From Synechococcus sp. SB0662_bin_14 (GTDB taxonomy: Bacteria > Cyanobacteriota > Cyanobacteriia > PCC-6307 > Cyanobiaceae), in the NCBI GenBank assembly GCA_009840445.1, contig VXNS01000014.1:1-37597 (forward strand): 37,597 nucleotides of DNA, given 5' to 3'. Of the stretch, positions 1 to 37,597 are shown in pieces (within the stretch, counting starts at the first letter, position 1; the number at the start of each line of letters is the position of its first letter). Below the pieces are notes generated by a model. That model made no database searches and had not been told where the DNA came from. It was given only the letters and a program-made list of their open reading frames with translations. Position numbers and translations under genes: made by a program.

Positions 1-60
1 CCCCCCCCCCCCCCCCCCCCCCCCCCGCCCCCCCACCCCCCCCCCCCCCCCCCCGCCCCC
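1..60. other. poly-C low-complexity contig end
   Basis: An almost pure C run interrupted only by G at 27 and 55 and A at 35. It abuts the first ordinary sequence directly. This looks like a sequencing or assembly artefact at a contig edge rather than biological sequence. Nothing can be annotated in it. Confidence 0.85.
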
Positions 61-145
61 GACTGTTACTTTTTGCTAAGAAAGGCATGAGGTAGCTGGG
101 CTTGGGCGAGAAGCTTTGGGTTCGTCAATCTTAGCAGCTCCCCTT

Positions 146-1471
146 CTATCTGGGAAGGGGCGGCGGGTCGTTTCGGCCATGGGTCGGCCCGTCCGTAGCC
201 ATTGCCTCGGCCCGCAGAGCCACCAGCCAATCGGAATCCCCCAGAAGAGCGGTGGGCGCCGCCGGCAGCCCCAGCTTCTCCAGGCCCATGAGGGCAGCGT
301 AGCGCAGCTCCCAGAACGACCCTTCGCAGGCGGCATCCTGCAGGGCCGCTCCCGCGTTCTGGGGGTCAAGGCGGGCCAGGGTCAAGGCCGCCGCCGGACG
401 GGATTTCTGAAACTGGGGGCGGCGGTTGGCCAGGGCTTCCCGCACCAGGGGCAGCGGCTGGGGGTCCCCCAGCCAGCCGAAGAGCTTGATCATGTGGTAA
501 TGGGCCCCGTAGTCGTTCCAGCCCCGGTCCGCAAAGCTCCGGGTCAGGGCCGCCAGCGTGTCGGCTTTGGGGAAGGTCATGAGGGTGGCCACAGCCAGGT
601 AGACCCGCCCGAAATCCGTGCCGTAGAGTTCCTGCACCAGGAAGTCCAGGCCGGGTGTGGCGTCGTAGCGATGCACCAGGGTGACGGCAGCCGGATCGTC
701 CCACAGGATCCGGTCCACCAGCGGCAGCAGAACATCGGCCCGGGCAAGGCCACGCTGGCGCTGTTGATCCGCCAGAGCACGCACACCCCGCAACCGAAAC
801 ACCGGTGACACCGGCGCCGCCGCAACGGCCGCCAAGGCACCGAAGGCCCGGGCGTCCATCAGGTCCTGAATCACCGCCCGGCGCACGGTCACGTCCGGGT
901 GGAGCAGGTAGCTCTCCAGATCGGCCAGACCCTCCTTGTTGCCGGTGAGCCGCGCCAGGGCGGCGGTGGCTGCCGTCACCAGGAGCGGGTCCTCCGCCTG
1001 CCGCAGCGCCTCCAGGGGCGCCACGGCCCCCTCAATCCCCAGACGGGCCACGGTTTGGGCCACCACCCGGCGATTCTGCCGTTCATCCTGCAACAGTTGC
1101 AGCAACGGCTCTGCCACAACCTGGGGCTGGGCTTGGAGCTCAGCCAGTGCCCAGACGGCGTTTTCCACCAGGTAGGCGTCCTCGCTGCTCAGGCAGGCTT
1201 GAATCACCGGCAACGCCTGCCGCGCCCCCAGGCGGGCCAGACTTTCCACGGCTTTGCGCCGGGCAATGCGCTGGGCCTGGGCTTGGTGATCGTCAGCCGC
1301 GCAGGCCGTCAGCGCCGCAACAGTCTGCTCATCGGGAAAGTTCACCAGATGGGCGGCAGCCAGGTAGCGGTCGCTCACGTCCTCCAGTTCCTCCAGGGGC
1401 TTCCGCAGCGTGGCCAATGCCTCCGCCTGGCCGAGGCCCGGAAACAGGTTCTGAAAACGGTTTGGGTCCAC
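146..1471 (-). CDS. cpeY: CpeY-like phycoerythrobilin lyase, HEAT-repeat (E/F family)
   Basis: Bilin lyase of the E/F HEAT-repeat class. In characterised cyanobacteria CpeY attaches phycoerythrobilin to Cys82 of CpeA, helped by CpeZ. The protein opens with DPNRFQNLFPGL and continues as helical repeats, including ARRKAVESLARLG and YLVENAVWALAEL, that match my recollection of CpeY/MpeY. With the GTG at 1471 it is 441 residues, the usual CpeY size. The reading frame stays open upstream to 1768, but residues before the GTG look non-native and lie antisense to the neighbouring lyase, so I prefer the GTG although it has no clear ribosome site. It is divergent from the cpeF-like gene and close to cpeBA. 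MpeY/MpeZ-type lyases are related alternatives. Confidence 0.82.
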   Translation of the reverse strand: MDPNRFQNLFPGLGQAEALATLRKPLEELEDVSDRYLAAAHLVNFPDEQTVAALTACAADDHQAQAQRIARRKAVESLARLGARQALPVIQACLSSEDAYLVENAVWALAELQAQPQVVAEPLLQLLQDERQNRRVVAQTVARLGIEGAVAPLEALRQAEDPLLVTAATAALARLTGNKEGLADLESYLLHPDVTVRRAVIQDLMDARAFGALAAVAAAPVSPVFRLRGVRALADQQRQRGLARADVLLPLVDRILWDDPAAVTLVHRYDATPGLDFLVQELYGTDFGRVYLAVATLMTFPKADTLAALTRSFADRGWNDYGAHYHMIKLFGWLGDPQPLPLVREALANRRPQFQKSRPAAALTLARLDPQNAGAALQDAACEGSFWELRYAALMGLEKLGLPAAPTALLGDSDWLVALRAEAMATDGPTHGRNDPPPLPR

Positions 1472-1565
1472 GGTGGCACCGGCGCTGGTGGGGTCATTCT
1501 CCCCTGGCCGGCTCCCCGCTGCGCATCCATGCCCGGAGGCGCGCCAAAATACCGGGGGAGGCATG

Positions 1566-2489
1566 ATGATCATGGCAGGGACAGACCAGACCGGTGGCGC
1601 GGCGTTCTCCGCCGAAGACAACGACGCGCTGCTGGCTGCGGTGAGCGCCCAGTTGGCGGCAGGGGCCTTCCCTGGCCAGGACGAGGCGGTCCTGGCCCGG
1701 CTGGTGGAGGGTTTGGGGGATCGGCGGGGCCTGGTGCGGTTCGGCTTTGCCGAGCGACTGGCCGCCATTGGCCTGCCTGCCGCCCCCTTTTTGCGCCGTG
1801 CTCTGCGTCAACACGAGAACATGGCCGTGCGGCGGGCCGCCGCCAAAACCTTCACCCTGATCAAGGACCCACAGTCCATGGTCACCTTGGGGGAGGCCTT
1901 GACAGAGGACCCGGATCCGGTGGTGCAGGGATCGGCTGCCGGCGCTTTGGCCGAGCTGGGTGGAGTGGCCGTGCCCCCGCTGCTGGCCATCCTGGAGGAT
2001 CCTCGCCATAGCGCGTTTTGCAAAGGCCTGGCGGCCTGGGCCCTTGCCAGCATCGGGGCAAGAGGGGCCGAGAAGCTGCGGCCCGCCATGGAGTCACCCC
2101 TGGCGGACGTGCGGGCCGCCGTGGTGGGCGCCCTGGGGGATCAAATTCAAAACAGTGACGATCAAGAGGCTCTCACCCTGCTGCACCAAGCCCTGGAAGA
2201 TCCCTCGGAAGAGGTGCAGGCGGAGGCTGTCACCGCCTTTGGCAAGCTGCAACATCCCCGCTTTATTCCCGTATTGGCAGCCAGCTTGGAGAGCCCGTCC
2301 CTGGAGGTGCGCAAGAACGGCGCCCTGGCCCTGATGAAGTGCCGCAACGAAGCTGGCTTGCCCCCCTTGGAGACGGCCCGGCAGCGGGAAGGGGACGGTC
2401 CCTTGGCCACCGTGTTGCAGTTGGCCGTCACCCAGCTTCGCCGCAGCCTGGAGACGGGCTGCGAAGACGCATTCAGGCCCGGGTCTTAG
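1566..2489 (+). CDS. cpeF: CpeF-like bilin lyase, HEAT-repeat
   Basis: Second HEAT-repeat bilin lyase homologue, about 307 residues. Repeats such as AVRRAAAKTFTLIKDP, VVQGSAAGALAELG and EVRKNGALALMKC resemble CpeF (formerly MpeV), which in Fremyella attaches the doubly linked bilin to Cys50/61 of CpeB. In-frame ATGs lie at 1563, 1566 and 1572. The purine-rich GGGGGAG at 1554-1560 is best spaced for 1566 or 1572. It is divergent from cpeY, and its last 17 bases overlap the 3' end of cpeZ tail to tail. Its substrate is inferred from family resemblance and context; another E/F lyase or a bilin-lyase isomerase relative is possible. Confidence 0.68.
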   Translation: MIMAGTDQTGGAAFSAEDNDALLAAVSAQLAAGAFPGQDEAVLARLVEGLGDRRGLVRFGFAERLAAIGLPAAPFLRRALRQHENMAVRRAAAKTFTLIKDPQSMVTLGEALTEDPDPVVQGSAAGALAELGGVAVPPLLAILEDPRHSAFCKGLAAWALASIGARGAEKLRPAMESPLADVRAAVVGALGDQIQNSDDQEALTLLHQALEDPSEEVQAEAVTAFGKLQHPRFIPVLAASLESPSLEVRKNGALALMKCRNEAGLPPLETARQREGDGPLATVLQLAVTQLRRSLETGCEDAFRPGS

Positions 2490-3072
2490 CCAGGGAACAG
2501 CGGGCCAGGGCGGCCGTGGCGGATTCCCGCACGTAGGCGTCCACTGTCTCGTTGGCCGCCTGGGCTTCCAGATCCGCCTGGGCAGCCTCCAGACCCAGCC
2601 CCGCCAAGGCGTTGATGCAGGCCACCTGAACCGCCACGTCCCCTTCCCGCAAGATCTTCTGCAGCCGCGGCAGGGCGGGCTCACCCATCTCCCCCAGGGC
2701 CATCACGGCGGTGATCTGCACCACGGGATTGGGTTCAAGGGCCTTGCGGCACAGCAGATCCAGGGTGGCATCGGGGAACCGCAGCCCCGCCCACTGGTCC
2801 GCAACCTGGGCCAGGGCTTTACAACAGCTTGAGCCAACAGTGAGGTCGTCGGTGCCGGCCAGACGTTCCGTCAGGGGCTGCACCGCACGCTCCCCCACCG
2901 TGCCAAGGGCCTTCACTGCAGACCGGCGCAGGGGAACGTCCGGCTCGCTGAGCATGGCCATCAACCGGGGCACCACGGTGGGATCGTCACTGCGGGCCAG
3001 GGCCATCGTGGCCCGTGAGCGCATGTTGGGGTTGGGGTGGCGGAGTTGGTGGAAGAAGGGGTCCAAAGCCAT
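2473..3072 (-). CDS. cpeZ: CpeZ-like phycoerythrin bilin lyase chaperone
   Basis: A 199-residue protein made almost entirely of HEAT repeats (LRHPNPNMRSRATMALA, PLRRSAVKALGTVGE, VVQITAVMALGEMGEP). Size and repeats match CpeZ, which acts with CpeY as a chaperone-like partner and stabilises phycoerythrin subunits. It lies about 110 bases downstream of cpeA on the same strand, with an intrinsic-terminator-like hairpin between. It may therefore be transcribed at a lower level by readthrough, or have its own promoter. Its 3' end overlaps the convergent cpeF-like gene by 17 bases. Confidence 0.82.
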   Translation of the reverse strand: MALDPFFHQLRHPNPNMRSRATMALARSDDPTVVPRLMAMLSEPDVPLRRSAVKALGTVGERAVQPLTERLAGTDDLTVGSSCCKALAQVADQWAGLRFPDATLDLLCRKALEPNPVVQITAVMALGEMGEPALPRLQKILREGDVAVQVACINALAGLGLEAAQADLEAQAANETVDAYVRESATAALARCSLAKTRA

Positions 3073-3116
3073 GGGCCGAGGGGCAGCAAGGGCAGAATAG
3101 GCGCCTGCAAGGCAAC

Positions 3117-3145
3117 AAAAAAGGGCGCCGTCAGGGCGCCCTTTT
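3117..3145 (-). terminator. intrinsic terminator between cpeA and cpeZ
   Basis: GGGCGCC and GGCGCCC arms with a short GTCA-containing loop, flanked by an A run and a T run, so the hairpin is followed by U residues on either strand. It sits 37 bases past the cpeA stop. It would end or attenuate the abundant cpeBA transcript before cpeZ. Confidence 0.8.
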
Positions 3146-3181
3146 TGATCGGGTCATCAGGCGTTTGTCATGAACACCTGT

Positions 3182-4379
<1,198 letters not shown>

Positions 4380-4425
4380 TTAAGTCAAGGCACGGACCGG
4401 ATAAGCGGCCCGGCAGGGACTCGGC

Positions 4426-4487
4426 AAGGTTTCTTTACGGGATGGTCCATTTTCACCCCCCCCAGGGTGCAAGCTAAAGGAAACCTT
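4426..4487. promoter_or_regulatory. inverted repeat in the divergent cpeB / 4524 promoter region
   Basis: AAGGTTTCTTTA at 4426-4437 is mirrored by TAAAGGAAACCTT at 4475-4487, identical except for one extra base. Between them lies a smaller CACCC...GGGTG pair around a C tract. The block is about 110 bases upstream of cpeB and about 37 upstream of the gene at 4524. It could be a regulator binding site or a 5' leader structure. No clear -10/-35 pair was identified. Confidence 0.45.
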
Positions 4488-4523
4488 GAGGCCTGAACGC
4501 AGGCCTTCATCCTGTCCCCTGCC

Positions 4524-4748
4524 ATGACCCAACCGGATTCCGCCCCCTCCCGCCAGGACTTGGAGAGCACCCACAAAGAGTTGAGCGATTATCGGGATCG
4601 TCTGGCCGCAGACGTGCTCGCCATGGGTCGGAAGCTCAAGTTGCCCCGCCCCATGGTGGAGCAAAACATCGCCCAGCACGAGGAGCTCAACCGGTTGGAC
4701 GGTGTGCTGCGGCAGTTGGAGGCACAGATCCAGGCCATGGCTGACTAG
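4524..4748 (+). CDS. small conserved-type hypothetical protein, coiled-coil
   Basis: A 74-residue acidic, helix-rich protein with charged heptad-like stretches (DLESTHKELSDYRDRLAAD, NIAQHEELNRLDGVLRQLEAQ). No catalytic motif, signal peptide or membrane segment is visible. It is transcribed divergently from cpeB and ends 26 bases before the phycobilisome-like gene at 4775, suggesting a two-gene unit. Its place in the phycoerythrin region hints at a role in phycobilisome assembly or regulation, but that is context only. I do not recognise a named family. Confidence 0.68.
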   Translation: MTQPDSAPSRQDLESTHKELSDYRDRLAADVLAMGRKLKLPRPMVEQNIAQHEELNRLDGVLRQLEAQIQAMAD

Positions 4749-4774
4749 CGCCCTTCGCCCCTTGCCGTTTTGTC

Positions 4775-5395
4775 ATGAACAACGCCAACTCCGCACCCCA
4801 GGCTTCTCTCTCAGCCCGCGCTCTGGCCCTCATCCCCAAGGCCAGAATCCTTGGGCTGCCCGGAGATCCGCGCTTGAGCCCGGCCCAGCGGACCATCTTT
4901 GCCGAGGCCGACGAGCTGCGCCGCCAACTCCGCCCGGAGGAGCTGGACCATCTCAGTGGCAATCCCCGCAGCGCCGCCAGGCTGGTGGGCATCCTGCAAC
5001 CCGAAGCGGAAGCACTGGTGGCCCGGGCCCGCAGTCAACTGCTGGAGGAAAAGCCCGAACTGATCCAACCCGGCGGGGGGCTGTACCCCCCCTTCCGGGC
5101 GGCCGCCTGCTGGCGTGATCTCTGGCAGTTTCTCCGCTGCGTGCTGTACGGCGCCGCTTCCGGCATTGTTGATTTCACCTCTCCAAGGGGGGTCCAGGCC
5201 ATGGAGTTGCTCTATCAGGAGTTGCACGTGCCCCTGGGGGCCATGGTGCGCGGCCTGGAGTTGCTCAAGCAGGACACCTTCACACTTTGCCCCATCCACC
5301 AGCCAACGGGTGAAACGGTGGTGGCCTGCTTTGATCACCTCATCGGCAGCCTGCGGGGTTTCCAGGCCAACCAGCAGCAGGGACACCCCGTCTGA
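4775..5395 (+). CDS. divergent phycobiliprotein-like (phycobilisome family) protein
   Basis: A 206-residue protein whose second half aligns by eye with phycobiliprotein subunits. GGGLYPPFRAAACWRD (about 100-115) matches the CpeB stretch around [16 protein letters not shown]. It keeps the Cys112-x-Arg-Asp115 arrangement of the central bilin site. This is followed by a CVLYGAAS segment and ELHVPLGAMVRGLELLK, equivalent to the ALGVPL helix of CpeB. The first 90 residues do not look like a standard phycobilisome helix pair. It may bind a bilin, chaperone subunits, or act in phycobilisome turnover. It sits behind the small gene at 4524 and converges on pgk. Fold assignment is fairly firm; function is unknown. 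Confidence 0.75.
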   Translation: MNNANSAPQASLSARALALIPKARILGLPGDPRLSPAQRTIFAEADELRRQLRPEELDHLSGNPRSAARLVGILQPEAEALVARARSQLLEEKPELIQPGGGLYPPFRAAACWRDLWQFLRCVLYGAASGIVDFTSPRGVQAMELLYQELHVPLGAMVRGLELLKQDTFTLCPIHQPTGETVVACFDHLIGSLRGFQANQQQGHPV

Positions 5396-5432
5396 GCCCG
5401 CCCATGGCCGGCACCTCGGGCGGGACTCTCAC

Positions 5433-6641
5433 TCAAGCCCCGTCGTCCAGTGCGGCGACGCCAGGCAGAATCCTGCCCTCCAGCAATTCCAGGCTGGCGC
5501 CCCCACCGGTGGAAATGTGGGACATCTTGCCGGCCACGCCGGCCTTTTCCACTGCGGCAACGGAGTCGCCCCCGCCAATGATGGTGGTGGCCCCGCCACT
5601 GCTCAGGTCCGCCAGGAGCATGGCGATGGCGTTGGTGCCAGCGGCAAAGGCGTCAAATTCAAACACCCCCATGGGGCCGTTCCAAATGACGGTGCGGCAC
5701 GGGGCCAGCGCCTTCTGGAAGGCGGCAACGGAGTCCGGGCCAATGTCCAGGCCCATCCAGCCTTCAGGGATGGCGGCCACGGGAACCGTCTGGTGGGCGG
5801 CATCGGCGGCAAAGCGATCCGCCACCACCACGTCGGTGGGCAGCAGCAACTCCACCCCCTTGGCCTTGGCGGTGGCTTCCAGTTCTCTGGCCAGCTCCAG
5901 CTTGTCCTCTTCCACCAACGACTTGCCCACCGGCAAGCCCCGGGCCTTGTAGAAGGTGAAGATCATGCCGCCGCCGATGAGCACCTTGTCGCACTTCTCC
6001 ATCAGGCTGGCCAAGACACCGATTTTGCCGGACACCTTGGAGCCCCCCACAACGGCCGCCAGGGGCCGTTGTGGCTGCTCGACGGCCCCTTGGAGGTACT
6101 GCAACTCCTTCTCCATCAGCAGGCCCGAGACACAGGGGCTGAGGTGGGCCGTGACCCCGGCGGTGGAGGCATGGGCCCTGTGGGCCGCCCCGAAGGCGTC
6201 GTTGACGTACACCTGGGCCAGGGAAGCCAGTTGCCGGGCGAAGGCGGGACCGTTCTTCTCCTCCTCCTTGAAAAACCGCACGTTTTCCAGTAGCAGCACC
6301 TGACCGGGCTGGAGTGCGGCCGCCTGGGCCGCCGCCTCGGGGCCAATGCAACTGTCAGTCTTGATGACGGGCTGCCCCAGAAGGGCGCCGAGACGCTCCG
6401 CCACGGGGGTGAGGCGCAGGCCGTCCACCACCTTCCCCTTGGGCCGCCCGAAGTGGGCCGCCAGAATCACCTTGGCCCCCTTGCCCAGAAGATCACGGAT
6501 GGTGGGCAGGGCGGCGCGGATGCGGGTATCGTCGGTGATGGCGCCGTTGTCGTCCAGGGGAACGTTGAAGTCAACGCGCACCAATACGGACTTGCCGTTC
6601 AAATCCGTGCTGGAGAGAGAAGTGATGCTGCGCTTGGCCAA
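5433..6641 (-). CDS. pgk: phosphoglycerate kinase
   Basis: Converts 3-phosphoglycerate and ATP to 1,3-bisphosphoglycerate in the Calvin cycle, and the reverse in glycolysis. It is 402 residues, the usual length. Signature [12 protein letters not shown] near the N-terminus, the HFGRPKG substrate loop, [17 protein letters not shown], the NGPMGVFE stretch and the C-terminal [13 protein letters not shown] nucleotide loop are all present. The start is TTG at 6641, with GGAGG about nine bases upstream; that GGAGG can pair with CCTCC immediately before the start. It is convergent with the phycobilisome-like gene. Confidence 0.97.
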
Positions 6642-6791
6642 GGGGAGGAACCTCCATTCAGGGGGAGGCTAACCTGTGGCCCTCACCACTGCTGGCCAGG
6701 GTGCAACAGGGCTAGTCTTACCAGTCTTAAGCAAGTCCCGTCAGGACGAGGATCAATTGGCCCTGAGCGCATTCAGTCGCATTCCAACCCA

Positions 6792-7283
6792 ATGACGATA
6801 GAAGCCCCTCCCCCATACCCCCCATGGCTGGTCATCCGTCGCACTGTTCGTTTTGGGGAAACAGACCCGGCAGGGGTCGTGCATTTTCACCACCTGCTGC
6901 GCTGGTGTCACGAGGCCTATGAAGAATCCCTGAACAGATTCGGCGTAGCCACCGAAGACGTGTTCGCCAATCCCCACGCGGCGCTACCCATCACCCACTG
7001 CCAGGCCCGTTACCATCGACCCATGGGCCACGGGGATGTCCTTCTCATTCGCTTGGCCTGTCGCCAGTTGGATCCCACCAGCTTCGAGATTCACTATGAC
7101 GTCCATAACAATCAACAGGTGGTGGCCACGGGGCTGACCCGTCACCTCTGCATCCATCCCGTCACTCGGCAACGCCAGGCTCTGCCCACCGCTGTCGGGC
7201 GCTGGCTGGAGGCTGCAACTGCCCATCAAGGCATCTCAACCTTCCGGGTCAACACCCCGGACCTGAGCAGTCCAGACTCTTAG
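6792..7283 (+). CDS. hotdog-fold acyl-CoA thioesterase, probably DHNA-CoA hydrolase
   Basis: A 163-residue single-domain hotdog protein of the 4-hydroxybenzoyl-CoA thioesterase type. The motif [25 protein letters not shown] carries the catalytic Asp and the following His. In cyanobacteria members of this group hydrolyse 1,4-dihydroxy-2-naphthoyl-CoA in phylloquinone synthesis, so that is the best guess. The ATG at 6792 gives the family length; the frame stays open far upstream, antisense to pgk, and I disregard that part. It is divergent from pgk and 19 bases before der. Another substrate is possible because the hotdog family is broad. Confidence 0.8.
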
Positions 7284-7302
7284 CTTCCCCGCCCCACCCG
7301 CC

Positions 7303-8700
7303 ATGCCCCTTCCTGTTGTTGCCGTGGTTGGGCGCCCCAACGTGGGCAAGTCCACCCTGGTGAACCGTTTGGCAGGCTCTCGCCAGGCCATTGTGGCGGA
7401 TCAGCCGGGCATCACCCGGGATCGCACCTACCAGGAGGCGGAATGGGGCCGCCGCCGCTTTCGCTTGGTGGATACCGGGGGGTTGGTGTTTGACGACGAC
7501 AGCACCTTTCTCCCGGAGATTCGCGAGCAGGTGGGCCTGGCCCTGGCGGAAGCCTGTGCCGTGGTGATGGTGGTGGACGGGCAGCAGGGGCTCACCACGG
7601 CGGATCAAACCATCGCCTCCTGGTTGCGCAATCACTCCCTGCCGGTGCTGTTGGCGGTCAACAAGTGCGAGTCGCCCCAAATGGGCGCCGCCCTGGCCGC
7701 CGACTTCTGGAGTCTGGGGCTGAGTGAACCCCAGCCGGTCTCCAGCCTCCACGGGGTGGGCACCGGCGATCTTCTGGATCAGTTGCATGACCTGCTGCCG
7801 GAACAACAGCAGGATCAGGAGGTGGAGCCCATTCAACTGGCCATCATCGGCCGGCCCAACGTGGGGAAATCCAGCTTGCTGAACGCCGTCTGCGGGGAAT
7901 CCCGCTCCATTGTCAGCCCCGTGAGCGGCACCACCCGGGACGCCATTGATACGCAAATCCAGCGGCAAGGTCACTGCTGGCGCCTGGTGGATACCGTCGG
8001 GATTCGCCGCCGGGGGCGGGTGGCCTACGGGCCGGAATTCTTCGGGGTGAACCGCAGCTTCAAGGCCATCGCCCGCAGTGACGTGTGCATTCTGGTGATT
8101 GACGCCCTGGACGGCATCACCGAACAGGATCAGCGGCTGGCGGGTCGCATCGCCGAGGAGGGGCGCGCCTGCGTGGTGGTGGTGAACAAGTGGGACGCCG
8201 TCGACAAGGACACCCACACCATGGCCGCCATGAAAAAACGCCTCTACGGCAAGCTTTATTTCGTGGACTGGGCGCCCATGACGTTCGTCTCCGCCAGGAC
8301 GGGGCAGCGGGTGGAGCGGATTTTTTCCCTGGCGAAAGCCGCGGTGGAGCAGCACCGGCGGCGGGTGGGCACCAGTGTGGTCAACGAACTTCTCCAGGAG
8401 GCCCTGGCCTGGCGCAGCCCCCCCACCAGCCGCGGTGGCCGTCAAGGCCGCCTCTACTACGGCACCCAGGTGGCTACCCAGCCGCCGTGTTTCAGTTTGT
8501 TTGTCAACGATCCCAAGCGGTTCACCGACAACTACCGGCGTTACATCGAGCGGCAGATTCGGGAAGGGTTGGGTTTTGAAGGCTCGCCCCTGCGGCTGTT
8601 CTGGCGTGGCAAGAGTGAACGCCAGTCCCAGCGGGGTCTTGCCGCTGCCCTGGCGTCGTCCCCAGCCCAACAGGACGGGGACGAGGAATCACCGGCCTGA
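7303..8700 (+). CDS. der: ribosome-assembly GTPase Der (EngA)
   Basis: Double-GTPase needed for 50S subunit maturation. It is 465 residues with two G domains: the first P-loop GRPNVGKS at residues 10-17 and the second at 183-190. Each is followed by a DTGG/DTVG-type G3, and NKCE and NKWD serve as G4 motifs. The C-terminal KH-like domain includes [20 protein letters not shown] and the family ending on LRLFWRGK. Start ATG lies 19 bases after the thioesterase. The 3' end overlaps a small minus-strand ORF by 12 bases. Confidence 0.97.
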
Positions 8701-8856
8701 CGGGTCGTCCCCCCAGCCCGTGAACTCCCGTGCCAGGGCATGGGCATCCGCAAGACGCCCGCTCTGCAGCAGGAGATCACACCGTTGGCTGCGCCAGCGG
8801 GCAATGCTGTTCAAGAGGGCCAGGAGGGCTGGATCATGGGCGGATTCATCCTTCAT
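8689..8856 (-). CDS. candidate small protein, 55 aa, convergent with der
   Basis: Read directly from the minus strand. It starts at ATG 8856 and stops at 8689. The translation begins [17 protein letters not shown] and continues with [20 protein letters not shown] then [12 protein letters not shown]. The composition is that of a short helical soluble protein with no Pro/Arg runs, unlike most antisense ORFs in this GC-rich window. It fills a gap otherwise empty between der and ecfT. No family is recognised and no ribosome site is striking. GTG six bases upstream is an alternative start. Confidence 0.45.
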
Positions 8857-8916
8857 CGCCACCGTTGGCTGAGATGCCAGGCTACTGGCTGAGCCACGCT
8901 GCCCCTCCCCGCTGCC

Positions 8917-9840
8917 ATGGATTGGTTACGACAACTGCCCATGGGGCAATACGTGGATGGGGAGCGGGGCTGGATCCGCCGTGTGGACGTGCGCCTCAAG
9001 CTGGGCTGGACCCTGGCGTTTCTGGTCTCCCCCATCCTGGCCAACGGGGCCTGGCGCCTTGGCCTCGTGGGTCTGCTGCTGCTGCTGACGGCGTTTTGCG
9101 GTCTCCCCTGGCTGCTGTGGCGTCGCCTGCTCCCCCTGCTGCTGGCGGCCTCCTGTGGTGTAGGGGCTGTCTTTCTGGTGATTCCCGCTGGCGCCACCGT
9201 GCCCCAGACGCCCCAGCGCCCGGCGGAAGAGGTGCGGTTGTTGCCGGCGGACGCGCCCCGCTCCGCAGCAGGGGAACCCTGGCAGCTCTGGCAGTGGGGA
9301 CCTGTGGGCCGGCCGCCGCTGCAACTGGGACCCCTGGCGGTCAATCGGGCCTCTCTGGAATTGGCGCTCCGCAGTGGGACACTGCTGTTCACTCTGGTGC
9401 ATAGCGCCAACCTGCTGCTGATTTCCACACCGGCGGAAGACCTGGCCTGGGCCTTTGCCTGGATCTTGCGCCCCCTGCGGCGCCTGGGGATTCCCACCAC
9501 GGAACTGGGGTTCATGCTCCTGCTCTCCCTGCGCTTCTTGCCGCTGGTGCAGGAGGAGCTCCAGAACTTGCTGCGGGCCGTGGCCACCCGTTCCTTTCAA
9601 CTGCGTCAGCTTGGTTTCAAGGGGAGCATGGCCCTGCTGTTGGGGCTGGGGGAGCGGTTGCTGGCCAACCTGCTGCTGCGCTCCGAGCAGGGGGCGGAGG
9701 CCCTCATGGCCCGGGGCGGCCAGTTGTTGCCTCCCTTGACGCTGCGCCCGAAAACACCCACGGCGGGACTGCCCAACGGTTGTGCTCTCGTGCTGCTGGT
9801 GCTGTTTGTGGCGCTGCGCTGGCAGGTGGGCAGATCCTAG
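8917..9840 (+). CDS. ECF transporter transmembrane component (EcfT/CbiQ-like)
   Basis: A 307-residue membrane protein of the CbiQ/EcfT family, the energy-coupling transmembrane subunit of vitamin or metal ECF transporters. Hydrophobic segments lie at about 27-45, 48-66 and 73-95, with two more in the second half and one at the C-terminus. The cytoplasmic coupling helix carries the Ala-Arg-Gly signature in GAEALMARGGQ. No ATPase or substrate-binding subunit lies beside it, as is common for stand-alone EcfT. The substrate cannot be told. Confidence 0.88.
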   Translation: MDWLRQLPMGQYVDGERGWIRRVDVRLKLGWTLAFLVSPILANGAWRLGLVGLLLLLTAFCGLPWLLWRRLLPLLLAASCGVGAVFLVIPAGATVPQTPQRPAEEVRLLPADAPRSAAGEPWQLWQWGPVGRPPLQLGPLAVNRASLELALRSGTLLFTLVHSANLLLISTPAEDLAWAFAWILRPLRRLGIPTTELGFMLLLSLRFLPLVQEELQNLLRAVATRSFQLRQLGFKGSMALLLGLGERLLANLLLRSEQGAEALMARGGQLLPPLTLRPKTPTAGLPNGCALVLLVLFVALRWQVGRS

Positions 9841-9872
9841 GCCCGTTGGCCAGGCCACCCTTTACCATTAGG

Positions 9873-10172
9873 ATGAGTCGTCAGGTCCATAAAATTTCTG
9901 CATCAGTGGCTGCCGAACGCTATCTCAATCATCCAACCTTCGGGTTGCTCTATTGGGTCTGCCCGACGGGAGACAGCAGAGATCTCTATGTCAGCCTCTA
10001 TGCGCAGAGAATGTTCTTCCTGGTCACCATGCAAAACCAGGACGTTCTTTTCCAAACCATCCCCCTGATGGATGCCCGGGCCTTGGCTGAGCAAAACCTC
10101 AGCCGCTCGCGCCGTACAGACCCTGACGCAGCCATGGCTTGGCAGGATATTTTTGAGAAAACCTTTATCTGA
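9873..10172 (+). CDS. pipX: PipX, nitrogen co-regulator (NtcA/PII partner)
   Basis: A 99-residue protein with the PipX pattern AERYLNHPTFGLLYWVC, LYAQRMFFLVTM and a C-terminal helix pair ending IFEKTFI. PipX binds NtcA to activate nitrogen-assimilation genes and is sequestered by PII when nitrogen is plentiful. The ATG at 9873 gives a protein slightly longer than the 89 residues of Synechococcus elongatus. It lies 26 bases before pipY, the standard cyanobacterial pair. That neighbour makes the call firm. Confidence 0.93.
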   Translation: MSRQVHKISASVAAERYLNHPTFGLLYWVCPTGDSRDLYVSLYAQRMFFLVTMQNQDVLFQTIPLMDARALAEQNLSRSRRTDPDAAMAWQDIFEKTFI

Positions 10173-10198
10173 CAAGCACGGCGTGGCCTTGTGAAACC

Positions 10199-10876
10199 AT
10201 GGACCACTTGACCATCGCCGGTTGTCTGGAGGCTCTTCAACACCGTTTACCCCCTGGTGTGACACTGCTGGCCGTGAGCAAAGGGCAGCCTGCGGAGGCC
10301 GTTGAACAGGCCTATGCAGCAGGGCAGCGGCACTTCGGGGAAAGCCGTCTCCAGGAAGCGGCGCCCAAGATCGCGGCCCTGCGGCAGCGTTGCCCCCAAC
10401 TGGAGTGGCACTTCATCGGCCAACTGCAAGCCAACAAGGTGCGCCCCGTGGCCAAGGCCTTTGCCTGGATTCACTCCCTGGATCGTCTCACCCTGGCGCA
10501 GCGGCTGGATCGCATCGCCGGGGAAGAGGGGTGTTGCCCCCAGGTGCTCCTCCAGGTCAAGCTGCGTCCGGATCCTGGCAAGGCGGGCTTTTCTGCGGAG
10601 CAGTTGACCAGCCACTTGCCCACGCTGGTTCACCTGTCCCACCTGAAGTTGCGCGGGCTGATGACCATGGCCCCCCTGGGGCTCGACTCGGACCAGCTTC
10701 ACCGTCTTTTCTCCGAGTGCCGCCACCTGTCCTGTCAATTGAGAGCCCGTTTGCCGCTAGCCGTGGCCGGGGATTTCAACCAGCTTTCCATGGGCATGAG
10801 CAGGGATTGGCCGCAAGCTGTTGCTGCCGGCAGTACACTTGTGCGCATTGGCAGCGGTATTTTTGGCGCCCCCTAG
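10199..10876 (+). CDS. pipY: PipY/YggS PLP-binding homeostasis protein
   Basis: Single-domain alanine-racemase-fold protein that holds pyridoxal phosphate and helps amino/keto-acid and vitamin B6 balance. It is 225 residues. The PLP lysine is Lys28 in LLAVSKGQP. FGESRLQEA, WHFIGQLQANK, LRGLMTMAP and the closing STLVRIGSGIFGAP are typical. Directly downstream of pipX, forming the known pipX-pipY unit. Confidence 0.95.
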   Translation: MDHLTIAGCLEALQHRLPPGVTLLAVSKGQPAEAVEQAYAAGQRHFGESRLQEAAPKIAALRQRCPQLEWHFIGQLQANKVRPVAKAFAWIHSLDRLTLAQRLDRIAGEEGCCPQVLLQVKLRPDPGKAGFSAEQLTSHLPTLVHLSHLKLRGLMTMAPLGLDSDQLHRLFSECRHLSCQLRARLPLAVAGDFNQLSMGMSRDWPQAVAAGSTLVRIGSGIFGAP

Positions 10877-10934
10877 CCTCGCCAGTCGGCTGACCTACGC
10901 CGTCCGAGACAGGCAGAGCCCACTCCCGGCTTCC

Positions 10935-10963
10935 TTGCAAAAAGGTGGGCCTGCTACTAGAGT
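10935..10963 (+). promoter_or_regulatory. candidate promoter upstream of sepF
   Basis: TTGCAA at 10935-10940, a 17-base spacer, then TAGAGT at 10958-10963 (four of six matches to TATAAT). It lies in the 138-base gap between pipY and sepF, about 50 bases before the start codon. Weak on sequence alone, but well placed. Confidence 0.35.
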
Positions 10964-11014
10964 AAAAGTGTAGGTTATGGTCCGTCTTTTGCCCCTTGAC
11001 GAGGTTCTCCGGCA

Positions 11015-11674
11015 GTGTCTTTTCTCTCTCGCATGCGCTCTATCGTTTCTGGCGATGATAGTGAGACCACGGAAGACGATCATGCCTACGGTTACGATCC
11101 AGATGAAAAGCTGACGGGAGAAGGGCTCCCTACAGGGAGGGATTTTCCAGAGGAGTTCTCCAGCAGCGCTGCAAGCTCAGGCCATGGCGCTTTGGATATG
11201 GTCCATGGTCTGGATAAGGAGCCCTTCACTCAAGACAACATTATTGGGATGCCGGGCATTTCCAGTGAAGTGGCCGAGGTGATTTTTATGAAGCCACGGA
11301 ATTTTAACGAAATGCCACAGGCTATTCAAGCCTTGCGTGAGCGCAGAGCTATCATTCTTAACTTGACCCAGATGGACCCCGAAGAGGCCCAGCGGGCCGT
11401 GGATTTTGTCTCGGGGGGGAACTTTGCCACCGACGGTAGCCAGGAGCGGCTGGGGGAAGGCATTTTTCTTTTTGCTCCCAGTTGCGTCAAAGTCACCATG
11501 GCGGAGCCTTCCGAGCCAGTGTCGTCTCCGAAACCGTCAGCCGTGAAGTCACAGGAGTCAAACGCTCCCAATCCCAACCCTCCGACCGATAACAGTCATA
11601 ACAGCCAATCGTCATCCTTCGTGCCAGAGGTGAACTTCACGCCGTTCTCGGGTGATCTGCCCCCCACCGTCTAG
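11015..11674 (+). CDS. sepF: SepF/Cdv2 cell-division protein
   Basis: FtsZ-ring tethering protein. It begins [15 protein letters not shown], the amphipathic membrane-anchor helix of SepF, from a GTG codon. A disordered acidic linker follows, then the SepF core at about 85-165: [41 protein letters not shown] and [12 protein letters not shown]. The tail is Pro/Ser/Asn-rich. It is 219 residues. Between pipY and proC, a neighbourhood common in cyanobacteria. Confidence 0.93.
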
Positions 11675-11703
11675 GGTGACGCCAAGAGACTCCGGTTCAG
11701 GCC

Positions 11704-12516
11704 ATGGACGGTGGTAGGTGGGGGGTTCTGGGCTACGGCCAGATGGCCCAGTCCATGGTGCGGCCCTGGCTGGACAGTGGCTGCCTGCAACGGGAACAGG
11801 TGGTTGCCTGCGTCCGCGACCGCGACCGTGCCGCGGCCCTGTGCCGGCAGGACGGGGTGGCAGTGGGTGTGGATCTGCGGGCCGTGCTGACGGCGGACCA
11901 CCTGGTATTGGCCTGTAAACCCCAGCAGTTGCCCACGGTGCTGGAGACCCGCGCTGCCCTGGATCCCCCTCTCCGGGAAGGGCAGGGACTGGTGATTTCC
12001 ATCCTGGCGGGTGTGTCCCTGGGGCGGCTACAAGCGGCCTTCCCCCGGCGCCCGTGTGTACGGGCCATGCCCAACATTGCCTGTCGCATCAGAGCCGGGC
12101 TGACCGGCCTGGCCATGGCTGCCGACGTGTCCCCCCAGCATCGTGAACTGGCAACCGCCCTGTTTGCGGTGCTCGGCCAAGTGGAGCAGGTGAACGAGGC
12201 GCAGATGGACGCTTTCCTGGCCCTGGCCGCATCAGGCCCCGCCCTGGTGGCGGTGATGATGGAAGCCCTGGCGGACGGGGGCGTTGCGGCGGGTCTGCCC
12301 CGGGTCCAGGCCAATACCGTTGCCCAGGTGATGGTGGCCGGCAGTACCGCACTGCTGCAGAAGGAGCAGTGGTCCCCAGCCACCCTCAAGGAGGCTGTCT
12401 GTAGCCCCGGTGGCACCAGCATTGCCGCTGTTGCCGAATTGGAGCGTCGCAGCTTCCGCGCCGCGCTGATGGACGCCGTCCTTGCGGCCCAGCGCCGCTG
12501 CCGGGAACTGGGGTGA
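11704..12516 (+). CDS. proC: pyrroline-5-carboxylate reductase
   Basis: Last step of proline synthesis, NADPH-dependent reduction of pyrroline-5-carboxylate. It is 270 residues. An N-terminal Rossmann segment begins WGVLGYGQMAQSM. CKPQQL and the RAMPNIACRIRAGLTG motif follow. The C-terminal dimerisation domain has ASGPALVAVMMEALADGGVAAGLPR and SPGGTSIAAVAELE. ATG at 11704 fits. It is 29 bases after sepF and convergent with plsY. Confidence 0.95.
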   Translation: MDGGRWGVLGYGQMAQSMVRPWLDSGCLQREQVVACVRDRDRAAALCRQDGVAVGVDLRAVLTADHLVLACKPQQLPTVLETRAALDPPLREGQGLVISILAGVSLGRLQAAFPRRPCVRAMPNIACRIRAGLTGLAMAADVSPQHRELATALFAVLGQVEQVNEAQMDAFLALAASGPALVAVMMEALADGGVAAGLPRVQANTVAQVMVAGSTALLQKEQWSPATLKEAVCSPGGTSIAAVAELERRSFRAALMDAVLAAQRRCRELG

Positions 12517-12542
12517 GCGCCTAACCGGCCAAGGAAGGAGAT

Positions 12543-13160
12543 TCAAGGGGCTTTCTGGCCCAGGCGAGGTTCCTGGCCCGTGCTGATGCGCTTGATGTTG
12601 CCGCGGTGGCGCCAGACCACCAGCACCGTGGTTGCCATGGCCAGCAGCGTGTAGGGGAGACGGGCGGCAGACCCCGCCGTGCCCCAGACCATCAGCAGGG
12701 GCAGCAGGCCGCCAGCGGTCAGGCTGGCCACCGAGACCATGCGGACACTGGCCAGCACCAGCAAAAAGCTGCCCAGACAGGCCAAGGCCACCGCAGGGGC
12801 AAGGCCCAGGAGAATCCCCAGCCCCGTGGCCACCGCCTTGCCCCCACGGAACCCCAACCAGAGGGGCCAACTGTGCCCAGCCAGGGCACAGAGACCCACC
12901 GCCAACTGCTGCCACGGTGTGGCGCCCCAGCCCTTGGTCAACAGAACGGCCACCGTTCCCTTGCCCACGTCCACCAGCAGAACAGCCAGGGCCGGCCACC
13001 GCCCCGCCACCCGCAACACGTTGGTGGCCCCCGTAGAGCCGGAGCCCTGCTGCCGTAGATCCACGCCACGCAACCCTTTCACCACCAGCCAGCCGGCGGG
13101 AATGCTCCCCAGGCCATAGGCTGCCAAGAGGCACAGGAGCCAGGATGCTTCAGAGTTCAA
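12543..13160 (-). CDS. plsY: glycerol-3-phosphate acyltransferase PlsY
   Basis: Membrane enzyme transferring acyl groups from acyl-phosphate to glycerol-3-phosphate, making lysophosphatidic acid. It is 205 residues with about five hydrophobic segments. Conserved motifs are GSIPAGWLV, the GSGSTGATNVLRVAG loop (glycerol-phosphate side) and GHSWPLWLGFRGGKAVATG. The start appears to be TTG at 13160, three bases after the DUF3086 stop, so it is translationally linked to the upstream gene. Last gene of a minus-strand group. Confidence 0.95.
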   Translation of the reverse strand: MNSEASWLLCLLAAYGLGSIPAGWLVVKGLRGVDLRQQGSGSTGATNVLRVAGRWPALAVLLVDVGKGTVAVLLTKGWGATPWQQLAVGLCALAGHSWPLWLGFRGGKAVATGLGILLGLAPAVALACLGSFLLVLASVRMVSVASLTAGGLLPLLMVWGTAGSAARLPYTLLAMATTVLVVWRHRGNIKRISTGQEPRLGQKAP

Positions 13161-13163
13161 GGG

Positions 13164-14075
13164 TCAGAGGGGATCACTGCCGAGGTCGTCCATGGCCAAC
13201 TCGTGGGCATCGGCAGCAAAGGCGAGCCAGAGGGGAAACTGGAGGATGGGAATGTCAACCACCTGCTCGGCGGCGTCCACCAGAATCAAGGGTAGGCCAT
13301 CCTGGCTTTCCAGCCGGTCAGCCCGTTCGATCAGTGCATCCGGTCGTTCAAACAGGCTGATGCCGTTGGCGCCGGGACCAAAATCCTCCCGCGTCAGACC
13401 CAGGCTGTCCTGCAACCCTCGTCGCCACTGCCCCAGACGCTCCGGCGTGCCGGCCAGCACCAGGGTTTGCAGTTGGTCCTCCCCGTAAAGCTCCGTGAGA
13501 ACGGCAATGGCCGCCGCGCCAAGCAACACGTTGCGGCTGCGACTGCCCAGGCTGTTCTGCGCGCCCCGCCCCTGCTGCTGAAACAACCAGTTGCCGAGCA
13601 GCGCCCCCTGGCCGGCTTCCAGGTGGCGGCGCAACCGCCATGGCGGCCCGTAGAAGTCCGGTGTGTCCTGGAAGCCGCGGATCATCTCCTCAATGAGAGC
13701 CTGATCGGCCAGGAAGGGGCTGGCGGTACCGGTGTTCTGGCTGGGGGCTGTTGTCGTGGGCTGATCCAGGGGCGACGGCTGAACCATCACCTTCTCGGGG
13801 GTCAACTCCAGATCCTGGGCACGATCACTCAACTCCTGTAAGGCCCCCACCAGATACTCCTGAAACCCTTGCACGCGGCGAGACAACTCGTCGCAGGTGC
13901 CGGCAAAGTGGCGGTGAATGTCCTCCTGAAGTCGGTTACGCCGTTGCTCAAGGGTGTTGACCTCCGTCAGCAACCGTTGCCGTCGCTCCAAAAGCTCGGT
14001 CAGGAACACGTCTGCCGCAGGAGAAGCTGCCGGCGGAGTCCGGGGTGTTGATGCCTCGCTGTTGCTGGATGTCAT
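13164..14075 (-). CDS. DUF3086 family cyanobacterial protein
   Basis: A 303-residue protein of the cyanobacterial DUF3086 type. A predicted coiled coil covers about residues 28-65 (ERRQRLLTEVNTLEQRRNRL). A Pro/Thr-rich linker follows, then a globular domain with GFQDTPDFYGPPWRLRRHLE and PLILVDAAEQVVDIPILQFPLWLAFA. No catalytic motif and no signal peptide are visible. It is packed between DUF3119 and plsY with gaps of 10 and 3 bases, so an envelope-lipid role is plausible from context but unproved. Confidence 0.85.
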   Translation of the reverse strand: MTSSNSEASTPRTPPAASPAADVFLTELLERRQRLLTEVNTLEQRRNRLQEDIHRHFAGTCDELSRRVQGFQEYLVGALQELSDRAQDLELTPEKVMVQPSPLDQPTTTAPSQNTGTASPFLADQALIEEMIRGFQDTPDFYGPPWRLRRHLEAGQGALLGNWLFQQQGRGAQNSLGSRSRNVLLGAAAIAVLTELYGEDQLQTLVLAGTPERLGQWRRGLQDSLGLTREDFGPGANGISLFERPDALIERADRLESQDGLPLILVDAAEQVVDIPILQFPLWLAFAADAHELAMDDLGSDPL

Positions 14076-14085
14076 GGACGTGGAT

Positions 14086-14484
14086 TCAGGGGGCGTCAGC
14101 AGAACCGGCGGCGGCGTTCACGTGGCCAAGCCGCTGCTCCAGTTGTTGGCGCAACCCCTGCCCATCCATAATCACCGGCACGAAATGAATGCCGTTCACT
14201 TCACGGAAGTAGAGGAGAACGGGGAACGGCGTCCAGAACAGGCGCCAGTTGCGCCAGTTTTTGTAGGGGAAGCGGCGCAGCACCACGGCGCCGTTGTGCA
14301 ACTCCAGCGCATCGGGACCAAACACCAGGCGCAGCCGCACACTTTGAAAGAACAACACCAGCCCCAACAAGGCCACGGCGCCACCGGCCACCAGGTTCAG
14401 AAGGCACAGCACAATACCCAGCAGCAGGATGACCAGAGGCAACCGTAGGTCCGGCGCCAGCGCCACCGTCTCCGCAGCATCCAT
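14086..14484 (-). CDS. DUF3119 family small membrane protein
   Basis: A 132-residue protein with a strongly hydrophobic hairpin at about residues 14-48 (PLVILLLGIVLCLLNLV then ALLGLVLFFQSVRLRLVF). A soluble PH-like or beta-rich tail follows, with PYKNWRNWRLFWTPFPVLLYFREVNGIHF split over the middle. This matches the cyanobacterial DUF3119 family, of unknown function. It lies between the MlaE-like permease and DUF3086 on the same strand. Confidence 0.85.
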   Translation of the reverse strand: MDAAETVALAPDLRLPLVILLLGIVLCLLNLVAGGAVALLGLVLFFQSVRLRLVFGPDALELHNGAVVLRRFPYKNWRNWRLFWTPFPVLLYFREVNGIHFVPVIMDGQGLRQQLEQRLGHVNAAAGSADAP

Positions 14485-14532
14485 GGTTCAGCCCAATCTT
14501 CAGGACGGAAGCCACTCTAAAGGCCGGTCCCC

Positions 14533-15288
14533 TCACCCGAAAAAGATCTGGGTCAGGCCCACGTTGACCAGCGCCAGCAGCACCAGGGTCATGACCACGG
14601 CGCCAGTGGTGCTGGTACCCACTTCCCTGGGTCCTCCCCTGGTGGAGAGGCCCCAGCCACAGGCGATCAGCGCGATCACCAGGCCAAACACGATCCCTTT
14701 ACAGAGCATGGCGGGCACGTCTGCGGGGTCCATCCATTGCCTCACGGACTGCCAGAACACCGCAGGTGGAATTCCGTAGAACTCCGCGCAACTGATGGTG
14801 CCGGACACCATCCCCACCATGAAGAAGGCCATGGTCTGCAGGGGCGTCATCACCAGCAACGCCACCACCCTCGGCACAACAAGGTATTGCACCGGATCCG
14901 TCCGCAGCATCTTGATGGCGTCCACCTGTTCGGTAACGGCCATGGTGCCCAGTTCTGCTGAATAAGCCGTCGCCACCTTGCCGGTGATCAACACTGCCGA
15001 CAGGATCGGGGCAATTTCCCGCGCCAATCCTACAGCCAACATGCCGCCAACAGCCTCTCCAAGGCCCAGGTCCGTGAGTTCCGAGGCCACTTGCACGTTG
15101 AACACGGTGCCGGCGGCAACGCCCACCAGCAGCACCACCAGAAAACTGTCGGGGCCGGCAATGTGCATCTGGGTCAGGGTTTCACTGCCGCCCCAGTGAC
15201 CACGGGCCAGAGCGGCAACGGTCTGGCCGCTGAGCAACAGGCTGCTGCCCAGACGTTTGAGCCATCGGGGCGTCGTCATGTTGGCCAT
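14533..15288 (-). CDS. MlaE-family ABC transporter permease
   Basis: Permease of the MlaE/YrbE lipid-transport family. It is 251 residues with five to six hydrophobic segments. Signature stretches: GLGEAVGGMLAVGLAREIAPILSAV broken at Gly, AELGTMAVTEQVDAIKMLRTDPVQYLVVPR, and CKGIVFGLVIALIACGWGLS. In plant chloroplasts and cyanobacteria such permeases move lipids between envelope layers with an MCE protein and an ATPase. Neither partner is in this window. A second in-frame ATG lies three codons in. It begins 23 bases after the MFS gene. Confidence 0.92.
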   Translation of the reverse strand: MANMTTPRWLKRLGSSLLLSGQTVAALARGHWGGSETLTQMHIAGPDSFLVVLLVGVAAGTVFNVQVASELTDLGLGEAVGGMLAVGLAREIAPILSAVLITGKVATAYSAELGTMAVTEQVDAIKMLRTDPVQYLVVPRVVALLVMTPLQTMAFFMVGMVSGTISCAEFYGIPPAVFWQSVRQWMDPADVPAMLCKGIVFGLVIALIACGWGLSTRGGPREVGTSTTGAVVMTLVLLALVNVGLTQIFFG

Positions 15289-15310
15289 GGTTTGGTGAGC
15301 AGGACGGTCA

Positions 15311-16660
15311 TCAAAAGATGGGGGTCTGTTGCGTGCTCCGCCGGGGCCAGTGGCGCATCACGATGAGACCCAGGATCAGCAGGGTTCCCGGCACCACGCT
15401 GATGCACAGACGAATCATGACAACGGCGCCGGCAGGCTGGTCCATCCCTTGGCTGGCCAGATAGCCACTCAACTCCAGCACGATGCCCAGACCGAAGATG
15501 CCCAGGCCAATGCCCAGCTTCTGGACCAGCACCATCCAGGCCGTGTAGAAGCCGGCGGGGTGATCGGGGTCGGCGTCAATGGCGTCAGGGAGCAAGGACC
15601 AGGGGATGAGGAAGGCCGTGGCGCCCCCCAGCCCCAGAAGGACGATGGTGAGCACCAGCAAAGCCAGAAACAACCCCTGCCAGGCAGCGCCCATCTGGGC
15701 GGGGAAGGGGGGCAGCACCAGGGCCAGGACAAGGGCAACACCCCAGAGGGTCACCCCCCATCGCAGGGCCGGAATCCGCCCCTGCCGCTGGGCCACCTGC
15801 CCCCAAAGCCAGAGCCCCGCCATGGCCGACACCTGAAACACCATGGGCATGGCCAGGGCCCAGTCGTCCCCCAGGTGCAGCACCACCCGCAGGAACAGCA
15901 GGGAGACGGTCTGCATCAGTTGCAGGGCATACCAGAGCAGCAGATAGAGCCCCAGCACCATGCGGAAGCGTCCGTTGGCGGCAATCCGTTGCAGTTGCAC
16001 CCAGATGGTGTCCAAATGGGGGGCCGGCCGAAGGGCGCTGCGGGCAAAGGGGCTGAGGCCCACGGCGCAGACCAGGCCGGAGCCGGCAATCAGGACGCCC
16101 CCCAGCATCCCCAACCGCTCGTACCCCCCCGCCCCTTGGGGCACCAGGGAGAAGGCCAGCACCAGCCCCAGGAAACCGGCCATGAGGGATCCGGTGAAGC
16201 GGGCCGCATTGAGATGGGTGCGCACACTGGCGCTGGTGGAGAGTTCGCTGGGCAGGGCGGCGTAGGGGAGATTCATGGCGGTGTAGGCCGTCATGAGCAA
16301 CACCGCCATCACGGTGTAGTAGGCCAGGCGCTGCCCGGGGGCGCCTGGGGGCACCCACCAGGTGGCGGCAAAACAGAATCCGAGGGGAACGGCAGCCCCG
16401 GCAATCCACGGCAGACGGGCGCCCCAGGCGGTGCGGGTTCGGTCACTGAGCCAGCCGATCAGGGGATCACTCAAGGCGTCCCACACCTTGATGACCATGA
16501 GCATGGCCCCTGCAAATCCTGCCGAGAGTCCCGCCACTTCCGTAAAGAAGGGGAAGAGGTAAAAACCCAGCACGGTGGCCGCCAACCCTGTGCCCGCATC
16601 CCCCAGGCCGTAGGCCAGGTAAAGACGAAGCTGCCGCCCCACTGCCAAGGTTCCACCCAA
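15311..16660 (-). CDS. MFS transporter, GPH/MelB-like
   Basis: A 449-residue polytopic membrane protein with about twelve hydrophobic segments. Near the N-terminus, YGLGDAGTGLAATVLGFYLFPFFTE and IKVWDALSDPLIGWLSDRTRTAWGAR (shown in full only by position, residues about 17-75) match the glycoside-pentoside-hexuronide:cation symporter branch, where WDALSDPLIG carries the cation-site Asp residues. The start is a TTG at 16660. It heads a five-gene minus-strand group. Substrate unknown; a sugar or sulfonate solute is possible. Confidence 0.85.
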   Translation of the reverse strand: MGGTLAVGRQLRLYLAYGLGDAGTGLAATVLGFYLFPFFTEVAGLSAGFAGAMLMVIKVWDALSDPLIGWLSDRTRTAWGARLPWIAGAAVPLGFCFAATWWVPPGAPGQRLAYYTVMAVLLMTAYTAMNLPYAALPSELSTSASVRTHLNAARFTGSLMAGFLGLVLAFSLVPQGAGGYERLGMLGGVLIAGSGLVCAVGLSPFARSALRPAPHLDTIWVQLQRIAANGRFRMVLGLYLLLWYALQLMQTVSLLFLRVVLHLGDDWALAMPMVFQVSAMAGLWLWGQVAQRQGRIPALRWGVTLWGVALVLALVLPPFPAQMGAAWQGLFLALLVLTIVLLGLGGATAFLIPWSLLPDAIDADPDHPAGFYTAWMVLVQKLGIGLGIFGLGIVLELSGYLASQGMDQPAGAVVMIRLCISVVPGTLLILGLIVMRHWPRRSTQQTPIF

Positions 16661-16692
16661 GGGATTAAGCTGCTACGGGCAGCACGCCATAA

Positions 16693-16763
16693 GCGGACAT
16701 AGTTTAGTGGTAAAACCTCAGCCTTCCAAGCTGATGATGGGGGTTCGATTCCCCCTGTCCGCT
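16693..16763 (+). tRNA. tRNA-Gly (anticodon TCC)
   Basis: Complete cloverleaf. Acceptor GCGGACA pairs with TGTCCGC, discriminator T. D arm GTTT/AAAC. Anticodon stem TCAGC/GCTGA with loop CTTCCAA gives anticodon TCC. T arm GGGGG/CCCCC with TTCGATT. CCA is not encoded. It stands alone between the MFS gene and glgX. Confidence 0.96.
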
Positions 16764-16794
16764 TTTCCGTCACGGGGCGCCGGGGCGCCAATCA

Positions 16795-18864
16795 TCAGGC
16801 TGGATCAGCCTCCAGCGAGGGAGGGCAGTGGCGACCGGCCACCATCAGCGCCAAGCTGTGGGATTCCAGATGCACTTGGTCCTGGGGCCACGAACGGGGG
16901 CATCGGGGCAGGTCGTCGTCCGCCGGGAGCGCCGTATTGATCAGACGGCGCCAGCCACTGTGGCACCTGGGCAGATCAAAGGGAATGGACTCGTGAAATG
17001 CGTTGAGGCCACACCAAAGGACCACGTCCCCGGTGGCTGTATGCACACTCCAGGCCAAAGCGTGGGACCAGGCGCCGTAATCCGGCCGGTTGAGCTTGGG
17101 GCCGTGCCACTTGCGGTACGGCTGGAGCGGCGTGGCTTCCGCCTGCTCCTGAATGAGGGTGGAGGGATTCAGCCAACTGCCCAGGGCCGCCCGCAGCCGC
17201 AGCAAGCGGCCCACATAGCGCCCCATGGCCTGCTCGGCCGGTCCGTGATCCCAGGTCATCCAGCCCACCAGGTTGTCCTGGCACCAACTGTTGTTGTTGC
17301 CCCCCTGGCTGCGGTTCACCTCGTCCCCCATCCACAGCAGAGGAACCCCCGGCGCCAGCAACAGGGAGGTGATCAGGTTGCGCACCTGGCGCCGCCGCAA
17401 GGTTTGAACGCGGTCGTCACTGCTGGGTCCCTCAACACCGCAATTCCAGGAATTGTTATGATTGTCCCCATCCCGGTTATTTTCGCCGTTGGCGAGATTG
17501 TGCTTGCAGTTGTAGCTCACCAGATCTTGCAGTGTAAAGCCGTCGTGGGCGGTGACAAAGTGGATGGAACGGCCAGGCTGCACGTCCGCCGCGGCAAATA
17601 AGTCCCGGTTGCCGCTGAGCCGCTGGCGCATGTTCCAGCAGGTGTTCTGATCCCCCTTCCAGAAGCGGCGCACGTCATCCCGGAAACGGCCGTTCCACAC
17701 GCCGAAGTCCTGGGCGGGAAAGTCGGCAAGCCGGTACAGCCCCCCACAGTCCCAGGGCTCACCCGTCAACTTGAGATCCGCCAACAGGGGATCCGCGGCC
17801 ATGGCCCTGAAGAGCGGGGCCTCCTTCAAGGGGGCCAGTTGGTCCCCCCGGGTTAACGCCGCGGCAAGGTCAAAACGAAAGCCGTCCACACCCAGCTCCA
17901 CGGCCCAGCAACGCAGCGACTCCAGGATCAGGTGCTGCACGTGGGGACGGTTGGCCGCAATGCTGTTGCCGCAGCCACTCACGTCCTGATGGCAACCGCT
18001 GCTATCGCAGAAGTAATAAAGCTGCTTCCCGAAACCTCGCCAACTGATGACGGGACCATCGTCTCCCCCCTCAGCGGTGTGGTTGTAGACCACGTCCACA
18101 AAAACCTCCAGGTTTTCCCGGTGGCAGGCGGCCACGAATGCCCGCATCTGCTGGCGGGCCTGAAGGGGGTCATGGCCCACCACGTAGTCGGGATGGAGGG
18201 AAAACCAGTTGATGGGGGCATAGCCCCAGTAGTTGTGGAGGCCTGGGGGGCCACTGCCGGGATCAAAGCACTGCAGGGGCAATAACTCTACGGCGGTGAC
18301 CCCCAGGGATTTCAGGTGGGGGAGCAGGTGACGCAGCCCCAGCAGCGTGCCCCTTTCCCCAGGGGGAACCGGCGCCCCCCGACCACGGGTGAATCCCCCC
18401 GGATGGAGTTCATAGACGACCGTCTCCCGCCATGGCCGCCGCGGTCGGGGCGCCGCCGTGAAGTCGAACGGATGGCGCTCCGTGACCACGCCCTTGAGAC
18501 AGCAGTCCAGGTTGGGCCGTGTGCCATGACCGGCCTGGTGATCGTACACCTGCCAGCCGTCCACAGCCCGGGCACAGGGATCCAGCAACACCTTGGCGGG
18601 GTTGAAGCCTGCCTCCCGTGGCCCATGGACCCTGTATCCGTAACGGCAGCCAACACCAACGCCGTTGACGAACACATGCCAGACGTCACCGCTGCGATGG
18701 GCCGGTCCCAGGGGAACGATCCGGCTGGGGGCGGGGCTGTCGCCCTGGTCAAAGAGCAGCAACTCCATGTGGGTGGCCTGGGGCGCCACCACCGCAAAAT
18801 TGACGCCGTCGGCGCCAACCTCCGCGCCAAGGGGGCCAGGACGACCAAGCCAAGTCGAAGTCAC
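16795..18864 (-). CDS. glgX: glycogen debranching enzyme (isoamylase type)
   Basis: Hydrolyses alpha-1,6 branches during glycogen breakdown. It is 689 residues. An N-terminal CBM48 domain covers about 1-120. The GH13 barrel follows, with VDVVYNHTAEGG, the nucleophile Asp in GVDGFRFDLA, the acid/base Glu in LTGEPWDCGG and the third carboxylate in FVTAHDGFTL. LLWMGDEVNRSQGGNNN is typical of GlgX/TreX. Start is GTG at 18864. It is divergent from the MBL-like gene and convergent with the tRNA. Confidence 0.94.
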   Translation of the reverse strand: MTSTWLGRPGPLGAEVGADGVNFAVVAPQATHMELLLFDQGDSPAPSRIVPLGPAHRSGDVWHVFVNGVGVGCRYGYRVHGPREAGFNPAKVLLDPCARAVDGWQVYDHQAGHGTRPNLDCCLKGVVTERHPFDFTAAPRPRRPWRETVVYELHPGGFTRGRGAPVPPGERGTLLGLRHLLPHLKSLGVTAVELLPLQCFDPGSGPPGLHNYWGYAPINWFSLHPDYVVGHDPLQARQQMRAFVAACHRENLEVFVDVVYNHTAEGGDDGPVISWRGFGKQLYYFCDSSGCHQDVSGCGNSIAANRPHVQHLILESLRCWAVELGVDGFRFDLAAALTRGDQLAPLKEAPLFRAMAADPLLADLKLTGEPWDCGGLYRLADFPAQDFGVWNGRFRDDVRRFWKGDQNTCWNMRQRLSGNRDLFAAADVQPGRSIHFVTAHDGFTLQDLVSYNCKHNLANGENNRDGDNHNNSWNCGVEGPSSDDRVQTLRRRQVRNLITSLLLAPGVPLLWMGDEVNRSQGGNNNSWCQDNLVGWMTWDHGPAEQAMGRYVGRLLRLRAALGSWLNPSTLIQEQAEATPLQPYRKWHGPKLNRPDYGAWSHALAWSVHTATGDVVLWCGLNAFHESIPFDLPRCHSGWRRLINTALPADDDLPRCPRSWPQDQVHLESHSLALMVAGRHCPPSLEADPA

Positions 18865-18923
18865 ACTATGGTCAGGCCGCTGCTAAACCCTAAGTCCACG
18901 GCTCCGGCATCGCCACCACGTCC

Positions 18924-19619
18924 ATGCACCCGTTCCCTGCCGATTCCCTGCCAGCGGGACGTTCCCCCCAGGAGGTGGCGGAGGGCCTCTGGGTTTTTGC
19001 CCCGAACCGGGAGAGCCGTGGCACGGTCGCCTGGCTGCTGCGCACCTCCACAGGACCCGTGCTGGTGGACGTGCCGGACATCACCCAGGCCAACCTGGCG
19101 CTGCTGTCGGGCCAAGGGGACGGTCGGATTGTGGTGACCCATCGCACAGCCCACGGGGCGCTGCGGCGGCTGGTGCAGCGCCTGGGCTGGGAGGTGTGGA
19201 TCCAGGAGCAGGAGGCCTATCTGCTGCCCACCATGGCCCTGCGGACGTTTTGTCAAGAGCAGAAGCTGGGCCATGACCTGGCGCTCTACTGGACCCCTGG
19301 CCCCACACCCGGCTCCTGCTGTCTCCATTGGCGCGGTGGTCGGAGCGTGCTCTTCTGTGGTCGCCTGCTGCAACCGCAACCCGATGGCCGGGTGGCGCCG
19401 GTGCGCACGGCCCACACCTTCCACTGGGACCGCCTCCTCACCAGCCTGGCGCGGTTGCGCCAGTGGCTTGGCCCCGATGAACCTGGGTGGATTGCCTGCA
19501 GCACGGGTCTGGTTCACCTCCGTGGGGCCGCACTGGTGGACCAGGGCGCCAGCGCCCTGGCGGCCCTGGACCTGGAGACGCTGCGGGCTGCGGGCCGCGG
19601 CCCCAACCTGCCGTGGTGA
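18924..19619 (+). CDS. metallo-beta-lactamase-fold-like protein with degenerate metal site
   Basis: A 231-residue protein that follows the MBL-fold order: an N-terminal strand pair (GLWVFAPNRESRG, GPVLVDVPD), IVVTHRTAHGALRRL where THxHxDH is expected, and YWTPGPTPGSCCLHW where PGHTPGS is expected. Several histidine and aspartate ligands are missing, so metal hydrolase activity is doubtful. It may be a binding or regulatory relic. It sits between glgX (divergent) and HU. Confidence 0.7.
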   Translation: MHPFPADSLPAGRSPQEVAEGLWVFAPNRESRGTVAWLLRTSTGPVLVDVPDITQANLALLSGQGDGRIVVTHRTAHGALRRLVQRLGWEVWIQEQEAYLLPTMALRTFCQEQKLGHDLALYWTPGPTPGSCCLHWRGGRSVLFCGRLLQPQPDGRVAPVRTAHTFHWDRLLTSLARLRQWLGPDEPGWIACSTGLVHLRGAALVDQGASALAALDLETLRAAGRGPNLPW

Positions 19620-19785
19620 GTGGCGCCAGGGGGAGGCGCGGCGGCGGTCCATGCCCTCGGTTAGCAAAAATCACCCATTGGGGGGCGCTTTTGATTGCTT
19701 CTGGGGGCAGAATCTCTTAGCGTGAATTGACCATGCCTCGGCTGGGCATTGCCCTGCTCAGCGCATCTTTCCTCTCTTCTCCTCA

Positions 19786-20076
19786 ATGAACAAAGCCGAC
19801 CTTGTCAACAGCGTTGCTGCTGATCTCTCTGATTTTGATCTGAAGCGGGCCGATGTTTCCCGTGTGGTAGAAGCAACCATTGACACCATCATCAACTCTG
19901 TTGTCGCTGGGGACAAGGTGTCGATCCTTGGCTTTGGCTCCTTTGAATCCCGTGAACGATCAGCCCGTCAAGGCCTGAATCCCAAGACAGGCGAGCCGAT
20001 CCAGATTCCGGCCAAGCGGGTCCCCGCCTTTACCCCCGGCAAGATGTTCAAGGATCGGGTGCAGGAAGGAGCCTGA
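19786..20076 (+). CDS. hup: HU family DNA-binding protein
   Basis: Nucleoid-associated dimeric protein of 96 residues. MNKADLVNSVA opens the helical body, VSILGFGSFESRERSARQG is the strand leading to the DNA-binding arm, and NPKTGEPIQIPA is the arm with the minor-groove Pro region; it closes with VPAFTPGKMFKDRV. The gap before it (166 bases) presumably holds its promoter. Its end lies only a few bases from the gluQRS reading frame. Confidence 0.96.
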   Translation: MNKADLVNSVAADLSDFDLKRADVSRVVEATIDTIINSVVAGDKVSILGFGSFESRERSARQGLNPKTGEPIQIPAKRVPAFTPGKMFKDRVQEGA

Positions 20077-20081
20077 TCCAA

Positions 20082-21041
20082 CTGATTCGGGGACGTTTTG
20101 CACCCACCCCCAGCGGTCCGCTCCACCTGGGCAATCTGCGCACAGCGCTTCTGGCCTGGCTCCATTGCCGCCTTCAAGGTGGGGCCTTCCTGCTGAGAAT
20201 CGACGACCTGGACCACCCCCGCCTCCAGCCAGGCGCGGAAGAGGCCGTTCTGAGGGACCTGCGCTGGCTCGGCCTCGACTGGGACGAGGGTCCCGACATC
20301 GGCGGACCCTGCTGGCCTTACCGCCAAAGCGAACGCCGCTGGCGCTATCACAAGGCATTATCCGCTCTGCGGCGGCGTGGATTGCTCTTCCCCTGCCGCT
20401 GCAGTCGCCGCATGTTGGCTGCCGTCTCCGCACCCCACGGGGTCACCCCCCTGTACCCGGGCACCTGCCGCAACCGTCGGGACTGGGGGCCACAGCAAGG
20501 GAAGCTGCCAAGCTGGCGCTGGCGGGCCCCCAACCGCCGCTGCCGTGTGTCGGAGATGCTCCAACCGGCGCCCGAGGGCTGGTTGCCCACCATGGTGGGG
20601 GACGTGGTGCTGCGCAGGGCCGACGGGTTCGTTGCCTATCACCTGGCCACTGCTGTGGACGAGATGGCCATGGGCGTCACCCAGGTGTTCCGCGGTGCGG
20701 ATCTGCTGCCCACCACGGCTGTGCAGGTGGCCCTGATGGAAGAGCTGGGGGGAACGCCACCGCGCTACTGGCACGGTCCCCTGTTGCGGGATCGCCATGG
20801 GCAACGGCTGGCCAAGCGCACAGGAGCAGGTGGCGTCGAGGCTCTGCGGCAAGCCGGTTGGGATGCTCCGGCGGCGGTGGGCGCCCTGGCCGCCAGCGTC
20901 GGTCTCCTTGACGGGCGGCAGCGTCTCTCGGCCGCCGAGTTGCTCAGCGAGCTTGACCTGCCGCGCCTGGAAGCCGCCTGTCGAACAGACCACACCCAGC
21001 AACTGCAAGGGCTGCCTTGGGGGGAGGATGCGGCCCCCTAA
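20082..21041 (+). CDS. gluQRS: glutamyl-Q tRNA(Asp) synthetase, non-canonical start
   Basis: Truncated glutamyl-tRNA synthetase paralogue that adds glutamate to queuosine of tRNA-Asp. The frame reads LIRGRFAPTPSGPLHLGN, with the class I nucleotide motif HLGN, then LLRIDDLDHPR. Zinc ligands are CRC with YPGTC, then VDEMAMGVTQVFRGADLL and a KMSKS-like RLAKRTG. There is no ATG, GTG or TTG in frame before the catalytic motif. CTG at 20073 or 20082 follows a good AAGGAG at 20066-20071; 20082 has normal spacing. TTG at 20382 is far too internal. About 319 residues, adjoining HU. Confidence 0.85.
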   Translation: MIRGRFAPTPSGPLHLGNLRTALLAWLHCRLQGGAFLLRIDDLDHPRLQPGAEEAVLRDLRWLGLDWDEGPDIGGPCWPYRQSERRWRYHKALSALRRRGLLFPCRCSRRMLAAVSAPHGVTPLYPGTCRNRRDWGPQQGKLPSWRWRAPNRRCRVSEMLQPAPEGWLPTMVGDVVLRRADGFVAYHLATAVDEMAMGVTQVFRGADLLPTTAVQVALMEELGGTPPRYWHGPLLRDRHGQRLAKRTGAGGVEALRQAGWDAPAAVGALAASVGLLDGRQRLSAAELLSELDLPRLEAACRTDHTQQLQGLPWGEDAAP

Positions 21042-21070
21042 GCTGAGGCTTCTTTGCTGCCGTCATCACA

Positions 21071-21865
21071 GTGCATCGTACGGCTTCCCAGGGGCGCGTC
21101 TTGTGGCCTGCCCTGCTGTGTGCCGCCCTGGTGGCGGGTCTTGCCCCCGGTCCCGCCATGGGGCAGCCCTACACGGACCAGCAGATTAAACGCTTGGCGC
21201 TGGATGCCCTGCGGGAATCGCCCGAGCTGGTGTTGGAGATCATTCGGGCCAACCCCGAAGTGGTCACCCAGGCGGTGGCCATCCTGCAGGAGCGTGAGCG
21301 GGTCCAGCAGGCCCTGGCCGCCCGGGCGGCCAGGGCCACCCACCGGGACGCACTGTTGCACCCACCCCATGGGCCGGTGCTGGGCAACCCGGACGGGGAC
21401 GTCACCGTTGTGGAATTCTTTGACTACAACTGTGTCCACTGTCGGCGCAACAGTGGCGTCCTCCATGATTTGCTGGAGGCGGACGACCGGATTCGGCTGG
21501 TGCTGCGGGAGTGGCCCATCCTTGGGGAGGGGAGCCTGTTTGCGGCCCGGGCCTCCCTTGCCGCACAACAACAGAATCAGTATCAAGCCTTCCACCGGGC
21601 CTTGATGAACCTTCCCGGCGAAGCCTCGGAAGCCAGTGTCATGAGCACCGCCAGAACGTTGGGCCTGGACGTGAGCAAGCTGCGGCGGGACATGGCCGCG
21701 CCGGAGGTGGACGCCCATCTGGAGCGCTCCAATCAACTGGCCCGTGCCCTCAGGCTCACGGGTACGCCAGCCTTTGTGGTGGGCAACACCCTGGCGCCGG
21801 GGTTCACCAGCCTGGAGCAGTTGCAGGAGCTGGTGCAGCAATCCCGCTCCGAAGGCCTCCGCTAA
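21071..21865 (+). CDS. DsbA-family thiol:disulfide oxidoreductase, exported
   Basis: A 264-residue thioredoxin-fold protein. A signal-peptide-like segment covers about 1-31 (basic start, LWPALLCAALVAGLAPG, AMGQ). A helical linker follows, then the DsbA core with FFDYNCVHCRR. The redox pair is Cys121 and Cys124, and TGTPAFVVG has the cis-proline. Probably periplasmic or thylakoid-lumenal disulfide chemistry. Start is GTG at 21071; GTG/ATG choice does not alter the signal peptide. It resembles the Com1/BdbD group. Confidence 0.88.
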   Translation: MHRTASQGRVLWPALLCAALVAGLAPGPAMGQPYTDQQIKRLALDALRESPELVLEIIRANPEVVTQAVAILQERERVQQALAARAARATHRDALLHPPHGPVLGNPDGDVTVVEFFDYNCVHCRRNSGVLHDLLEADDRIRLVLREWPILGEGSLFAARASLAAQQQNQYQAFHRALMNLPGEASEASVMSTARTLGLDVSKLRRDMAAPEVDAHLERSNQLARALRLTGTPAFVVGNTLAPGFTSLEQLQELVQQSRSEGLR

Positions 21866-21876
21866 GCTGCTCTTGA

Positions 21877-22236
<360 letters not shown>

Positions 22237-22308
22237 GCGTGCCGGCCCACCCTCTCCTCAGTTGACCCTCCCCGTGAGGGCGCCCCCATCCCTGCGCGCT
22301 TCCTGTTC

Positions 22309-24303
22309 ATGCCTTTAATCCCGTCACGTCGTCAATTCGGCAACTTTCTTGCCCTCACCCGCAAGCTGCACCGCCTGACCCAGCCCTACTTCCTTCCCCT
22401 GGAGGAGACCAACGGCTCGCAGTTTCTCGGCCTGCTGGTGGCCTTGATCTTATGCGTCGGCGGTGTGGTGCTGTTTTTGCTGACGGCCCTCATGGCCGGG
22501 GTCCACAGCATTCTTCCCCAACTGACGGATACCTACCTGGGTGGCGTGGAAGGAACGTTGGATGTCATCTGGTCAAGCTGGTGGGGTGTGCTGTTTTGTG
22601 GACTGTTTGCCGTTGGTTGCCTGTCCTTTTTTGCCCTGAGGCGTCAATTGCGACGACGGCGCTGGTTGCCCTGGTTGTTGTTGGGGGTCATCATCTTCAT
22701 GCTCCTGGCGGTGAACGGCATCAATGCGGGAATCACCTTCATTGCCCGGGATCTCACCAATGCTCTCATTGCCAAAGACGGGGAGGCCAGTTACAGAAAC
22801 CTGTGGATCTATGCCATCTGCTTCATCGTGGCGCTGCCCATTCGCTCATCCCAATTCTTTTTCACAGCGAAACTGGGCATTCTTTGGCGGGAGTGGCTGT
22901 CCAAAAGCCTGGTTACGGACTACATGACGGATCGCGCCTATTATCGAATTAATCCCAATGACGAACAAGCTACGGATATTGACAATCCAGATCAAAGAAT
23001 TGCAGATGACACCAGAGATTTTACAGTACAAACACTTGGTTTCACCTTAAGCATTTTTGATTCCATCCTGACATTTTTGCTAAACATTCTCATTTTGTGG
23101 AGCATCAGTACGGAATTGACATTTGCTTTATTTGCCTATGCCTTCATCTCTTCCACCATCTTGATTGTTTCCGGGCGAAAACTGGTGACGCTCAATTTTA
23201 ATCAGTTGCGCTATGAAGCTGACTTCCGTTACGGACTGGTCCATGTGCGAGACAATGCCGAGTCCATTGCTTTTTACCGTGGCGAGAAGCAGGAACAGGA
23301 GGAAACGAAACGCCGCCTCGGGATTGTGGTGAAGAACTTTAACCTGCTGATTATCTGGGAAACCATTATCAAGGTGATTCAACGCTCCAGCTTCTACGGA
23401 TCCAACTTTATCCCCTATGTGGTTCTCATCGAGCCTATTTTGAGTGGGGAGATGGATTATGGCGGTTTTGCCCAGGCGAACGTGGCCTTCAGTTTGGTGG
23501 AAAGCTCTCTTTTCTTCATTATTGCCAACATCGACGCCCTGGCCCGCTTCTCCGCCTCCATCGGCCGTCTTGCCGGCTTTCAAACCAACATCGAAGAGGC
23601 AGCCCGGCAATCCCGAGCAGCCCAACAAGCGGTTCCCAGCGGGGACGGCCTGGTGGTGCGCCATGCCACCCTTGCCACGCCCCAGACCAATCGCGTGCTG
23701 ATTGAAGACCTGAACCTCAGCGTGGGGGATAACGAGCACCTGCTGGTGGTGGGGCCGTCCGGTTGTGGCAAAACCTCCCTGCTGCGCATGGTCAGCGGTC
23801 TGTGGAGCCCCAGGGAGGGGACGGTGGAATCTCCCCAGCCGGGGGAGTTGTTGTTCATTCCCCAAAAGCCCTACATGACCCTGGGCACCCTGCGGGAACA
23901 GCTTTGCTATCCCCAGCAGCCGGATCCGGCCCTGTTTTCCGACGACCACCTGAGATCCGTGCTGGAGTTGGTGAACCTGGGGGCGTTGGTGCAGCGCTAT
24001 CCGGATTTCAACGTGAAGCAGGACTGGCCACGGCTCCTCTCCCTGGGGGAACAGCAACGGCTGGCCTTTGCCCGTCTGCTGCTCAATTCCCCCCGCTACG
24101 TGGTTCTGGACGAGGCCACCAGCGCGGTGGACGTGAAGACGGAACGCCTCCTCTACGACCTGTTGACGGAGCGCAACATCGCCTTCATCAGTGTGGGCCA
24201 CCGCCCCACCCTCACCGCGTTTCACGACAACGTTCTGGAACTGGACGGCTCCGGAGCCTGGCGCCTGCTGCCTGCCAGTGGTTACGGGATGAGCCCGGCC
24301 TGA
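22309..24303 (+). CDS. ABC exporter, fused permease-ATPase (SbmA/YddA, ABC-D like)
   Basis: A 664-residue half-transporter. The membrane part (about residues 45-400) has six hydrophobic segments and the ABC_membrane_2 signature with TDYMTDRAYYRINP. The ATPase follows: Walker A GPSGCGKTS near 481-489, signature LSLGEQQRLAFARLLL near 577, Walker B VVLDEATSAVD near 600, and SVGHRPTL. The family moves fatty acids, peptides or vitamin B12 in other organisms; the substrate here is unknown. Bases about 22930-23200 are clearly more AT-rich than the rest of the gene. Followed by hli. Confidence 0.92.
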   Translation: MPLIPSRRQFGNFLALTRKLHRLTQPYFLPLEETNGSQFLGLLVALILCVGGVVLFLLTALMAGVHSILPQLTDTYLGGVEGTLDVIWSSWWGVLFCGLFAVGCLSFFALRRQLRRRRWLPWLLLGVIIFMLLAVNGINAGITFIARDLTNALIAKDGEASYRNLWIYAICFIVALPIRSSQFFFTAKLGILWREWLSKSLVTDYMTDRAYYRINPNDEQATDIDNPDQRIADDTRDFTVQTLGFTLSIFDSILTFLLNILILWSISTELTFALFAYAFISSTILIVSGRKLVTLNFNQLRYEADFRYGLVHVRDNAESIAFYRGEKQEQEETKRRLGIVVKNFNLLIIWETIIKVIQRSSFYGSNFIPYVVLIEPILSGEMDYGGFAQANVAFSLVESSLFFIIANIDALARFSASIGRLAGFQTNIEEAARQSRAAQQAVPSGDGLVVRHATLATPQTNRVLIEDLNLSVGDNEHLLVVGPSGCGKTSLLRMVSGLWSPREGTVESPQPGELLFIPQKPYMTLGTLREQLCYPQQPDPALFSDDHLRSVLELVNLGALVQRYPDFNVKQDWPRLLSLGEQQRLAFARLLLNSPRYVVLDEATSAVDVKTERLLYDLLTERNIAFISVGHRPTLTAFHDNVLELDGSGAWRLLPASGYGMSPA

Positions 24304-24350
24304 TGGGATACCCCAACCAATAGGATGAAGGGCATCCAGAGCCTTCCCCC

Positions 24351-24566
24351 ATGCCAGACTCTGCCGCTGCCGATCCCGGCAACCCAGCCCCGGAGGAGTC
24401 TTCTCCGCCCCTGTCCAGCGCCACCACCAACGAGGCGCCGGCCTTCGGGTGGAGCAGCTATGCGGAGCGCATCAACGGGCGGTTTGCCATGGTGGGCATT
24501 CTGGTGATTGCCGCCCTTGAACTCTGCACCGGCTCCACGGTGATTCATTGGCTCGGCTTGGGTTGA
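24351..24566 (+). CDS. hli: high-light-inducible protein (HLIP)
   Basis: A 71-residue single-helix chlorophyll-binding stress protein of thylakoids. The ExxNGRxAMxG motif is intact (Glu39, Asn42, Arg44, Met47, Gly49). It is followed by one membrane helix, ILVIAALELCTGSTVIHWLG. The first 33 residues form a Pro/Ser/Glu-rich disordered tail. It is 47 bases after the ABC exporter. Confidence 0.95.
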   Translation: MPDSAAADPGNPAPEESSPPLSSATTNEAPAFGWSSYAERINGRFAMVGILVIAALELCTGSTVIHWLGLG

Positions 24567-24579
24567 AGCCTGCAAGGCC

Positions 24580-26031
24580 GTGCCCCTCCCCCTGGTGAGA
24601 CCACTGCCCTGGCGGGAGCCCTACGGCGCCGCCCAGCTTCTGGCCAGCCGGTGGGGCCGTGATGGGCTGGTGTTGCTGGACACGCATCCTGGTTGTGTGG
24701 ACGCGCCAGGCCGCCAGCAGGACGGCGCCAGCCGGTGGTCGTTTCTGGGCGTCGGGCCTGTTCGCCAACTCTGTTGCCAAAGCTGGCCCTCCTGGGGGCC
24801 TGGCTTCTCCGCCTCCTGCGCAGAAGCGGACGAAGACGATCCCTTCACCCTCCTGCGCCAGGGGTTGCCGGAGCGGGGGAGTTGGACTCCCGCATCCGGG
24901 CCGTGCCCCTTCATGGGCGGGTGGATGGGCTGGCTCAGCTTCGAAGCGGGTGCCTGGCTGGAGCGCCACCCCCCATGGCGGCGGCCCGATCAGCCCCTCC
25001 TCTGGGCCGGACTTCACGATCCCCTGCTCTGCTTTGATCTACTGGAGCGGCAGGTGTTTGCCGTCAGCCATGGGTTCACCGGCGAGGGATGGGAGCGCAG
25101 CACCACCCTGGCGGCCCGGCGCCAGGAAACACTTGCCCACCTCTGGACTGCCCCTGCACCTCCCCCTGCTCCAGAGGAGGAGCCGGAGGCAGTGCAGGGC
25201 GCCTGGACATGGCACACCAGCGCCGGGGAGTTTGCCCGGCAAGTGGTGCAACTCAAGGAACGGATCGGGGCAGGGGACGTCTTCCAGGCCAACCTGAGCT
25301 GTTGCTGTGAGGTAACCCTGCCCAGCCCACCGGATCCCCTGGGGCTCTACGGCCGTCTGCGTCAGCAGAGTCCCGCACCCTTTGCGGGGCTGGTGGTCCA
25401 TGGGGAGCATGCTCTGCTCTCGGCGTCCCCCGAACGTTTTCTCCGGGTGGGGGGCGACGGCTGGGTGGAAACCCGGCCCATTAAGGGAACCCGCCCCCGC
25501 CACCAGGACCCTGGGCAAGACGCGGCCCTGGCGGTGGGGTTGATCACCAGCAGCAAGGATCGCGCTGAAAACCTCATGATCGTGGATCTGCTGCGCAACG
25601 ATCTGGGCCGTGTCTGCCGTCCCGGCACCATTGCCGTGCCCACCCTGGCGGGGCTGGAGAGCTATCGGCAGGTGCATCATCTCACCTCCGTCGTCACCGG
25701 CCGGTTGCGGGCCGACCGTGACGTGGTGGATCTGTTGCGCAGCGCTTGGCCCGGCGGCTCCGTCACGGGGGCGCCCAAGGTGAGGTCCTGCCAGCGGCTG
25801 GCGGAGTTGGAGCCCCTGCCCCGGGGACCCTACTGCGGCTCCCTGTTCCGGTTGGGTCTGGACGGCAGCCTGGACAGCAACATCATCATCCGCACCGTGA
25901 TCCAGAAGGGCTGTCGCCTGCGGGCCCATGCCGGCTGCGGCATTGTGTACGACTCGGACCCAGCCGCGGAAACCCGGGAAATGCACCTCAAAATGGCGCC
26001 CCTCCTCCAGGTGCTGGAGCCCGCGCCATGA
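24580..26031 (+). CDS. pabB: aminodeoxychorismate synthase component I
   Basis: Chorismate-binding enzyme making 4-amino-4-deoxychorismate for folate. It is 483 residues, with GTG start at 24580. PIKGTRPRHQD contains the PabB-specific Lys (TrpE has Ala there). SKDRAENLMIVDLLRNDLGR, PGGSVTGAPKVRSCQRLAELE and GSLFRLGLDGSLDSNIIIRT are the chorismate-binding motifs. The N-terminal half has the lipocalin-like GWMGWLSFEAG. The stop overlaps the pabC start (ATGA), so both are translationally coupled. The glutaminase pabA is not nearby. Confidence 0.93.
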   Translation: MPLPLVRPLPWREPYGAAQLLASRWGRDGLVLLDTHPGCVDAPGRQQDGASRWSFLGVGPVRQLCCQSWPSWGPGFSASCAEADEDDPFTLLRQGLPERGSWTPASGPCPFMGGWMGWLSFEAGAWLERHPPWRRPDQPLLWAGLHDPLLCFDLLERQVFAVSHGFTGEGWERSTTLAARRQETLAHLWTAPAPPPAPEEEPEAVQGAWTWHTSAGEFARQVVQLKERIGAGDVFQANLSCCCEVTLPSPPDPLGLYGRLRQQSPAPFAGLVVHGEHALLSASPERFLRVGGDGWVETRPIKGTRPRHQDPGQDAALAVGLITSSKDRAENLMIVDLLRNDLGRVCRPGTIAVPTLAGLESYRQVHHLTSVVTGRLRADRDVVDLLRSAWPGGSVTGAPKVRSCQRLAELEPLPRGPYCGSLFRLGLDGSLDSNIIIRTVIQKGCRLRAHAGCGIVYDSDPAAETREMHLKMAPLLQVLEPAP

Positions 26032-26867
26032 GGGAACCTCCTGCAGACAGCCTGGCCTGGTTTGCGGGGCGATGGGATGCGCCAGGGCGCCTGACCGTGC
26101 CCCTGGACGACCGGGGCTTGAACCTGGCGGACGGGATCTTTGAAACCCTGCTGTGGCGCTCGGACGGGCCAGTGTTGTGGTCGCAACACTGGCAACGGCT
26201 GCAGCGGGGCTGCGCCTTGCTGGGCCTGGCCCCTGAACCGGACCCTGGCCCGACTCAAGCCCTGGCGGCGGAAGGCTTCCGGCGCCTGGGCTCCCCCAGT
26301 AGCCAGGCGGCGCTGCGGATCACCGTCAGCCGTGGTCCTGGCCAGCGGGGGCTGGCGCTTCCCCAACCCCAACAGCCGCGCCTCTGGCTCCACCTCCATG
26401 CCGTCACCCCCTGCTTTGCGCCGGTGGACGTGATCACCAGCCGCCTGGTGCGTCGCCATGGGGACTGCGCCAGCAGCCGTTGCAAAACCCTGAACTACAC
26501 CGACGCCGTCATCGCCCGGCGCGAAGCCCGGACGGCGGCTGCCGAGGACGCCCTGCTCCTCAGCAGCAGCGGCCACTACTGCTGTGGCACCGCCGCCAAT
26601 CTCTGGATCCGGCAGGGGATGGACTGGCTGACGCCAGGGCTGGATCAGGGCTGCCTGCCCGGCATCATGCGGGGGCAGCTCCTGCGGCAGCCCCACTGCC
26701 GTGAGCACCCCGTCAGCCGCCCCATGCTGCTGGCCGGGGGCGGCTTTCTCCTCAACAGCATCGGTTGCCGTCCCATCCGTTCCCTGGATGGCCAGCTTCC
26801 CCGCCACCAACTGAGCCCCCAGGAGGCCGAGCAGGTGTTCAAGCAACTCCTCGTGAAGATGGTCTAG
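26028..26867 (+). CDS. pabC: aminodeoxychorismate lyase, class IV PLP enzyme
   Basis: Fold-type IV PLP enzyme of 279 residues, giving 4-aminobenzoate and pyruvate. Its ATG overlaps the pabB stop by four bases. DRGLNLADGIFETLLW is the N-terminal signature. SRCKTLNYTDAVIARREA carries the PLP lysine, and the GTAANLW and LTPGLDQGCLPGIMR motifs follow. A branched-chain or D-amino-acid aminotransferase is the family alternative, but coupling to pabB supports PabC. Confidence 0.92.
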   Translation: MREPPADSLAWFAGRWDAPGRLTVPLDDRGLNLADGIFETLLWRSDGPVLWSQHWQRLQRGCALLGLAPEPDPGPTQALAAEGFRRLGSPSSQAALRITVSRGPGQRGLALPQPQQPRLWLHLHAVTPCFAPVDVITSRLVRRHGDCASSRCKTLNYTDAVIARREARTAAAEDALLLSSSGHYCCGTAANLWIRQGMDWLTPGLDQGCLPGIMRGQLLRQPHCREHPVSRPMLLAGGGFLLNSIGCRPIRSLDGQLPRHQLSPQEAEQVFKQLLVKMV

Positions 26868-26877
26868 CCTGACCCAC

Positions 26878-27729
26878 ATGCGCATTGCCCAGGTTGACGC
26901 GTTCACCACCCAGCCCTTCAGGGGCAACGGCGCGGCAGTGGTGCTGCTCAGCGGCCCGGTGACGGGCCAATCCCTACAGGCCCTGGCGGCGGAATGCGCC
27001 CAGTCGGAAACAGCCTTTTTGCTGCACCTGCAGGGGCGGTGGCTGCTGCGCTGGTTCACCCCCACGCTGGAGGTGGACCTTTGTGGTCACGGGACCATGG
27101 CGGCAGCCAGGGCTTTATCCCACTGGGGGGTGTTGGCCCCTGGCCAGGCCATGGATCTCCACAGCCGCAGCGGGCCGCTGCCGGTGGAACAGCGGGGGGC
27201 GGGTTTTCGTGTGCAACTGCCCATGGGTCAACTGCACCAAGCCCCTTTGGATTCCGGATTGGATCAACTGTTGGGGACCGCCGTCCAGCAGCGCTGGACC
27301 TCGTCTCTCCGCTACGAGGTGGCCCTGGTGGAGAGCGCCTTCCCCTTGGCCACGCTGGCGCTGGACCAGGACCGCTTGCGCCAACGGCCCTGTTTGGGAC
27401 TGGTGGTGATGCAGGCCGGCCACCCCGCCACGGCAGGGGCAGAATTCCCTGATTATCTCCTGCGCTTCTTTGCCCCCCAGGCCGGGATTCCCGAGGACCC
27501 GGTCACGGGTTCAGCCCATGCCCTGGTTACCCCCTATTGGTTGGCCCGCACCGGGCGCACCCTGCTGAACGCTCGGCAGGTGTCCCGTCGCGGCGGCCAC
27601 CTGCGGCTGTGGCAGAGGGGCAAGGATCAGGTGGTCCTGGAGGGGGAGACTGCGCTGGTGTGGAGCGGAGAGTTGCGGGCCAACCTGGAGCCCGGCGGCC
27701 AATGGTCGTGGGAAGACCTGCTTCCTTGA
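26878..27729 (+). CDS. PhzF family isomerase
   Basis: A 283-residue diaminopimelate-epimerase-fold protein. It starts MRIAQVDAFTTQPFRGN and has AQSETAFLL with the expected catalytic Glu, WFTPTLEVDLCGHGTMAAA and IPEDPVTGSAHALVTPYW. PhzF homologues are widespread outside phenazine pathways, and there is no phenazine cluster here. The physiological substrate is unknown. It begins ten bases after pabC. Confidence 0.92.
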   Translation: MRIAQVDAFTTQPFRGNGAAVVLLSGPVTGQSLQALAAECAQSETAFLLHLQGRWLLRWFTPTLEVDLCGHGTMAAARALSHWGVLAPGQAMDLHSRSGPLPVEQRGAGFRVQLPMGQLHQAPLDSGLDQLLGTAVQQRWTSSLRYEVALVESAFPLATLALDQDRLRQRPCLGLVVMQAGHPATAGAEFPDYLLRFFAPQAGIPEDPVTGSAHALVTPYWLARTGRTLLNARQVSRRGGHLRLWQRGKDQVVLEGETALVWSGELRANLEPGGQWSWEDLLP

Positions 27730-27737
27730 GCACGTCC

Positions 27738-28646
27738 ATGGCCCAAGAGGACGCCAGCGCAGGGAAGACGGCCCCAAGGCACCCCTGGAACCACGTGGAT
27801 GGCCAGTGGCTGGCGGCGCGGGCCCAAGCTGTGGGGACAACGGCCCTGGAACAGGGGGCCCTCTGTCCCATGCCCACAACCCTGCTGAAACTCCCCAGGA
27901 CGGCAGGGGCGGAGGTGCGCCGCCTGGTGGGGAGGCACCCCCAAGCCATCGCACCCCAGCGCCAAGCCAACCCTTTCCTGCCGCCGGATCAACGGTTGGT
28001 GCTGAGAACCTGGGGGCCAGCCCACACGCTCCTGCTCAACAAATACCCCGTCCGCCCCGGCCATCTGCTGCTCATCACCAACGGGGACCACCCCCAGTCG
28101 GGTTGGCTGAACGGGGAAGACTGGCGGGCAGCAGCAGCCCTCCTGGAACGCCATGACGGACTGGTCTTTTTCAACAGCGGCCCGGTGGCGGGCGCCAGTC
28201 AGCCCCATCGCCATCTCCAACTGCTGCCCAGACTACCGGGCCAGCCCTGCTTCCCCTGGGAGGCCTGGATCAACCAACCGGACGGGGTCTATCCCTGGCG
28301 GCTGCGTAAAACATCTCTGCCGAAGCGGGACGGGGACCTGGCCGCCACCCTGGCCAGAATCTACGGGCAACAGTTGGCGTCCCTGGGGCGAGGCTCCGCC
28401 AAGGAGCACAGTCAACCCCAGGGGGCCTACAACCTGCTGATCACGCCTGATTGGTTCATCACCGTTCCCCGGCGACGGGACGAACATCAGGGCGTCAACA
28501 TCAATGCCCTGGGCTTTGCCGGGATGGTGCTGGTGACGGATCGCACCAATCCCGCCTGGTTAGCGGCAGGGGGTGACGTGTTGAGTGTGCTGCGGGCCGT
28601 GGGTGAGGCCCCCGCAGCCGCGCTCAAGCAGCGGGTTCCCGGCTGA
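27738..28646 (+). CDS. Ap4A phosphorylase / ATP adenylyltransferase (Apa1/2 type)
   Basis: A 302-residue HIT-superfamily protein. The catalytic stretch GASQPHRHLQLLPR has the HxHxQ variant typical of Ap4A phosphorylases. NKYPVRPGHLLLITN and PQGAYNLLITPDWFITVPRR are also typical. It breaks diadenosine tetraphosphate, a stress-linked dinucleotide. The ATG at 27738 is eight bases after the phzF stop. The final 23 bases overlap a small minus-strand gene. Confidence 0.9.
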   Translation: MAQEDASAGKTAPRHPWNHVDGQWLAARAQAVGTTALEQGALCPMPTTLLKLPRTAGAEVRRLVGRHPQAIAPQRQANPFLPPDQRLVLRTWGPAHTLLLNKYPVRPGHLLLITNGDHPQSGWLNGEDWRAAAALLERHDGLVFFNSGPVAGASQPHRHLQLLPRLPGQPCFPWEAWINQPDGVYPWRLRKTSLPKRDGDLAATLARIYGQQLASLGRGSAKEHSQPQGAYNLLITPDWFITVPRRRDEHQGVNINALGFAGMVLVTDRTNPAWLAAGGDVLSVLRAVGEAPAAALKQRVPG

Positions 28647-28806
28647 GTTGTTCTTCCAGCTTGCCGATCACGGAGTTGACAGCCGCCAGCTTGCGCTCCA
28701 GGCTATCCCGCCAGCTTTTCAGCATGTGGAGCTTGGCTTGTTTGTAATGGCGGTCACGGCTGGGCCAATCCTGGCCCAGGCAGGCGGCAAAGACGGGGGG
28801 AAGCAT
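28624..28806 (-). CDS. small helical protein, 60 aa
   Basis: A 60-residue ORF whose core (DRHYKQAKLHMLKSWRDSL, then ERKLAAVNSVIGKLEEQLSRE) reads as a genuine amphipathic helical protein and resembles small conserved picocyanobacterial proteins I recall. The first 13 residues look less natural, so the start could be the ATG at 28725. It overlaps the 3' end of the Ap4A phosphorylase antisense by 23 bases. Function unknown. Confidence 0.58.
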   Translation of the reverse strand: MLPPVFAACLGQDWPSRDRHYKQAKLHMLKSWRDSLERKLAAVNSVIGKLEEQLSREPAA

Positions 28807-28890
28807 TGGGACACCGGATGACTTGCAATGCTGTTTTAGCCAATGGCGGACCCGGTTCAGGTAGGGGTATCCACCCTCGGTTCGGCTCCC

Positions 28891-29319
28891 TTACCTTGCA
28901 TCCACGGTGTTGTCGTTGCCGTCGGAACCCATGGCCCGGGTGATGAGTTGATCGGACACGTCCTCGAAGTAACGCTCCAGTTCGTCATGGAGTTGGCGGA
29001 ACTCTGACCAGACCACCCGTTTGAAGTCCCCTGGGCGAGCACGGGCCATGATGGTGGTGCGCCGTTGCCGTGCATAACGGTAAGGACGCACACCGTGCTT
29101 GCGGCAGATGGCAATGAACAGCCGCATGGACCATCGGTCCGGGAGGGAAAACTTCAACTCCACCTCCGGTTCCTGATCCTTGCTTGCACGGTCCAGGCGG
29201 GCATGCAATCGCCCAATTGCCGCCTCCGCTGCCGCCCGTTCCCCGGGACTGCCGGCCCGCCGGAACAGTTCCTCCACCTTGGCCAGCTTCTGCCGCAGCG
29301 TCTTCTCATCAACCAGCAA
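28891..29319 (-). CDS. accessory hypothetical protein, 142 aa, left arm of cassette
   Basis: A coiled-coil N-terminus (about 5-48: KLAKVEELFRRAGSPGER, AAIGRLHARLDRA) leads into a compact domain. That domain holds EVELKFSLPDRWSMRLFIAI and CRKHGVRPYRYARQRRTTIM, then VVWSEFRQLHDELERYFEDV. It resembles a widespread uncharacterised bacterial protein I remember from unrelated phyla rather than a typical picocyanobacterial gene. The start is probably TTG at 29319; an in-frame stop lies just upstream. It is divergent from the pair at 29494-31160. No catalytic motif is visible. Confidence 0.72.
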   Translation of the reverse strand: MLVDEKTLRQKLAKVEELFRRAGSPGERAAAEAAIGRLHARLDRASKDQEPEVELKFSLPDRWSMRLFIAICRKHGVRPYRYARQRRTTIMARARPGDFKRVVWSEFRQLHDELERYFEDVSDQLITRAMGSDGNDNTVDAR

Positions 29320-29493
29320 CGGCAGTCACCATGAGGGTTCCAGGGCAGCAGGCTACCATCAAGGTCTTGAAAGAGGCTTGTGTCACCTAATGCTGCTGAA
29401 ACAACAGGATTCTTCTACCATTGGAGGATATTTGAGTGGAGAAGCCCCATTGAGGAAACCTTGGCAAAGGGCCACCAAGGAACAATCCAAAAG

Positions 29494-29856
29494 ATGCGCA
29501 AGGTGGAGAGACCACCGGACGGCATTGACCTCCAGCGGGTGGCGCGGTCGTGTCGCTATGTCGGCAGCCCTTACCACCGTATCAGCATTGCTGGAAGAAT
29601 TCAGTCAGCCTATCGTCCGGATGCAACCATCTGTCCCACGGAACTGATCAACAACCGTGGTTGTGTCGAAGCTTGGCTTCGTCAGGCGGTGGAAGCTGGT
29701 CATGCTGGTCGTTGGGGGAGTCAATATCCCCGCTACGTCTGGCACCGGGATCAAGATAGAGAAACCATCTACGAAGCCCGTGAGGGGCCACGGGATTCCG
29801 GTGAATACCACGGCTACCCATTACAACCAACACAGACAGTCCAAGGGTTGCCATGA
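29494..29856 (+). CDS. accessory hypothetical protein, 120 aa, possible small effector
   Basis: Starts at ATG 29494 with AAGGAA 11 bases upstream; a GTG at 29380 would add 38 residues that look non-native. Notable motifs: SCRYVGSPYHRISIAG (19-34), an ATICPTEL cysteine segment, WLRQAVEAGH, YPRYVWHRDQDRETIYEAR (78-96) and SGEYHGYPL (102-110). Aromatic and His/Arg/Glu residues cluster as in a small enzyme or toxin. Its stop overlaps the next start (ATGA), so the two products are made together. The same motif order recurs in small proteins of other phyla in my memory, without known function. Confidence 0.75.
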   Translation: MRKVERPPDGIDLQRVARSCRYVGSPYHRISIAGRIQSAYRPDATICPTELINNRGCVEAWLRQAVEAGHAGRWGSQYPRYVWHRDQDRETIYEAREGPRDSGEYHGYPLQPTQTVQGLP

Positions 29857-31160
29857 CTGTCTCCTTTACTTTCGACTGGGTGGACGCTGCTCCGTCACCG
29901 GATGGAGTGATGGGGCAGACCATGGCGCAGTTATGGATTCGGGTGAACGGGGAAGCGGTGACGGCCGTGTATGACCGCAGGAACAATGCGCGGCGCGACC
30001 ACGTTGTGGTTCCTCTCCTCAGCGTGGCGGAATGGGTGGTTGGCAACTGGTGCCACCTCTGGCATGAGCTTCCGGACACGACTGGGGAGATGGCCAGGCA
30101 AAAGCCCGGTTTTGAGCAGCGCCATAACTTGGCGTTTGCCGGGGACGGGTTTCTCTGGCCAAAACTGACCATGGTTCCTTCGTCGGACGCCATGGAGCAG
30201 TTGCGATGGACCCCTTGGCAGCCTCAACATGCCCGGATCGAGTTTGTGGCGGAGGGGAAGGTAAGGGTTGCCTGTGATCAATTGCAGGAGGAGTTGGGAG
30301 GAGTTGTCGAGGCCGTTCTGGAACGGCTGCGCAACTTTGGCCATCGGCAGGATTCGGTTGTCTCTGATCTCCAGGACGCATGGGACACCATCAAGGCACT
30401 TGACCCTGAAGAGGATGAGTTTTGCCGTGCGGCTGCCCTGCTCGGGGTGGATCCCTTTGCCGTTGAACAGGATATGGAAGAGGCAATCATTGCTTTCTGG
30501 CAACGCACCGAGACGGCAATTCGCGAGGACATGCTCGCCAGCCTGGACGAAGCAACCCTCCCTGGTGCTTCCCGATGGCTGGATCACACACGGGCATGGC
30601 TTGAAGATGAGGACAACGGCAACGAATGGGGAGCCATCCGCGATGGGTTGCCACCTGTGCCGATGACCACGCCTTGGCAGCAGGGCTATGCCTTGGCCAG
30701 GTCACTGCGCCGTGCTCTGAGCCATGGGGATGGCCAATTTGATTTTGCCGCGCCGGGGCAACCTGCCTTGCATCACCGGGAAACTGCCATGCCGTCCAGC
30801 CGCATAGAAGGTCTGGTCGCAGCAGGTGGGCCAGCCTGTGCCATCACGAGTCAGAGGAGAGAAACTACTGCCAAGCGATTTGTCCTCGCCCGCGCCCTCG
30901 GGGACTATATGGGCCGATCAGAAGCCGGCTTGGGCATCCTCACCTCCATGGATACGATGCGCCAGGCACGATCCAGGGCCTTCGCAGCAGAACTCCTGGC
31001 GCCGGCTGAATCCCTGCGCCCTCGCCTCGCTGATCGGGGGGCGGAGGAGAACGTAATCCATGACCTGGGCCAGGAGTTTGCTGTTTCTCCTTGGGTGATC
31101 AACCATCAGATCAGGAACCATGGTTTGCCACAGCCCTGCTCTAGCGGCCTCCCCGGTTGA
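29853..31160 (+). CDS. large accessory protein with C-terminal degenerate ImmA/IrrE (M78) domain
   Basis: A 435-residue soluble protein. The N-terminal domain (about 1-130) has FTFDWVDAAPSPDGVMGQ, VVVPLLSVAEWVVGNWCHLW and RHNLAFAGDGFLWPKL, and matches no domain I can name. A helical middle (140-330) follows. The C-terminus resembles M78/IrrE peptidases: KRFVLARALGDYM (341-353) aligns with RFTLAHELGHYL, and RAFAAELLAPAESL (375-388) and FAVSPWVINHQIRNHGL match the rest. All HExxH positions are changed (Arg347, Ala348, Asp351), so zinc catalysis is unlikely. Translationally coupled to the 120-residue protein. Perhaps an antitoxin, sensor or regulator. Confidence 0.8.
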   Translation: MTVSFTFDWVDAAPSPDGVMGQTMAQLWIRVNGEAVTAVYDRRNNARRDHVVVPLLSVAEWVVGNWCHLWHELPDTTGEMARQKPGFEQRHNLAFAGDGFLWPKLTMVPSSDAMEQLRWTPWQPQHARIEFVAEGKVRVACDQLQEELGGVVEAVLERLRNFGHRQDSVVSDLQDAWDTIKALDPEEDEFCRAAALLGVDPFAVEQDMEEAIIAFWQRTETAIREDMLASLDEATLPGASRWLDHTRAWLEDEDNGNEWGAIRDGLPPVPMTTPWQQGYALARSLRRALSHGDGQFDFAAPGQPALHHRETAMPSSRIEGLVAAGGPACAITSQRRETTAKRFVLARALGDYMGRSEAGLGILTSMDTMRQARSRAFAAELLAPAESLRPRLADRGAEENVIHDLGQEFAVSPWVINHQIRNHGLPQPCSSGLPG

Positions 31161-31190
31161 TCGTGGTCACCGCTGGAGCGTGTTAGGGTT

Positions 31191-31976
31191 GTGGCATCTC
31201 CTGTGCTTGCCGATTCCGTGGGGGAATGGGGCCTGGAGTCCAGGCCGGTCCACCCTTCCGGCAACAGCATGGCGCCTTCGCGGCCAAAGCCAAGAATTAC
31301 GGGACTCAGCGGCATCGTTCCTTCTGGACTCACCCCCCAGTCGGCCCAGAGGATCGAGTTGCGCAGCTACGTGTTCCTGGATTCCCTGCAGCCGCAGTTG
31401 GCAGCTTATGCAGGCACGGTGTCCGGGGGATTTTTGCCCATTCCCGGGGATGCCTGTCTCTGGTTGGAGGTGGCGCCGGGGCTGGCGGTGCATCGCATGA
31501 CGGATATTGCCCTGAAGGCCAGCACCGTGCGATTGGGGCAGATGGTGGTGGAGCGGGCCTTTGGTTCCCTGGCTCTCTACCACCTGGACCAGAGCAACGT
31601 GCTCCACTCCGGTGACGCTGTGCTGTCGGCCATCGGCAGCCGGGTGGAGGACCGCACCCACTGTGACGTCACCTGGTACGAGGTGATCCGCGCCATCACC
31701 GCGGACCATGCGGTGTTGATCAACCGCCAGAACCGCCGCGGGTCCATGATCGAGGCGGGCATGAGCATGTTCATCCTGGAGACCGAGCCGGCGGGATACG
31801 TGCTCTATGCCGCCAACGAGGCGGAGAAAGCCTCCAACATCACCCTGGTGGACGTGAAAGCCGTGGGCGCCTTTGGGCGGCTCACCATGGCGGGGCGGGA
31901 GGGGGACGTGGAGGAGGCGGCGGCAGCGGCCATGGAGGCCATCGCCGTCATCAACGCCCACAGCCGCAGCAACTGA
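31191..31976 (+). CDS. csoS1D: CsoS1D, tandem-BMC carboxysome shell protein
   Basis: Shell protein with two BMC domains that forms stacked pseudohexamers with a large gated pore in alpha-carboxysomes. [19 protein letters not shown] begins the first domain. Gate residues Glu121-Arg122 lie in [13 protein letters not shown], one position from Glu120-Arg121 of the Prochlorococcus protein, which supports the GTG start at 31191 (261 residues). ATG at 31269 is the alternative. The second domain ends [24 protein letters not shown]. It begins 30 bases after the accessory gene and 251 bases before csoS1. Confidence 0.95.
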
Positions 31977-32227
31977 TTCAGTCAGGATCTCGTCACCAGG
32001 GGATCCATCTGGTGTGCTGACCATGGACTTTGGTGGCCGTTGCCACGGAAATTTGTGTGGATTCTCCCATCTTGCTAAGTACAACTTCTTAGTCATGGAG
32101 GGACCTATAAGCAATACTAATCACTTTGTCAAGAACTCCTGATGCCAAAACGGCCTCAAATCCCTTGACGGATGGAGACTTCAGCAGAGAAAGTCAGCCA
32201 TGAACATTCCCCCCACGGAATTAGGCA
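31977..32227 (+). promoter_or_regulatory. csoS1D-csoS1 intergenic region, probable carboxysome operon promoter
   Basis: No gene is seen here, and it is more AT-rich than its surroundings. CTAAG at 32075-32079 and CTTAG at 32088-32092 form a short inverted repeat, possibly a regulator site. TATAAG at 32106-32111 could serve as a -10 but lacks a good -35. TTGACG at 32165-32170 could be a -35 without an obvious -10. The size and composition suggest a promoter or leader for csoS1-cbbLS; exact elements are not assigned. Confidence 0.4.
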
Positions 32228-32548
32228 ATGGCCAATGAAACCATGGGCATCGCCCTAGGCATGATCGAAACCCGCGGCCTCGTTCCTGCCATTGAGGCAG
32301 CCGATGCCATGACCAAGGCCGCAGAAGTGCGCCTCATCGGCCGCGAATTTGTCGGCGGTGGCTACGTGACCGTCCTGGTCCGCGGTGAGACCGGCGCAGT
32401 CAACGCTGCTGTGCGGGCCGGTGCGGATGCCTGTGAGCGGGTCGGAGATGGCCTGGTTGCGGCCCACATCATCGCCCGTCCTCATCGCGAAGTTGAACCC
32501 GTTCTCGGCAATGGACCGACACCTGCCGGCTCCGGCATGAAGGACTGA
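32228..32548 (+). CDS. csoS1: CsoS1A, carboxysome hexameric shell protein
   Basis: Single-BMC major shell protein of 106 residues, which tiles the facets of the alpha-carboxysome. ALGMIETRGLVPAIEAADAM is the BMC signature. FVGGGYVTVLVRG forms the pore-side loop and strand, and VAAHIIARPHREVEPVL closes the domain. It is the first gene of the dense csoS1-cbbL-cbbS-csoS2-csoSCA series. Only one copy is in the window, as in other alpha-cyanobacteria. Confidence 0.97.
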   Translation: MANETMGIALGMIETRGLVPAIEAADAMTKAAEVRLIGREFVGGGYVTVLVRGETGAVNAAVRAGADACERVGDGLVAAHIIARPHREVEPVLGNGPTPAGSGMKD

Positions 32549-32586
32549 GCTAACTCCCATCTCACGTCCCCTTTCATCACAAGCCC

Positions 32587-33996
32587 ATGAGCAAAAAGTA
32601 TGACGCTGGTGTGAAGGAGTACCGGGATACCTACTGGACTCCCGACTACGTCCCTCTCGACACCGATATTCTGGCCTGCTTCAAATGCACGGGTCAGGAA
32701 GGCGTTCCCCGGGAAGAAGTGGCCGCCGCGGTGGCCGCCGAATCCTCCACCGGCACCTGGTCCACCGTCTGGTCCGAGCTTCTCACGGATCTGGAGTTCT
32801 ACAAGGGTCGCGCTTACCGCATCGAAGACGTGCCCACGGACCCCGAGTCCTTCTACGCCTTCGTTGCCTATCCCCTCGACCTGTTCGAGGAGGGCTCCAT
32901 CACCAACGTGCTCACCTCCCTGGTGGGTAACGTGTTCGGCTTCAAGGCCCTCCGCCACTTGCGCCTGGAGGATATCCGCTTCCCCCTGGCGTTCATCAAG
33001 ACCTGCATGGGCCCCCCCAACGGCATCGCCGTGGAACGGGACCGCATGAACAAGTACGGTCGGCCCCTGCTGGGCTGCACCATCAAGCCCAAGCTGGGCC
33101 TGTCGGGCAAGAACTACGGCCGGGTGGTCTACGAATGCCTGCGGGGCGGACTGGACTTCACCAAAGACGACGAGAACATCAACTCTCAGCCGTTCCAGCG
33201 CTGGCAGGACCGCTTTGATTTTGTTGCCGAAGCGGTGAGAACGGCGGAGCAGGAGACCGGCGAGCGCAAGGGCCACTACCTCAACTGCACCGCGGCCACA
33301 CCGGAAGAGATGTATGCCCGGGCCGAGCACGCCAAAGCGCTGGGCATGCCCATCATCATGCACGACTACATCACCGGCGGCTTCACGGCCAACACCGGTC
33401 TGGCCAAGTGGTGCCGCCGCAAAGGCATGTTGCTGCACATCCACCGGGCCATGCACGCGGTGATCGACCGCCATCCCAAGCACGGGATCCACTTCCGTGT
33501 GCTGGCCAAGTGCCTGCGCCTCTCCGGTGGCGACCACCTGCACACGGGCACCGTGGTGGGCAAGCTGGAAGGGGACCGTCAAACCACCCTGGGCTTCATT
33601 GACCAGTTGCGGGAGTCCTACGTGCCGGAAGACCGCACCCGGGGCAACTTCTTTGATCAGGACTGGGCCTCCATGCCCGGTGTGTTCGCCGTGGCCTCCG
33701 GTGGCATCCACGTCTGGCACATGCCCGCCCTCGTCACCATCTTCGGGGACGACTCCGTGCTGCAATTCGGTGGCGGTACCCACGGTCATCCCTGGGGATC
33801 CGCCGCTGGCGCCGCCGCCAACCGGGTGGCCCTGGAAGCCTGCGTCAAGGCCCGCAACGCCGGCCGCGAGCTCGAGAAGGAAAGCCGGGACATCCTCACC
33901 GAGGCGGCCAAGAGCAGCCCCGAGCTGGCCATCGCCCTGGACACCTGGAAGGAGATCAAGTTCGAGTTCGACACCGTCGACAAGCTTGACCTCTGA
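32587..33996 (+). CDS. cbbL: RuBisCO large subunit, form IA
   Basis: Carboxylates ribulose-1,5-bisphosphate inside the carboxysome. It is 469 residues, form IA length. The carbamylated Lys193 lies in GLDFTKDDE, the catalytic Lys167 in [10 protein letters not shown], and the loop 6 Lys326 in [18 protein letters not shown] and the GGIHVWHMP phosphate site are intact. No substitutions of catalytic residues are seen. It is 38 bases after csoS1 and 38 before cbbS. Confidence 0.99.
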
Positions 33997-34034
33997 TCCC
34001 CACCATCACCCCAACCACTCGCGCAAACGGATCC

Positions 34035-34376
34035 ATGCCTTTCAGCTCGGTGGTCGACTATCAAACCGTCGCCACACTGGAAACCTTCGGTTTCCTGCCA
34101 GCGATGACCCAGGAGGAGATCTACGAACAGATCGCCTACGTCATCGCCCAGGGTTGGACACCATGCATTGAGCATGTCCACCCCAGCGCCTCCATGCGCA
34201 ACTACTGGTCCCTGTGGAAGCTGCCCTTCTTCGGCGAAGCGGAACTGGGTGCGATTGTTGCAGAGCTTGAAGCCTGTCATCGCGCCTATCCCGATCACCA
34301 CGTTCGCCTGACGGGTTACGACGCCTACACCCAGACACAGGGCACAGCCTTCGTGGTCTTTGAAGGCCGCGCCTGA
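34035..34376 (+). CDS. cbbS: RuBisCO small subunit, form IA
   Basis: A 113-residue small subunit of the L8S8 enzyme. TVATLETFGFLPAMTQEEI, the YVIAQGWTPCIEHV region and NYWSLWKLPFFGE are characteristic; FDKAQGQKQCVSF-like details cannot be checked here. Followed at once by a strong hairpin that separates it from csoS2. Confidence 0.97.
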   Translation: MPFSSVVDYQTVATLETFGFLPAMTQEEIYEQIAYVIAQGWTPCIEHVHPSASMRNYWSLWKLPFFGEAELGAIVAELEACHRAYPDHHVRLTGYDAYTQTQGTAFVVFEGRA

Positions 34377-34380
34377 TCCT

Positions 34381-34424
34381 GTTCAGCACGGCGCCAACGA
34401 TTCGGCGCCGTGCTGAACCTTTTA
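34381..34424 (+). terminator. strong hairpin between cbbS and csoS2, partial terminator or RNA stabiliser
   Basis: A perfect 15-base stem: GTTCAGCACGGCGCC at 34381-34395 pairs with GGCGCCGTGCTGAAC at 34404-34418 around an eight-base loop. CTTTTATTG follows, a broken U tract. It sits four bases past the cbbS stop and 32 before csoS2. A partial terminator or a 3' stabilising structure would explain excess RuBisCO over shell and CsoS2 proteins. Confidence 0.85.
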
Positions 34425-34455
34425 TTGCTTTCCCCCCATTCACACCGAGGCGGAC

Positions 34456-36945
34456 ATGGTTACCACGGCAAGCCGTCAATCAGCACTTGAGCGCCGCAAA
34501 GCCCTCTCCACTGCAGGGAAGGCTGCCGCCTCGCGCTACGCAAAAACACGCCAGCGCAATATCTCCGACGCCCAGAGCCCCAAGCGGGGCCGCTCCAGCG
34601 CCCAATCCAAGGTCCAACCTGCCACCAGGTCTGTCACCCCAGCGCCTCGCCCTCGCCCCACAGTCCTTTCCCAGCCTGCCGCCGTCGCCCCGCCCACGGC
34701 CCGGAGCCTGAACACCCGCAAAATTTCCAATCCCACCCGGGACCTGGCGTTGGCGCGACGTCAGGCACTCTCCAAGCAAGGCAAACGCAACGGCACCGGC
34801 AAAGACCGGATTCGCACAGAGGTGCGCCGTCCCTCCCGCACCACACCACAGCCGGTCACCGCTGACCGTCAAGATGCAAGCCACACCTGCGACTGCCAGA
34901 AGCGCCCCGGGGAGGGGGTGCAAACACTGAATAGCAATAGAACGCTGAGCCTGGCGTCTTCATCGTCTTCAGCAACGGGTCGCCGCAGCGCCGCTGAAGC
35001 CCGTCTGAAGGCGCCAAAGGCGAACAACGCCAAGAACCCCAGCCGCGCCCTGGTGCTGGCCCGCCGGCTGGCCATGTCCAAGCACGGCAAATCCGCCAAT
35101 GCCCCCACCAGCGCCTCCAGTGCTGCGGTGGCCCGCCAGGGCAACCCGGAACTCTCCGGCCGGGAGTTGGCGCAACGGGTTCGGGAGCTGAAGGCCCGCT
35201 CCGGCTCCGCCGGCCAGTGCGTGAAGGGCAACAACAAGCGCCCCTGTGGTCCCCGCCGTGGCATGAACCGACCCAAAGACAACGACCAGCCCAGCCAGGC
35301 GGCTGACGCCCATTGGAAGGTGGGGGCCAGCACCACCCCGTCGGGGCAAACCGTGACCGGCACCCGCACGGACCGCTCCGTCAAGACCACCGGCAACGAA
35401 GCCAGCACCTGCCGCACCATCACCGGGACGGAATACATGGGAGCTGACGTGTTCCAGGCCTATTGCCAGAGCGAAGTGCCCTCCCGCCCCCACAAGGTGG
35501 GGGTGACCCCCACCGGCTACGGCAACACGGTCACGGGGACGGAGGTGGGCCGCTCCGTCAAAGTCACCGGCGATGAACCGGGCACCTGCAAGTCCGTCAC
35601 CGGCACCCAGTACCTCTCGGGCGACCACGGTGAAGCCTGGTGCGGCAGCCCCACCCAGCCCCAACCCGCCAAGGTGGGACAGGCCCGGACCCAGTCGGAG
35701 CAGCGGGTATCCGGCGTCATGGTGGGCCGTTCCGCCAAGGTCACCGGCGATGAACCGGGCAGTGGCCGTCAACTCACCGGCTCCCAATACATGAACCCCA
35801 CCCCGGAAATTGGCCGTGGACCGGCGCCGGCAAAGGTGCGCAGCTTCTCCACCCTGCGGGGTTCAGCCGTCACCGGCAACGAGGTGGGACGTTCCGCCAA
35901 GGTCACCGGCGATGAACCGGGCGCCTGCAAAAACGTCACCGGTGACGACTACGTGGGTCGCCAGCAATACGACGCATTTTGCCAGGGCCGGCCTGCCCCG
36001 GAGGCGGCCAAGGTGGGGCTGAGCACCACCAACCGCAACCAGACCGTGTCCGGAACCAGTACAGGCCACTCCCCTTTGGTCACGGGTGACGAGCCCGGCA
36101 CCTGCAAGGCCGTCACCGGCACCCCCTATGCGGGTCTAGAGCAGGCCGGCAACTTCTGCAGCGAGCCTGAGCAGACCACCATTGTGGCCCGCACCCCCAC
36201 CGGTCCTGGCACCCCTGGGCAACCCATGACCGGCCTGCAACCGGGAATCGGTGGCGTCATGACGGGTGCGGAGCGAGGAGCTTGCGAGCCCGTCAGCGGC
36301 ACCCCCTACGTGGGCGCCGATCAGTTCCAGAGTGCTTGTGGCCAGGGAGATGGAGATGGGGTTCCGGCAGACTTGCCCCAGCCCCTGGAAGGGGCCCCCT
36401 GGACCCGCTTTACCGTCTCGTCTCCCTTTCGGGCAGCCCACACGGAGCAGAAACGGCGTCTGGCCACAGGGGTGACCGGCACCCTCTATGAGCGGGGGGG
36501 GACCCGCATCACCGGCCCCTTCGGCATGGCGGGCGGCCGGGTGACGGGGACAGAAGAGTTCCGCTTTGATCAGCGTGGCGCCAACGTGTCGCTGCCGTCA
36601 CGGAACCCGCTCCAGCCACTGGCGGCCAGGGCAACCGCCTCCTCTGGCAACGCCAGCCCCGCCCCGGTGACGCCAGCGGCCCCATCCCGGGTCACCGGCG
36701 AAGGCATGGTGCAGGGGGTGCGGATTTCCGGGGACGACTGGTCCCGCAACGACCGGGTTACGGGCACGGAAGGCCCCTCGTCCCGCCGGCGTAACCCCTC
36801 CAGGCCGGGTCCCATGTCCGCCATGCATGCCTTCCAGTTGAAGCGCAACGCTGAGACGGAGGTGCCCCTGAGCCCCATTACCGGCTCCAGCGGCAACACC
36901 GACAAGGGGGCTGTGGTGACCTTCTCCGGCGGAGCCCGCGGTTGA
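34456..36945 (+). CDS. csoS2: CsoS2, alpha-carboxysome assembly scaffold
   Basis: Disordered repeat protein that binds RuBisCO and shell during assembly. It is 829 residues. The basic N-terminal domain has repeats ALERRKALSTAGKAA, LALARRQALSKQGK, LVLARRLAMSKHGK and a weaker LAQRVRELKARSG. The middle region (about 285-635) has six repeats of some 50 residues with VGRSxKVTGDEPGTCK and VTGTxYxG patterns. The third repeat has lost the cysteines seen in the others (SGRQLTGSQYM). The C-terminal shell-binding region has RITGPFGMAGGRVTGTEEFR and a conserved GAVVTFSGGARG tail. No obvious frameshift site was sought; a single long product is encoded. Confidence 0.96.
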   Translation: MVTTASRQSALERRKALSTAGKAAASRYAKTRQRNISDAQSPKRGRSSAQSKVQPATRSVTPAPRPRPTVLSQPAAVAPPTARSLNTRKISNPTRDLALARRQALSKQGKRNGTGKDRIRTEVRRPSRTTPQPVTADRQDASHTCDCQKRPGEGVQTLNSNRTLSLASSSSSATGRRSAAEARLKAPKANNAKNPSRALVLARRLAMSKHGKSANAPTSASSAAVARQGNPELSGRELAQRVRELKARSGSAGQCVKGNNKRPCGPRRGMNRPKDNDQPSQAADAHWKVGASTTPSGQTVTGTRTDRSVKTTGNEASTCRTITGTEYMGADVFQAYCQSEVPSRPHKVGVTPTGYGNTVTGTEVGRSVKVTGDEPGTCKSVTGTQYLSGDHGEAWCGSPTQPQPAKVGQARTQSEQRVSGVMVGRSAKVTGDEPGSGRQLTGSQYMNPTPEIGRGPAPAKVRSFSTLRGSAVTGNEVGRSAKVTGDEPGACKNVTGDDYVGRQQYDAFCQGRPAPEAAKVGLSTTNRNQTVSGTSTGHSPLVTGDEPGTCKAVTGTPYAGLEQAGNFCSEPEQTTIVARTPTGPGTPGQPMTGLQPGIGGVMTGAERGACEPVSGTPYVGADQFQSACGQGDGDGVPADLPQPLEGAPWTRFTVSSPFRAAHTEQKRRLATGVTGTLYERGGTRITGPFGMAGGRVTGTEEFRFDQRGANVSLPSRNPLQPLAARATASSGNASPAPVTPAAPSRVTGEGMVQGVRISGDDWSRNDRVTGTEGPSSRRRNPSRPGPMSAMHAFQLKRNAETEVPLSPITGSSGNTDKGAVVTFSGGARG
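35722..35922 (+). repeat. near-identical 39-bp repeats inside csoS2
   Basis: 35722-35760 and 35884-35922 are the same 39 bases except for one (GTGGGCC versus GTGGGAC near the left end). The shared core continues TTCCGCCAAGGTCACCGG then CGATGAACCGGGC. A third copy around 35547-35583 is more diverged. They encode the VTGDEPG part of the middle repeats. Identity at the DNA level suggests recent gene conversion or duplication. Confidence 0.8.
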
Positions 36946-36948
36946 TTC

Positions 36949-37597
36949 ATGCCTGCTCGCCGCGATCCTTATCAGCTCCTGGGGCCTACGGCGCCACGGC
37001 GTCGGCCACCCCGCCGTGATGGCCGCTCACCCGTGGATGCCCTGGCGTCACCCGGCCTCGGCACTGCTCAACCAGCACAACCGGTTGCTGCCATGGGACC
37101 CCTCCATCCCCTCACCAACCGGGAGCGGAATCAATGGCTGTGGACCTACGACAACCAGGTCAAAAGCAGCTTCGACAAGATCGTGGAGGTGCTCAAGAGG
37201 ATCTCCGCACTCCAGCACGAACCGGATTTTGAGCAGAAGGCCCAAGCCCTGGCCATGGATGCCTTCGGGTTTTCCCTGCCGGAGGACGTGCTGGCCAAGG
37301 CCTGGGTGACCCAGTTGGACATGCGCAGCCTGTTTGCCTGGTGTGTGTTCGAGACCTACAAGCGCACCAGTGAGGCCTTTTTCGCCAACAATCCCCTTGG
37401 CGGCCCGGAAGACAGTGCCTTTGACGCCTTTGTCCAGGACTGTGGCTTTCACCTGCTGGACGTGAGCCCCTGTGCGGACGGCCGCTTGGCCCACGCCATC
37501 AGCTATGCACTGCGGCTGCCCTTCAGTTCCGTGCGCCGCCGCCCCTACGCCGGCGCCATGTTTGACGTGGAGCGCACCGTCACCCGCTGGATCAAAA
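36949..37597 (+). CDS. csoSCA: CsoSCA carboxysomal beta-like carbonic anhydrase, partial (3' end off window)
   Basis: Shell-associated carbonic anhydrase that converts bicarbonate to CO2 for RuBisCO. Only the first 216 codons are present. After a basic, disordered start (MPARRDPYQLLGPTAPRRR) comes the helical domain with NQWLWTYDNQVKSSFDKIV. The catalytic domain then begins with HLLDVSPCADGRLAHAISY. There Cys175 is the first zinc ligand and Asp177-Arg179 the active-site pair, each two positions beyond those of Halothiobacillus. YAGAMFDVE is conserved. It starts three bases after the csoS2 stop. Confidence 0.96.
   Translation, partial: MPARRDPYQLLGPTAPRRRPPRRDGRSPVDALASPGLGTAQPAQPVAAMGPLHPLTNRERNQWLWTYDNQVKSSFDKIVEVLKRISALQHEPDFEQKAQALAMDAFGFSLPEDVLAKAWVTQLDMRSLFAWCVFETYKRTSEAFFANNPLGGPEDSAFDAFVQDCGFHLLDVSPCADGRLAHAISYALRLPFSSVRRRPYAGAMFDVERTVTRWIK

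Follow-up and report, generated by a model that had tools for sequence, protein, structure and literature searches.

In Synechococcus sp. SB0662_bin_14, the phycoerythrin genes lie close to an open reading frame for a divergent protein with a bilin-site motif, which raises the question of what this protein is and what it does beside them. The window, i.e., the whole stretch of 37,597 nucleotides that was analyzed (contig VXNS01000014.1), belongs to a Candidatus Synechococcus spongiarum-type cyanobacterium, a sponge symbiont. The reading frame at positions 4775-5395 on the forward strand encodes 206 amino acids, and the exact coordinates of an earlier note, made from the DNA letters alone, were reproduced. 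That note described a phycobiliprotein-like protein, and this description holds far beyond chance. In a Pfam search, residues 41-193 (positions 4895-5353) match PF00502 with an E-value of 5.2e-32 (111.4 bits against a gathering score of 22.2), which rules out a chance resemblance to phycobiliproteins. In addition, a PDB search with the threshold E <= 10 matched 156 distinct sequences; among the 60 listed, those with the best E-values, down to 2.2e-18, are allophycocyanin-core chains. The best NCBIfam matches are ApcA (NF058521, 1.2e-17) and then ApcB (TIGR01337, 1.7e-16), but no equivalog cut-off is reached and all scores are far below. The gene is under purifying selection, as the dN/dS is 0.13-0.20 in comparison with eight orthologues; together with the intact reading frame, this rules out a pseudogene. 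Carriage by a virus was rejected as well, as none of the 12 pattern matches in a viral scan is a relative. Besides this gene, the genome has 10 phycobiliprotein genes, and a long frame present in two pieces was taken as ApcE; the gene in the window is therefore an extra, non-canonical one.

The protein is very probably an orthologue of AplA, the allophycocyanin-like phycobiliprotein. To our knowledge, no function has been assigned to AplA, a little-studied protein, since its description in 2004. The study of that year reportedly named the protein and described an N-terminal extension of 28 residues; the AplA of Fremyella diplosiphon is said to carry a covalent chromophore and not to have been detected in phycobilisomes. 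As in the AplA of Fremyella diplosiphon and marine Synechococcus, the protein of the window has allophycocyanin as its closest match in pairwise searches, carries an N-terminal extension and has kept its bilin site intact. A single-sequence search of 400 genomes at E <= 1e-25 gave a family match in 79 of them, and neighborhoods were inspected for 15 of these 79 matches. A further 20 neighborhoods come from the 33 matches that a 12-sequence profile gave outside the window's family. In a tree of 39 Apl sequences (the window, three symbiont relatives, one near relative, 14 free-living relatives and 20 distant cyanobacteria) and 28 canonical subunits, built without ApcE domains and with midpoint rooting only, all Apl proteins group in one deep clade (100/100), separate from the alpha and beta subunits. 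This separate clade, together with the NCBIfam scores, also rules out a stray CpeB paralogue, and the proposal that the protein is not a rod or core subunit is supported by its position outside both clades and by the equivalog cut-offs, none of which it passes. The sequence family and the Cys-x-Arg-Asp site are shared with ApcA and ApcB; unlike these subunits, the protein scores only 64 bits for ApcA, where the cut-off is 270, and 61 bits for ApcB, where it is 228, lies outside both clades and has an extra N-terminus and the residues Trp113 and Trp117. Similarly, CpeB is a gene neighbor with an aligned central bilin site, but the score for CpeB is only 39 bits, well short of the cut-off of 275, the clade is different, and the column of Cys50 of CpeB is occupied by Ala80, so no Cys is present there.

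The gene order supports the same identification. All 14 of the 14 loci from free-living relatives show the same surroundings: an unk4-type gene (unnamed there, 142-203 amino acids) adjoins aplA upstream, and the pentapeptide-repeat gene unk5 follows downstream, separated from aplA by a CpcG-type linker gene in nine of these loci. This corresponds to the order given for marine Synechococcus in the available text of PMC2246261, in which unk4 lies upstream of aplA, aplA lies upstream of cpcGII, and unk5 encodes pentapeptide repeats. Orthology to the aplA of marine Synechococcus thus follows from synteny with the gene names in that text, and not from a direct comparison with a named AplA sequence. 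According to the same text, aplA was mapped in marine Synechococcus in 2007, is present in all PEII-containing marine Synechococcus and has a product that is counted among a new class of photosensors with unknown function; the name also occurs in the cluster descriptions of PMC6363710, PMC5478717 and PMC6776005, as far as their available text goes. The aplA of the window differs from the marine arrangement, as it lies outside unk4-aplA-cpcGII-unk5, follows a 74-amino-acid gene, is divergent from cpeBA and, unlike the published aplA, adjoins a pgk-like gene (recognized by eye). No unk4 was found in four genomes tested, in a search that had no positive control. As a finding on the window alone, this is ordinary: the earlier note rightly sensed a bilin-site protein outside the rods and core with a link to phycoerythrin, and what it missed was membership of the named family AplA.

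The central bilin site is conserved within the family. Residues 100-115 read GGGLYPPFRAAACWRD, and a similar stretch is found in CpeB (positions 3741-4316, reverse strand). Upon alignment, Cys112, Arg114 and Asp115 fall in the same columns as Cys82, Arg84 and Asp85 of CpeB, as had been proposed from the letters alone. The motif Cys112-Trp113-Arg114-Asp115 (positions 5108-5119, forward strand) is retained throughout the 39 Apl sequences: Cys, Trp and Asp in all of them and Arg in 38, with Ser in L073 as the exception. Variation of Cys112 among homologs had been named beforehand as evidence against a bilin-site reading, and this objection falls away, since none of the 39 family members lacks the Cys; in a separate alignment, it is kept in 30 of 30 orthologues. 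Arg108, Arg121 and Tyr125 are likewise found in 39/39 sequences and Asp46 in 36/39. We take Asp46, Arg121 and Tyr125 to be alpha-beta dimer contact positions, and the 2004 study reportedly described substitutions at such positions in AplA. Within the aligned set, Trp113 (39/39) and Trp117 (36/39) distinguish Apl from the canonical subunits. On an ideal helix, both are located on the Arg121 side, away from the Cys112 side, which suggests that they contact a partner or the N-terminal extension.

The earlier note had found no clear counterpart for the whole N-terminal half, which proved too broad, as the Pfam match already begins at residue 41; the part that lacks a counterpart is limited to residues 1-33 (positions 4775-4873, forward strand). 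This extension is absent from canonical subunits and kept in Apl, with Leu19 conserved in 38 of 39 sequences and Ala23 in 36 of 39. The conserved Asp46 is preceded by 45 residues in the protein of the window versus 11-13 in the 28 canonical subunits, and by at least 34 in all 39 Apl sequences, some of which have uncertain start codons. Two AlphaFold models made from shallow alignments have low confidence (mean pLDDT of 53.8 and 53.5), and the helix order is compatible with a phycobiliprotein. With the first model (53.8), the 50 Foldseek matches listed are phycobiliproteins or derivatives (best E-value of 1.8e-5), and phycobiliproteins and derivatives are on top in VIA, with Z-scores of 11.7-13.9 among the matches listed; both agreements are partly circular, since CpeA and CpeB were part of the alignment of the model.

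The genes around aplA in the window point to phycoerythrin. On the reverse strand, cpeB (phycoerythrin beta; positions 3741-4316; NF058508, 320.5 bits against a cut-off of 275) and cpeA (phycoerythrin alpha; 3182-3676; NF058506, 289.8 bits against 225) are accompanied by a HEAT-repeat bilin-lyase-like gene (2473-3072; PF13646/PF03130), which shares 44% identity with the HEAT gene adjoining CpeY in L129 and which we take to be CpeZ-type. A CpeY-like HEAT lyase is also encoded on this strand (146-1768), with 42% identity to the CpeY of L129, which itself passes NF058505; the true start of this gene probably lies inside the reading frame. The gene had been described as divergent from cpeBA, and the opposite strands are indeed observed, but the two are not direct neighbors, as a same-strand reading frame for a conserved small protein of 74 amino acids, c50 (positions 4524-4748), intervenes. 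It ends 26 bp upstream of aplA, and with this gap, the two genes are probably co-transcribed. The cpeB and c50-aplA units diverge from a 207-bp stretch (positions 4317-4523), which is presumed to be the promoter region. No Pfam or NCBIfam family scores above cut-off for c50. Relatives of c50 are present in eight of 12 cyanobacterial genomes tested; they are located between cpeB and pebB in three genomes (G061, G034 and G045) and beside or near aplA in two distant loci (L135 and L136). Identity of c50 with unk4 was considered and rejected, as the family lengths differ and no common conserved block appears on alignment. The pebB gene of this organism is not at the aplA locus but elsewhere in the genome (G000:C6).

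The same association is observed in distant cyanobacteria. In 14 of the 20 distant loci, a phycoerythrin, bilin-synthesis or chromophorylation gene is present in the fetched stretch, with cpeBA, pebAB, CpeS, CpeT, CpeY/Z, linkers and unk5 as the gene kinds counted. Two further loci have a HEAT gene only (L130 and L133), and in four (L138, L139, L142 and L143) no phycoerythrin or bilin gene was found near aplA, although L139 has a doubtful PebB-like piece of 110 amino acids. Both pebA and pebB (NF009720 and NF009723) are inside the fetched stretch in 10/20 loci. In L125, L126 and L134, pebA, pebB and aplA follow each other directly on one strand in an operon-like arrangement, divergent from cpeBA, and in L134, pebB and aplA overlap by four bases. 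In the window, this place is taken by c50-aplA, which suggests that aplA sits there at the position of the phycoerythrobilin operon.

Across the phylum, aplA and phycoerythrin occur together. With a profile of 26 Apl sequences, Apl was detected in 53 of 386 genomes at 182 bits or more, and the same 53 were found with a 12-sequence profile; the next match, at 118 bits, is without the N-terminal extension. CpeB is above cut-off in 61 of these 386 genomes, and PebB (E <= 1e-55) is found in the same 61. Apl and phycoerythrin occur together in 48 genomes, Apl only in five, phycoerythrin only in 13 and neither in 320. In other words, phycoerythrin and phycoerythrobilin-synthesis genes are present in 48/53 genomes with aplA versus 13/333 without (Fisher p = 3e-43, with the relatedness of genomes ignored). 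Ten of the 13 phycoerythrin-only genomes come from the window's family and were taken to be Prochlorococcus-like because of their small size; the others (G081, G490 and G663) indicate that phycoerythrin can be made without AplA. Among the genomes listed for seven genera with both phycoerythrin-plus and phycoerythrin-minus members, aplA tracks phycoerythrin except in G081. Neither CpeB nor PebB was found in five of the 53 Apl genomes, four of one genus, g87 (G613, G615, G628 and G672), and G435; phycoerythrobilin thus cannot be the sole ligand. The proposed phycoerythrin connection is therefore backed by both co-occurrence and co-location. As far as open-access literature searches reach, the phylum-wide link of aplA with phycoerythrin and pebAB is new; it was partly known, as aplA in PEII-containing marine Synechococcus is already reported in the available text of PMC2246261.

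These results make it fairly probable that AplA is a bilin-loaded, non-antenna protein that serves phycoerythrin production by handling or sensing. AplA would then represent an old third phycobiliprotein lineage that has kept the central bilin site without being an antenna subunit. A lyase would attach a linear tetrapyrrole to Cys112, presumably phycoerythrobilin in organisms that make it, and Arg114 and Asp115 would hold the bilin there. The soluble, loaded protein would stay out of the rods and may act in bilin handling, or in bilin or light sensing, for phycoerythrin production. From sequence, the sensor, assembly chaperone and turnover factor suggested in the earlier note cannot be separated, and nothing in these data favors turnover. 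Tentatively, a more specific role can be proposed: a phycoerythrobilin carrier or gauge, loaded at Cys-Trp-Arg-Asp, that might couple bilin supply to phycoerythrin assembly across cyanobacteria, encoded in a pebA-pebB operon in some lineages, with the N-terminal extension and Trp113/Trp117 facing a binding partner.

AplA could also be a light-color photoreceptor that signals apart from phycoerythrin assembly, with the genomic link reflecting a need for color sensing. We consider this unlikely, even though the retained bilin site, the five aplA genomes without phycoerythrin and the placement of AplA in a new class of photosensors in the available text of PMC2246261 would fit it. No output domain is present in AplA beyond the conserved 33-residue N-terminal extension, and the placement of aplA with pebA and pebB fits bilin handling at least equally. 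That AplA serves as a minor structural subunit in special rods, for example on the CpcG2-type linker of marine strains, is improbable. The linker next to aplA in most free-living loci and the retained positions with a presumed contact role agree with such a subunit, but the AplA clade is apart from every antenna subunit tested, the two Trp residues and the N-terminal extension are absent from canonical subunits, the aplA of the window does not adjoin such a linker, and AplA reportedly escaped detection in phycobilisomes. Least probable is that AplA carries no chromophore and acts as a structural or turnover factor, with Cys-x-Arg-Asp left over as a relic of the fold. Bilin loading is not provable by sequence alone, which leaves room for this reading, but a relic would drift, whereas Cys112 and Asp115 are invariant among Apl proteins that diverge to 32-42% identity. 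As for turnover, no degradation gene was recognized in the neighborhoods, where only HEAT proteins match NblB, below cut-off. The link with phycoerythrin and phycoerythrobilin synthesis narrows the search for the function of AplA, as the bilin, the lyases to be expected and the phenotype to look for can be predicted from it, and the phycoerythrin-free genomes that keep aplA (G435, G613, G615, G628 and G672) are natural controls for the question of the ligand.

Several other genes were observed around these loci. In six distant loci (L127, L130, L131, L133, L140 and L141), the closest divergent gene upstream of aplA encodes a HEAT-repeat protein of about 220 amino acids; in L136, this gene lies one gene away from aplA. 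In L137, L143 and L144, aplA is followed immediately by a DUF2656 (PF10847) type gene in the same orientation. In the window, a HEAT-repeat, NblB-like reading frame (positions 1503-2489, forward strand; 48.5 bits against a cut-off of 300) lies between the CpeY-like and CpeZ-like genes on the opposite strand and may encode a further bilin lyase.
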